Shown: positions 1 to 49,604 of the stretch, in pieces | How positions within the stretch are numbered: position 1 is the first letter of the stretch | How the letters are laid out: every line of letters starts with the position of its first letter | NCBI GenBank assembly: GCA_018650465.1 | Contig: JABIFY010000005.1 | Location: forward strand, 1-49,604 | Length of the DNA stretch: 49,604 nucleotides | Source of the DNA: Alphaproteobacteria bacterium | Lineage (GTDB): Bacteria; Pseudomonadota; Alphaproteobacteria; UBA2966 | Reading direction: 5' to 3' | Translations under genes and position numbers: made by a program | Notes under the pieces: generated by a model | What the model saw: only the letters and a program-made list of their open reading frames with translations | Told to the model about the DNA's origin: nothing | Databases searched by the model: none

Positions 1-551
1 TGATTGGCCCGGCAGGCCGATATGGCTTCGTTGATCATAGGTGTAAAGAAGCCCCGCGGCAAATCCAGCGCCAGGGCAAACAGCCGCATCAAGCGCTGTG
101 CCAGGGCGTCCATTTCCCGCACATAAGCTTTGAAGGCCGGACGCAGTCCTGAAGGATTTTCCGGCCACAGGTTGGGGGCATAGACAAAACCCGCCTCCTC
201 ATCATCCAGCTGGCGATCGGGAACCTTCAAAGGACCTGCTGCAAATCCTTCTTTCAGGTCGGGTGGGCTGTCTTCTCCTAATGATTTGGTCAGTGTTTCG
301 CTGGTCAGCGGAGCATAACCGTAGGGATAGCCAGGATGAGGCAGGGCAATTTTCATGCGCTCAGCCAAAGGCAGGTCAAAAAAGGCCAGACTTTGCTGCC
401 AGCAGTCCTGAATAATATTTTCCGGGATACCATGATTGCGGATCACCAGAAACCCGATGTCGCAGCAGGCTTGATCAATGATCTGCGCGATATCCTGATC
501 AGCCTTGGCGTGATCACGACCGCCAAGGTCGATTACCGGAATGTCTGCCAC
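1..551 (-). CDS. 2OG-Fe(II) oxygenase, isopenicillin N synthase-like (3' part outside window)
   Basis: Partial gene running off the left edge; 183 complete codons are visible. The protein opens MADIPVIDLGG and continues as a DIOX_N-type N-terminal domain (IGFLVIRNHGIP at about residues 32-43), typical of soluble non-haem iron, 2-oxoglutarate-dependent oxygenases. The catalytic HxD...H triad lies beyond the edge; the last residues seen are CRAN followed by the bases CA, a place where relatives often read RxNHYP. The GTG start was chosen because it gives the conserved opening and has GAAGGG about 10 nt upstream; an in-frame TAG lies 18 codons upstream and there is no ATG between. The gene is preceded by a minus-strand terminator-like hairpin. 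The substrate cannot be inferred. Confidence 0.85.
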   Translation of the reverse strand, partial: MADIPVIDLGGRDHAKADQDIAQIIDQACCDIGFLVIRNHGIPENIIQDCWQQSLAFFDLPLAERMKIALPHPGYPYGYAPLTSETLTKSLGEDSPPDLKEGFAAGPLKVPDRQLDDEEAGFVYAPNLWPENPSGLRPAFKAYVREMDALAQRLMRLFALALDLPRGFFTPMINEAISACRAN

Positions 552-607
552 GTCGGCTGGCCCTTCTCTGGAAACAGCATGTGGGGAAGAAACAGCAATC
601 CCCTAAA

Positions 608-700
608 CGAAAACAAGGCCCCGAAGGACCTTGTTTTTGCGCCCCTGAGAAGCGCGCCTCCCCGATATCTTCCTGGCTAAGCCTTTCAGCCTCGCAATTT
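608..700 (-). ncRNA. candidate small RNA or attenuated leader
   Basis: This is an inference. A plausible minus-strand promoter (-35 GTAACA at 735-730, 17-nt spacer, -10 TATAAC at 712-707) would start a transcript of roughly 90 nt that ends at the UUCG terminator (611-636). The interval is GC-rich with short self-complementary blocks and no convincing reading frame. It could be a stand-alone sRNA or the attenuated 5' leader of the oxygenase gene. No known RNA family was recognised. Confidence 0.25.
611..636 (-). terminator. UUCG-loop intrinsic terminator or attenuator
   Basis: Read on the minus strand this is a 10-11 bp stem (one G-U pair) closed by a C(UUCG)G tetraloop at 625-622 and followed by UUUUCGUUU. 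The plus-strand version has a CGAA loop and five Ts, so minus is the better orientation. No minus-strand coding gene lies upstream of it, so it ends either a small RNA or the leader of the oxygenase gene that starts at 551. Confidence 0.6.
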
Positions 701-841
701 GATCCGGTTATATTTTTTCTTGAAGCGGATGTTACGCCAAACAATTTATGGCGTCACCCAGAAAGTACGAATTTGGGTAAAATTGTTGCTTTTTTTTGAG
801 TGAAAACGACTTTTTAAGGTTTTACGGCCAAAAATGTTTCC

Positions 842-1279
842 ATGGTAAAGCTTAATCACATCTTTTTCATCCTTGGTTGCTTCCTGATTGTGCTGGCTTC
901 TGTCGCAAATGCGGGGGAAACACGCATTGTCATTACAGACAAGGACTGCAAACGCCTGTTGTTGAAACAAGCCAACATAAGCGCTGATTATGTCCCGGGT
1001 GTTGACGTAAAAGGCAATAAGGTCAAATCAGCGGCCCTGCCTGATCCCAACAGGATCGAGCTGCCCGATGAACTCAGTTTTGATATCAGCCCGAAGATCT
1101 ATCAGATGTTGGGGACCACGCCGCCAACGGGACTGGAAGATACAGCCGTCACAGTCGGCACAGTGACGGTCAAGAAGGGTGGTGGCGTTTTCTTTAACGG
1201 TAAACAACTGAACCACCGCACCCGTAACGAACTCAAGCGTTATTGCAAAAAGAAAAACAAAAAAGCCGCCAAAAAATAA
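842..1279 (+). CDS. secreted hypothetical protein, lysine-rich tail
   Basis: 145 aa. It begins with a cleavable signal peptide (hydrophobic ILGCFLIVLASVANA, likely cleaved after ANA near residue 24), so it should reach the periplasm. The mature part has YVPGVDVKGNKV around residues 50-61, followed by a segment resembling small alphaproteobacterial periplasmic proteins of the PGVDVxGxxVAPADL type, which have no known function. Two cysteines (in KDCKRL and KRYCKKK) could form a disulfide. The C-terminus is very basic (KKKNKKAAKK). It stands alone upstream of proS, with 117 nt between them. The start is the only suitable ATG; the Shine-Dalgarno match is weak. Confidence 0.7.
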   Translation: MVKLNHIFFILGCFLIVLASVANAGETRIVITDKDCKRLLLKQANISADYVPGVDVKGNKVKSAALPDPNRIELPDELSFDISPKIYQMLGTTPPTGLEDTAVTVGTVTVKKGGGVFFNGKQLNHRTRNELKRYCKKKNKKAAKK

Positions 1280-1396
1280 ATCAGGCCAACGGCCCGGATA
1301 TCTTGCTCCCACAGGGGGCATTGCCTATGGTGCGGCGAAGCGACCTGCTGGAATTTATGGCAGGTCACATCCCTGTTTAGATTTCCGGAGCCTGTA

Positions 1397-2716
1397 ATGC
1401 GTCTTTCGCAGTTTTTTATGCCCACCCTCAAGGAAACACCGTCCGAGGCACAGATCGCCTCGCATCGTTTGATGCTGCGCGCCGGTATGATCCGCCAGTC
1501 CAGCGCCGGGATTTATTCCTGGCTGCCCATGGGCCTCAAGGTTCTGAAAAATATCGAAAATATTGTGCGCGAAGAAATGGATGCGGCGGGCTGTAACGAA
1601 GTCCTCATGCCGACGATCCAGCCCGCTGATCTGTGGCGTGAATCCGGTCGTTATGACGACTATGGCAAGGAAATGCTGCGCATCCAGGATCGCCACGGTC
1701 GAGACATGCTGTACGGTCCCACGAACGAAGAACAGATCACCGAAATCTTCCGGGCCAGCGTGCGTAGTTATCGAGACCTGCCCAGCAATCTTTATCACAT
1801 CCAGTGGAAGTTTCGTGACGAAGTTCGGCCCCGGTTTGGCATCATGCGCGGGCGGGAATTCCTGATGAAGGACGCTTACAGTTTCGACATCGATCACGAG
1901 AGTTCCAAACGTGCTTATAACAAGATGTTTGTCTCTTACCTGCGCACCTACGATCGCATGGGCCTGAAGGCTATCCCCATGAAAGCGAATACAGGTCCAA
2001 TCGGCGGCGACCTCAGTCACGAATTTATTCTCCTGGCGGAAACGGGCGAATCAGAAGTTTATTGCCACGGCGATTACCTCGAATTTGACGTGCCACCTGA
2101 GGGCATCGATTATGACGGTGACATGCAGGCCATTGTCGACAAGTGGACGTCTCTCTATGCCGTGACAGACGAAAAATATGTTGCTGATGAATTTGAAGCT
2201 GCGGTGCCAGAAGAAAAACGTTTGCATACCCGCGGCATCGAAGTCGGTCATATCTTCCACTTCGGCACAAAATATTCCGAGGCCATGGGCGCGACCGTGC
2301 TGGACAAAGAAGGCAACGCCACCCATCTGCAAATGGGTTCCTACGGTATCGGTGTTTCGCGTCTGGTGGGTGGCATTATTGAAGCCAGTCATGATGACGA
2401 CGGTATTATCTGGCCGGAAGCTGTGGCCCCGTTCCACATTGGCTTGATCAATCTTCGTCCAGGTGACGAGGCAACCGATGCTGCCTGTGAAAACCTTTAT
2501 GGCAAGCTGCGCAACGCTGGTATTGAGGTGCTCTATGATGACACTGAAGAACGGGCAGGGGGCAAGTTCGCCAAGATGGACCTGATCGGATTACCCTGGC
2601 AGGTTGTTATCGGGCCACGCGGTTTGAAAAACGGCGTGCTGGAAGTCAAGAACCGGGCCAGTGGCATCAAGGAAGAACTTTCACTCGACGCTATTCTCAA
2701 CCGGTTCGTTGGATAG
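1397..2716 (+). CDS. proS: prolyl-tRNA synthetase, short alphaproteobacterial form
   Basis: 439 aa, cytoplasmic class II synthetase that charges tRNA-Pro. Motif 1 is around [16 protein letters not shown], motif 2 around [16 protein letters not shown], and motif 3 around [13 protein letters not shown]. Motifs 2 and 3 are close together and the protein is about 130 residues shorter than E. coli ProRS, so the editing INS domain is absent, as in Caulobacter and relatives. Known biology: such short enzymes depend on free-standing deacylases to clear mischarged tRNA-Pro; a YbaK-family protein is encoded at 45969-46472, though not obviously ProXp-ala. The lolC/E gene follows after 7 nt, as in many alphaproteobacteria. 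Confidence 0.97.
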
Positions 2717-2723
2717 GACTCAG

Positions 2724-3968
2724 ATGCTTTCCCGCTTTGAATGGATGATCGCCGGTCGGTATCTGCGGCCCCGCAAGGAAGAAGGCTTTATCTCGGTCAT
2801 TGCGGGCTTCTCCCTGCTGGGTATCGCCCTGGGCGTCGCCACCTTGATCGTTGTAATGGCGGTTATGAACGGCTTTCGGGCTGAATTGCTGGGGCGCATC
2901 CTTGGTCTTAATGGTCATGTCATGGTCCAGGGCATCGGCCGCAATATCGAAAATTACGATGGTGTCGCGGAAGCCCTGAAGAAGGCGCCCGGCGTTAAAT
3001 CAGCAACACCCATTGTCGAAGGCCAGGTCATGGCCATGGTCAAGGGCGAAGCCCGTGGTGCCCTGGTGCGTGGTATCAAACCGCAAGACCTGAAAAGCCG
3101 CGAACTTATCTCTTCAAAAATTGTTTCGGGTGAACTGGCGAAATTTGGCGGCAAGGACAAGGCAGTTGTCGGCCATCGCCTGGCCCAGCGTTTAGGCGTC
3201 TTTCCGGGCGAACGCATTACCCTGGTTGCACCGCAAACAAGTGCAGGGCCTTTTGGTGCCGTGCCGCGCATGCGCTCATACGAAATCGCCGCCACCTTTG
3301 AAGTTGGCATGTATGAATATGACTCGACCTTTGTTTATTTGCCGCTGAAAGCCGCCCAGGTATTTTTCAAAACTGGTGACCGGGTCACGGCGATTGAAAC
3401 CTTTGTCACCAATCCAGATAATGTTCCGGCCACCCGCAAGGCGATAAAGGAAAGTCTCAAGCGACCCTATCGTCTTTATGATTGGCAACAGGCCAATTCG
3501 CATTTCTTCAAGGCGCTGCAGGTGGAACGTAATGTGATGTTCCTGATCCTGACCCTGATTATTATTGTGGCTGCCTTCAATATTATCTCCAGCCTGATCA
3601 TGCTGGTGAAGGACAAGGGCAGCGACATTGCGATCCTGCGCACCATGGGGGCGACGCGTGGTTCGGTCATGCGGATCTTTGTGATTTCAGGTGCCAGTGT
3701 CGGGATATTGGGTACAGTGCTGGGCGCAATTCTTGGCATTTCTTTCGCCAGCAATATCGATCTGATCCGTATCTGGCTGGAAGGTCTCACAGGCGCTGAA
3801 CTGTGGGCTGCTGAAATTCGTTTCCTGTCACATTTGCCGGCCCGCATCGAAAGCAGCGAAGTTATTGTCGTTGTCCTGATGGCCCTTGGATTGTCTTTCC
3901 TCGCCACGCTTTACCCTTCTTGGCGTGCCAGCCGCCTCGATCCGGTGGAGGCCCTCAGGTATGAGTGA
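2724..3968 (+). CDS. lolC: lipoprotein-releasing ABC permease, LolC/E (LolF-like) family
   Basis: 414 aa inner-membrane protein that extracts outer-membrane lipoproteins and passes them to LolA. It has one transmembrane segment near residues 25-50, a large periplasmic domain (about 55-270) and three C-terminal segments forming the FtsX-type domain, ending [19 protein letters not shown]. Alphaproteobacteria commonly carry one such permease working as a homodimer with LolD, instead of separate LolC and LolE; only one is present here. ATG 2724 was chosen over longer in-frame options because it starts just after the proS stop and gives the family opening MLSRFEWMIAGRYL. The end overlaps lolD by 8 nt, indicating coupled translation. 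Confidence 0.93.
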   Translation: MLSRFEWMIAGRYLRPRKEEGFISVIAGFSLLGIALGVATLIVVMAVMNGFRAELLGRILGLNGHVMVQGIGRNIENYDGVAEALKKAPGVKSATPIVEGQVMAMVKGEARGALVRGIKPQDLKSRELISSKIVSGELAKFGGKDKAVVGHRLAQRLGVFPGERITLVAPQTSAGPFGAVPRMRSYEIAATFEVGMYEYDSTFVYLPLKAAQVFFKTGDRVTAIETFVTNPDNVPATRKAIKESLKRPYRLYDWQQANSHFFKALQVERNVMFLILTLIIIVAAFNIISSLIMLVKDKGSDIAILRTMGATRGSVMRIFVISGASVGILGTVLGAILGISFASNIDLIRIWLEGLTGAELWAAEIRFLSHLPARIESSEVIVVVLMALGLSFLATLYPSWRASRLDPVEALRYE

Positions 3969-4641
3969 AGCAGCTCTGGTACTGGATGGGATTGAGCGCA
4001 CGTTCAAACAGGGCGGTGCCGATATCCGCGTCCTGAAAGGCGCACAACTCAGTATTCAGCCTGGAGAATTTGTCGCTTTGCTGGGGCCTTCCGGTTCCGG
4101 CAAATCAACATTGTTGCAAATTGCCGGTTTGCTGGAACGGGCCGACGGTGGCGATGTACTTCTTTCGGGGACGTCTTGTAACAAACTCAGTGAACGTAAT
4201 CGCACGGCAACGCGCCGCGACAAACTGGGCTTTGTCTACCAGCACCACCATTTATTGCCGGAATTCACGGCCCTTGAAAATGTCATGATGCCTCAAATGA
4301 TCGCCGGCAAATCCAAAGCCGCAGCGAAACAACGCGCGACCGATTTGCTTGGCCGTTTTGGCCTTGATCATCGCCTCAGCCACCGACCTGCCAAATTGTC
4401 GGGCGGTGAACAACAGCGTGTCTCCATCGCTCGCGCCATCGCCAACCAACCTGCTGTGCTGCTGGCTGACGAACCCACGGGAAATCTCGACACACATACA
4501 GCTGATGATGTCCTGAAAGAATTACTGCAACTGATCCGCAGTCAGAAACTGGCCGCCTTGGTCGCCACCCACAACGCCGACCTGGCAGCCCAAGCCGACA
4601 GGGTTGTTCGTCTCGAAGATGGTGTCCTGGTTTCCGGTTAA
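3961..4641 (+). CDS. lolD: lipoprotein-releasing ABC transporter ATPase LolD
   Basis: 226 aa ATPase that energises lipoprotein release by the permease encoded just upstream. Walker [10 protein letters not shown] is at residues 42-50, the Q-loop around [10 protein letters not shown], signature [15 protein letters not shown], Walker [13 protein letters not shown], and switch His in ATHN. The [11 protein letters not shown] stretch after the Q-loop is typical of the LolD/MacB/FtsE branch. The ATG lies inside the last codons of the permease gene (overlap 8 nt), so the pair is translationally coupled. Confidence 0.96.
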
Positions 4642-4671
4642 TCTTGTCGTCCTGTATTTGAAGGAAAGAAA

Positions 4672-5538
4672 ATGTCCGAGATCGTATATGTGAATGGAAA
4701 CTACGTTGCCAAGGAAGATGCGGTAATTTCTATATTTGATCGTGGTTTCCTGATGTCGGATGCGGTTTATGAAGTGGCGTCTGTGATCGGTGGCAAGTTG
4801 CTCGATAATGCCTCTCATTTGGCGCGTCTTGATCGATCTCTTGGTGAGTTGTCCATCAAGTGGCCCATGTCAAAAGACGATCTGGTCGGTCACATGGAAG
4901 AACTGGTGACGCGCAACGACCTGGACGAGGGCCTGGTTTATCTCCAGGTTACCCGTGGCGTGGCTCCACGTGATTTTTCCTTGCCCGATGTTGAGCCAAC
5001 CCTGGTCATGTTCACCATGGTCAAGTCCATCCTGACCAGCCCGGCCGCGGAAAAGGGCATCAAGGTCATTACAACAAAAGATATTCGCTGGCAGCGCCGC
5101 GACATCAAAACGACCAGTTTGCTGGCGGCCTCCATGGCGCGGCAAGAAGCCCTCAATGCCGGGGCGGACGACGCCTGGCTTATTGAAGATGGTCACATCA
5201 CCGAAGGCAGTTCCAATAACGCCTTTATTGTCACCACGAATGGCGTGTTGGTCTCACCATCGCTGGCCCAAGGCATGTTGCATGGCATCACCCGTCGCGC
5301 TGTTCTGGGGCTGGCAAAGCAAGAAGGCCTGGAAATTGAAGAACGAACGTTCACCCCGGAAGAGGCCTATCAAGCCGCCGAAGCGTTCTCCACCAGCGCC
5401 TCCAGTATTGTCATGCCCGTCGTGCAAATCGATGATCACATCATGAGCAACGGCGCGCCCGGCCCCATGGCCAACAAACTGCGCAAGCTTTATCTGGATA
5501 TGGCGGTTCAGCAGGGCGGAGTTGCCGACCTGCAATAG
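4672..5538 (+). CDS. dat: D-amino-acid aminotransferase (PLP fold type IV)
   Basis: 288 aa, soluble. It belongs to the class IV PLP transaminases that interconvert D-amino acids and 2-oxo acids, for example supplying D-glutamate or D-alanine for peptidoglycan. Evidence: opening IVYVNGNYVAKEDAVISIFD, phosphate and substrate arginines in the early part, and the PLP lysine K146 in RRDIKTTSLL followed by ARQEALNAGADDAWLIEDG and the TEGSSNNAF signature. The DIK context and D-AAT-like N-terminus favour D-AAT over branched-chain aminotransferase or aminodeoxychorismate lyase. The start has a good GAAGGAAAG Shine-Dalgarno sequence. It follows lolD by 30 nt and may be co-transcribed with it. Confidence 0.88.
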   Translation: MSEIVYVNGNYVAKEDAVISIFDRGFLMSDAVYEVASVIGGKLLDNASHLARLDRSLGELSIKWPMSKDDLVGHMEELVTRNDLDEGLVYLQVTRGVAPRDFSLPDVEPTLVMFTMVKSILTSPAAEKGIKVITTKDIRWQRRDIKTTSLLAASMARQEALNAGADDAWLIEDGHITEGSSNNAFIVTTNGVLVSPSLAQGMLHGITRRAVLGLAKQEGLEIEERTFTPEEAYQAAEAFSTSASSIVMPVVQIDDHIMSNGAPGPMANKLRKLYLDMAVQQGGVADLQ

Positions 5539-5576
5539 GTTTTGCTCAATCCAGAAAGGCCGGGTAATGTGTCGGC

Positions 5577-6089
5577 ATGAACATTCGCATGCTGAAAGCC
5601 ATTCTGATCTTACCGGGCACCGCACTGGTTTGGGTACCGGTCCTTGCCATCTGGTTCAGTCGAAATACGGTGTGGGCGGCAGACTTCACACCTGACGACA
5701 CAGGGCCGTGGCTTATGGCATTGCCGCTTGCCGCTGTCGGTATCTGGCTGATGAGATGGTCAGTGAGTATCTACAGGACAGAGGGCGGCGATGGCACCCC
5801 GGCACCGTGGGACCCGATCTCAAACTTCGTCGCCTCCGGGCCTTACCAATATGTCCGTAATCCCATGTTGATCGGCGTTATCCTGTTTCAGGGGGCAGAA
5901 GCGGCATACCTTCAGTCCTGGCCCGTATTCATCTGGATGCTGGTTTTTATCATTACCAACATGTTTTACTTTCCTCTGTCCGAAGAACCAGGCCTGGAAA
6001 AACGCTTTGGCGAAACCTATGTGCGCTACAAAGAAAATGTACCCCGCTGGATTCCACGCCTGACGCCATGGCAGCCACCTGAGCAATAA
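5577..6089 (+). CDS. isoprenylcysteine carboxyl methyltransferase-family membrane protein
   Basis: 170 aa integral membrane protein with about four to five hydrophobic segments (residues 10-30, 43-60, 100-135). The C-terminal half contains GPYQYVRNPMLIGV and the EEPGLEKRFGETYVRYKENVPRWIPRL block, the SAM-binding signature of the ICMT/phospholipid methyltransferase (PEMT) superfamily. Bacterial members are mostly uncharacterised small-molecule or lipid methyltransferases, so the substrate is unknown. The ATG is 38 nt after the aminotransferase stop, with AGAAAGG about 20 nt upstream. The gene lies between the lol/dat genes and dnaE. Confidence 0.8.
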   Translation: MNIRMLKAILILPGTALVWVPVLAIWFSRNTVWAADFTPDDTGPWLMALPLAAVGIWLMRWSVSIYRTEGGDGTPAPWDPISNFVASGPYQYVRNPMLIGVILFQGAEAAYLQSWPVFIWMLVFIITNMFYFPLSEEPGLEKRFGETYVRYKENVPRWIPRLTPWQPPEQ

Positions 6090-6141
6090 CTTACCCAGCA
6101 TCTGGTGTTCGATTCACACCTTATCCCCAACAAATTGTGTC

Positions 6142-6156
6142 GTTCTTACTCCGTTC
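6142..6156 (+). promoter_or_regulatory. LexA-box-like GTTC-N7-GTTC upstream of dnaE
   Basis: GTTC TTACTCC GTTC is an exact match to the alphaproteobacterial SOS-box core and sits 64 nt before the dnaE start. A weak -35 (TTGTGT at 6135-6140) lies immediately upstream, so the box would fall in the promoter spacer. The core has only 8 specified bases, so one or two chance matches are expected in a window of this size. Confidence 0.35.
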
Positions 6157-6220
6157 TGCTACTTCTGGAATTGCTGCCGTGCGATGATGAAGCGACACGA
6201 TATTAAGGGAAATGCCACAC

Positions 6221-9200
6221 ATGGCGCACGCTGAATTTGTTCATTTAAGAGTCCACACGGCCTATTCCTTGCTTGAAGGTGCCTTGCGCGTGGGAGAGCT
6301 TGTAAAGCTCTGCCAGGATAACGCCATGCCAGCGCTGGCCATGACGGATTCTGGCCATCTGTTCGGTGGAATGGAGTTCGCCGGGACCTGCATGAAAAGC
6401 GGTATTCAGCCGATCATGGGCACGGCTCTGGCAATTCGGCGTGAAGGCGGTAGTAGCGGTGCCTTCGCCGGAAGCGGGCAGGGCGCGCGCAAGCCGGAAC
6501 CTGACCGTCTGGTGCTGCTGGCTGCGAATGATACCGGTTATGACAACATCTCCAAACTTTCCTCAAAAGCCTTTCTCGATACACCGGCCGGAGAAACACC
6601 CCAAGTCTCTATTGCCGACCTTGAAACCCATGCCGAGGGCGTCATTGCCCTGACCGGTGGGGCAGACGGCCCTGTGGGAAGGCAATTGCAAGACGGTCAG
6701 CGCGACGCGGCCTTTGAACTGACCAAACGTCTGGCCGCCATTTATCCAGGGCGCTTGTATATCGAGTTGCAACGCCACGGCCAGCCGGAAGAAACCCGCA
6801 CCGAGCCTGGTTTGCTGGACATTGCCTATGATCTTGATCTGCCTCTGGTCGCCACAAATGAATGCTTTTTTCCGGACGAGAGCACTTATGAAGCCCATGA
6901 CGCCCTGATTTGCGTCTCGGATGGTGCCTATGTGTCTCAGGCAGACCGCCGCCATCTGACGCCGGAACATCGCTTTAAATCCGCGGAAGAGATGAAAGTC
7001 CTGTTCGCGGACTTACCTGAGGCATTCCACAATACTCTCGTCATTGCGCAACGTTGCGCCGCCCGTCCACCTTTGCGGGATCCGATCCTGCCTGGTTACG
7101 AAAGTGCCGAAGGCCGTGACGAAGAGACGGAAATGACGGCTCAGTCTCAGGAAGGGCTTGATCGATGCCTTGAAGCCCATGTTTTCACCGAAGATATGGA
7201 TGCGGCGCAGCGTGTAGAAGCCGCCAAACCCTATCAGGATCGTTTGAAGTTCGAACTGAACGTGATCATCGAGATGGGGTTCCCCGGCTACTTCCTGATC
7301 GTCTCGGACTTTATCAAGTGGGCCAAAGATCATGATATTCCGGTGGGGCCGGGACGTGGTTCGGGTGCGGGCTCGGTTGTGGCCTGGGCGCTTAGCATCA
7401 CCGATCTTGATCCTTTGAGGTTTGGCCTGCTGTTTGAGCGGTTTTTGAACCCGGAACGTGTGTCCATGCCGGATTTTGACATCGATTTTTGCCAGGACCG
7501 CCGCGATGAAGTGATTTCCTACGTCCAGGACAAATACGGCCACGACAAAGTCGCCCAGATTATCACATTCGGTAAGTTGCAGGCCCGTGCTGTGTTGCGG
7601 GACGTGGGCCGGGTGCTGGAGATGCCCTACGGCCAGGTAGACCGTATTTGTAAGATGGTGCCCAACAATCCGGCCAATCCCATGACCCTGGGCGAAGCAA
7701 TCCAGGCTGAAAGTGGTTTGCGCGATGAAAGGGATTCCGATCCGACCGTCGCGCGCCTGTTGCAGGTCGGACAGAAGCTGGAAGGGCTTTATCGCCATGC
7801 CTCCACCCACGCCGCCGGTGTGGTAATCGGCGACCGGCCACTGGATCAACTGGTACCGCTGTATCGTGATCCGAAATCTGATATGCCGGTGACCCAGTTC
7901 AACATGAAATATGTCGAAAGCGCCGGTCTGGTCAAATTTGACTTTTTGGGCCTGAAAACCCTGACCGTGATCGACAAAGCCGTCAAATTGATCCGCCAGC
8001 GCGGGGTTGAACTGGAAATTGATAAATTACCGCTGGATGACGCCAAAACCTATCAAATGCTGTCGCGGGGCGAAACGGTTGGCGTGTTCCAGCTGGAAAG
8101 TTCCGGCATGCGGGACGTGTTGCGTGGCATGCAGCCGGACGTTTTTGAAGATATTATCGCGCTTGTGGCGCTCTATCGTCCCGGTCCCATGGACAATATC
8201 CCGCGCTTTATCGCCACCAAAAAGGGCAAGGAACAGCCGGATTACATGCACGAGATGCTGAAGCCCCTGCTGGAAGAAACCTACGGCGTTATTGTCTATC
8301 AGGAACAGGTCATGCAAATCGCCCAGGTTCTGGCGGGCTACAGCCTCGGCGATGCTGATCTGTTGCGACGGGCCATGGGCAAAAAGATCAAGGCCGAAAT
8401 GGACGCTCAGCGTGCCATTTTTGTTAAAGGGGCGGTCGAAAACGGCGTCGAAAAGAAGCAAGCAAACACCATCTTTGATCTGGTGGACAAGTTTGCCGGT
8501 TACGGTTTTAACAAATCCCACGCCGCCTGTTATGCCCTGGTGGCCTATCAAACGGCCTGGCTCAAAGCCAACTATCCGGTGGAATTCCTCGCCGCTTCCA
8601 TGACGCTCGATTTAACCAATACGGACAAGCTGGGTATCTTCAAGGAAGAGGTTGAACGCCTCGGCATCGAATTGCGCAATCCCGATATCAACAAGTCAGA
8701 AGCCTTTTTCACGGTGGAAGATTTGACGGGTGAAAACGAAGGGGCGGTACGTTACGCCCTGGCTGCGGTCAAGAATGTGGGTCGCGCTGCAATGGATAGT
8801 GTAGTTGAAGAACGTATTGCAAATGGTTCATTTAAAACGATATTTGATTTTGCCGGACGCCTGGAATCTCGAGCCGTAAACAAGCGCCAATTGGAAAATC
8901 TCGCTCGTGCCGGTGCCTTCGATAATCTGGAAAAGAACCGTCACCGGGTGCATCAGTCCGCCGAAATCCTGGTACGCCACGCCAGTTCCGCGGCAGAAGA
9001 TCGGGCCAGCGGCCAGGAAAGTCTGTTTGGTGGAGCATCGGCTGGCATCGATGAGCCTGAACTGCCGACGGTTGCAGATTGGTCCTCAATGGAGCGTCTG
9101 AACAACGAGCGGGACGCTTTGGGATTTTATCTCTCGGCCCACCCGCTGGATATGTATGAACGTGATTTGAAACGCTTGGGCGCCAAAACCTGGGGCGAAG

Positions 9201-9712
9201 TGCTACCGACCCTGACCGAGACAGACAAAAACATTCGCCTCGGCGGTACGGTCATGGCCAAACAGGAACGCATGTCCAAACGCGGCAACCGCTTCGCCTT
9301 TGTGCAGTTCTCTGATTCCAGCGGTACATTCGAAGGCATGTTCTTCGCCGACGCGCTAACCAATGCCCGGCCCTTGCTGGAAACCGGTACAAACGTCGTC
9401 GTCGACATCGAAGCCCGCCTGGAAGACGACACGCCGCGAATTGGCGTGACGCGCATTCAGTTAATCGACAAACTGGTTGCAGATACGGCTGCAGGCTTGG
9501 AGATTCGCCTCAACTCACCCGACCCCCTGGCCCATATCTCCGAGGCGTTAAGCAAGGCGAAATCAGGCAAGGGCAGGGTAAAACTCTGGCTCAGCATCGA
9601 AAACGGCACCAGCGAAGTCGAAATCGACCTGCCTGGACGCTTTGCGATTACAGCAGAAGTCCGCGACAATGTGGCTGCGGCAGACGGGATACTGGAACTG
9701 CGGGACGTGTAG
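6221..9712 (+). CDS. dnaE: DNA polymerase III alpha subunit (replicative DnaE1)
   Basis: 1163 aa catalytic subunit of the replicative polymerase. It has an N-terminal PHP domain ([20 protein letters not shown], residues 5-24), the palm with the [15 protein letters not shown] catalytic aspartates near residues 415-425, the [13 protein letters not shown] motif near 652, helix-hairpin-helix and fingers ([23 protein letters not shown]) and a C-terminal OB fold (about 1005-1085). Length and the [10 protein letters not shown] motif match DnaE1, not the shorter mutagenic DnaE2. The ATG at 6221 is preferred to the in-frame ATG at 6212 because AAGGGA ends 10 nt before it. A LexA-box-like site lies upstream, and a decayed copy of this gene's 3' end lies at about 11276-11529. 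Confidence 0.97.
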   Translation: [1163 protein letters not shown]

Positions 9713-9713
9713 G

Positions 9714-9738
9714 GCGTTTCCGTTATGTTCGGAAATGC
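9714..9738. terminator. hairpin between convergent dnaE and HD-GYP genes
   Basis: GCGTTTCCG and CGGAAATGC form a 9-bp stem (one G-U pair) with a 7-nt loop, right after the dnaE stop and just before the stop of the minus-strand HD gene at 9740. There is no clear T-run, so termination efficiency is uncertain. Confidence 0.5.
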
Positions 9739-9739
9739 T

Positions 9740-11065
9740 CTAACCGGTTGCAGCTTCGGAGTCTATCAGCTCCACACTCTGCTGTGATTTTTCCCAGAAC
9801 TCACTGACATTCACGCTACTTTTGCTCTGCGCCTCCTTGCAGACCCTGTCCACGCGGGCATAATTTGTGTGCAAAATATTGACAATGCCAGCATCAACTT
9901 TGTTCCCGGCAAGCAATTCCTCGAAAATTTTCTCGATTTCATCGCGCTTCATACCTTTGCGATAGGGGCGGTCTTCGGTCAAGGCTGTGAAGATGTCAGC
10001 AACCATGACGATCCGCGAACCCAGGGGCAATTCTTCTTCAGCCAAACGGAATGGATACCCATCGCCCGAAAGTGATTCGTGATGGTGTGAGGCCCAGTCG
10101 GCTATCTCTTCAATGCCTTCAATCGATTCAAGGATACGTTGGGTATGATAGGTATGGGCCTGAATTACACGCCACTCTTCAAGATTAAGCTTGCCATTTT
10201 TTTCAAGAATTTCATTGGGGACAGCCAGTTTCCCGAGATCGTGTAAATAGCCTGCGATCAATACTTTCTGACAATCAGTGGGCGACATGCCACACAATTC
10301 GGCCAGTTCTCTTGAGCAGGCTGCAACGCCACTGGTGTGAAACGCCGTGAAACTGGAGCGCGTGTCGATAATAATCGCAAAAAACCGTGAGAGTTCAGCG
10401 AGGTCATCAAGATCAAGTTTGATCTCAGGTAACCTGGACAAATCATTCAGCTTTTTGTCAAGCGGCGCGAAATACATATCCAGCCAGAAAGCTTCCTTGC
10501 GGGAGACAGTCATAAAGGCCTCTACAAATGCTGGTACAAACCGGCTCCCTTCGCTGTCACTGATTATCTGCCGAATTTCCTCCACTTGTGAAAAAACAGG
10601 CTTGGACTTGTCGATCAGGACAGCAACCCTGTCGGCAAGGTGGATAATATGGCTGGCTTCAGGCACATCAATGCCCTGGAACTGTTGGCCCTCACCGTCA
10701 TTCCAGTCAACGTGATGAAACTGAATAATGGGGGCGAAGCCCGCGAATGGGGGAAAGCCGGAAACCAGTATTTTGCCAAGTTCTGCATGTAAATGGGGTG
10801 ATTTTTCTTCGTATTCCAGCAGTTTCAAACGATCTGCCACGGCAATGGCACCAATGTCATGAAGAACGGCAGCCATGAACATATCATTATATTCATTTTC
10901 AGGCATATCCAATTCCCCGGCAATGCTGCAGGCGATGTAGCAGGTCAATTTGTGATGATCATTCAGCGCCGGGTTTATGAGATCAAGGGCGGCCGATAAG
11001 GAAGTCATCATGCCAAACAAGGAAACCGAAACAGGGCCAGTGGCTTTGCCTGTGTTCTGTTTCAT
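9740..11065 (-). CDS. tandem HD / HD-GYP domain protein, probable c-di-GMP phosphodiesterase
   Basis: 441 aa, no signal peptide and no receiver domain. Two HD modules are visible. The first, residues about 35-130, has VLHDIG and a later FHHVDW; the second, about 255-390, has YLHDLGKLAVP, AHTYHTQRIL, HHHESLSGDGYP and MVADIFTALTEDRPYRK, the full HD-GYP pattern for cyclic-di-GMP hydrolysis with a metal centre. The N-terminal HD looks like a divergent copy that may be regulatory or a second hydrolase. Convergent with dnaE. The ATG at 11065 has little Shine-Dalgarno support. The signal and target are unknown. Confidence 0.85.
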   Translation of the reverse strand: MKQNTGKATGPVSVSLFGMMTSLSAALDLINPALNDHHKLTCYIACSIAGELDMPENEYNDMFMAAVLHDIGAIAVADRLKLLEYEEKSPHLHAELGKILVSGFPPFAGFAPIIQFHHVDWNDGEGQQFQGIDVPEASHIIHLADRVAVLIDKSKPVFSQVEEIRQIISDSEGSRFVPAFVEAFMTVSRKEAFWLDMYFAPLDKKLNDLSRLPEIKLDLDDLAELSRFFAIIIDTRSSFTAFHTSGVAACSRELAELCGMSPTDCQKVLIAGYLHDLGKLAVPNEILEKNGKLNLEEWRVIQAHTYHTQRILESIEGIEEIADWASHHHESLSGDGYPFRLAEEELPLGSRIVMVADIFTALTEDRPYRKGMKRDEIEKIFEELLAGNKVDAGIVNILHTNYARVDRVCKEAQSKSSVNVSEFWEKSQQSVELIDSEAATG

Positions 11066-11275
11066 TTAAAACTGGTCACTTTTGGCGGGAAGTACCGATT
11101 TGTAAAATGCACGTCTAGTTTCCTGTAAATGAGGCCTGATGATCTGCGACTTACCAATAATGAGAGATCACGCCTGTGGATTTCCTGACACAAGTAGTAT
11201 TCGGGATGTTTGTTTCTGGCGTATTTCAAGTAGATGTAGAAATGTGTCAGTAATATTTTGCCCCTCCCCAGGGCC

Positions 11276-11529
11276 GATGATCGTGCCAGTGATCAGGAAA
11301 GCACGTTCGGTGGACCAGGCCATGTGGGATCGACGACCCGGAACTGCCCACAGTCTGCGAAGCTCTCAGCAGGGCGAAATCAGGCAAGGGCAGGGTGAAA
11401 CTCCGGCTCAGCGTCGAAAACGGCACCAGCGAAGTCAAAATTCACCTGCCAGGCCGCTTTGTGATTGCAGCATAAGTGCGGGACAACGTTGCTGCGGCGG
11501 CTGGGATACCGGGGTTGCGGGACGTATAA
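11276..11529 (+). pseudogene. decayed, internally deleted copy of the dnaE 3' end
   Basis: Translation in two frames reproduces pieces of the intact DnaE at 6221-9712. DDRASDQESTFGG (frame of 11276) matches DnaE residues 926-938. Then, after a frameshift near 11325, IDDPELPTV matches about 943-951, fused directly to [15 protein letters not shown] and onward to RDV and a stop, matching 1108-1163. The last 171 nt (11359-11529) align to 9542-9712 without gaps at about 83% identity by hand count, with a nonsense TAA replacing the GAA of DnaE. About 465 nt of dnaE between the two blocks are missing. Weaker similarity may extend left to about 11216. It cannot encode a functional product. It looks like an old duplication or a replaced second dnaE. 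Confidence 0.9.
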
Positions 11530-11536
11530 ACGCACG

Positions 11537-11570
11537 AAACGGGTGAACATTACCCGTTTTGTGATTTTTC
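11537..11570 (+). terminator. intrinsic terminator after the dnaE relic
   Basis: AAACGGGT (11537-11544) and ACCCGTTT (11552-11559) form an 8-bp stem with a 7-nt loop, followed by TGTGATTTTT. It sits 8 nt after the stop of the dnaE relic, so it may be that gene's former terminator. In the other direction it could serve the enoyl-CoA hydratase gene that ends at 11630. Confidence 0.55.
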
Positions 11571-11629
11571 CCTTGCGGAATTGTCCGCCAGGACGGCCGG
11601 TAAGGTTATCTTGGCGGTTACAGCCGCTG

Positions 11630-12448
11630 TTACTTGTCCTGCCATTCGGGCATGTCACGTTTATTTAGAAAGGCGTCGATGCCATTGCGGGCATCTTCCT
11701 TTTGCAGGTTTCGTACGATAGCGGCGGCGCCTAATTTATAGGCTGTGTCCAGGCCTTCGTTGATTTGGGCGTAAAAAAGTTCCTTGCCAATGGCAATGGC
11801 AGCCCTTGATTTTGAAGCGATTTTGATTGCCATTTCATCCACAGCGGCATCAAGTTCGTCCAGTGGCACGACCTTGTTCAAGAGGCCCCATGACAGTGCC
11901 GTCGGGGCGTCAATCAGATCACCGGTCATCAACAACTCCATGGCCTGCTTGCGCGGCAGATTTCGGGTCACTGCGATCATCGGTGTTGAGCAGAAAAGGC
12001 CCAGATTAATGCCGGAAGTGCCAAAGCGTGAGGAATCCGCCGCGATGGCAAGATCGCATTGGGCCACCAACTGGCATCCAGCCGCGGTCGCCACGCCCTG
12101 AACCTTCGCAATAACAGGCTGAGGGATCGAAACAATGGTTTGCATCATGTGGGCGCACGTCGCCATCAGATGTTCCATGGGATCAACCGATGGATCCGAG
12201 TTGACTTCTGCGAGATCGTGCCCGGCACAAAAAGCGCGCCCGTTCGCCGCAATAACGATGACTTTTGCAGCTGGATCCTTGGCAATATTGTCCAGTGTTT
12301 CCTGCAGCATATTCAGCAGTCCCAGAGAAAGGCAGTTAAATTTGTCCGGGCGGTTCAAGGTCAGTGTCGTAATACCGTCTTTGTCTTCACGTAGAAGAGG
12401 TGCGGAAGTTACATCATAATGGGCGGATTTATTGGCGTTTTGGGGCAT
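11630..12448 (-). CDS. enoyl-CoA hydratase/isomerase family protein, ECHDC3-like
   Basis: 272 aa crotonase-fold enzyme expected to act on acyl-CoA thioesters. The core TLTLNRPDKFNCLS, the oxyanion-hole segment GRAFCAGHDLAEV, GVATAAGCQLVAQCDLAIA and the FGTSGINLGLFCST block are present. The GLFCSTP stretch lacks the usual PE glutamate of classical hydratases and matches the ECHDC3 subgroup, whose reaction is uncertain, so generic beta-oxidation hydratase activity should not be assumed. It is transcribed alone on the minus strand, divergent from rpsB across a 302-nt region. The N-terminus (MPQNANKSAHYD) is a short extension before the fold begins. Confidence 0.85.
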   Translation of the reverse strand: MPQNANKSAHYDVTSAPLLREDKDGITTLTLNRPDKFNCLSLGLLNMLQETLDNIAKDPAAKVIVIAANGRAFCAGHDLAEVNSDPSVDPMEHLMATCAHMMQTIVSIPQPVIAKVQGVATAAGCQLVAQCDLAIAADSSRFGTSGINLGLFCSTPMIAVTRNLPRKQAMELLMTGDLIDAPTALSWGLLNKVVPLDELDAAVDEMAIKIASKSRAAIAIGKELFYAQINEGLDTAYKLGAAAIVRNLQKEDARNGIDAFLNKRDMPEWQDK

Positions 12449-12559
12449 TGGGCGCGTCTCTCTTGCTGGATTTTTGGGTCGCTTTGCCCATTTATATCTG
12501 AAAAACAGCGGAGGGTGTCAATATTTAAGCTGTCCAGATGATACAAGTCGCCAAATCCC

Positions 12560-12588
12560 TTGCATTCCTTACCAAACAGGCGTAGAAA
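12560..12588 (+). promoter_or_regulatory. probable rpsB-tsf promoter and 5' leader
   Basis: TTGCAT (12560-12565), a 17-nt spacer and TAGAAA (12583-12588) give a reasonable sigma-70 promoter in the 302-nt gap before rpsB. Transcription would leave a leader of about 155 nt, rich in short inverted repeats (for example around 12650-12680), which could carry S2 autoregulation; this is inference. No gene is seen in the rest of the 12449-12750 gap. Confidence 0.45.
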
Positions 12589-12750
12589 CCCGGCTCGTGT
12601 TGCAATGTTGCGGCGCGATAAACCTCACGCGAGGACTGGATGCCCGGATTAAAAGTCCCGGGATGTCCCTCCGGTGTTTGACCCAAGACTAATTAATAGG
12701 GGTCGGATCACTTCCTCGCGGCGGATAAACCGGAAAAGGAGTTTCGCAGT

Positions 12751-13587
12751 ATGGCACTGCCAGAATTTACTATGCGCCAGCTATTGGAAGCCGGCGTTCA
12801 CTTTGGTCACCAAAAACATCGCTGGAATCCCCGTATGGGCCGCTATATCTTTGGCGCGCGCAACGGCATCCACATTCTTGATCTTCAGCAAACTGTACCG
12901 CTGTTGCGCAACGCCATGCAGGCTGTGCGCGACGTCGCCGCCAATGGCGGTCGTGTACTGTATGTTGGTACCAAGCGTCAGGCATCTGAAGCTGTTGCTG
13001 AAGCTGCCCGCATCAGTGGCCAGTATTACGTCAACCACCGCTGGCTTGGTGGCATGATGACCAACTGGCGTACCATTTCCAACTCCATCAAGCGTCTTAA
13101 AGTCGTTGATGAGCAGCTGGTAAGTGGTGATAGCTCAGGTCTGACCAAAAAAGAATTGCTGCAATTGACCCGCGAGCGCGACAAGCTTGAGCGCGCCCTG
13201 GGCGGCATCAAGGAAATGGGCGGTCTTCCGGACATCATCGTTTGTATCGATACAAACAAGGAAGAGCTGGCCATTCAGGAAGCCGTTAAACTGGGTATTC
13301 CGGTTATTGGCGTGATCGACAGTAACTCAAGCCCTGCAGGCATCACCTATCCGATCCCCGGCAATGATGACGCCCTGCGCGCCATTACATTGTATTGTGA
13401 TCTGATTGCCCGCTCGGTTCTGGACGGTATTCGTGAAGAAATGACTTTGCTGGGTGAAGACCTGGGCGAAGCCATGGAAGCACCGGTTGAAGACCTTCCG
13501 GAAGAAGTTGTTGAAGAAGTCGCACCTGAAGCAGCAGCGGAAGTTGTTGCTGAAGTTACCGCTGAAGAGCCAGCAGCAAGCGCCTGA
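12751..13587 (+). CDS. rpsB: 30S ribosomal protein S2
   Basis: 278 aa small-subunit protein, recognised along its length: [20 protein letters not shown] near the start, [54 protein letters not shown] and [26 protein letters not shown]. The last 45 residues form an acidic Glu/Ala/Val-rich tail, a common alphaproteobacterial extension beyond the E. coli length. A strong AAAGGAG lies 8 nt before the ATG. The tsf gene follows after 167 nt, the usual rpsB-tsf arrangement. Confidence 0.98.
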
Positions 13588-13754
13588 TTTAAAATAATAA
13601 AATCGGTATCTTGACCTTTTGGATTAAGGTGTCTGTTTTGGTGTTTACGAATACGAATATCGGGGTGACGGAAACGTTGCCCCCTTATTCCATTCAGGTG
13701 ATCCGTTGAAACGAACAAATTGTGAAATCGCTTTGATAGCGTGAGGAAAAGAAA

Positions 13755-14681
13755 ATGGCACAGATAACAGCTGCCCTGGTCAAAGAACTGCGTGAGCGCA
13801 CAGGCGCCGGCATGATGGACTGTAAAAAAGCCCTTGGTGAAAACGACGGCGACATGGAGCTGGCAATCGACTGGTTGCGCAACAAAGGCCTTGCGGCTGC
13901 CGCCAAGAAGGCCGGCCGTGTTGCTGCTGAAGGCCTTGTTGGTCTCGCCAGCGGCGACGGCATTGGTGTTCTCGCTGAAGTGAACTCGGAAACAGATTTT
14001 GTTGCCAAGAACGACACTTTCCAGGAATTCGTGAAAACCGTTGCCGGTATGGCGATGGACGCAGATGGCGATTACGACAAAGCCATGGCAACCGCATTCC
14101 CCGGTGGTGAAGGCACGTTAGCCGATGAGGCCGCCAAGATGGTCGGCACAATCGGCGAAAACATTCAGGTGCGTCGTATGGCGGCCCTGAAAGCAAATCC
14201 CGGTATTGTCGCTACTTACATGCACAATGCCACTGCCGCCGGCGTCGGCAAAATCGGTGTTCTCATTGGTCTGAAGTCGGAAGGTGACAAGGATCAGTTG
14301 ATGGCGCTGGGCAAACAGCTGGCCATGCACGTTGCAGCCACCAAGCCACAGGCAGCAACAACAGCTGAACTGGACCCGGCTGTTGTCGAGAAAGAGCGCA
14401 CATTCCTGATCGAGCAAGCCAAAGAATCCGGCAAGACCCAGGAAATTGCTGAAAAGATGGTTGAAGGCCGTATCCGCAAGTTCTTCTCAGAAGTTGTTCT
14501 GGCCGAGCAAACCTTTGTTATTGATAACGAAACAAAGATTTCAAAGGTCATCGAAAATGCTGCCAAGGAAATTGGCTCACCTATCGAACTGGTTGGTTTT
14601 GTCCGCCTGGAACTGGGTGAAGGCATCGAGAAAAAAGAAGAAGACTTTGCCGCTGAGGTCGCTGCTGTTGCAGCAGGCTAA
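13755..14681 (+). CDS. tsf: elongation factor Ts
   Basis: 308 aa nucleotide-exchange factor for EF-Tu. The N-terminal module (residues 1-50) has [17 protein letters not shown], followed by the core with [28 protein letters not shown] (the TDFV contact to EF-Tu) and the C-terminal [26 protein letters not shown] block. Length is normal for alphaproteobacteria. GAGGAAAAG precedes the ATG. The upstream 167-nt gap has a TTGACC-like -35 near 13612, so tsf may also have its own promoter. Confidence 0.98.
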
Positions 14682-14752
14682 GTCTCCAGAATAATACCAT
14701 TTTTCGCCTTCGCCGGGCTTCGCCTGGCCAGGAGATTAGTGTAGAGTTTGAG

Positions 14753-14781
14753 CGCCCGGCAGTGGTTACACTGTCCGGGCG
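14753..14781 (+). terminator. GC-rich hairpin between tsf and pyrH
   Basis: CGCCCGG/CCGGGCG (14753-14759 with 14775-14781) plus an inner CAGTG/CACTG pair give a stable stem with one bulged T. It lies 72 nt after the tsf stop and 46 nt before pyrH. Only GTTCT follows, so it may attenuate rather than fully terminate transcription into the pyrH operon. Confidence 0.4.
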
Positions 14782-14827
14782 TTCTGCAACCCGCAGACTT
14801 GTCAAATTACCAGTCGAGAAGACCCTT

Positions 14828-15565
14828 ATGCCTGATGCTTTCAAATACCGCCGCGTCCTTCTGAAACTTTCAGGCGAGGCGCTGATGGGTGATGGGGAGT
14901 ACGGCATTGATCTGGCGACGGTTGAGCGCATTTCCGCTGACGTGAAAGCTGTCCATGACCAAGGCGCAGAAGTCTGTCTGGTTATCGGTGGCGGTAATAT
15001 ATTCCGTGGCATTGCCGGTGCTGCCGCCGGTATGGAACGCGCTAGCGCAGATTACATGGGCATGTTGGCGACAGTCATTAATGCCTTGGGTGTGCAAAAT
15101 GCCCTTGAGCAATCCGGTGTTCCGACCCGTGTTATGTCGGCAATCCCCATGTCGACCGTTTGCGAGCCTTATTTGCGCCGGCGTGCCGTTCGACATCTGG
15201 AAAAAGGCCGGGTCGTGATTTTTGCTGCCGGGACAGGAAATCCATTTTTTACGACAGACACGGCTGCCGCCTTGCGTGCCGCCGAGATGAATTGCGATGC
15301 GTTGCTTAAGGGCACGCAGGTGGACGGCGTTTATACTTCTGATCCAAAAACCAACCCTGATGCCACCAGATATGATAGTCTCAGCTATCTTGAAGTTTTG
15401 GCGAAGGATTTGCGGGTCATGGATGCCTCGGCAATCAGTCTGGCACGGGAAAACAAAATACCAATTCTGGTCTTTTCCATTCATAATTCCGGTGCCTTCG
15501 CAGAAGTGCTGAAGGGCGGCGGACTTCGGACAATAATAACAGAAGGGGAGACGGATCGTGGCTGA
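14828..15565 (+). CDS. pyrH: UMP kinase
   Basis: 245 aa. It phosphorylates UMP to UDP in pyrimidine nucleotide synthesis and belongs to the amino-acid-kinase fold. [14 protein letters not shown] opens the protein, [10 protein letters not shown] and [24 protein letters not shown] follow, and [19 protein letters not shown] and [13 protein letters not shown] lie in the second half. ATG 14828 was chosen over an upstream in-frame ATG at 14762 because it gives the family start ([18 protein letters not shown]) and the upstream extension lies in the hairpin. It starts the envelope operon, and its stop lies inside frr's start (overlap 8 nt). Confidence 0.97.
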
Positions 15566-16115
15566 ACCCGATATTGACGATATTGAGCGCCGCATGAAGG
15601 GTGCCCTGGAGATGCTGAAAAAGGAATTCGGCGGTTTGCGGACAGGTCGTGCATCAGCCAGCCTGGTGGAACCCATCGTTGTCGACGCCTACGGCAGTCC
15701 AACTCCTTTGAACCAGGTCGCAAATATCAACGTGCCCGAACCACGTATGTTGACGGTTCAGGTCTGGGACAAGACCTTGGTCAAATCCGTCGAAAAGGCC
15801 ATAAACAATGCCGGTCTGGGGCTCAATCCATCCACAGAAGGTCAGCTTATCCGCCTGCCTATACCGGAACTGAACGAAGAACGACGTCTGGAATTGAGCA
15901 AAATTGCTGGAAAATATTCTGAAGAAGGGCGGATTTCTGTCCGTAACGTGCGTCGTCACGGTATGGACGAGTTGAAGAAAATGGAAAAAGACGGGGATAT
16001 TTCCAAGGACGAACATCACATGTGGGGTGATGAAATCCAGAAATTGACCGATGATACCATCGCCAGTATCGATGAAGCGCTGGCGGCCAAAGAAACGGAT
16101 ATCATGAAGGTCTGA
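15558..16115 (+). CDS. frr: ribosome recycling factor
   Basis: 185 aa. It releases ribosomes from mRNA after termination, together with EF-G. The family start ([20 protein letters not shown]), [37 protein letters not shown] and the C-terminal [21 protein letters not shown] block are all present and length is exactly typical. The GTG start has AGGGGAG 6-7 nt upstream and overlaps the pyrH stop (GTGGCTGA), so the two are translationally coupled. Confidence 0.97.
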
Positions 16116-16117
16116 TC

Positions 16118-16852
16118 ATGGAAGCCGTTTCGCCTACATTCGAGGATCTTCCGCCGCCCGTTCATGTGGCTATCATTATGGATGGTAACGGGCGCTGGGC
16201 CAAGGCGCGTGGGCTTCCCAGGGTTGCCGGGCACCAAAGGGGTGCCGAGGCTGTTCGTACCACGGTCGAAAGCTGTAAATCCATTGGTATCAAGTATCTG
16301 ACGCTCTATGCCTTCTCGTCCGAAAACTGGAAGCGTCCGGCGACGGAAGTCGATGATCTGATGGGGTTGTTGCGGCATTATCTGTCTCGGGAAATTAATC
16401 AGTTGAACAAGTCCGGTGTTCGCTTGCGCTGTATCGGGGAGCGCCAGGGCCTGGCGCCGGATATCATTCGACTTATCGATGAAGCAGAAAGTAAAACCGG
16501 CGGTAATACCGGTCTTACTTTGCAAATTGCGGTCAATTATGGCGGCCAGAACGAAATACTCAACGCTTGCCGGTCCATCGCCAGCGAAGTCGCGGATGGC
16601 AAACTTTCTATTGATGAAATAGACGACGAAGCTTTTGCCGATCATTTGCATACAGCGGGTGTGCCTGATCCGGATTTGCTTATCCGTACCAGTGGTGAAA
16701 AACGTCTGAGCAATTTCCTGCTGTGGCAGGCGGCTTATGCCGAACTGGTATTTGTCGATACTTTGTGGCCTGATTTCACAAAAGACGAATTGCTGCGTGT
16801 CATCGACGAATTTCACAGTCGGGATCGACGCTATGGAAATACCAGTGGTTGA
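16118..16852 (+). CDS. uppS: undecaprenyl diphosphate synthase
   Basis: 244 aa cis-prenyltransferase making the C55 lipid carrier for peptidoglycan and O-antigen. The catalytic Asp is D22 in MDGNGRWAKARGLPR. The family signatures YAFSSENWKRP, AVNYGGQNEI and PDLLIRTSGEKRLSNFLLWQ are present, followed by FVDTLWPDF. It starts 2 nt after the frr stop, and its end overlaps cdsA by 20 nt. Confidence 0.97.
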   Translation: MEAVSPTFEDLPPPVHVAIIMDGNGRWAKARGLPRVAGHQRGAEAVRTTVESCKSIGIKYLTLYAFSSENWKRPATEVDDLMGLLRHYLSREINQLNKSGVRLRCIGERQGLAPDIIRLIDEAESKTGGNTGLTLQIAVNYGGQNEILNACRSIASEVADGKLSIDEIDDEAFADHLHTAGVPDPDLLIRTSGEKRLSNFLLWQAAYAELVFVDTLWPDFTKDELLRVIDEFHSRDRRYGNTSG

Positions 16853-17651
16853 GGTGAAATCCGACTCCATCAAGACACGGTTTCTGTCCGCCGCCATTCT
16901 CGCGCCCATCGCGCTTGCGCTTGTCTGGTTAGGTGGCTGGTTTTTTGTTGGCCTCATTCTTGTGGCAGGCGTCTTGATGGTGGGCGAATGGGATCGCCTG
17001 TGTGGCGGTAGTGGGCGTGGACTTCACGTCTGGCTGTTGTCGGCGGCGGTGGTGGCTGTCAGTGTTTTTTCAGCCACGGGTCAATGGAATCTGCTGATAC
17101 CCGTGGTGGTAGGCGGCATTCTGCTGGCTTCGGTGGCCAATCGCAAGAATAGCAGCAAATGGACGGCCTTGGGCGGTCTCTATATTTTGCTACCGATTGT
17201 CGCCTTGCTCTGGATTCGCAGTGATGTGCAGTGGGGGCTGATATCGATTGTCTGGGTGTTGGTCGCTGTCTGGGCCACGGATACCGGGGCCTATTTTGCG
17301 GGCAAGTCGATTGGCGGTCCGAAGATGGCCCCGCGAATAAGCCCGAACAAAACCTGGGCAGGGTTGATCGGTGGCGTTATCGCTGCCGCCTTTGTCAGTG
17401 TCCTGACAGGCAAAATTGCCGGTGCCGGGACATTGCAAAACCTGGCTCTGTTTGGTGGCTTTGCTGCCGTAGTTGGACAAATTGGTGATGTGTGTGAATC
17501 CTCGGTAAAACGTCATTTCGGTGTAAAAGATTCAGGGAATATTATTCCCGGCCATGGCGGTTTGTTTGACCGTCTCGATAGCTTGTTGATTGTCGCCCTT
17601 GTCATTGCGGGTTTGAATTTGGCCGCTGGAAAGGCTGTCTTGTGGCAATAA
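16833..17651 (+). CDS. cdsA: phosphatidate cytidylyltransferase
   Basis: 272 aa polytopic inner-membrane enzyme making CDP-diacylglycerol from CTP and phosphatidate. At least six hydrophobic segments are visible. The C-terminal signature DTGAYFAGKSIGGPKMAPRISPNKTWAG, and later SSVKRHFGVKDSGNIIPGHGGLFDRLDSL, identify CdsA. ATG 16833 (inside the uppS 3' end) was chosen because the first transmembrane segment follows directly; a longer in-frame version would merely extend into uppS. The stop overlaps the dxr start. Confidence 0.95.
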   Translation: MEIPVVEVKSDSIKTRFLSAAILAPIALALVWLGGWFFVGLILVAGVLMVGEWDRLCGGSGRGLHVWLLSAAVVAVSVFSATGQWNLLIPVVVGGILLASVANRKNSSKWTALGGLYILLPIVALLWIRSDVQWGLISIVWVLVAVWATDTGAYFAGKSIGGPKMAPRISPNKTWAGLIGGVIAAAFVSVLTGKIAGAGTLQNLALFGGFAAVVGQIGDVCESSVKRHFGVKDSGNIIPGHGGLFDRLDSLLIVALVIAGLNLAAGKAVLWQ

Positions 17652-18862
17652 CTGCAATTGATTCTCAACCGGGTATAGAATCAGAACCTCGCCGTCTATC
17701 CATATTGGGTTCAACGGGGTCTGTCGGCTGCAGCACCCTGGATTTGATCAGTCGAACACCGGATGCCTTCGAAATAGACGTCCTGACAGCGCACCGCAAT
17801 GTCGCACTATTGGCCAGCCAGGCTATTCAGGTTGGCGCAAGTCTGGCCGTTATTGCCGATGAAAGCTGTCTGGACGAACTCAGGCAAGCACTTGAAGGTT
17901 CAGGGATCGAAGCCGCAGCAGGTGCAAATGCTTTGCTGGAGGCCGCTGCGAGGCCTGTGGACTGGATGATGTCGGCAATTGTCGGCGCAGCGGGTCTGGC
18001 TCCAACCATGTCTGCGGTGCGGGAAGGGGCTGTTGTGGCCCTTGCCAACAAGGAATGCCTTGTCTGCGCCGGTGACCTGATGATTGAGGCCGTTGCCCGG
18101 CATGGCGGGGCGTTGTTGCCGGTCGATTCAGAGCATAATGCCATATTTCAGGTTTTCGAGCAGGATCGCCGAGAGGCCATCGAGCGAATTGTACTGACGG
18201 CATCAGGTGGACCTTTCCGGGAGATGAGCCTGAAGGACATGGGGCAAGTCACACCGGCACAGGCCGTGGCCCATCCTAACTGGGATATGGGGGCCAAGAT
18301 ATCTGTCGATTCTGCCACCATGATGAACAAGGGCCTGGAACTGATTGAAGCGCATTATTTGTTTGATATGTCCGGCGACGACATCGAGATACTGGTCCAC
18401 CCCCAGTCCATTATCCACAGCATGGTCGGTTATACAGATGGCTCGGTACTGGCCCAACTGGGATCGCCTGATATGCGCACACCCATTGCCTATACCCTTG
18501 GCTGGCCGCGCCGCATGGCTGCACCGGTTGAGCGCCTCGACCTGGCGAAGATAGCCCAACTGACTTTCGAAGCACCAGATGATGTTCGCTTCCCGGCCTT
18601 GTCTCTGGCCCGCCAGGCGCTGGCCGCTGGTGGCCAGGCACCAAATGTTTTGAACGCTGCCAACGAGATTGCCGTTGCCGGCTTCCTTGCGGGGCAAACG
18701 GGCTTTTTGGATATTGCGGGTATCGTGGAAGATACATTGGCCGCAGTGCCTGGTTCCTCGCCTCAATCACTTGAGGACGTCATGGCTGTGGACAGTCACG
18801 CCAGGCGGATCGCAAATGAAAATCTGTTAAAACGACAAAATTCGGGTGATTTGAAAGTATGA
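17642..18862 (+). CDS. dxr: 1-deoxy-D-xylulose 5-phosphate reductoisomerase
   Basis: 406 aa, NADPH-dependent enzyme making 2-C-methyl-D-erythritol 4-phosphate, the committed step of the MEP isoprenoid pathway. The nucleotide-binding LGSTGSVG is at residues 22-29. ALANKECLVCAGDL, the metal-site LLPVDSEHNAIFQ and HPNWDMGAKISVDSATMMNKGLELIEAHYLF follow. The GTG start overlaps the cdsA stop by 10 nt and has GGAAAGG upstream. The overlap with rseP is ATGA (4 nt). Confidence 0.97.
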   Translation: MAITAIDSQPGIESEPRRLSILGSTGSVGCSTLDLISRTPDAFEIDVLTAHRNVALLASQAIQVGASLAVIADESCLDELRQALEGSGIEAAAGANALLEAAARPVDWMMSAIVGAAGLAPTMSAVREGAVVALANKECLVCAGDLMIEAVARHGGALLPVDSEHNAIFQVFEQDRREAIERIVLTASGGPFREMSLKDMGQVTPAQAVAHPNWDMGAKISVDSATMMNKGLELIEAHYLFDMSGDDIEILVHPQSIIHSMVGYTDGSVLAQLGSPDMRTPIAYTLGWPRRMAAPVERLDLAKIAQLTFEAPDDVRFPALSLARQALAAGGQAPNVLNAANEIAVAGFLAGQTGFLDIAGIVEDTLAAVPGSSPQSLEDVMAVDSHARRIANENLLKRQNSGDLKV

Positions 18863-19995
18863 TTGAGTTTTTAACCGGAACCTGGACCTATGTCGTTCCA
18901 TTCGTGATACTTCTGACCATTTTGGTCTTTATTCACGAGATGGGACACTATTCAGTGGCGCGCTTCTTCGGTGTTACCGTCGAAACCTTTTCCATTGGTT
19001 TTGGACGAGCGTTGTTAACCTGGAAAGACAAGGCGGGCACTGACTGGAAAATTGGCTGGATACCCCTGGGCGGTTACGTCAAGTTTTTGGGGGACGAAGA
19101 TGCAACATCCGTCAAAAAAAGTGACGCACCAGTCGTGTTGGCTGAAGGCCAACGCATGTTCCACGAACAACCACTTTATGCCCGGGCAGCGGTTGTTGCA
19201 GCTGGTCCAGCCGCAAACTTCCTGTTTGCTATTGTTGTTCTGGCCGTCATATTCGCGACCTTGGGGCAATCCTTTACGCCCGCTGTTGTCGATGCCGTTA
19301 TTGAAGACACGGCGGCGTCGGATGCCGGGGTCAAGGCTGGTGACCGGGTGATTGAACTGGATGGTCAGACCATCGAGCGCTTTGAGGAACTGCAGCTTAT
19401 TATTTCCTCCAGTCCCGGTATTGGTTTGGAAATGGTTGTGCTCAGAGACGATGTACCGGTCTCTCTGAGCGTCACACCCCGAAGTCGCACATTTAAGGAC
19501 CGTTTTGATAATCAGCAAAAAATCGGGTTTCTGGGTGTAAGTCGATCTGGACAACTGGAACATATTCGCCATGGCCCGGTGATGGCCGTCTGGTATGCGA
19601 CGCGGGAAACCTGGCGCCTAAGTGTTCTCACACTAAAAAATGTCTGGCGTATGATTGTCGGCAGCCGACCGGCTGATGACTTGCGCGGCGTTCTGGGTAT
19701 TGCTCAAATGTCGGGACAAGCGGCCCAGATGGGATTTGAAACTTCCATCAGTTTAATGGTCGTCATTTCCATAAGTTTGGGTTTAATTAATTTGTTTCCC
19801 ATACCCATACTCGACGGCGGGCATTTGGCGTTTTACATTTTTGAAGCCGTGCGGGGGAAACCTTTGGGCGAGAAAGCACAGGAAATTGGTTTCAGGGCGG
19901 GGCTTGTTCTCGTGATGAGTTTAATGCTGTATGCCTTGTGGAACGATCTTGTTCATCTCAATGTGATCGGATATTTGAATCAGGTGTTTTCTTAA
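18859..19995 (+). CDS. rseP: RIP metalloprotease RseP (site-2 protease family)
   Basis: 378 aa inner-membrane zinc protease for regulated intramembrane proteolysis (anti-sigma factor cleavage, signal-peptide clearance). The zinc motif HEMGH is at residues 26-30 in the first transmembrane helix. A PDZ domain lies around 120-210, and the second metal motif NLFPIPILDGGHL is in a C-terminal helix. Only one PDZ domain is apparent, compared with two in E. coli, as is usual in alphaproteobacteria. The start ATG overlaps the dxr stop, and the stop overlaps the bamA ATG by 1 nt. Confidence 0.96.
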   Translation: MIEFLTGTWTYVVPFVILLTILVFIHEMGHYSVARFFGVTVETFSIGFGRALLTWKDKAGTDWKIGWIPLGGYVKFLGDEDATSVKKSDAPVVLAEGQRMFHEQPLYARAAVVAAGPAANFLFAIVVLAVIFATLGQSFTPAVVDAVIEDTAASDAGVKAGDRVIELDGQTIERFEELQLIISSSPGIGLEMVVLRDDVPVSLSVTPRSRTFKDRFDNQQKIGFLGVSRSGQLEHIRHGPVMAVWYATRETWRLSVLTLKNVWRMIVGSRPADDLRGVLGIAQMSGQAAQMGFETSISLMVVISISLGLINLFPIPILDGGHLAFYIFEAVRGKPLGEKAQEIGFRAGLVLVMSLMLYALWNDLVHLNVIGYLNQVFS

Positions 19996-22376
19996 TGGAA
20001 TTTCGGGGGCGCGCTTTGGGGAGTTTATTGGTGCCGTTGCGGTTGTTTGCAGCGAAACGGCATTTCCTTTCCGTGGTTACGGTACTGGTGGCGGGGCTGA
20101 CCTTTGGTCAGGCTGGCGAAGTACGAGCGCAATCGGCATCAGCACCCCGGGTCGAAGCCATTGAAGTGGAAGGTAACCAGCGGGTCGAAGCCGACGCGGT
20201 GCGTTCCTACATGACCCTGGCACCTGGTGACAACATAACCAATGACAGCATTAATCGATCCCTTAAAACCCTTTATGGCACAGGACTGTTTGCCGATGTG
20301 ACCATCCGGATGCAGGGCCGCAAGGTGGTTGTGAATGTGGTTGAAAACCCGATTATCAATCGTATGGCTTTTGAGGGAAACAAGCGGGTAAAGGCCGAAG
20401 AACTGGAAGCTGAAATCCAGCTACGCCCGCGAATCGTTTTTACCAGGACCAAAGTACAAAGCGACGTCCAGCGTATGATCCAGATCTATCGCCGCAAAGG
20501 GCGTTTTGCCGCGACGATAGAACCAAAAGTTATCCAACTGGCCCAAAACCGTGTTGATCTGGTTTTCGAGATTAGTGAAGGACCTGTTACGGGCATTCGC
20601 AAGATCGATTTCATTGGAAACAAAATGTATCCGGATGGTCAGTTGCGTTCGGAAATTATCACCAAGGAAACACGCTGGTACCGATTTCTCTCAAGTGATG
20701 ATAATTATGATCCGGATCGGATGACATTTGACCGCGAACTTTTGCGCCGGTTCTATCTGTCCAAAGGCTACGCCGATTTCCTGGTTGCATCTGCTGTGGC
20801 GGAATTGACCCGCGACCGAAAAGACTTTTTTGTCACCTTCACCGTCGATGAGGGCCAGCAATACAAATTTGGCACCGTTGAGGTCACATCGGGGATCAAG
20901 GACGTAGATACCGGCCATCTTCTGAACTTTGTTGGTCCCAAGGTCGGCGAGATTTATAATGCGACCAAGATAGAAAAAACCATCCAGGATTTGACCTTTG
21001 AAGTTGGCCGTCTGGGTTACGCCTTTGTTGATATTCGCCCCCTTGTGAAACGTAACAAGGAAGACCTGACAATTTCCCTAACCTTCAATATTGCTGAAGG
21101 ACCACGGGTTTATGTAGATCGCATTGAAGTTGAGAACAATGTCCGCACCCTGGATGAAGTTGTCCGACGGGAATTCCAGTTGGCGGAAGGGGATGCTTTC
21201 AATACAGCCAAATTACGAGAAACCCAGCGCCGGCTTCGAAATCTCGGATTTTTTGACAAGGTTGATGTTAGTGATGACCGCGGTCTGCTTGACGATGAAA
21301 CCATGGGTGGGGCCAAAGGTGAATTTGGTAACGACCGCACAGTTATCACTGTCGACGTCAAAGAAAAATCAACAGGTGAACTTAGTTTTGGCGCCGGCTT
21401 TTCAACCGCTGAAAACATTGTTGGCGACGTTAGTATCCGGGAACGGAACCTCTTGGGACGCGGTCAGGATCTGAAGTTAGGGGTCAATTTTTCCAAATCC
21501 CGGCAACAGGTCGATTTGTCCTTCACCGAGCCCTATTTTCTCCAGAGAGATCTGGCGGCAGGCTTTGACATCTTTAACATTCGGCGGGATTTCCAGAGCG
21601 AAAGTTCTTATGATTCTGCCGCATTGGGCATAACACTTAGAAGCAATTTTCCGATCGCCCAGCACCTGCGCCAGAATGTGCGATACACGCTTCGCGAGGA
21701 TGTCATAGAAAATGTTGGCGCAGATGCGTCGCGGTTTATTTCTGAACAGACAGGCACACGCATCACGTCGTCAGTCGGTTATACCCTTGCCTACGATCTT
21801 CGTGATCGCCGGGTAAAGCCAACACAGGGTTATCTGGCGAGAATTTCCCAGGACCTTGCTGGTCTGGGCGGGAATGTCGCCTACATCAAAAGCAAGTTTA
21901 ATTTCAGCTATTACTATCCTATAAATGATACCTTCACAGGTATCCTTGCGACAGAAGAAGGCTATGTTCTCGGCTTGGGCGAACGCGTCAGAATAACAGA
22001 CCGTTTTTTCCTTGGCGGCGGTTCTTTCCGCGGATTTGAGAGTGCTGGTGTTGGTCCCAAGGATACATCCACAGATGATTCACTCGGCGGCAAACTATTT
22101 TATGTTGGGACGGCTGCCGTGCGTTTTCCCTTTGGACCCTTTGATGAATATGACATTACGGGCGATATTTATACCGAAATTGGAAGCCTCATGGACCCCG
22201 ACCTGAGCGACAATACAGATGTGTTTGACGATGGCGCCCCAAGATTTACGATAGGTTTTGGTATGTCATGGCAATCACCCTTCGGGCCAATTCGTCTCGA
22301 CTTTACCGAGGCCCTTGTCGCAAAGCAGTTTGATGAAAAGGAATTTTTCCGTTTCAGTTTTGGCACACGATTCTAG
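19995..22376 (+). CDS. bamA: outer-membrane protein assembly factor BamA
   Basis: 793 aa. It is the central component of the beta-barrel assembly machine. A signal peptide lies at residues about 1-50 (hydrophobic VVTVLVAGLTFG, cleavage near VRAQS). Five POTRA repeats follow (about 55-440), starting RVEAIEVEGNQRVEADAV. The barrel is at about 470-793, with SFTEPYFLQRDLAAG, FFLGGGSFRGFESAGVGP (the VRGF-type loop) and the C-terminal FRFSFGTRF ending in Phe as barrel proteins do. The start was chosen at TAATG with rseP; the signal peptide is long because of a basic n-region. Confidence 0.97.
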   Translation: MEFRGRALGSLLVPLRLFAAKRHFLSVVTVLVAGLTFGQAGEVRAQSASAPRVEAIEVEGNQRVEADAVRSYMTLAPGDNITNDSINRSLKTLYGTGLFADVTIRMQGRKVVVNVVENPIINRMAFEGNKRVKAEELEAEIQLRPRIVFTRTKVQSDVQRMIQIYRRKGRFAATIEPKVIQLAQNRVDLVFEISEGPVTGIRKIDFIGNKMYPDGQLRSEIITKETRWYRFLSSDDNYDPDRMTFDRELLRRFYLSKGYADFLVASAVAELTRDRKDFFVTFTVDEGQQYKFGTVEVTSGIKDVDTGHLLNFVGPKVGEIYNATKIEKTIQDLTFEVGRLGYAFVDIRPLVKRNKEDLTISLTFNIAEGPRVYVDRIEVENNVRTLDEVVRREFQLAEGDAFNTAKLRETQRRLRNLGFFDKVDVSDDRGLLDDETMGGAKGEFGNDRTVITVDVKEKSTGELSFGAGFSTAENIVGDVSIRERNLLGRGQDLKLGVNFSKSRQQVDLSFTEPYFLQRDLAAGFDIFNIRRDFQSESSYDSAALGITLRSNFPIAQHLRQNVRYTLREDVIENVGADASRFISEQTGTRITSSVGYTLAYDLRDRRVKPTQGYLARISQDLAGLGGNVAYIKSKFNFSYYYPINDTFTGILATEEGYVLGLGERVRITDRFFLGGGSFRGFESAGVGPKDTSTDDSLGGKLFYVGTAAVRFPFGPFDEYDITGDIYTEIGSLMDPDLSDNTDVFDDGAPRFTIGFGMSWQSPFGPIRLDFTEALVAKQFDEKEFFRFSFGTRF

Positions 22377-22396
22377 ATCAGGAACAAATAGTTAAT

Positions 22397-22987
22397 ATGA
22401 ATACAAACAGCAAACTCAAGTCCTGTGCCTTGATGGTCATCGTGGGCTTTACAGTGCTTGCAGCACCCTTGCTTAACAATAATGCTGCCCGGGCTGAAAA
22501 ACTGGCACCAGCTGTCATAGCCTTTATCGACTATCAACAGATTCTGCGCGATGCGGTTGCAGCAAAAAGTATTCGACAACAAATCCAGGTCTTTCGCGGC
22601 GAGTTTCAGGGGGAACTGGCCCAAAGTGAACAATCCCTGCGTAACGAAGAGCAGGAATTGAAACGCCAGCGGCCTTTGTTGGCGGCAGAAGTTTTTGCGT
22701 CCAAACGTCGTGCTTTTGAGGACAATGTCGCCAGAGCGCAGCGAACAGTCCAGGATCGCAACCGAATGCTGGATCGCAGCTACTCTCAGGCCATGAACCA
22801 GATCAGCGTCACCGTCCGGAAAATTGTTGCCAGCATGTCTGAAGGCTTGGGTTTTAACTATGTTGTTGAACGCTCGCAAATCATGTTTGCCAAGCGCGAT
22901 TTTAATATTACAAAACAGGTTCTCGAACAGTTGAACGCCAAACTGCCAACTGTTGAAGTCCCAAGACCGGTTCAGAAAGCAAAATAG
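22397..22987 (+). CDS. skp: periplasmic OmpH/Skp-family chaperone
   Basis: 196 aa. The signal peptide (hydrophobic [16 protein letters not shown], cleavage near ARA at about residue 33) sends it to the periplasm. The mature part begins [26 protein letters not shown] and continues as a long charged helical coiled coil, the tentacle of Skp, which carries unfolded outer-membrane proteins to BamA. Its place between bamA and lpxD is the standard one. The stop TAG overlaps the lpxD GTG start by 1 nt. Confidence 0.93.
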
Positions 22988-23970
22988 TGGCTGACCCCCG
23001 ATTTTTTACCCGTCGGGGTCCGTTTACAATTGCCAAAATTTGTGAATTAACGGCAGCAGTTGCAGCGCCGGGCTCAGATGCGACCAGTCTGGTCACTGAT
23101 GTGGCACCACTCGGGACGGCGACATCAGATGACTTGACGTTTCTCGATAATACCAAATATCTGTCGGACCTTGGCGAAAGTGGCGCGGGATTTTGCCTGC
23201 TACGGGAAGAGCATGCCGGGCGGGCTCCGGTGGGCATGACATTGCTGTTTTCAGCCAACCCGTACAAGGCCTATGCCTTGGCGGCGCAAACCTTTTACGC
23301 TGCGGATGAAAGCGCTGCCCCAAGTGCCTATGTAGCACCCGGTGCCTTTGTTGATGCCACCGCCAGGTTGGGAGAGAACACGCGTGTAGATGCGGGGGCA
23401 GTTATTGGTCCGGGTGTTGTCGTCGGATCGAATTGTGTTATCGGAAATGGTGCTTCCCTCAGTCATTGCCTGATCGGGGACAACGTCAGGATTTATCCGG
23501 GCGTGCGCATTGGTCAGGATGGCTTTGGTTTTGCCCCCGATCCTGCAGGCCACGTGAAGGTTCCGCAACTGGGTCGTGTGATCATTGAAAACAATGTTGA
23601 AGTCGGCGCAAATACCTGTATTGATCGCGGCTCGGGCCCCGATACAGTTATTGGGTCAGGAACCTGGATCGATAATCTGGTTCAGATCGGCCATAATGTT
23701 GTGCTGGGCAAAGGCTGCATTATCGTTGCCCAGGTCGGCATCAGCGGTAGTACCAAACTGGGTGATTTTGTGGTCGTCGGCGGGCAAGCGGGCATTGCCG
23801 GACATTTGATAATTGGCAGCGGGGCGCAAATTGCTGCCAAAAGCGGTATCATCGGAAATATTGAGGCAGGTGCCGTCGTCGGCGGCTATCCTGCCCAACC
23901 ACTACGCGACTGGCATAAACAATCTGTCATACTTGCAAGAATGGTTAAGGAAAGAAAGTCAGGCAAATGA
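22987..23970 (+). CDS. lpxD: UDP-3-O-acylglucosamine N-acyltransferase
   Basis: 327 aa cytoplasmic enzyme adding the N-linked hydroxyacyl chain in lipid A synthesis. The N-terminal uridine-binding domain (residues 1-105) is followed by a left-handed parallel beta helix of hexapeptide repeats (about 108-290; [22 protein letters not shown] and on), with [19 protein letters not shown] and the catalytic-region [19 protein letters not shown]. The GTG start overlaps the skp stop, and the stop overlaps the fabZ ATG (ATGA). Confidence 0.96.
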
Positions 23971-24443
23971 ACGAACAAACAGCAACAACTGAAATGGGCG
24001 CAGCGGACATCCTGGATATTCTCGCCATGATCCCGCATCGCTATCCCCTGTTGCTGGTGGACAAGGTGATCGACATGGTGCCCGGCGAAAGTGCGACCGG
24101 TATCAAAAATGTCACCATGAACGAGCCTCATTTTCAGGGACACTTTCCAGGCAAACCAATCATGCCCGGTGTGATGATTGTTGAGGCCATGGCGCAAACT
24201 TCTGCAGTTCTGGTTGTGCATACCCTGGGTGATGAAGGGCGCGACAAACTGGTCTATTTCATGAGCATCGACAATGCGAAGTTTCGCAAACTGGTCGTGC
24301 CGGGTGACCGCATGTATATCTATCTGGTCAAAGAACGCCAGCGTGGTAGCGTTTGGAAGTTTTCCGCCGTTGCAAAAGTTGATGATGAAGTGGTTGCCGA
24401 AGCCACCTTCACGGCCATGATCGTCGACCCTGAGGAAGCCTGA
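23967..24443 (+). CDS. fabZ: 3-hydroxyacyl-ACP dehydratase FabZ
   Basis: 158 aa hot-dog fold enzyme dehydrating hydroxyacyl-ACP in fatty-acid elongation. The active-site His59 ([13 protein letters not shown]) and Glu73 (MIVEAMAQ) show the canonical 14-residue spacing. [14 protein letters not shown] is the usual opening. It sits between lpxD and lpxA, as in most Gram-negative lipid A operons, so that acyl-ACP use is balanced between membrane and lipid A. Overlaps lpxD by 4 nt and lpxA by 1 nt. Confidence 0.97.
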
Positions 24444-25240
24444 TGTCAGTTATCCATGCAACTGCGATCATTGAAGATGGTGCCGTAATCGGCGCTGATG
24501 TCGAAATTGGGCCTTATTGTTGTATTGGACCAAACGTCGTCCTGGGTGATGGGGTTGTCCTCAAATCCCACGTCGTAATCGATGGCCGCACATCCATTGG
24601 CTCCGGAGCTCAGATTTTCCCCTTTGCCTCTATTGGCCAGGTACCCCAGGATCTGAAATATGCCGGTGAACCCGCTCGTCTTGAGGTCGGTGCCAACACA
24701 ATAATCCGGGAATATGTCACCATGCATATCGGGACTGAAGGTGGTGGCATGCTGACGAAAGTTGGTGACAACTGCCTGATCATGGGTTCTGCACATGTTG
24801 CCCATGACTGCATTCTGGGAAACCACGTTATTCTGGCCCAGGGCGCTTTGCTGGGGGGGCATGTCAACATCGACGATTATGCCATTCTTGGTGGTGGTGT
24901 GGCCGTGCATCAATTTGTGCGCATCGGGGCCCATGCCATGATTGGTGGAATGTCAGCAGTGGAACGCGATGTCATTCCCTATGGCTCCGTGACAGGTGAG
25001 CGGGCAGTGTTGGCGGGAATTAATCTCGTTGGCATGAAACGTCGCGGCTATGATCGTGAAAATATTCATGCCGTTCGCAACGCCTGGCCAAAGCTGTTTG
25101 ATGGTGAGGCTGGTACATTGCAGGAACGGGTTGATCAGGTTTCCGGTGAATATGATGGCCTTGATGCTGTCGCCGAAATCATCGATTTCATGCGGGCCGA
25201 TACGTCGCGGGCTTTTTGTCAGCCCAAAAGCGAAAGCTAG
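24443..25240 (+). CDS. lpxA: UDP-N-acetylglucosamine acyltransferase
   Basis: 265 aa, first enzyme of lipid A synthesis, transferring a hydroxyacyl chain from ACP to UDP-GlcNAc. The N-terminal two-thirds is a hexapeptide-repeat beta helix (IHATAIIEDGAVIGADVEIG and on). The catalytic histidine is in the AHVAHDCILGNHVILAQGA segment, and MIGGMSAVERDVIPYG precedes the helical C-terminal domain. The ATG overlaps the fabZ stop (TGATG). Confidence 0.97.
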   Translation: MSVIHATAIIEDGAVIGADVEIGPYCCIGPNVVLGDGVVLKSHVVIDGRTSIGSGAQIFPFASIGQVPQDLKYAGEPARLEVGANTIIREYVTMHIGTEGGGMLTKVGDNCLIMGSAHVAHDCILGNHVILAQGALLGGHVNIDDYAILGGGVAVHQFVRIGAHAMIGGMSAVERDVIPYGSVTGERAVLAGINLVGMKRRGYDRENIHAVRNAWPKLFDGEAGTLQERVDQVSGEYDGLDAVAEIIDFMRADTSRAFCQPKSES

Positions 25241-25245
25241 GACCT

Positions 25246-26067
25246 GTGGGCCGCAAACTCGGCATCATTGCCGGGCGCGGCGATTGGCCCCGCCGCCTGG
25301 CTGACGCTTGCGCCGGGCAGGGGCGTGACTGCTTTGTTATCGCCTTGAACGGGTTTTGTGAGGCTGAGTTGCTGGGGGATCTGGATCATATCTGGGTTGA
25401 CCTGGGGGCTGTGGGCAAAACCTTCAAATCTCTCAAACAAAAGGGCTGTGAAGATGTTGTCATGGCCGGACCCATTGATCGGCCGTCCCTGTCCACTGTC
25501 AAACCGGATATGCGGGCCCTGAAATTGATGCCAAAATTGCTTAAGGCCCGTGGCGATGATGGTCTGCTTTCAGTCCTGGTTGAGGAATTTGAGAGCGAAG
25601 GTTTTGTCGTCGTCGGCATTGATGATGTCATGGAAGATGTTTTGGCCGAAGTCGGCGTCATGGGTCGCGTTCAGCCGGACGAGACCCAAAAGGCAGATAT
25701 TCAACGCGGTATCGACGTCGTTAAAGCTCTGGGAGCTTTGGATGTGGGCCAGGCCGCCGTTGTCCAACAAGGATTTGTCCTCGGCGTTGAAGCGGCGGAA
25801 GGCACGGATGGGCTGATCGCCAGGTGTGCAAACATGCAACGACCAGGATCAGCGGCCATTTTGATCAAAATGACAAAGCCACACCAGGACCGTCGCGCGG
25901 ATTTGCCAACGATTGGATTACGCACGATTGAGGCCGCCGTTCAAGCTGGCCTTGCCGGCATTGCTGTCGAAAAGGACAATGTCATTATCGTTGAACGCGA
26001 GGCTGTAATCGAAGCCGTCGATGAGGCTGGGTTGTTCCTCTACGGCGTCAGTGCTGCGACGGATTGA
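25246..26067 (+). CDS. lpxI: UDP-2,3-diacylglucosamine pyrophosphatase LpxI
   Basis: 273 aa, DUF1009/LpxI family. It hydrolyses UDP-2,3-diacylglucosamine to lipid X and replaces LpxH in most alphaproteobacteria. The N-terminal domain begins GRKLGIIAGRGDWPRRLADA and the C-terminal catalytic domain includes DVGQAAVVQQGFVLGVEAAEGTDG (about residues 166-189) and DLPTIGLRTIEAA. The GTG at 25246 was chosen, 5 nt after lpxA. A longer version from TTG 25216 is possible but would add only ten weakly supported residues overlapping lpxA. Confidence 0.94.
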   Translation: MGRKLGIIAGRGDWPRRLADACAGQGRDCFVIALNGFCEAELLGDLDHIWVDLGAVGKTFKSLKQKGCEDVVMAGPIDRPSLSTVKPDMRALKLMPKLLKARGDDGLLSVLVEEFESEGFVVVGIDDVMEDVLAEVGVMGRVQPDETQKADIQRGIDVVKALGALDVGQAAVVQQGFVLGVEAAEGTDGLIARCANMQRPGSAAILIKMTKPHQDRRADLPTIGLRTIEAAVQAGLAGIAVEKDNVIIVEREAVIEAVDEAGLFLYGVSAATD

Positions 26068-26082
26068 GGACCGGGTTTACCG

Positions 26083-27246
26083 ATGAACAAGCGCATCATG
26101 CTGGTTGCCGGTGAAGCCTCAGGTGATGCCCTGGGTGGTCCCTTGATGGCGGCCCTGACCGCTCAATCGCATAAGCCACCTGAATATATGGGGGTGGGTG
26201 GGGAAACCATGATGGCTCAGGGGCTGACATCCCTGTTTCCAATTTCTGATCTTTCGGTTATGGGGCTGGCTGAAATTCTGCCGCGACTGCGACTGATTTT
26301 CCGGCGTCTGAAGCAAGCGGAATTGCTGGCCCGTGAACAAAAACCCGACATTATCATCACCATTGATTCGCCCGGCTTCAATTTTCGTCTTGGTCAACGG
26401 CTGAAAGACCTGGACATTCCCCTGGTTCATTATGTGGCGCCTACGGTATGGGCCTGGAAGCCAAAACGGGCCAAAAAAATAGCTGAATTTCTCGATCATC
26501 TTCTGGTGCTGTTGCCCTTTGAGCCACCATATTTTGAGATTGAAGGTCTGGCTTGCACGTTCGTTGGCCACAGTGCTGTCAGTCACCCTGAGGGAGATGG
26601 CGCTGCCTTTCGAAACCGTCACGGGATCACAGCAGATGCGGTCGTACTGGGGCTGTTGCCAGGGAGCCGCCAGGGCGAAGTAGCAAGACTGCTGCCGATT
26701 TTTGTTGAGACGGCTGAACGATTGTCGAAAGCGACCGAAAATCTTGTCGTTGTGGTTCCAGCCGTGGATCACGTTGCTGATTTAATTCGACAGGGGTTTC
26801 AGGGTAAATCGGTTGACCATGTGATTGTTGCAGCAGCTGAAAAAAGTGATGCATTGGCCGCAATGACAGGTGCATTGGCGGCTTCCGGTACTGTAACGTT
26901 GGAACTGACCCTGGCGGGAGTGCCCACGGTGGCGGCCTATCGCATGAATGCCCTGACGATGATGATTGTCAAACGCATGACCCGTGTTTCAAGCGTCTCC
27001 CTGACCAACCTGATTCTGGAGCAGGATATTATCCCTGAATATTTGCAGGAGGACTGCACAGCCGCTAATCTGGTGCCTGCGGTTCACCAGATTTTGACGG
27101 ACACCGGGGAAAGACAGAAACAGACAGAGGCAGCGGAAAAAGTTGCATTGGCTCTTGGCGCAGGCGGCAAACCACCAGCGATGCGCGCAGCGGATGCCAT
27201 TCTCAAATTGCTTGAAAACCAAAATGCATCGGGCGCAAATGCCTGA
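26083..27246 (+). CDS. lpxB: lipid-A-disaccharide synthase
   Basis: 387 aa GT19 glycosyltransferase condensing lipid X with UDP-diacylglucosamine, peripheral at the inner membrane. RIMLVAGEASGDALGG opens the protein, and SDLSVMGLAEILPRL, DSPGFNFRLGQRLK, YVAPTVWAWKPKRAKKIA and LLPGSRQGEVARLLP follow, ending with the GTVTLELTLAGVPTVAAYR donor-site block. GAGGA precedes the ATG. It is the last gene of the lipid A run; lpxK and later steps are not in the window. Confidence 0.96.
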   Translation: MNKRIMLVAGEASGDALGGPLMAALTAQSHKPPEYMGVGGETMMAQGLTSLFPISDLSVMGLAEILPRLRLIFRRLKQAELLAREQKPDIIITIDSPGFNFRLGQRLKDLDIPLVHYVAPTVWAWKPKRAKKIAEFLDHLLVLLPFEPPYFEIEGLACTFVGHSAVSHPEGDGAAFRNRHGITADAVVLGLLPGSRQGEVARLLPIFVETAERLSKATENLVVVVPAVDHVADLIRQGFQGKSVDHVIVAAAEKSDALAAMTGALAASGTVTLELTLAGVPTVAAYRMNALTMMIVKRMTRVSSVSLTNLILEQDIIPEYLQEDCTAANLVPAVHQILTDTGERQKQTEAAEKVALALGAGGKPPAMRAADAILKLLENQNASGANA

Positions 27247-27285
27247 TGATCTGAACACAACAGCAAATTAAAAAGGGCTGACAAA

Positions 27286-27702
27286 ATGAACGATGATACA
27301 CTTGATGCCAGCGGTTTCCGACTGTTGCACACGATGATCCGGGTCAAGGACCTGGAAAAATCAAAGGACTTTTATACCCGGTTTCTCGGCATGAAAGTGA
27401 TGCGCGAAGCAGATAATGAAACCGGAAAATATACCGTTTGCTTCGTCGGCTATGGTGATGAGAATAAGGATCACGTTATTGAGCTGACCCATAACTGGGG
27501 CCAGGAAGAGCCCTATGATCTGGGTTCTGCTTTTGGTCACCTCGCCATCGCGGCACCTGATGTCTATGCCACCTGTGCGGCGCTTGAAAAAGAAGGCCTG
27601 AATATTCCACGCCCTGCTGGTCCCGTCATCGGTGGTACGCGTGTCATCGCTTTCATCGAAGACCCGGACGGGTACAAGATCGAGCTGGTCCAGCGCGACT
27701 GA
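27286..27702 (+). CDS. gloA: lactoylglutathione lyase (glyoxalase I)
   Basis: 138 aa metalloenzyme converting the methylglyoxal-glutathione hemithioacetal into S-lactoylglutathione. The four metal ligands of the family are visible: His in LLHTMIRV, Glu in HVIELTHNWG, His in AFGHLAIA and Glu in YKIELVQ. KDFYTRFLGMKVMR and GPVIGGTRVIAFIEDPDGYKIE are diagnostic. It starts 39 nt after lpxB with AAAAGGG upstream, so it may be read through from the lpx operon. It ends just before a strong hairpin. Confidence 0.93.
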   Translation: MNDDTLDASGFRLLHTMIRVKDLEKSKDFYTRFLGMKVMREADNETGKYTVCFVGYGDENKDHVIELTHNWGQEEPYDLGSAFGHLAIAAPDVYATCAALEKEGLNIPRPAGPVIGGTRVIAFIEDPDGYKIELVQRD

Positions 27703-27721
27703 GTCCTGTTTATGCAATACA

Positions 27722-27759
27722 AAGGGCGGCTGTCAGAAATGGCAGCTGCCCTTATTGTT
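27722..27759. terminator. bidirectional terminator between gloA and the gltA-linked small gene
   Basis: AAGGGCGGCTG (27722-27732) and CAGCTGCCCTT (27743-27753) form an 11-bp stem (one G-T pair) with a 10-nt loop, followed by ATTGTTT. It lies 19 nt after the gloA stop and 24 nt before the stop of the minus-strand small gene, so it can serve both. Confidence 0.7.
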
Positions 27760-27777
27760 TATCGAATAGTGTTTTTG

Positions 27778-27990
27778 TCAAAAAAACGGAAATGGCTGGT
27801 AATACCAGGCTCCACCAGCAACGATGACCGCAGCAAAAGCCGCCCACCGGACTCTGGTTTGTTGCCAGAGCGGGGGGCGGTTGTCATTTATGGGGGGCGA
27901 GAAAGTGCGGCGCTGGGGGGCAGGGGCCTGACCGGGGTCATTGGCTGCCTGCGGCAACGATGCCTTTCCAAGATATGAATTGCCCCGCAT
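27778..27990 (-). CDS. small C-terminally anchored membrane protein coupled to gltA
   Basis: 70 aa: a soluble, Pro/Gln/Asn-rich, basic N-terminal part (MRGNSYLGKASLP through PLWQQTRVR) and one transmembrane segment near the C-terminus (WAAFAAVIVAGGAWYY), then a short PFPFF end. I do not recognise a family. Support for it being real: ATG 27990 has AGGAG 7 nt upstream, and that Shine-Dalgarno sequence overlaps the gltA stop codon (TAGGAG), so translation is probably coupled to gltA. It is followed directly by a good terminator. A longer in-frame version starting inside gltA (28086) is less likely. Confidence 0.6.
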   Translation of the reverse strand: MRGNSYLGKASLPQAANDPGQAPAPQRRTFSPPINDNRPPLWQQTRVRWAAFAAVIVAGGAWYYQPFPFF

Positions 27991-28000
27991 GGGTTCGCTC

Positions 28001-29320
28001 CTAGCGATCCGAAACCGGGACGTAGGAACGTTGTGTGGCACCAGTGTAGAGTTGACGGGGGCGACCGATTTTCTGGGTCGGGTCACTGATCATTTCATTC
28101 CATTGAGCCACCCAGCCCGTGGTCCGGGCAAGGGCAAACAGCACCGTAAACATGGAAGTTGGAATGCCCATGGCGCGCAGGATAATGCCGGAATAGAAAT
28201 CAACGTTGGGATAAAGCTTTTTCTCAACGAAATATTCGTCTTCCAGGGCAATGCGCTCCAGCTCCATAGCCAATTCCAGCAAAGGCTCGTCACGAACACC
28301 AAGTTCGTCCAGAACTTCGTGGCAGCTTTTACGCAGAACAGTGGCACGAGGGTCATGGTTTTTGTAAACCCGATGGCCAAAGCCGAACAGACGGAAAGGG
28401 TCGTCCTTGTCCTTGGCTTTGTTGACATATTCCTGAATACGATCAACCGAGCCAATTTCTTCCAGCATATTCAGCACGGCTTCATTGGCACCGCCATGGG
28501 CTGGGCCCCAAAGGCAGGCTATGCCCGCAGCGATACAGGCAAAGGGGTTGGCACCAGAGGAGCCAGCCAAACGAACTGTCGACGTAGACGCATTCTGTTC
28601 ATGATCTGCATGCAGAATGAAGATTTTGTCCATGGCACGGGCCAGAACCGGGCTGACTTTGTACTCCTCAGCCGGGACGCTGAACATCATATGCAGGAAG
28701 TCTTCAGCATAGGTCAGGTCATTGCGTGGATAGGCAAAGGGCTGGCCGATGGAATATTTATAGGCCATGGCGGCAATTGTCGGCATCTTGGCGATCATGC
28801 GATGTGATGCGATCATGCGCTGGCGCTCGTCATTAATGTCGGTGCTGTCGTGATAAAAGCTGCTGAGGGCGCCAACAACGCCACACATGATTGCCATGGG
28901 GTGGGCATCACGACGAAAGCCGAGGAAAAACCGGTGAAGCTGTTCATGCAGCATCGAATGATAAGTGATGTTGTGGACGAAATCGTCTTTTTCTTCTTTG
29001 TTGGGCAGCTCACCATGCAGAAGCAAATAACAGACTTCCGGGAAATCACTTTGGTCAGCCAGTTCATCAATGGCATAACCGCGATACAACAACACACCTT
29101 CATCACCATCGATATACGTGATAGCGGATTCGCAACTTGCCGTCGAAACAAAACCGGGGTCATAAGTGAAACGGCCAGTCTGGCCATAAAGCTTGCGGAT
29201 ATCGACAACTTCCGGGCCAATGGTCCCGTGAAGTACCTGCATCTCGATGCTATCTCCGCCTGCGCTATCGGTCATTGTGACCGACTTGGCAGAATCAACC
29301 GTTGCCTTTTCTGAGGCCAT
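28001..29320 (-). CDS. gltA: citrate synthase (type II)
   Basis: 439 aa TCA-cycle enzyme condensing acetyl-CoA and oxaloacetate. The catalytic motifs are present: [14 protein letters not shown] (His), [13 protein letters not shown] (His) and [15 protein letters not shown] (Asp). The N-terminal extension with [22 protein letters not shown] is typical of the larger, NADH-regulated hexameric Gram-negative enzyme. ATG 29320 was chosen because AGGAAGGA sits just upstream; the longer in-frame version extends into the leader hairpin. A perfect TATAAT lies about 100 nt upstream. The small membrane protein gene is coupled downstream. Confidence 0.97.
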
Positions 29321-29351
29321 GTTTCGTCCTTCCTGCTTTATTATTTTACCA

Positions 29352-29423
29352 TATGGCTGTCGCCATAATCTGACCAAGTGGCAACCGACAGAATACGGGG
29401 CCACCCGAGTTAAAAAGATTATA
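29352..29423 (-). promoter_or_regulatory. gltA promoter -10 and leader hairpin
   Basis: On the minus strand a consensus TATAAT lies at 29423-29418 in the 141-nt gap between gltX and gltA; the -35 is weak. The resulting leader of about 90 nt contains a perfect 6-bp inverted repeat (TATGGC/GCCATA, 29352-29367, 4-nt loop) 32 nt before the gltA start, which may affect mRNA stability or translation. Confidence 0.5.
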
Positions 29424-29461
29424 CTTGTTTTTGGCCGCTGTGGGAAACGACCTCGCCGGAT

Positions 29462-30871
29462 TTAAGCCGGTTTATTGCTGATATCAGCTATCCGGGCAAG
29501 GCTTTCATCCTGTCCCAAAATCATCAAAACATCAAAGATTCCGGGGGTTTTGGCCCGCCCTGTGAGGGCCGCTCGTAAAGGCTGGGCAATGACGCCGAAT
29601 TTAATGTCCCTGTCTGTGGCAAACTGACGCACGCAGGCATCTACAGCTTCGCGGGTCCAATCCTCAAGAGCCGCCAGTAACGGGCTTATTTCTGCCAGTA
29701 AACCGGGCGCATCTCCGGCCACCGCGGTCGCAGATTTATCATCCATTGTCAGGGGTCGAGAGTCTGTCAAAAACAATGCATTTTCAATGAGTTCCGGGAT
29801 AGATTTAGCACGTTCCTTCAAGGCCGGCATGGCCGACGTCAGGCGCTCGATATCAACGGGTTCAAGGTCCCTGCTTGCTGCCGTCGTCAGACCCGGCAAA
29901 GCCAGGTCCAGCAGGGTCTGATCGTCGCTCTGGCGCATATAATGGCCATTAACGTTGTCCAGTTTCTTGAAGTCGAAACGTGATGGTGATTTGCCGAGGC
30001 CATCAACATCAAACCATTCGATAGCCTGTTCCGTTGAAATGAATTCATCATCGCCATGAGACCAGCCGAGACGCAGTAAATGGTTGCGGATGGCTTCCGG
30101 CAGATACCCCATATCCCGATAGGCGTCGATACCCAACGCACCGTGTCGCTTGGACAATTTTGCGCCATCTGCGCCGTGAATAAGGGGGATATGGCCAAAG
30201 ACTGGTATGTCCCAATCCATGGCCTTGTACAGTTGTATTTGCCGGGCGGCATTATTCAGGTGATCATCACCGCGCATAATGTGGGTAATACCCATGTCAT
30301 GGTCGTCAACAACGACAGACAACATATAGGTTGGGCTGCCGTCTCCGCGCAGCAAAACCATGTCATCCAACTGGTCATTACGAAATTTCACGCTGCCCTG
30401 GACCTGGTCTTCAATTAATGTTTCGCCCTGGCGCGGCGCTTTCAGTCGCACAACAGGGTCAATGCCTTCTGGCGCTTCTGACGCATCGCGATCCCGCCAG
30501 CGTCCGTCATACATGATTGAGCGGCCTTCAGCCTTGGCCGTCTCGCGCATTTCTGTCAGCTCTTCCGGGGTGCAGTAACAATAATAAGCGTTGCCTTCAG
30601 CCAACAGTTGACTGGCAACTTCGGCGTGACGTCCGGCCTGTTTCGACTGGTAAACGATCTCGCCGTCCCAATCCAGTCCCAGCCATTTCATGCCATCAAC
30701 AATGGCTTCCATGGCTTCCGGGGTTGAGCGGGCCCGGTCAGTGTCTTCAATGCGCAGGCGGAATTGACCACCATGGTGGCGGGCATACAGCCAGTTAAAC
30801 AGGGCAGTACGGGCACCACCAATATGCAGGAAGCCGGTGGGTGAGGGGGCAAAACGCGTTATCACGGTCAT
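29462..30871 (-). CDS. gltX: glutamyl-tRNA synthetase
   Basis: 469 aa class I synthetase charging tRNA-Glu (and possibly tRNA-Gln). The HIGH motif is [15 protein letters not shown] at about residues 13-27 and the KMSKS equivalent is [10 protein letters not shown] near 240. A probable zinc-site region ([22 protein letters not shown]) lies at about 96-117. Its gene lies upstream of gltA on the same strand with separate promoters likely. Between it and comEC is a divergent gap of about 265 nt. Confidence 0.97.
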
Positions 30872-31047
30872 TTGGGCAGATAAATCCGGTGTTATTGAAG
30901 AAAGTCAGCAAATTCCGGCCCAGATCACTGCATATCTCTGTATGCCGCGCATTTGTCGAGGGCGCGTCCAGACGGGCACTGTTTAGCACATCCTCTTATG
31001 AGGTGCGACAGCTGGCTATTTTTTTAACGGGCACGTGCTTTGAAACC

Positions 31048-31065
31048 GAGGGAGCGATGAACTGA
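31048..31065 (+). other. strong Shine-Dalgarno plus start-stop mini-ORF upstream of comEC
   Basis: GAGGGAG at 31048-31054 is followed by ATG AAC TGA (31057-31065). The comEC frame is open from 31044 and, read from 31059, gives ELTNPIRGLSRTLN before the annotated start. The best translation signal of the region is therefore one frame away from comEC. It is either a minimal regulatory uORF or the trace of a single-base frameshift at the original comEC start. Confidence 0.4.
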
Positions 31066-31136
31066 CAAATCCAATTCGGGGCTTATCCCGGACTTTGAAC
31101 ATCCTGATCAAACCAGGCTCTGATCTGACAGGGTTT

Positions 31137-33293
31137 ATGACCCAGACAATGAACCGGCAGGCGCTCTGGCTGCCGGTGGCTTTTGGCTGCGGTATAGCGC
31201 TCTATTTCTCCCTGCGTCTTGAGCCCCCGGTCTGGCTGGTGCCTGCGGTTTTCGTGGGCTTGTCAGTGCTGGTTTACATTGTTCGCCATAAACAGTTTTT
31301 GGTCATACTGACAATCCTGGGGCTTTTTGTTTCTGCCGGTTTTGGGGTTGTGCAATGGCGGGCCCATGACCTTGCGGCACCGGTCCTGGCACGTAAAATG
31401 CCTGCAGTTGAACTGACGGGAACGATCAGCAACATCGACTTACGCAAGAACGGCGTGCGTCTGACCCTGGAACAACTGTTGATCCCAAGGCTGGATCCCG
31501 CAGAGACACCCGCGAAGATCCGTATCACGTCGCGTATTGACCAGCCGCATATTCGGCCTGGCGATCAAGTGAAGGTGAGGGCCGTTCTTATGCCACCGCC
31601 GGAAGCCGCCATGCCTGGTGGTTTTGACTTTGTCCGCAAAGCCTGGTTTCAGCAAATTGGTGCCGTTGGGTATACAATCAGCAAAGCCAAAGTCACCGGC
31701 ACAGCAGAAGAGAGCCATTGGCGGCGCAACGTTGCCGATATTCGGCAACGCGTCACCCAACGCATTTTGCGGGCTTTTCCGGAAGATTATACTGCGGGCA
31801 ATCTGGCAGCTGCCTTGATGACGGGTCATCGTGGCGGGGTTCCAAAAGAAGTTGTACAGGCGTTGCGGGACGCCGGACTTGCTCATTTACTGGCCATATC
31901 CGGTTTGCATATAGGCTTGTTGGCGGGGCTGATATTTTTCACCAGTCGCGCGATCATGGCCCTGATCGAACCGCTGGCCCTGCGCCATCCCATAAAAAAA
32001 TATGCAGCTTTTTTGGCCCTTGCGGGTGCCTTTGCTTATTTATTGATGACCGGGGCGACAATACCGACGCAGCGGGCGTTCTTGATGACAGGGCTTGTGT
32101 TGGTCGCAGTGATGCTCGACCGACGGGCTTTGTCCATGGGCCTTGTTGCCTGGGCCGCCGGAGCGGTGTTGTTTCTATCCCCTGAGAGTTTGACCGGGCC
32201 TGGTTTTCAGATGTCCTTTGCAGCGGTCGTTGCCTTGATCGCTGTATATGAACGCAGCCAGGCGCGCCTGGCGGCCTGGCGGCAGGGGCAGGGGTTTGGC
32301 CGACGAATATTATTATATGTTCTGGGCGTTTCTCTGACGACAGTTGTCGCCAGCTTGGCCACATCACCTGTTGCCATCGCGCATTTCGGCCGTCTTGCCG
32401 CCTGGGGCCTGGCAGCAAACCTGATTGCTGTCCCGGTGATGGCCTTGTGGATCATGCCGTGGGCATTGGCAGCATTTGTTTTAATGCCTTTCGGTCTTGA
32501 GCATCTGGCTCTCGTTCCCATGGGTGTCGGAATTGAAGTGATGGTGGAAGTGGCCCGGACGGTTGCAGCATGGCCGGGGGCCGTTCAGGTGCTGCCCGCC
32601 ATGCCAAGTTATGCTTTGGCCCTCATGGCTTTGGGTGGGCTTTGGCTTTGTTTGGTTCGCCCGGCGAAAGCCAATAAAACTGGTCTTCTAGCTGGGATTG
32701 CGGTTATCAGTATGGGGTTGGGATTGTGGTATATGGCTACGCCACCCGTGGTGATGATCGATGGCGACGGCCGTTTGTACGGCATGGTGACGGCGGATGG
32801 ACGGTTACGGGTCAATAACCGGCGGGATAGCTTTACCTTGCGGACCTGGCTGGCCGGGCAGGGTCTGGCCAAGGCTGACAGTCTGCATACAAAGAGCCGG
32901 AAAGGCAGCGGCAGCGCCACAAGGGATCAGGATTTGCGTTGTGATTCTTTGGGTTGTTTGTATCAACGACAGGGCCGGACTGTTGCTGTCGTAAATGATC
33001 TGCGAGCCCTGGCGGAAGATTGCAAAACAGCCAACGCAATTGTCAGCTCATTGCCATTGCGAAAAAACTGTTTGCAGCCACAAATCCGGATTGACCGCTT
33101 TGATTTGTGGCGCAGGGGTGCCCATGCCTTGTGGATTTCGGATGACGGTCAGATGACCATGCAGTCCGTCGCCAGCGAGCGGGGGCAAAGACTATGGACA
33201 CCTGAAAGACAGAGAAATCCTGAAAAACAAGAACCAGGCAAGCCAAAATACGCAGCCCGTTCAAATAGCAACCGACTTTTAGCTGTCAAATAG
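31137..33293 (+). CDS. comEC: ComEC/Rec2 family DNA-uptake channel protein
   Basis: 718 aa polytopic inner-membrane protein thought to conduct single-stranded DNA. Early hydrophobic segments (about 10-70) flank a DUF4131/OB-like domain (about 85-165). The Competence core follows (about 220-500), with GLAHLLAISGLHIGLLAG and TGATIPTQRAFLMTG. The C-terminal part (about 540-700) is where a metallo-beta-lactamase-like domain usually lies, but no HxHxDH motif is visible, as in many alphaproteobacterial members. ATG 31137 is the start I prefer. TTG 31095 is possible, and a strong Shine-Dalgarno sequence with ATG 31057 is out of frame. Confidence 0.9.
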   Translation: MTQTMNRQALWLPVAFGCGIALYFSLRLEPPVWLVPAVFVGLSVLVYIVRHKQFLVILTILGLFVSAGFGVVQWRAHDLAAPVLARKMPAVELTGTISNIDLRKNGVRLTLEQLLIPRLDPAETPAKIRITSRIDQPHIRPGDQVKVRAVLMPPPEAAMPGGFDFVRKAWFQQIGAVGYTISKAKVTGTAEESHWRRNVADIRQRVTQRILRAFPEDYTAGNLAAALMTGHRGGVPKEVVQALRDAGLAHLLAISGLHIGLLAGLIFFTSRAIMALIEPLALRHPIKKYAAFLALAGAFAYLLMTGATIPTQRAFLMTGLVLVAVMLDRRALSMGLVAWAAGAVLFLSPESLTGPGFQMSFAAVVALIAVYERSQARLAAWRQGQGFGRRILLYVLGVSLTTVVASLATSPVAIAHFGRLAAWGLAANLIAVPVMALWIMPWALAAFVLMPFGLEHLALVPMGVGIEVMVEVARTVAAWPGAVQVLPAMPSYALALMALGGLWLCLVRPAKANKTGLLAGIAVISMGLGLWYMATPPVVMIDGDGRLYGMVTADGRLRVNNRRDSFTLRTWLAGQGLAKADSLHTKSRKGSGSATRDQDLRCDSLGCLYQRQGRTVAVVNDLRALAEDCKTANAIVSSLPLRKNCLQPQIRIDRFDLWRRGAHALWISDDGQMTMQSVASERGQRLWTPERQRNPEKQEPGKPKYAARSNSNRLLAVK

Positions 33294-33301
33294 AGAAGGT
33301 A

Positions 33302-34003
33302 TCAATACTGGCGCAATAGTCCCGCCAGCTTGCCCTGCACCTGCACCCGGTCGGGACCAAAAATACGGGTTTCGTACTCAGAGTTGGCTGCTTCCAGCGC
33401 GACCGAATTTCCCTTACGGCGAATGCGCTTCAGGGTAACTTCCTCACCATCCACCAGCGCCACAACTATGACCCCGTTTTCAGCTGTTTCACCACGTTCA
33501 ATGATCACTGTATCACCGTCCATGATACCCACATCAACCATCGAATCACCGGCGACTTCGAGGGCATAATAATCGCCCCGACCCAGCATGCCACCGGGGA
33601 CATCGATCATATTATTTTGATCGCGCAGGGCTTCAATCGGTGTACCGGCGGCGATCTTGCCATAAAGTGGCAAACTCACACTCTCTGGCCCTGGCTCAAC
33701 TTCGGTCACCCGCTGACCAAATTCGCCCTGGATGACGCTGGGTGAAAATCCCGTCTGTCCAGAAACTGGCGGTGGCGGTGACCCAACTGTTTCTGGCAGC
33801 TTGATGACCTCCAGCGCCCGCGCCCGATGGGGAAGGCGACGAATAAAGCCACGTTCTTCAAGGCCTGTAATCAGTCTGTGGATGCCGGACTTGGACCGCA
33901 ATCCCAAGGCATCTTTCATTTCATCAAAGGAAGGAGAGACACCATTTTGTCGCAGATGGTCATGAATGAACAAAAGAAGTTCGTGTTGTTTTCGCGTCAG
34001 CAT
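33302..34003 (-). CDS. lexA: SOS repressor LexA
   Basis: 233 aa. It represses SOS genes and self-cleaves when RecA filaments form. An N-terminal winged HTH (residues 1-65; [33 protein letters not shown], shown in part) is followed by a 45-residue linker and the S24 peptidase domain. The cleavage site is Ala119-Gly120 (KIAAGTP), nucleophile Ser154 (AGDSMVD), general-base Lys192 (VTLKRI). Convergent with comEC (8 nt apart), the usual alphaproteobacterial neighbour. AGGGG precedes the ATG. Its probable promoter about 215 nt upstream contains an SOS box. Confidence 0.97.
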
Positions 34004-34225
34004 AGCCCCTCGCCATCATTTACCTAGATTACCTATTCGGTCAGATAATCGGATCATAAAATCTGATCAAACAGTCCAATCAAACAGTCCAATCATACCG
34101 TCATTCAGACGCGTAACGCGGGAATAAATCTCTACGCTACGCAGAAAATTCAACCTCTCAATTACCTGGTTGTGAGAGTTTTCCCCAGATATTGTGATGG
34201 GGAACAAAAGCAAAACATTATCTAT

Positions 34226-34254
34226 GTTCTACTTTGGTTCTCATGGGGGGTCAA
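34226..34254 (-). promoter_or_regulatory. lexA promoter with SOS box GTTC-N7-GTTC
   Basis: GTTC TACTTTG GTTC at 34226-34240 is an exact alphaproteobacterial LexA box. On the minus strand it overlaps the -10 (TAGAAC, 34231-34226) of a promoter with -35 TTGACC (34254-34249) and a 17-nt spacer, so LexA binding would block its own transcription. The leader would be about 215 nt. The box also lies about 116 nt before the divergent tetR start and might influence it. Confidence 0.8.
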
Positions 34255-34319
34255 GCGGAAAAATGACGATCAAGACAAAATTTGTCCACAGGACATCTGT
34301 TTACCACTAACCATGAATA

Positions 34320-34338
34320 ATGTTACTACCATTCACAT
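34320..34338. promoter_or_regulatory. TetR-type operator upstream of the tetR gene
   Basis: ATGTTACTACCATTCACAT matches 15 of 19 positions of the perfect palindrome found before the DUF2852 gene (35082-35100). It ends 18 nt before the tetR ATG. Two such similar sites flanking the regulator suggest binding and autoregulation by the encoded TetR protein; this is inference. Confidence 0.6.
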
Positions 34339-34356
34339 GGGTAATTTTAAAAAGCC

Positions 34357-35007
34357 ATGAGCGCTTCAAAACGCGCCGGTGAAAATCGCGATGGCGAAAA
34401 ACGCGGTTATCATCATGGTAATCTGGCTGAGGCTTTGGTTCAGGCGGCTCTTGATCTGATCGCCAAGGTTGGCCCTGCCGGATTCAGCTTCGCGGAAGTT
34501 ACTCGTGCCGTGGGCGTTAGTCCGGCGGCCCCCTATAGGCATTTCAAGGACCGTGAAGCACTGATGGCCGCCATTGCGAGCCGTGGCTTTGACAAGTTTG
34601 CCGAGGCCTTGGCAAAGGCCTGGAAAGATGGCAAGCCGGATGCACTGTCGGCTTTTAAAAATGTTGGTCAGGCGTATCTGGCTTTTGCCCGCAAGGAACC
34701 AGCCTATTTCGCGGCCATGTTCGAGGCCCGGTTATCGCCGGGCAGTACCCGTGAGTTAACCCAGGCTACGGAACGCGCCTTTGGTGTTCTGCGCCAGGCT
34801 TGTGACGCTCTTATCGAAGGTTTGCCAGATGGAAAGCGCCCGCCGTCACTCATGATGGCGCTGCACGTCTGGACCATGTCACACGGCATTGCTTCGCTTT
34901 TTGGACGTGGTGATGCTGCCCGCCGGGCGATTCCCATGACCCCGGAAGAGCTGCTGGAAGCCAATATTCTGATTTATCTGGATGGCCTTGGTTTGAGCGA
35001 CAATTGA
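34357..35007 (+). CDS. TetR/AcrR family transcriptional regulator (WHG-type C-terminal domain)
   Basis: 216 aa dimeric DNA-binding repressor. After a polar N-terminus (MSASKRAGENRDGEKRGYHH) the HTH covers about residues 22-70 (FSFAEVTRAVGVSPAAPYRHF recognition region). The ligand-binding half contains MALHVWTMSHGIASLFGRG, the feature of the TetR_C_33/WHG group, which senses small hydrophobic molecules in characterised cases. Divergent from lexA. A near-palindrome upstream of this gene recurs before the downstream DUF2852 gene, 102 nt further on, so it probably controls itself and that gene. The ligand is unknown. Confidence 0.9.
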   Translation: MSASKRAGENRDGEKRGYHHGNLAEALVQAALDLIAKVGPAGFSFAEVTRAVGVSPAAPYRHFKDREALMAAIASRGFDKFAEALAKAWKDGKPDALSAFKNVGQAYLAFARKEPAYFAAMFEARLSPGSTRELTQATERAFGVLRQACDALIEGLPDGKRPPSLMMALHVWTMSHGIASLFGRGDAARRAIPMTPEELLEANILIYLDGLGLSDN

Positions 35008-35081
35008 TCTGAAGTCGGACGAACATCACTTTTTTGGAAATAACACCTTGATGCTGGACGACATGCTCCCCATCTTCAATA

Positions 35082-35100
35082 ATGTAAATAACATTTACAT
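35082..35100. promoter_or_regulatory. perfect palindromic operator before the DUF2852 gene
   Basis: ATGTAAAT AAC ATTTACAT is a perfect 8-3-8 inverted repeat ending directly before the GAGG Shine-Dalgarno sequence of the next gene. It is closely similar to the site before tetR (34320-34338). A repressor bound here would block transcription initiation or the ribosome site region. Confidence 0.65.
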
Positions 35101-35109
35101 GAGGATATG

Positions 35110-35505
35110 ATGGACATAGTCAACAAACTGGATGAACACGGAAAGGGTGCCTGGATCGGTGTGATGATCCTCAGCTTTATCCTTTTCTGGCCTGCCGGAC
35201 TGGCAATCCTGGCTTACTTATCATGGAGCGGACGAATGAAATGCTGGAAGATGGGACGCCGCAAATGGCGCAATCACGGTGGACACCACCACAATCACTA
35301 CAACGCAGCCACAAGCGGGAACGCGGCTTTCGATGACTACCGCCAGGAAACGCTAAAACGCCTGGAAGAAGAACAGGTGGAATTCGAAGGTTATCTGGAG
35401 CGCCTGCGTCAGGCCAAGGACAAGTCAGAGTTTGACCAGTTCATGGACGATCGCCGCAACGCCCCGCCACCCCCGGAAGGGCCGGAGCCCTCTGCAAACG
35501 CCTGA
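35110..35505 (+). CDS. DUF2852 family membrane protein
   Basis: 131 aa. The transmembrane hairpin-like segment GVMILSFILFWPAGLAILAYLSWSGRMKCW (residues 16-45, two short hydrophobic stretches) is the DUF2852 hallmark. A His-rich stretch (HGGHHHNHY) follows, and then a charged helical tail ending in a proline-rich PPPPEGPEP. The function is unknown. ATG 35110 was chosen over ATG 35107 because the GAGG at 35101 then has more usable spacing. The gene is preceded by a palindromic operator that matches one before the neighbouring tetR and followed by a strong terminator, so it forms a self-contained regulated unit. The His-rich segment could bind metal; this is speculation. Confidence 0.85.
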   Translation: MDIVNKLDEHGKGAWIGVMILSFILFWPAGLAILAYLSWSGRMKCWKMGRRKWRNHGGHHHNHYNAATSGNAAFDDYRQETLKRLEEEQVEFEGYLERLRQAKDKSEFDQFMDDRRNAPPPPEGPEPSANA

Positions 35506-35561
35506 TGACGAAGGCCGTCACTTGCTAATCCGCTCGGGCAATTATCGGTGACAAACAAAAC

Positions 35562-35600
35562 AAGGGTGACACGCTATTCCAGCGTGTCACCCTTTATTTG
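35562..35600. terminator. strong bidirectional terminator
   Basis: AAGGGTGACACGCT (35562-35575) and AGCGTGTCACCCTT (35581-35594) form a perfect 14-bp stem with a 5-nt loop, followed by TATTTG. On the other strand a run of Ts follows less clearly (GTTTTGTTTG). It separates the DUF2852 gene from the convergent parvulin gene. Confidence 0.85.
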
Positions 35601-35621
35601 TAGCCAGGTTCCTTCGGAAGT

Positions 35622-35903
35622 TTAGTCGGTGCGACTTGTAACTTCCAGCAGGTGATAACCAAACTGGGTCTTTACAGGACCCTGAACGTCGTTGACGTCA
35701 GCGCTGAATACGACCTTGTCGAATTCCGGGACCATCTGGCCGGGGCCGAAAGAACCAAGATCACCGCCCTGGGCGCTTGATGGGCATGAAGAATGTTCAC
35801 GGGCCAGATCGGCAAAGTCTTCGCCACCGGCAATTTTGGTTTTAAGCTCTTCGCAGAGGGCTTCGTCGTCAACGAGAATGTGTCGTGCAGTGGCTTGAGC
35901 CAT
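35622..35903 (-). CDS. parvulin-type peptidyl-prolyl cis-trans isomerase
   Basis: 93 aa single-domain PpiC-like rotamase without signal peptide, so cytoplasmic. ARHILVDDEALCEELKTKI, GGEDFADLAREHSSCPSS, GGDLGSFGPGQMVPEFDKVVF and VQGPVKTQFGYHLLEV follow the parvulin fold in order, including the two active-site histidine positions. It resembles E. coli PpiC in size. AGGAG lies just before the ATG. Convergent with the DUF2852 gene. Confidence 0.93.
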   Translation of the reverse strand: MAQATARHILVDDEALCEELKTKIAGGEDFADLAREHSSCPSSAQGGDLGSFGPGQMVPEFDKVVFSADVNDVQGPVKTQFGYHLLEVTSRTD

Positions 35904-36025
35904 TGGTTTGCTCCTGTGGAAATAAAGGGAATTTTACTTAACCGCAGTTATTAACCGGGTTCAGCCCGTTGGGCAACCATTCAGGCAGCAGAAATTGGCA
36001 GCAGAGTGTGGTGCTGTTGATTTGC

Positions 36026-36439
36026 CTATTGCCCTCTGGGGCACTCGGCATCACGAACCCGAACGTTGGTGACGAAGCGGCTCTTTTTGTCTGTATAGAT
36101 ATAAAGATAAGATGCGCCTTCTTTCAGCAATTTGCGCACGACGGGGTGCTGACAGGCTTGATCCGTCAACACTTTCCTTTGCAGGCTGTACCATTTCGGC
36201 GGAATGTGCTGCTTCAGGGTGTTTAACTGAAAAGCATATTTCGCCACCTTTCCCACGGCCTGAACCGAAACAAGTGTCGTATGCTCATCAACCCGCACCG
36301 GCAATCTGGCCTGTAGTCGCCCAACCGCCGCAGCAACTGTCTCAGCCACCTGATCAGCGAGCGCTGTACGGGTCTGGACAGTGAACAGTAAACACAGGAA
36401 CAGCGGCGCAATTGTCGCCAAAATCCATCTGGTTTTCAT
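36026..36439 (-). CDS. secreted hypothetical protein with conserved cysteine pair
   Basis: 137 aa with a clear signal peptide (TRWILATIAPLFLCLLFTV, cleavage near ALA at residue 28). The mature part has LPVRVDEHTTLVSVQAVGKV, then a region with two cysteines (TDQACQHPVVRKLLKEGASY and RVRDAECPRGQ) about 38 residues apart that may pair in the periplasm. The layout resembles small alphaproteobacterial periplasmic proteins of unknown function. ATG 36439 was preferred to the one six codons upstream because CAGGAA lies about 8 nt before it and the signal peptide then begins directly. Confidence 0.7.
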   Translation of the reverse strand: MKTRWILATIAPLFLCLLFTVQTRTALADQVAETVAAAVGRLQARLPVRVDEHTTLVSVQAVGKVAKYAFQLNTLKQHIPPKWYSLQRKVLTDQACQHPVVRKLLKEGASYLYIYTDKKSRFVTNVRVRDAECPRGQ

Positions 36440-36677
36440 GTCAGGTTCCTGTTTCAACCGGAATATTCATGACACCAGATTACAACAGAATGATGTCATA
36501 TTGATTAATAGTTGATCCGGGATGGCGAACCGGGCTCGAAGAAGTTTGTTTGTTGTAAAACAGACGATATCAGTCATTGTACATCCAATACGCGACCGCT
36601 CACCGAGGCCTTCGCCCAGATGGACCCAGTCCCGGTCTTGCACTAACATTTACATCCGGCCACTCAAAAGGGGGGCT

Positions 36678-36719
36678 ATTATTACACGTATTTAGGTATA
36701 TAGTTACGTATGTAATAAT
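36678..36719. promoter_or_regulatory. inverted repeat upstream of the catabolic cluster
   Basis: ATTATTACA (36678-36686) and TGTAATAAT (36711-36719) are perfect 9-bp inverted arms around a 24-nt AT-rich spacer that itself contains CGTA and TACGTA. It lies 38 nt before the NicX-like gene, in an otherwise gene-free 318-nt gap (36440-36757), and is the probable operator/promoter of the cluster. No matching regulator gene is adjacent. Confidence 0.5.
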
Positions 36720-36757
36720 TCAAAACTAAAAACTGTCACAGACGTGCAAACAGGTGG

Positions 36758-37795
36758 ATGATGCAGCAACGGGCCGAGGAAAAGTGGGTAACTTGTTTCG
36801 AACAGGTCTTTGAAATGAGTGGTGTCGGGGCAGGTGATCTGGTGGGTATCCTGTCAGAATCCCTTTCACGACCAGTGTTGGTCGAACTTGCGGATCGCGG
36901 TCTGCAACGACGTGGTGCAAGAGTTTTTCATATCCAGGTGCCAACGCCGTCGCTGACGGAACCTGTACCGGTAAGATCAACCGGGTCAACCACGGCCTTT
37001 GAAGGCTACGATGATCTGCTGTCGGGACTTGGTAATTGTTCTCTGGTGGTGGACTGCACGGTTGAAGGTTTGCTACACGCGAAGGAACGCGATGTCTTGT
37101 TGCAGGCGGGCACACGCGTCTTCATGATTTCCAACGAACATCCTGAAATCCTCGAACGCTGTATGCCGGACCAGGCTCTTCAGCCCCGTGTTGATCTGGC
37201 TCTGTCGACCTTGTCCAGTGCACGTGAAATGCGGGTTACGTCATCTGCTGGAACGGACCTGGTGGTGAATGTCACGGATGCGCCGACGCGCGGCGGTGCC
37301 GGGTTTCTCGGTCCTGATGACAAAGTCGCTTACTGGCCTGCCGGTCTGTGCCTGTGTTTCCCCCTGCAAAACAGTGTGAACGGCACTGTAGTGCTGGACG
37401 TCGGCGATGTGAACCTGACTTTCAAACGGTACGTGGAGTCGCCGGTTACATTCCGCATTGAAAATGACTATGTCACTGCCATCGAAGGCACCGGCCTGGA
37501 TGCAGAATTGTTGCGCTCCTATTACGCAGGCTGGAACGATCCGCTGGCTTATACGGTATCGCACGTCGGCTGGGGTCTTAATCCCGGCGCCCGCTGGGAT
37601 GCCCTGGTAATGTATGACAAGGACCAGACCAACGGCACAGAATTGCGCGCCCTTGAAGGCAGCTTCCTGTTTTCAACCGGGGCCAACGACTTTGCCGGGC
37701 GCTATACGGCCTGCCATTTTGATTACCCCATGCGTAACTGTGATGTGTCGCTGGACGGTGTGGCTGTGGTGGAAAAAGGAAGGCTGGTGTCGTGA
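36758..37795 (+). CDS. NicX-like (2,5-dihydroxypyridine 5,6-dioxygenase) / M29-related protein
   Basis: 345 aa. Similar to NicX, the mononuclear iron dioxygenase that opens 2,5-dihydroxypyridine to N-formylmaleamate, itself related to M29 aminopeptidases. Metal ligands of Pseudomonas NicX (His265, His318, Asp320) have counterparts at His269 (YTVSHVGWGLNP), His320 and Asp322 (TACHFDYPMRNC) with nearly the same spacing. SAGTDLVVNVTDAPTRGGAGF and AYWPAGLCLCFP also fit. The other members of the island (hydrolase, monooxygenases, maleate-isomerase-like protein) support a ring-cleavage role, but the natural ring is unknown. An M29-type peptidase role is the alternative. Start ATG 36758; ATG 36761 is equally possible. 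Overlaps the next gene by 4 nt. Confidence 0.75.
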   Translation: MMQQRAEEKWVTCFEQVFEMSGVGAGDLVGILSESLSRPVLVELADRGLQRRGARVFHIQVPTPSLTEPVPVRSTGSTTAFEGYDDLLSGLGNCSLVVDCTVEGLLHAKERDVLLQAGTRVFMISNEHPEILERCMPDQALQPRVDLALSTLSSAREMRVTSSAGTDLVVNVTDAPTRGGAGFLGPDDKVAYWPAGLCLCFPLQNSVNGTVVLDVGDVNLTFKRYVESPVTFRIENDYVTAIEGTGLDAELLRSYYAGWNDPLAYTVSHVGWGLNPGARWDALVMYDKDQTNGTELRALEGSFLFSTGANDFAGRYTACHFDYPMRNCDVSLDGVAVVEKGRLVS

Positions 37796-38619
37796 CGGTA
37801 CCGTCTTATCTGCCCGGCAAGCCCGCCCTTGCCTATGACCGAACCGGGCAGGGCCCGGCTGTAATCTTTCTGCACGGTATTGGCGGCAACCGGTCAAGCT
37901 GGCGGACACAAGGTGAAGCGCTCTCCGGTCATTTCACGACGATCGCCTGGGACGCGCGGGGGTATGGTGCATCCGATGATTATGACGGACCGTTGGATTT
38001 TGCCAGTTTTGCCGCCGATCTGGTCCGGCTGCTGGACCACCTGAAGATTGAAAAGGCACACCTTGTGGGGCTGTCCATGGGGGCCCGCATCCTGATGGAC
38101 TTTTTCCCCAACCACGGCGAGCGGGCCGCGACAATGACTCTGTGCGACTGTTTTTCCGGCTTTGAAGCAACACTCACTCCCGACAAACAAGCCGAATTCA
38201 TTCGCCTGCGCCAGAAACCCTTGCTGGAGGGCAAAAGCCTTGCAGAAATGGCACCGGCTCTGGTTAAGTCGCTGGTCGGGCCAAACTGTTCCGACGACGG
38301 TCGAGCTGCATTGACTGAAAGTATTCTGGCCCTGCACGTTGAAAGCTATTTAAAAACCATTGCAGCCAGTGTTGGTTTTGATCGCAGCAATGATGTCTCG
38401 GCGATTGATGTGCCTGTGCAATTGATCTACGGCGAACATGATCGACTGACACCACCTGCCATCGGTGAAACCCTGCTCGAAAAAATTGCCGATGCCCGAC
38501 TGGGTATTGTCGAAGACGCTGGCCACCTCAGCAACCTGGAACAGCCTGACCGGTTCAACGGCATCCTGGCCCCGTTTCTGGACCAACACGCGAGTCTTGC
38601 AACGAGCCTGACGTTATAA
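37792..38619 (+). CDS. alpha/beta hydrolase of the catabolic cluster
   Basis: 275 aa cytoplasmic hydrolase. The catalytic triad is visible: Ser95 in VGLSMGAR, Asp217 in YGEHDRLTPP and His245 in DAGHLSNLEQP. The oxyanion-hole segment is FLHGIGGNRSSW. By position it could play the part of NicD, the N-formylmaleamate deformylase that follows NicX in nicotinate degradation. The sequence also resembles 3-oxoadipate enol-lactonases, so the substrate is uncertain. The GTG start overlaps the NicX-like gene's stop (GTGA), so it is translationally coupled to it. Confidence 0.82.
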   Translation: MTVPSYLPGKPALAYDRTGQGPAVIFLHGIGGNRSSWRTQGEALSGHFTTIAWDARGYGASDDYDGPLDFASFAADLVRLLDHLKIEKAHLVGLSMGARILMDFFPNHGERAATMTLCDCFSGFEATLTPDKQAEFIRLRQKPLLEGKSLAEMAPALVKSLVGPNCSDDGRAALTESILALHVESYLKTIAASVGFDRSNDVSAIDVPVQLIYGEHDRLTPPAIGETLLEKIADARLGIVEDAGHLSNLEQPDRFNGILAPFLDQHASLATSLTL

Positions 38620-38632
38620 CAATGAAAGACGA

Positions 38633-38929
38633 ATGATGCTTTTTACGATCTTGATGATGGACAAACCCGAAAGTGCTGACTTGCGCCAGGCCACCGGCGC
38701 TGCACATCGTGACTACATGATGGCGAATACAGATGGTATGCGCCTGGGTGGGCCCTTGCTGGCACCGGACGGTGAAACCGTGAATGGCAGTATGGCCATC
38801 AAGGAATTTACCGACCGTAAGGCGGCAGAAAAATTCGTGGCGAACGAGCCGTACAACAAGGCCGGTTTGTTTGAGACGGTGATCATCCGGCCTTTCAAGG
38901 CAGTCGTTGATCAGCCGTCAGACAATTGA
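38633..38929 (+). CDS. YCII-related domain protein
   Basis: 98 aa, dimeric ferredoxin-like fold. LFTILMMDKPESADLRQATGAAHRDYM and MRLGGPLLAPDGETVNGSMAIKEF are typical of YCII proteins, which share a fold with muconolactone isomerase; some act in ring-cleavage pathways. Its place between a hydrolase and a monooxygenase suggests an isomerase or accessory role here, unproven. Two adjacent ATGs (38633, 38636) could serve as start. Confidence 0.82.
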   Translation: MMLFTILMMDKPESADLRQATGAAHRDYMMANTDGMRLGGPLLAPDGETVNGSMAIKEFTDRKAAEKFVANEPYNKAGLFETVIIRPFKAVVDQPSDN

Positions 38930-38952
38930 CAAGGTGAGAGAGTAACAAGCGC

Positions 38953-40614
38953 ATGAAACGGGTACCTGTATTGATTTGTGGTGGCGGTTCGGTGGGACTG
39001 TCATTGGCCGCTGAACTGGGCTGGCGCGGTGTTGAATGCCTGACAGTGGAGCGCATGGACGGCCTGAATATGCATCCGCGTGCCAACGCTGTGGCAAACC
39101 GGACAATGGAATATTATCGCCGCTGGGGCATTGATGGTGCCATTTCGGATGCCGGTGTGCCGCCGGATCTGCCCGCAAACTATTATTATATAACGACCCT
39201 GGCCGGGCGTATCTTACATGGTATTAACCTGCCGCCCTTTCGCGAGCTGAACAAACTGGCCGCCGCCAAGGGTGGATATGCCGCCAGCGAACACGGTTGG
39301 TCCCCTTACCTGAAAACCATTACCGGCCAACACGAAGTTGAAAAGGTGTTACTGGATTACGTGCAATCGCGCGAAAGCATCGATTTCCGTTTTGGCTATG
39401 AATTACGCAGTTTTGAGGATACTGGCGATGGTGTTGTCTGTCGTATTGCCAGAACCGGCGAAGTGGCGGAAGAGGAAGTTCTTTGCGATTATCTGGTGGG
39501 CTGTGATGGTGGCAAGTCCATGATTCGGCGCGAACTGGGCATTGACTTGAAAGGGCGCTCAAACCTGGCGGACTTTGTTTCTTTCTATTTCCGGGCGCCG
39601 GAACTTATGCAATGTCATGATTTTGGCCATGCCAATATCTTTTTCCCGCTGCACCGCGATCACCGTGGATTTTTACTGAACTGGGATGGTGGCACGACTT
39701 TTACCTATCACGTGATCCTGGATGAAGGCACGGACTGGCGCGACGTCGATGCCGTCAAAGCGGTGCAAGGCCTTGTGGACCAGGAAACACCGGTTGAAGT
39801 TATTTCGACGCAACCCTGGACCGCGCATGCCCTGGTCGCGGAACAATATGGCAAGGGCCGTGTTTTCCTGGCCGGTGATGCTGCTCACTTGTTCACACCA
39901 ACGGGCGGCTTTGGCATGAATACAGGTGTCTCGGACGTAATCGACCTTGGCTGGCGATTGCAGGCAGGATTGGAAGGCTGGGCAGGCTCTGGTTTGTTCG
40001 ACAGTTATACTCAGGAACGCCAGCCCATCGGCGTGCGCAATACGTCAGAAGCCGCGGACTGCTTTGACCGTTTGTTTGCTGTCATGCAAGAAGGGGATGA
40101 TCTGGATGATGACGGCCCCATCGGGGATGAAGTCCGTAGCCGCCTCAAGGGATTGATTGAACAGCAAGAGAAACTGATCGTTTCCTCTGGAACACTGCTT
40201 GGTTATCGCTATTCCGATTCCGCAATTGTTGTGCCCGATGGATCTCCAGAACCAGACGACCATCCGCGCAACTATGTGCCAACGGCCCGGCCTGGCCACC
40301 GTGCGCCGCATCTCTGGTTGCAGGATGGCCGCTCAATCCTCGACCTGTTCGGGGCCGGATTTACCCTGCTGATCTTTGCGCCAGCCGGATCAGAAGCCAA
40401 TATCTCTCCCCTGATTACGGCGGCCACTGCCGCTGGTTTACCGCTCAGTGTTTCGCTGGTTGAAGATGCCGCTGCTGCCACGCTTTACGAGGCCAGTTAC
40501 GTTCTGGTCCGCCCGGACCTGATGGTCGCGTGGCGCAGCGATACACCACCCGACAACGCCGCTGACATCATTGAACGGGTGCGAGGAGCTGCCCAGGTTC
40601 TGGTTACAAATTAG
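38953..40614 (+). CDS. FAD-dependent aromatic monooxygenase (MhpA/PheA-like, group A)
   Basis: 553 aa flavoprotein hydroxylase using NAD(P)H and O2. The FAD dinucleotide motif GGGSVG is at residues 10-15, the DG motif (VGCDGGKS) at about 185 and the GD motif (LAGDAAHLFTPTGGFGMN) at about 308. A C-terminal thioredoxin-like domain (about 400-550) is seen in phenol-hydroxylase-type members. In the island it probably hydroxylates the ring before opening by the NicX-like enzyme; substrate unknown. It starts 23 nt after the YCII gene with AAGGTGAGAG upstream. Convergent with a second monooxygenase gene. Confidence 0.88.
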   Translation: MKRVPVLICGGGSVGLSLAAELGWRGVECLTVERMDGLNMHPRANAVANRTMEYYRRWGIDGAISDAGVPPDLPANYYYITTLAGRILHGINLPPFRELNKLAAAKGGYAASEHGWSPYLKTITGQHEVEKVLLDYVQSRESIDFRFGYELRSFEDTGDGVVCRIARTGEVAEEEVLCDYLVGCDGGKSMIRRELGIDLKGRSNLADFVSFYFRAPELMQCHDFGHANIFFPLHRDHRGFLLNWDGGTTFTYHVILDEGTDWRDVDAVKAVQGLVDQETPVEVISTQPWTAHALVAEQYGKGRVFLAGDAAHLFTPTGGFGMNTGVSDVIDLGWRLQAGLEGWAGSGLFDSYTQERQPIGVRNTSEAADCFDRLFAVMQEGDDLDDDGPIGDEVRSRLKGLIEQQEKLIVSSGTLLGYRYSDSAIVVPDGSPEPDDHPRNYVPTARPGHRAPHLWLQDGRSILDLFGAGFTLLIFAPAGSEANISPLITAATAAGLPLSVSLVEDAAAATLYEASYVLVRPDLMVAWRSDTPPDNAADIIERVRGAAQVLVTN

Positions 40615-40658
40615 GTTCCAGCTACTGGTGGGTGGGGTATTGCCATATCAATTTGCCT

Positions 40659-41861
40659 TCACCCAATCGCCTTCGCCGCATCCAGCCCGGCGAACATGGA
40701 GCTTTTGTAGAGGTGGTCATAAAGGCGATCACGGTCTGAGGTAATAGCTTGCAAGTCTTTTAATAATTCAGCGCGTTTGGCGGGGTCTTTCTCGGCCATG
40801 CGTTTGCGGTTTTTGTCGGCTTGCACCAGGATCTGGTTATAGGCCACGGGCTGGCGTTGTCGGGTGTATTGGTCAAGCAAATCTGCCTTGGCTCCGTTCC
40901 AGACGGTGGTCAGTTTTTCGACCAGGTTGAAGGCATCGTGGACGCCACCGTTCATACCCATACCGCCGGACGGGCTGTTGAGGTGCGCAGAATCCCCGGC
41001 CATCAAGACCCGGCCATGAACATATTCCTTGATGATGCGCTGGTGCACGCGATAGGGGCGGCGGTCGATGATATCGAAGCGATCATGGCCCGGCATGATC
41101 TGGCGTAACTGGCCTTGCACCCGTTCGTCCGAGGCGGCGTCTTCCATGCTCAGGTCGGGATTGTAATAAAGACTGCATCGCCAGAAGCCTTTCAGGCGCA
41201 GCAGGGAAAAATTGCCAGAGGCGCTCCAACAATAATTGACATTCGATAGCCCCTCCAGATGCTCGTGAAAGGGAAAGGACGTCGAGGCCAGCACCGTGGT
41301 TTCCGGATAGGTCTTGCCATCAAATTCAAGCTGCAACAGATCCCGAATTTTGCTGCCGGCACCATCTGCTGCAATGACGTATCTTGCCCGCATATCAACA
41401 GTATCCTGGTTCTGACCAATCATAAGTTTCAGGGTCACACCATCGCTGTCCTGTGATAATCCGGTTACGCGATGGCCAAAGCGAAAGTCAACATTGCCAT
41501 CCCGCACCAGTTTGTCACGGATGATCCGGCAAAGCTTTGCTTGCTCGCATTGCAGACGATAGGGGTGGGCTGTGACATCTGCCAGAACCGACATATCAAA
41601 GACGGCTTTGTCGCCGGTTTCGTGCATACGAATTTGCCAGGTGGGGCAGGTCAGCCCCTCAGCCAGCAGTTGCCCGGTAACACCATATGCATCGAGCATG
41701 TCCAGCGTCGGTGGATGAAAGGTCGAGGCTCGAAGATCATCACTGATGTCGTCCTCGGCTTCGACAATCGTAACTGGAATTTTTGCCTCGGCCAGCAGCA
41801 TTGCCGCCACGAGGCCCACCGGTCCGGCACCGGCTATGATAATCCGATCATCTGTTTGCAA
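40659..41861 (-). CDS. second FAD-dependent monooxygenase (group A)
   Basis: 400 aa. GxGxxG motif GAGPVG at residues 11-16, DG motif AADGAGSKIRDLL near 165, and GD motif GDSAHLNSPSGGMGMN starting at 289. It lacks the C-terminal thioredoxin-like domain of the neighbour at 38953, so it is closer in size to 6-hydroxynicotinate 3-monooxygenase or salicylate hydroxylase. The TTG start at 41861 was chosen because it gives MQTDDRIIIAGAGPVG and has GGAG 8 nt upstream. The frame stays open far upstream, but that part is antisense to the racemase-like gene. Divergent from that gene; convergent with the first monooxygenase. The substrate is unknown. Confidence 0.85.
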   Translation of the reverse strand: MQTDDRIIIAGAGPVGLVAAMLLAEAKIPVTIVEAEDDISDDLRASTFHPPTLDMLDAYGVTGQLLAEGLTCPTWQIRMHETGDKAVFDMSVLADVTAHPYRLQCEQAKLCRIIRDKLVRDGNVDFRFGHRVTGLSQDSDGVTLKLMIGQNQDTVDMRARYVIAADGAGSKIRDLLQLEFDGKTYPETTVLASTSFPFHEHLEGLSNVNYCWSASGNFSLLRLKGFWRCSLYYNPDLSMEDAASDERVQGQLRQIMPGHDRFDIIDRRPYRVHQRIIKEYVHGRVLMAGDSAHLNSPSGGMGMNGGVHDAFNLVEKLTTVWNGAKADLLDQYTRQRQPVAYNQILVQADKNRKRMAEKDPAKRAELLKDLQAITSDRDRLYDHLYKSSMFAGLDAAKAIG

Positions 41862-41922
41862 ACTGTTTACTCCATGGGCCGATACGTTTGTCTCAATCTG
41901 TTTATCCCGGTACGATCTGTTT
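41850..41922. repeat. three direct copies of ATCTGTTT in a divergent promoter region
   Basis: ATCTGTTT occurs at 41850-41857, 41896-41903 and 41915-41922. The last two are 19 nt apart, about two helical turns. They straddle the start of the minus-strand monooxygenase and precede the racemase-like gene at 41949. This may be a regulator-binding array; low-complexity coincidence is possible. Confidence 0.3.
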
Positions 41923-41948
41923 GTAGAGAGCTGACACTGGAATATTGT

Positions 41949-42713
41949 ATGACTGAAGATACCGGACTTGAATACGCCCCCAAAGGCTTGATCGGGGTTT
42001 TGACGCCCCAGGCCAATACAACGGTCGAGCCGGAATATGCCATCTGGATGCCGTCTGGCTTTTCCTGGATCAATGCCCGCATGACCAGTAATAAGGCAGA
42101 AATCGCGGATCGTTTGGTCGATTATACAGATGCCCTGGATGATCATATGAAGCAGTTCGCCAATGCGCCGGTGCAATCGGTGGCCTTCGGTACCACGGGC
42201 GCGTCCTATCTGATCGGGCATGAGCGTGAAGACCAGATGATTGCAGAATTTCAGGACCGCTATGGCATTCCCCTGGTGATGGCAGCAACGGCGATCTGTT
42301 CGGCGCTTGCTCTGTTGGGGGCCCGTCGTATCGGCCTCGTCAGTCCATACCCGCCGGGCCTGACCGAAAAAAGCATCGAATACTGGCAGTCTCGCGGGCT
42401 GGAAGTTGTCACGGTTTCCAGCGCCTGGGATGACCAGGGGGCCTTTCATCCGATCTATGCCCTGACGGGCGCGCCGGTCTCTGCGGCTTTGGAGCCGTTG
42501 TTGTCGCGCGATGATCTTGACGCCATTCTTTTGTTAGGCACAGGCATGCCCACCGTCCGGCCGATCCAGGCGGCGCGGGACAAAACCGCCACGCCGATTA
42601 TTTCCTGCATGCTGGCCCTGGTCTGGGCGTCGGTCGCGGCGATTGATCCGGCGCACGACACAGCGACGGCACTCAAGTCATGGCTGGCGGGAGATCACTG
42701 GCGTGCCGACTGA
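41949..42713 (+). CDS. Asp/Glu racemase-superfamily protein (maleate isomerase/arylmalonate decarboxylase-like) lacking both catalytic Cys
   Basis: 254 aa. The fold is recognised from GLIGVLTPQANTTVEPEYAIW, SVAFGTTGASYLIGHE, ATAICSALALLGARRIGLVSPYP and DAILLLGTGMPTV. Maleate isomerases use two cysteines, in contexts like ACTTxS and SCTNL; here both positions read glycine (Gly81 in AFGTTG, Gly197 in LLGTGM). Arylmalonate decarboxylase has lost only the first. Its two cysteines (117, 220) lie elsewhere. In the island it would be the NicE (maleate isomerase) counterpart, but chemistry must differ or be lost. ATG 41949 has only a weak GGA upstream. The stop overlaps the next gene's GTG. Confidence 0.78.
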   Translation: MTEDTGLEYAPKGLIGVLTPQANTTVEPEYAIWMPSGFSWINARMTSNKAEIADRLVDYTDALDDHMKQFANAPVQSVAFGTTGASYLIGHEREDQMIAEFQDRYGIPLVMAATAICSALALLGARRIGLVSPYPPGLTEKSIEYWQSRGLEVVTVSSAWDDQGAFHPIYALTGAPVSAALEPLLSRDDLDAILLLGTGMPTVRPIQAARDKTATPIISCMLALVWASVAAIDPAHDTATALKSWLAGDHWRAD

Positions 42714-43488
42714 TTTTGAAGGCACGGTTTTCGAACCCGATGCCAATGCCCGTATTGTCTCGCTGGTTCCATCGCTGACGGAACTGGTTTTTGATCTGGG
42801 CTTGGGCACACACCTGGTTGGACGCACACATTATTGTGTGCATCCGGCAGACAAGTTGACGGCTGTCCCCAGCCTGGGCGGCACCAAGAAGATCAAGATG
42901 GATCGACTGGCGGAAGTTGGGGCCACTCATGTGCTGGTCAATGTCGACGAAAACCCTAAAGAACTGGCGGCTGAGATCGCCGCTACCGGGATCAAAGTCG
43001 TCGTCACCCACCCCAACGGTCCGGAAGATAATCCAGCACTTTATCGATTGATCGGAGAGCTTTTCGGCGCAAAAGACGCGGCAGAAGACATGTGCAAACG
43101 GTTCGACGACGCCCTCGCAGACCTGAAAGCGGCGACCTTGAACGCGCCGACAAAACGCGTGCTCTATCTGATATGGAAAGACCCCTGGATGACCATCAGC
43201 CAGGATACCTACATTGCCAACACACTTCAACTGATCAACTGGCAAACGGCGGGTAGTGACCCAGACAACCGCTATCCTGAAATTGATATGGCGCGAATTA
43301 TTCTTGAAGCTGACCTGGTGCTATTTTCCACCGAACCCTATGCCTTTACGGAAAATGATCTCATCGAATTTTCCAGTTCCTTCCCGGATACACCCGCACA
43401 ACTCATCGACGGCGAAATGACCTCATGGTACGGCAGCCGGGCGATTGAAGGGTTGCGATATTTGCAAAATATTGGGGAAAATCAATAA
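42703..43488 (+). CDS. helical-backbone metal receptor (BtuF/TroA-like) without signal peptide
   Basis: 261 aa. RIVSLVPSLTELVFDLGLGTHLVGRTHYC, MDRLAEVGATHVLVNVDENP and LIWKDPWMTISQDTYIANTLQLIN follow the BtuF-like (cobalamin or iron-chelate binding, type III) substrate-binding fold. No signal peptide or lipobox is seen, so it is likely cytoplasmic and not a transporter component; no ABC permease or ATPase for it lies nearby. The GTG start has GGGAG upstream and overlaps the racemase-like gene by 11 nt, so the two are probably co-translated. A ligand such as a corrinoid or other metal complex is possible; unproven. Confidence 0.78.
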   Translation: MPTDFEGTVFEPDANARIVSLVPSLTELVFDLGLGTHLVGRTHYCVHPADKLTAVPSLGGTKKIKMDRLAEVGATHVLVNVDENPKELAAEIAATGIKVVVTHPNGPEDNPALYRLIGELFGAKDAAEDMCKRFDDALADLKAATLNAPTKRVLYLIWKDPWMTISQDTYIANTLQLINWQTAGSDPDNRYPEIDMARIILEADLVLFSTEPYAFTENDLIEFSSSFPDTPAQLIDGEMTSWYGSRAIEGLRYLQNIGENQ

Positions 43489-43604
43489 CATACAATAGTA
43501 TATAAAATAGAGAAAATATTTATAGTACTATCCTAATAAGTGTGTAATCGTTACTCTGTCCTGTAGCTGACGGAATTGATCTGTCATCTAACAGGGAGAG
43601 CGAT

Positions 43605-43805
43605 ATGGGAAAGAAGACAGGGTTCATCCTGATTGTTGCAGGTGTATTGATCGGGGCCGCTGCCATCGCCGGATCTTTTCTGGCCACAGACCATCATCAC
43701 AGCGGCAATCAAATAGTTGGTCATGGCGGCGGCCTTGATTCCTGTGGCGGTCACACCAATCATAAAACCGGCCGCTATCACTATCACCGCGGGCCCTTCT
43801 GCTGA
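43605..43805 (+). CDS. YHYH-motif mini-protein, membrane-anchored or secreted
   Basis: 66 aa. The N-terminal hydrophobic segment FILIVAGVLIGAAAIAGSFL is followed by a His- and Gly-rich tail with DSCGGHTNHKTGRYHYHRGPFC, which resembles the short YHYH domain found in small bacterial exported proteins. Eight histidines (HHH, HTNH, YHYH among others) and two cysteines suggest metal binding or a disulfide; this is inference. AGGGAG gives a good ribosome site. The upstream 116-nt AT-rich gap carries a perfect 10-bp palindrome ATAGTACTAT (43522-43531). The metal-exporter genes fetAB follow downstream. Confidence 0.65.
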   Translation: MGKKTGFILIVAGVLIGAAAIAGSFLATDHHHSGNQIVGHGGGLDSCGGHTNHKTGRYHYHRGPFC

Positions 43806-43818
43806 GGCCTTAACGAAC

Positions 43819-43843
43819 ATTAATTAGTGCCAGGCACTAATTA
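43819..43843. promoter_or_regulatory. 25-nt perfect palindrome (12-1-12) before fetAB
   Basis: The arms TTAATTAGTGCC (43819-43830) and GGCACTAATTAA (43832-43843) are exact reverse complements around a single A. It lies 14 nt after the YHYH stop and 31 nt before the fetA start. There is no T-run after it, so an operator is more likely than a terminator. A 12-bp perfect arm is long for chance. Confidence 0.6.
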
Positions 43844-43874
43844 ACGAAATACCACTTAACAGGTATGGTACGCC

Positions 43875-44468
43875 ATGCTTGAAGCCCGGAAACTTTCTCG
43901 TCTGACACTTGGTCCTGTGGATTTATCCCTGGAGGCGGGGGAAGTCGTGGCGCTGCGTGGGGCGTCCGGGTCAGGCAAGACATTGTTGATGCGAGCCCTG
44001 GCAGACCTTGATCCGTGTCGTGGCGACGTTCTCCTGGATGATGTTGAACGCAGGGCTTTTTTTGCACCGGATTGGCGCAAGGCTGTGGCCTGGGTCCCGG
44101 CGGAGGCGGGCTGGTGGTCCGACACAGTTATTGAGCATTTCACAGATTGGCAGGTGGCGCTGCCTTTGATAGAGGAACTGGGGCTGTCGCCAGACTGTGG
44201 CGGCTGGCAGGTCTCGCGTGCCTCAACAGGCGAGCGTCAGCGTCTGGCGCTGGTGCGGGCCATTTCCCAACAGCCAAAAGTCCTGTTGCTGGATGAGCCG
44301 ACGTCGGGCCTGGATCGCCAATCTGTTGCTCAGGTCGAAACACTGATTGCCAGATTGGCAGGTGCGGGAGCATCCGTTCTCTGGACCACCCATGACGAAG
44401 ACCAGGCAGCACGTGTGGCTTCACGTGCCTTGTTGATCGAGAACGGCAAGTTGGCGGCTGCGGCATGA
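43875..44468 (+). CDS. fetA: ABC transporter ATPase, FetA (YbbL) family
   Basis: 197 aa, compact ATPase. Walker A GASGSGKT is at residues 29-36, the signature is STGERQRLALVRAI, Walker B VLLLDEPTSGLD, switch His in TTHDED. The short length and the UPF0014 partner downstream identify the FetAB (YbbLM) type, which in E. coli protects against iron-driven peroxide stress, probably by exporting iron. The start overlaps nothing upstream. The 25-nt palindrome lies just before it. The stop overlaps fetB by 4 nt. Confidence 0.88.
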   Translation: MLEARKLSRLTLGPVDLSLEAGEVVALRGASGSGKTLLMRALADLDPCRGDVLLDDVERRAFFAPDWRKAVAWVPAEAGWWSDTVIEHFTDWQVALPLIEELGLSPDCGGWQVSRASTGERQRLALVRAISQQPKVLLLDEPTSGLDRQSVAQVETLIARLAGAGASVLWTTHDEDQAARVASRALLIENGKLAAAA

Positions 44469-45256
44469 ATTATGTTCAGCTTGAATATACGGACCTGGCG
44501 CTGGCGTCTTTGCTGGTATTGGCCAATGCAGGATTATCCCTTGTCCTGAACTTAGGGTTAGCCCGACGCATGTTGTTGGCAACTTTGCGCATGGTGGTGC
44601 AATTGTCATTGGTTGGGCTGGTCTTAAAGTCACTATTTGCTGTGGCCTCACCCTGGCTGACGGGTCTGGTCGCTGTCACCATGATCCTCTTTGCCGGGCG
44701 CGAGATTATGGCGCGACAGGAAAGGCGATTCGATGGCTTGTGGTCCTATAGTCTGGGAACGGGCAGCATGCTGTTTGCAGCCTCCCTCGTAACGATCTTT
44801 GCCTTGACCGGTCCGGTGCGGCCCGATCCCTGGTTTGATCCACGTTACGCCTTGCCACTGCTGGGGATGATTCTCGGCAATACCATGACTGGCATCAGTC
44901 TGGGCCTGCATACCCTGACCACCGGTCTGGTGCGTGATCGGGCAGGGGTCGAAGCCCAACTGGCGCTGGGGCACAGTCGCAATGAAGCTTTCCGGCCGAT
45001 TGTGCAGGCAGCCTTGACCAGTGCCTTGATGCCCATTGTCAATTCCATGGCGGCAACCGGACTGGTGTCATTGCCTGGCATGATGACGGGGCAAATTTTG
45101 GCAGGCGTTGATCCGGCAGAGGCCGTCAAATATCAAATCCTGATTATGTTCCTGATTGCCGGTGGCACATCTCTGGGGGCCGTCGTTGCTGTTCTGGGCG
45201 GGGCCTGGCGTTTGAGTGATCAACGTCACCGACTGCGGCTGGATCGCCTGAAATAA
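44465..45256 (+). CDS. fetB: ABC transporter permease, FetB (UPF0014/YbbM) family
   Basis: 263 aa inner-membrane protein with about seven transmembrane segments. LGLARRMLLATLRMVVQLSLVGLVL, GNTMTGISLGLHTL, RAGVEAQLALGHSRNEAFRPIVQAALTSALMPIVNSM and GLVSLPGMMTGQILAGVDP are UPF0014 signatures (runs shown in part). Together with FetA it forms a putative metal (iron) exporter. ATG overlaps the fetA stop (ATGA). Confidence 0.92.
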   Translation: MNYVQLEYTDLALASLLVLANAGLSLVLNLGLARRMLLATLRMVVQLSLVGLVLKSLFAVASPWLTGLVAVTMILFAGREIMARQERRFDGLWSYSLGTGSMLFAASLVTIFALTGPVRPDPWFDPRYALPLLGMILGNTMTGISLGLHTLTTGLVRDRAGVEAQLALGHSRNEAFRPIVQAALTSALMPIVNSMAATGLVSLPGMMTGQILAGVDPAEAVKYQILIMFLIAGGTSLGAVVAVLGGAWRLSDQRHRLRLDRLK

Positions 45257-45329
45257 TCAAAACAGGTGCTTGTCTTGTTGCGCTACGCCCTTACTTTTTA
45301 AATGAGCAAAAACAGAAAGCCAAAAGAAC

Positions 45330-45950
45330 ATGATTGATCTTTATACCTGGGGCACGCCGAACGGTCAAAAGGCCGCCATTATGTTGGAAGAAGTGGGGCT
45401 GCCTTATCAGGTGTTCCCCATCAATATCGGTGCAGATGAACAGTTCCATCCCGACTATGTCGAGCTCAGCCCATGGAGCAAAATCCCGGCGATTGTAGAT
45501 CATGACCCCCAGGGTGGTGGTGAGGCGTATAATGTTTTTGAATCCGGCGCCATACTGATGTATCTGGCAGAAAAGACCGGCAAGTTAATGCCTGATGATG
45601 TGCAGGGCCGATACAATGTGACGCAATGGCTGATGATGCAGATCGGCGGATTTGGACCTTTGATGGGTCAATTGGGTCACTTCGAAATGTTCGCCAAGGA
45701 AGATATCCCGTACGCCAAAAAAAGGTACCGTACAGAAGTGGACCGGTTACTGGGCGTACTGGAAGACCGCCTGGACGTAACACAATATATGGCCGGTAAT
45801 GATTATTCGATTGCCGATGTGGCGACTTTTCCGTGGGTTCGATATGCCGACAAGGTTGGATTTGACTGGGCAGAATTCCCCAATACAAAACGTTGGGTCG
45901 ATTCCATTGAAGCCCGTCCGGCTGTGCAAAAAGGCCTGGATGTTATTTAA
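45330..45950 (+). CDS. glutathione S-transferase, Nu-class-like (YghU/YfcG)
   Basis: 206 aa. It has the N-terminal thioredoxin-like domain with IDLYTWGTPNGQKAAIMLEEVG and the glutathione-site SPWSKIPAIVD and FESGAILMYLAEKTG, then an all-helical C-terminal domain with DYSIADVATFPWVR. TWGTPNGQK is the mark of the YghU/YfcG group, which binds two glutathiones and works as a disulfide-bond oxidoreductase. It stands 73 nt after fetB and may share stress-related roles with it. Confidence 0.92.
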   Translation: MIDLYTWGTPNGQKAAIMLEEVGLPYQVFPINIGADEQFHPDYVELSPWSKIPAIVDHDPQGGGEAYNVFESGAILMYLAEKTGKLMPDDVQGRYNVTQWLMMQIGGFGPLMGQLGHFEMFAKEDIPYAKKRYRTEVDRLLGVLEDRLDVTQYMAGNDYSIADVATFPWVRYADKVGFDWAEFPNTKRWVDSIEARPAVQKGLDVI

Positions 45951-45968
45951 GACCGACGGGAAGTTTAT

Positions 45969-46472
45969 ATGACTGAAGAATTGTTAAATCGGCCAGCGGT
46001 CAAGCGCGTTACTGAATGCCTTGTCGCAGCAGGCTCTGCGGCAAAAGTCATTGTGCTGTCGGATACAGCCCGCACTGCGCAAGATGCGGCCTCTAGCCTG
46101 AATTGCGAACTGGGGGCGATTGTGAAATCGCTGGTTTTTGCGATTGGCGGGCAACCTGTAATGGCCTTGGTGGCAGGTGACAGACAATGCAACACCAAGG
46201 CGTTGCCGGCGGCATTGGGCATGACAGGCAAGGTAAGGCGGGCAGATGCTGACGTGGTGCGCGAGATTACCGGGTTTTCAATCGGCGGCGTGGCACCGGT
46301 GGGACATCTGAACGACATCCCGCTGGTGATCGATCAAAGTCTCGAACGTTTTGAGGTTGTTTACGCAGCAGCTGGTCATCCGCATTGCGTCTTTGCGACC
46401 AGTCCCAAGGAACTGTCGACCCTCACCGGGGCCGATATCAGTTCACAAATCGCTTTCGAGCCGTCGAGTTAA
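45969..46472 (+). CDS. YbaK/EbsC-family aminoacyl-tRNA deacylase
   Basis: 167 aa. The YbaK fold is shown by TAQDAASSLNCELGAIVKSLVF (conserved Lys; shown in part), MALVAGDRQCNTKALPAALG, KVRRADADVVREITGFSIGGVAPVGH and YAAAGHPHCVF. Members hydrolyse wrongly charged tRNAs, such as Cys-tRNA-Pro or Ala-tRNA-Pro. The ProRS in this window lacks its own editing domain, so a free-standing deacylase is functionally expected, but this protein is nearer the general YbaK type than to ProXp-ala. It begins 18 nt after the GST gene. Confidence 0.88.
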   Translation: MTEELLNRPAVKRVTECLVAAGSAAKVIVLSDTARTAQDAASSLNCELGAIVKSLVFAIGGQPVMALVAGDRQCNTKALPAALGMTGKVRRADADVVREITGFSIGGVAPVGHLNDIPLVIDQSLERFEVVYAAAGHPHCVFATSPKELSTLTGADISSQIAFEPSS

Positions 46473-46505
46473 ACAAACCGACTAGACTGGTGTAATGTTG
46501 CCGTT

Positions 46506-46814
46506 TCAGGCAGCGGGGCCTGCTGAGGCAATCTGTTTTGGAACGCTTTCCCAAGCTTGGCCGCTGGCAACGACACAAGACATACCGTCGGTTTTTGTCA
46601 TCAGGATTGTCCAGCTGCCTTTCATGGACGTTAATACTTCGATGACAGCGCCGTTATTGATCAGGCCGATACCCGAAGTGGTTTCCTTGTAGGTTGCGTC
46701 CAGACGTGTGACGAATTCGGCGCGTTTGCCACAAACCTGCTGTGCCTCTGCGACAGAGGTAAATGATGTGGCCATTAATGCGACGACGGTAACTCCATAC
46801 AACAATTTAAACAT
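46506..46814 (-). CDS. small secreted protein, paralogue 1 of a tandem pair
   Basis: 102 aa with a signal peptide (GVTVVALMATSFTSVAEA, cleavage after AEA). The mature domain is about 80 residues with two cysteines (QQVCGKR and DGMSCVVA) and the pattern YKETTSGIGLINNGAVIEVLTS, GSWTILMTKTDGMSCVVASG, WESVP. The function is unknown; similar small secreted proteins are common in alphaproteobacteria. It closely matches the product of 47132-47440 and is read in the same direction, so it arose by tandem duplication. ATG 46814 has a near-perfect AAGGAGG. A longer in-frame start would destroy the signal peptide. Confidence 0.72.
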   Translation of the reverse strand: MFKLLYGVTVVALMATSFTSVAEAQQVCGKRAEFVTRLDATYKETTSGIGLINNGAVIEVLTSMKGSWTILMTKTDGMSCVVASGQAWESVPKQIASAGPAA

Positions 46815-46903
46815 AGTATCCTCCTTCACACTTAGGTGTTTCAGTTTTGTTCTGAAACCAGGTGACCGCAAGGCCTTGAAAGGCGGTGCAGGTATGAAAC
46901 GAG

Positions 46904-46960
46904 GCGATTCGGATTAATCCGAAATCGCTTTAGCGGAACTGCCGGAAGGGGACCCGGCAG
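46904..46960. repeat. two consecutive hairpins between the paralogous genes
   Basis: A 12-bp stem with one bulged A (46904-46928) contains the self-complementary core CGGATTAATCCG. A second stem CTGCCGG/CCGGCAG (46939-46960, 8-nt loop) follows 10 nt later. They lie 90-146 nt upstream of the start of paralogue 1 and would fall in its leader if transcription starts further upstream. No gene is seen in the 317-nt gap 46815-47131. Confidence 0.4.
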
Positions 46961-47125
46961 ATACCGGCTGGTTGGGGTCCGCAGGAGACGACTGTGTGAG
47001 GGCATCTCCAACGGTCTCAGTAGAGCATGGCTTTGTATCTGCAATGTGCCAGAAACAGTTTGGTTGGTTTCTGTCAGATTTTTTATGTATCCGGCGCGTA
47101 ACGCCAGTACTGCCCTATTGAAAAT

Positions 47126-47140
47126 TCAGCCTCAGGCTGA
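47126..47140 (-). terminator. hairpin overlapping the stop of paralogue 2
   Basis: TCAGCCT and AGGCTGA form a perfect 7-bp stem around one base (47126-47140), reading into ATTTTC on the minus strand. It begins within the stop codon of paralogue 2. A one-base loop must open partly, so this is a modest terminator at best. Confidence 0.35.
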
Positions 47141-47440
47141 GGGGCTTTTGACCAGCGTTTTTGGGACATCTTCCCAGGAACTGCCGGTCGCAACGACGCA
47201 AGACATCCCGTCAGGTTTGGTCACCAAAATCGTCCAGGAACCTTTTTCAGAGGTCAGAATCTCAAGAACACTGCCATTGTTGACCAGTCCGAGCGCGACT
47301 GTATTTTCTTTGAAGTTGCCAGCCAGTTGTTCAAGGAACCTGGCTCTTTCACTGCAGACCGCTTGCGCCATCGCTGTGGTTACGAAAGTTGTGGTCGCGA
47401 ATGCCGTCAAAGCGATGGCAGTTGCCATAATACGTAACAT
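47132..47440 (-). CDS. small secreted protein, paralogue 2 of a tandem pair
   Basis: 102 aa, the same length as paralogue 1 (46506-46814). The signal peptide (ATAIALTAFATTTFVTTAMA) is followed by QAVCSERARFLEQLAGNFKEN (shown nearly whole), GLVNNGSVLEILTSEKGSWT, ILVTKPDGMSCVVATGSSWE. The cysteine positions, the GLxNNGxVxExLTS core and the DGMSCVVA block are shared, and the coding DNA is also visibly similar. ATG 47440 was chosen over GTG 47446 because AGGAGG has the correct spacing. Function unknown. Confidence 0.72.
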   Translation of the reverse strand: MLRIMATAIALTAFATTTFVTTAMAQAVCSERARFLEQLAGNFKENTVALGLVNNGSVLEILTSEKGSWTILVTKPDGMSCVVATGSSWEDVPKTLVKSPSA

Positions 47441-47604
47441 GCTCACCTCCTTGACCCTTCCGGGTCGAAAATGCCCTGTTTTGGGGCGGTTCCCGTTATT
47501 ACTGGCAATACTTATGCCAGATAAGCGTCAACTAGATATATTTCAAAGCAAAAATATTACTAAATAATTAACTATAGATGTCGATTAATTGCTTGTTAAC
47601 TATT

Positions 47605-47623
47605 TACATTGATTTGCAATGTA
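47605..47623. promoter_or_regulatory. perfect 7-5-7 inverted repeat in AT-rich divergent region
   Basis: TACATTG ATTTG CAATGTA lies in the gene-free 445-nt gap (47441-47885) between paralogue 2 (minus) and the HTH gene (plus). The surrounding AT-rich stretch also has TTAACTAT twice (47568-47575, 47596-47603). This is a likely operator for one or both divergent genes, possibly bound by the HTH protein. Confidence 0.45.
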
Positions 47624-47885
47624 TATTTGGTATTTCTTGTGGGTGTTTTAAAGTGAAAGCAATTTATTGTGAGCATTCAAGGTTACTGTCTTTGTACTGA
47701 CAAACTTGGAATTCAGGGTTTGTGAGCGGAGTGACAAGGCAGATTTTTCCTGGTTGCGCCATATCATGTGCCGTTGCAGTAGATCGTGCTTTGACGGCAC
47801 TGCGGCGTTGCGATAACCATAAGGCAGGCAAAATAAACGGAGGCAGGAGCAGTTCGTCGAGAGCGAAGTTGCTTTGGTGAACCAA

Positions 47886-48290
47886 ATGGCATCCCGAAAG
47901 ATCACGCGCATGTACCAGAAAAAAGACCTGTGGTCTGAAGCGCAGGTCGCCAGATATATGGACTGGAACAGCCGCTTTCTGCATCGCTATCGCCGTCTGG
48001 GAACAGACGCCCTGGAGCTTCGGTTGGGCGACATCGTACTGACAGCAGAGTTAACCGCTGAAGAGGGCGTCGATATGTCGACAGCCGCCAATGCACTTGG
48101 CCTCTCACGACAAACGGCACGAGGTATGATCTCTAAATGGATAAACGATGGACATTATGCCCTGGAGCGGTCCGGGCGATCCGCATATATCAGACTCACG
48201 CCAAAACGCAGGGTGGAAGCTCTTAAACGTGCACGTGGTATAATCGACATGATGTTTGAGTGCATCGATGACGTCACGTCAGTTGAATAG
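47886..48290 (+). CDS. winged-HTH (MarR-like) DNA-binding protein
   Basis: 134 aa, basic, no signal peptide. The DNA-binding part is residues about 60-105: VDMSTAANALGLSRQTARGM, ISKWINDGHYALERSGRSAY and IRLTPKRR, a MarR-type recognition helix and wing. The N-terminal 55 residues (RYMDWNSRFLHRYRRLGTDALEL) form a helical segment that may dimerise. Starts are ambiguous (TTG 47874, GTG 47877, ATG 47886); ATG 47886 is chosen as the only ATG near a modest GGTGA. Divergent from the secreted-protein pair, with an operator-like repeat between. Ligand and targets unknown. Confidence 0.65.
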   Translation: MASRKITRMYQKKDLWSEAQVARYMDWNSRFLHRYRRLGTDALELRLGDIVLTAELTAEEGVDMSTAANALGLSRQTARGMISKWINDGHYALERSGRSAYIRLTPKRRVEALKRARGIIDMMFECIDDVTSVE

Positions 48291-48628
48291 ATAAGCCGCT
48301 TTCAGACCCATAACCTGAATTGACAGTTGTATTCCAAAAAACTTTGTTTCGTGGCAAGAATTAGCCATGTTTTTTGTTCCCCGGCGGAACCTTGATGCCT
48401 AGGTTGATCTTGCATTTCTTGGCTGGCCAACAAAAGCAGGCCAGACCATTTCAGATAAGACGGGGAAGCTGACGCGATTGCAAAGGCAATCAGAAAGGGG
48501 GCCGGCAAATCACATGCCTTGGTCGACAAGGAAAACGAAGACAAGGGGAAACAAGGTCTTCGGGTTCAAGGGTTGTCGGCCTGAAACAAGGAAGTGATTT
48601 GATCAGCCCGTTATGGGGGATTGGGAAG
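48291..48628. other. intergenic stretch without a supported gene
   Basis: About 340 nt between the HTH gene and an intrinsic terminator. A reading frame at roughly 48470-48585 on the plus strand (DAIAKAIRKGAGKS, then SHALVDKENEDKGK) is open to a TGA but has no start codon and a stop just upstream; it could be a gene remnant. No RNA family is recognised. Confidence 0.3.
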
Positions 48629-48672
48629 AAAAGCGGGCGATCCTTATCCTGTCAGGATCACCCGCTTTTTTT
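48629..48672 (+). terminator. strong intrinsic terminator
   Basis: AAAAGCGGG (48629-48637) pairs with CCCGCTTTT (48661-48669), with an inner GATCCT/AGGATC stem (48639-48644 with 48654-48659) and a T-run to 48672. It is 339 nt after the HTH gene stop, so it ends either a long 3' UTR or an unrecognised transcript. Confidence 0.8.
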
Positions 48673-48731
48673 ATGGTTTTGCGAATTCCTGGTCCAGCGA
48701 AAAATCCGGTTGGGCTTTTTATCAAGAACCC

Positions 48732-48759
48732 TTGATAACCGAATATTTTCTGCTAAGTT
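48732..48759 (+). promoter_or_regulatory. probable tRNA-Ser promoter
   Basis: TTGATA (48732-48737), a 16-nt spacer and TAAGTT (48754-48759) place the start a few nt before the mature tRNA at 48769. A perfect ATCAAG/CTTGAT inverted repeat (48721-48736) overlaps the -35. Confidence 0.4.
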
Positions 48760-48768
48760 CCGCCGACC

Positions 48769-48858
48769 GGAGAGTTGGCCGAGTGGCTGAAGGCGCTCCC
48801 CTGCTAAGGGAGTAAGGGCTAACGCCCTTCGAGGGTTCGAATCCCTCACTCTCCGCCA
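48769..48858 (+). tRNA. tRNA-Ser(GCT)
   Basis: 90 nt including the encoded CCA end. Acceptor stem GGAGAGT/ACTCTCC, discriminator G, anticodon GCT at 48803-48805 in a 7-nt loop CTGCTAA with stem CTCCC/GGGAG, a long class II variable arm (GGGCTAACGCCC region), and T-loop GGTTCGAATCC. It reads AGC/AGU serine codons. Its 3' end abuts the scar of an integrated element, which is a common use of tRNA-Ser genes as attachment sites. Confidence 0.97.
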
Positions 48859-48923
48859 TTTTCCGAATTTCCTTCGATATCATAACACCTTAACCCCACT
48901 CAGGGGTGGTGTGCTTCCCGACT

Positions 48924-48945
48924 GGTACAGAAAACAGGTACAGAA
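48924..48945 (+). repeat. direct repeat GGTACAGAA x2 next to the tRNA
   Basis: GGTACAGAA occurs at 48924-48932 and 48937-48945, 66 nt past the tRNA end, in the spot where arm-type integrase sites lie in tRNA-inserted elements. A small CCCC/GGGG hairpin (48894-48906) precedes it. Confidence 0.5.
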
Positions 48946-48955
48946 GGGGATATTA

Positions 48956-48979
48956 ATGGCTATTCCGCGTGTTCGATAA
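48956..48979 (+). pseudogene. seven-codon gene stub, possible integrase 5' relic
   Basis: A strong GAAGGGG Shine-Dalgarno sequence (48943-48949) is followed by an ATG reading MAIPRVR and then TAA. Primase homology in another frame begins at about 48973, exactly where this stub ends. Elements in tRNA genes usually carry the integrase gene here, often beginning with a short basic stretch, so the stub may be the remaining start of such a gene after a deletion. This is inference. Confidence 0.35.
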
Positions 48980-49604
48980 CAGGCAATTTTAACGCCCATA
49001 TGCAAGCCAAGCTGTTTGTTCAGGCAGAAGAAGCTATTTGGGGCGGCGACAAAAAGGCCGAAGGAATTCTGAAAGACACTATCACTGGTGAAACGACCAA
49101 TATCGAAAAAAAAGGAATTGACGTAATCACAGTTCGGAATTTTGCCCGGCTGGGCATAACCAGCAACAACAATTGGGTTGTTCCTGCGGGCCCGGAGGAA
49201 CGGCGGTTTTTTGTTCTCGATGTTTCCGATACCCACATCCAGGACAAGACGTATTTCATGGCCCTCTATGATCAGATGGAAAATGGTGGCTACGAAGCTT
49301 TGCTCCACTACCTGGAAAACTACGATTACTCCGACATCGATTTGAGAGCCATTCCGTACACTTCAGCCCTGTTGGAGCAAAAAATTTACAGCTTGGGTCC
49401 GGTTGCAAAGTTTTGGTATGAAGCGCTTGAACGAGGAACAATTGGACCTGATGAGTATAGCTGGCCAGACTTCGTCGTAAAAGACGATCTGCGGGATAGT
49501 TATTGCGAATCAGCAGGGAAAGCTGGCCAAGGATATAAAGGTTGGCAAACAGAATTCGGTAAAGCACTCAATCAATTTTGTCCGGGAATTCAGTCGAAGC
49601 GGAA
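48973..49604 (+). pseudogene. 5'-truncated DUF5906 primase/helicase of an integrated element (continues past window)
   Basis: The reading frame is open from 48886 to the edge with no ATG before 49000 and no likely GTG or TTG start. Recognisable sequence starts SITGNFNAHMQAKLFVQAEE, then AIWGGDKKAEGILKDTITGE, NFARLGITSNNNWVVPAGPE, RRFFVLDVSD and YFMALYDQMENGGYEALLHY, the C-terminal ATPase half of phage and plasmid primase-helicases of the NrS-1-like DUF5906 family. The Walker A part and the entire primase domain that should precede are absent, so this copy is cut at its 5' end near the tRNA. Whether it is intact downstream cannot be seen. Confidence 0.82.

Follow-up and report, generated by a model that had tools for sequence, protein, structure and literature searches.

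A probable relic of a DUF6538-integrase element in tRNA-Ser(GCT) of an alphaproteobacterium, and the arm-site geometry by which it can be recognised

Two described groups of mobile elements are among the systems closest to the locus considered here. The integrases of HE-PICI are accompanied by a doubled motif, with one copy at 81 +/- 2 bp and a co-oriented copy at 132 +/- 2 bp from the attP centre; the integrase arm domains, AlpA or another protein have been suggested as its binder, and, as far as the available part of that report goes, the motif was not found in other PICIs (PMC10111431). PICMI satellites are defined by the genes int and alpA together with a primase recognised by DUF3987 and DUF5906 models, according to the available portion of their description (PMC10803314).

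The locus to be compared with them closes a stretch of 49,604 nucleotides (the window) from an Alphaproteobacteria bacterium (GCA_018650465.1, contig JABIFY010000005.1, here C90), whose draft genome consists of 163 contigs and 4.80 Mb and is rated 98.9% complete. The initial annotation had placed there a tRNA-Ser(GCT) followed by the junction of a deleted integrative element. ARAGORN does call an intact tRNA-Ser(GCT), the integration target, at 48769..48858 on the plus strand, and it is the sole tRNA called in the window. Its 3' end plus six bases makes up the proposed 20-bp att core (CTCACTCTCCGCCATTTTCC, 48845..48864, plus strand), of which an exact match search of the 4.8 Mb draft returned only 48845-48864 and C81:6741-6760. 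With two mismatches one more copy appeared, beside tRNA-Ser(GGA) on contig C111; the reversed control pattern gave no match in the same draft, and the exact core was absent from viral_contigs in a pattern scan. The expectation of an att repeat was borne out in part: the core does occur exactly twice, but attR, or any right end of the window element, was not found in the draft, where the contig stops about 625 bp past the junction, and linkage of the second core on C81 to the window element is not assembled. The end of the window coincides with the end of C90 (49,604 bases), so that the right side is unassembled and not merely unread. As a separate observation, two small proteins are encoded side by side on the minus strand of the window, at 46506-46871 and 47132-47446; they are paralogues (BLOSUM62 local score 272), and the N-terminus of each is signal-like.

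The paired repeats that had been noted 3' of the tRNA are two copies of GGTACAGAA on the plus strand, at 48924..48932 and 48937..48945, with a period of 13; scored as a doublet they reach 8/8, at +65 from the tRNA end. A function as arm-type sites is suggested for both by their conservation (9/9 each) in C81 and by the geometry of tRNA-linked DUF6538 integrases described below. Taken alone, such a pair is uncommon but can arise by chance: of the 49,595 positions of the window, 20 have an exact 9-mer that recurs within 30 bp. Between the repeats and the next start codon lies the ribosome-like site (AGGGG) already reported, and then the stub MAIPRVR (48956..48979, plus strand), whose seven codons run from the ATG at 48956 to the TAA at 48977-48979. 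The gap of 97 bp between tRNA and ATG compares with 66-115 bp in nine of 12 compared loci, the other three giving 156 and, from spurious frames, 303 and 321.

The junction can be confined to the interval 48970..48978 (plus strand), between the fading of identity to the C81 integrase start past 48969 and the onset of helicase homology at 48976. What follows, at 48976..49604 on the plus strand, is a remnant of a DUF5906 primase-helicase (D5/VapE-like SF3), identified through PF19263, PHROG 1156 and 1829 (DNA primase) and alignment. Of the Walker A and Walker B parts expected in a DUF5906 protein it has the Walker B part only, being a fragment of a member. The claim that the frame starts in mid-protein agrees with the Pfam match, which covers profile positions 36-114 of 114 (E 1.8e-14), with positions 1-35 missing, while its start, previously put at about 48973, has to be moved slightly, homology beginning at ITGNFN with codon 48976. 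Of the 166 homologues, 154 have H, Y or Q immediately before the ITG motif, where the window has S, and this places the joint near 48975/48976; an overlap of two or three bases between stub end and helicase start is possible. All 154 complete homologues extend upstream of ITGNFN, by a minimum of 29 residues and in at least 144 of them by at least 224 (every tenth sorted value: 29, 224, 237 ... 626). DUF5906 frames with just 33 and 29 residues before the ITG motif were seen in a Desulfuromonadales MAG (L057) and in Bradyrhizobium (L126), and these are possibly further truncated helicases.

The remnant frame, as had been stated, is open to the window edge (209 codons, with none of 5000 base shuffles staying open); it contains an in-frame ATG at 49000 and has a GC content of 46.7% vs 53.0% for the window. 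Residues N6, R76 and R77, invariant in 166/166 homologues, are kept. Its Walker B reads AEEA, with E18 shared by 21 of the 166, G23 by nine and T35, unique to the window, by none. At three columns (D18E, A23G, L35T) the remnant is unlike all six aligned homologues and the other rows are so at 1-3, so that there is neither an excess nor a deficit of unusual residues. The 209-aa fragment used as a single query found no relatives in genome_contigs or viral_contigs; alignment-based scans of both did find them, and the homologue sets are the best 80 of 107 and the best 80 of 363. In a tree of 164 rows the remnant sits on a long branch (0.96) inside a clade of 76 rows, supported by an SH-aLRT of 98, in which IMG/VR viral contigs and records from alphaproteobacteria abound; the C81 protein falls outside this clade. 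The best homologue of the remnant is about 50% identical. The C81 helicase was considered as its parent and rejected, being 44-46% identical and in another clade.

Contig C81 (6.9 kb), with the second copy of the core, offers the closest comparison within the same genome. Left of the core and on the minus strand it encodes an integrase with Arm-DNA-bind_3, Phage_int_M and Phage_integrase domains, a short protein that weakly matches a DNA-binding PHROG and that we take to be alpA-like, a RepB-type primase and a 470-aa DUF5906/VapE protein. Right of the core there is a GGTACAGA doublet, at +64 from the tRNA end, and then, at the contig end, the opening codons of an apparent further integrase, MAIRRLNYL. 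With an element on the left and a doublet and integrase start on the right, C81 is interpreted as the junction of a putative tandem array at this target, in which two elements, one of them satellite-like, would meet at a copy of the window core. In the alignment with the window the core agrees at 20/20 positions, the repeats at 9/9 and 9/9, and the DNA between core and repeats at 35/59; 13 of 14 positions are identical over 48956-48969, and past 48969 4/10 agree. Arm-type protein-binding sites together with a shared integrase start would give such a pattern. Beyond the primase end, both satellite-like elements have a frame that we take to be IHF/HU-like (L005 775-930 and L037 462-737), and the one on C81 looks shortened.

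A different situation was observed in a sister species (L028 1501-1541; G003:C35:5907-5947), where only the first 41 bases of tRNA-Ser(GCT) are found, 100% identical. The fragment runs into an element in which a 387-aa frame, putatively integrase-like by its position, ends facing the tRNA; the 3' half of tRNA-Ser(GCT) was absent among the matches in that draft. Either the missing half is unassembled, or this tRNA may serve a further element that recombines within its anticodon arm.

For the stub, the most fitting interpretation is that a tyrosine integrase of the DUF6538 type begins there. Seven residues are insufficient alone for this identity, and the DUF6538 domain proper would begin just past them; the assignment is built on the seven codons taken together with the arm-site geometry and the locus architecture. 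The stub resembles MAIRRLNYL of C81 and MGEYRLDYL of the G353 element (PF20172, E 1.3e-14). Comparison with integrase N-termini, proposed as a check by the initial annotation, favours the same identity, since position, doublet geometry and N-terminal similarity all fit tRNA-linked DUF6538 integrases. A P4-type integrase (Arm-DNA-bind_3; cf. C111 and G003:C9) was also considered for the stub and dropped, as DUF6538 integrases lie behind the same doublet in G353 and G007. Within the draft itself DUF6538 domains occur only on C157 and C161, with no orphan domain; both are features in their own right, an integrase after tRNA-Gly (L362, G000:C157) and another after a stretch that is tRNA-like by eye (L383, G000:C161), cut by the contig end at 8672.

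A doublet partner outside this genome is the G353 element (L226, G353:C6, about 5998-15713), of about 9.6 kb, whose ends are direct repeats of 142 nt, 89% identical and spaced by 9,574. Inside one end stands GGTACAGAAAACTGGTACAG and inside the other, co-oriented, GGTACAGAGAACTGGTACAG. The GGTACAGAAAACTGGTACAG doublet precedes an integrase beginning MGEYRLDYLVRRG, with DUF6538 (E 1.3e-14) and a SAM-like domain; its 365 codons gave no match to a catalytic domain, even with E values of up to 0.1 allowed. The element further carries genes for a UvrD-like helicase and for a protein of the radical-SAM type.

The exact pattern GGTACAGA-N5-GGTACAGA occurs at five places in 385 class genomes (the window, C81, G353, G007 and G021), and its reversed control at one. 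In G353 it sits before the DUF6538 integrase just described, in G007 between a tRNA-Glu and a 53-aa DUF6538 stub (E 2.1e-11), and in G021 it has no adjacent integrase. When the DNA at 48845-48979 was compared with the same 385 genomes it matched itself, C81 and otherwise just short stretches of 23-25 bases, of which two cover the doublet in G353. When viral_contigs was scanned for looser doublets (spacing 3-6), at least 120 stretches were returned; there was no match in viral_contigs for the stricter doublet-plus-start pattern or for the exact junction sequence. Among 126 doublet loci, including G353 and the class matches, the known G353 integrase alone was flagged by a narrow regular expression, which missed the G007 stub too. 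It was also considered whether truncation is the rule behind the exact doublet, the window, G353 and G007 all being truncated (three of three judgeable among the four class-sample loci). This idea was rejected because G013, which lies outside the class sample and belongs to the same order as G007, has the exact GGTACAGA doublet beside a tRNA-Glu with a DUF6538 frame of 562 aa.

Searched for as a family, DUF6538 is present in 31 of 191 genomes, compared with none of 14 control genomes. From the 41 matches listed, 30 loci were fetched and the stretch from tRNA end to domain was scored in the 22, one of them in the own genome, that have an ARAGORN tRNA near the domain, eight being left out. In 14 of these 22 the best repeat is an 8-mer doublet of at least 7/8 with a period of 12 (five loci) or 13 (nine), at +51 to +66 bp past the tRNA, a range into which the window (+65) and C81 (+64) fit. 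The other eight are without a clear doublet; they include C157 of the own genome (6/8), L369, scored on a 20-bp context and counted as a miss, and L381, likewise a miss, which reaches 7/8 at period 13 only at +164. When the window, C81 and L381 (with its doublet at +164) are included, 12 of 24 contexts reach 7/8 at period 13 vs a mean of 0.6 in shuffles, which were run at this period only; at the other periods the counts are nine for 12, three for 11, two each for 10 and 9, one for 14 and none for 15-19. The sequence of the doublet is variable (GGTACAG, TGCTAAAG, CTGCTACA, GATCGTTA, TGCTAACA) and its position near constant. Locus L371 is the G007 stub, which the doublet pattern had also led to. 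Loci L383-L392 are outside the count, and L384, L388 and L392 among them have period 13 (7/8, 7/8 and 8/8). A 635-aa DUF6538 frame in G016 stands at tRNA-Ser(GCT), the same target as in the window. In a doublet check among DUF5906 loci (five rows, two internal to one protein), two of three real integrase starts have a period-12 doublet and L073 has none.

Taking these data together, it is proposed, with a confidence just short of even, that DUF6538 may serve a large class of integrases that target tRNAs as their arm-DNA-binding domain. Every such integrase would read a doubled 8-mer of its own, with a period of 12-13 bp and a set distance to the tRNA end. The att arms specific to an integrase could then be read off genomes, as could relics that homology searches miss because they are too short. 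A literature search for DUF6538, limited in extent, found no paper.

Intact relatives, with which a comparison had been suggested, show what the window would have looked like. In three Geomonas loci a tRNA (Ser-CGA, Gln-TTG and Leu-TAG), a DUF6538-type integrase and a DUF5906 primase follow each other on one strand; the first two have Pfam matches to DUF6538 and Phage_integrase and to Prim-Pol and DUF5906, and the third a local profile and a DUF5906 match. Their integrases begin some 5.9, 5.1 and 5.2 kb upstream of the position equivalent to 48976, and two of the three have a period-12 doublet. Similarly, with P4-type integrase queries, 18 of 24 matching DUF5906 loci (C81 and two pairs of duplicate records included) have an integrase upstream on the same strand. 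Judged by its gene order, the window would equal an intact layout minus the stretch from the first integrase codons to the middle of the helicase. These same-strand layouts support the deletion from the integrase start into the primase gene that the initial annotation had postulated.

The locus is thus probably the relic of a phage-like element with a DUF6538 integrase, integrated in tRNA-Ser(GCT) and later reduced by an internal deletion from about integrase codon 7 to mid primase-helicase. Such an element would have entered the 3' end of the tRNA, its tyrosine integrase binding the doubled GGTACAGAA arm sites and recombining at the 20-bp core. One internal deletion would then yield the observed join (its length would be about 5 kb in an element laid out like those of Geomonas), since in intact elements the integrase lies by the tRNA and the DUF5906 primase on the same strand. 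Without an integrase the left end could not excise by its own means; the tRNA would have stayed intact, and the rest of the element would be decaying in a tRNA site that also hosts other elements. We infer a single deletion and a loss of mobility.

It has also been contemplated that the deletion spanned two tandem elements, with the stub coming from one and the helicase from its neighbour, and the internal att core being lost. C81, where two elements appear to meet at a copy of the window core, lends this some weight, as does the placement of the window helicase in a clade other than that of the satellite-like C81 protein, and the accessible part of the HE-PICI report (PMC10111431) raises the possibility that a PICI/prophage tandem underwent a deletion extending over its att site. 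However, the order and strand of integrase and helicase are those of single intact elements, so that one element suffices, and a two-element origin is considered unlikely.

Rather improbable is an assembly chimera, in which the join at 48970-48978 would be false and a contig tail of about 600 bp misjoined. The junction does lie about 625 bp from the contig end, and C81 and C161 also end within integrase starts, as if such regions were assembled badly. Nevertheless, a chimera would normally leave the remainders of both genes on other contigs, and neither was found in this 98.9% complete draft: DUF5906 is present only on C90 and C81, so that the draft contains neither the absent portion of the helicase nor a further copy of it, and all 12 Phage_integrase matches are in frames of at least 296 aa, so that none looks like a cut-off remainder. 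The absence of both remainders argues against a simple chimera, as do the last 25 bases of C90, for which the draft has no other match even when two mismatches are allowed, and a join that keeps the order and orientation expected of one element. Finally, a domesticated or still expressed helicase piece, for instance through re-initiation at the ATG at 49000 after the stop at 48979, would agree with the open frame, the conserved invariant residues and the ribosome-like site upstream of the stub, but is very improbable, because Walker A and the upstream half are gone, unusual residues are neither in excess nor in deficit, and a recent deletion accounts for the open frame equally well.

Returning to the single-element relic, it is in itself ordinary, a further example of an element that would have become immobile in a tRNA site once its integrase was lost. 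The transferable part is the arm-site geometry of the DUF6538 integrases, through which att sites may be located, and likewise integrase relics whose shortness hides them from homology searches; the main use of this relic is that a stub of seven codons could be identified through that geometry.

With respect to known systems, the nearest remnant is that of G007, a genome of the same order, which like the window has a tRNA, here tRNA-Glu, the GGTACAGA doublet and a truncated 53-aa DUF6538 stub; unlike the window, it has no primase in the approximately 1.3 kb inspected downstream. Among intact elements, those of Geomonas silvestris (NZ_BLXX01000003.1, L135) and Geomonas edaphica (NZ_SSYB01000001.1, L069) share with the window the succession of tRNA 3' end, doublet, integrase start and same-strand DUF5906 primase. 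Their doublets have a period of 12 and sequences unlike that of the window (in L135 the doublet overlaps the first listed ATG), and their integrase and primase frames are long, whereas the window is without nearly the whole integrase and half of the primase. As regards PICMI, the gene set of the C81 element is roughly similar; the PICMI prototype, as described in the available portion of the source, adjoins fis in Vibrionaceae, unlike the window, on whose piece of two truncated genes no alpA was seen and whose helicase groups with many viral contigs (PMC10803314). HE-PICI, as far as the accessible part of the report describes them, differ from the window in motif sequence, integrases and hosts, and a counterpart of their distal copy would lie beyond the assembled window. 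They nonetheless resemble it in having a doubled motif by the att site, the distance in the window from motif centre to core centre being 80 bp; the HE-PICI motif as printed has a period of 12 by our count, and G353, like HE-PICI, has two co-oriented motif copies (PMC10111431).
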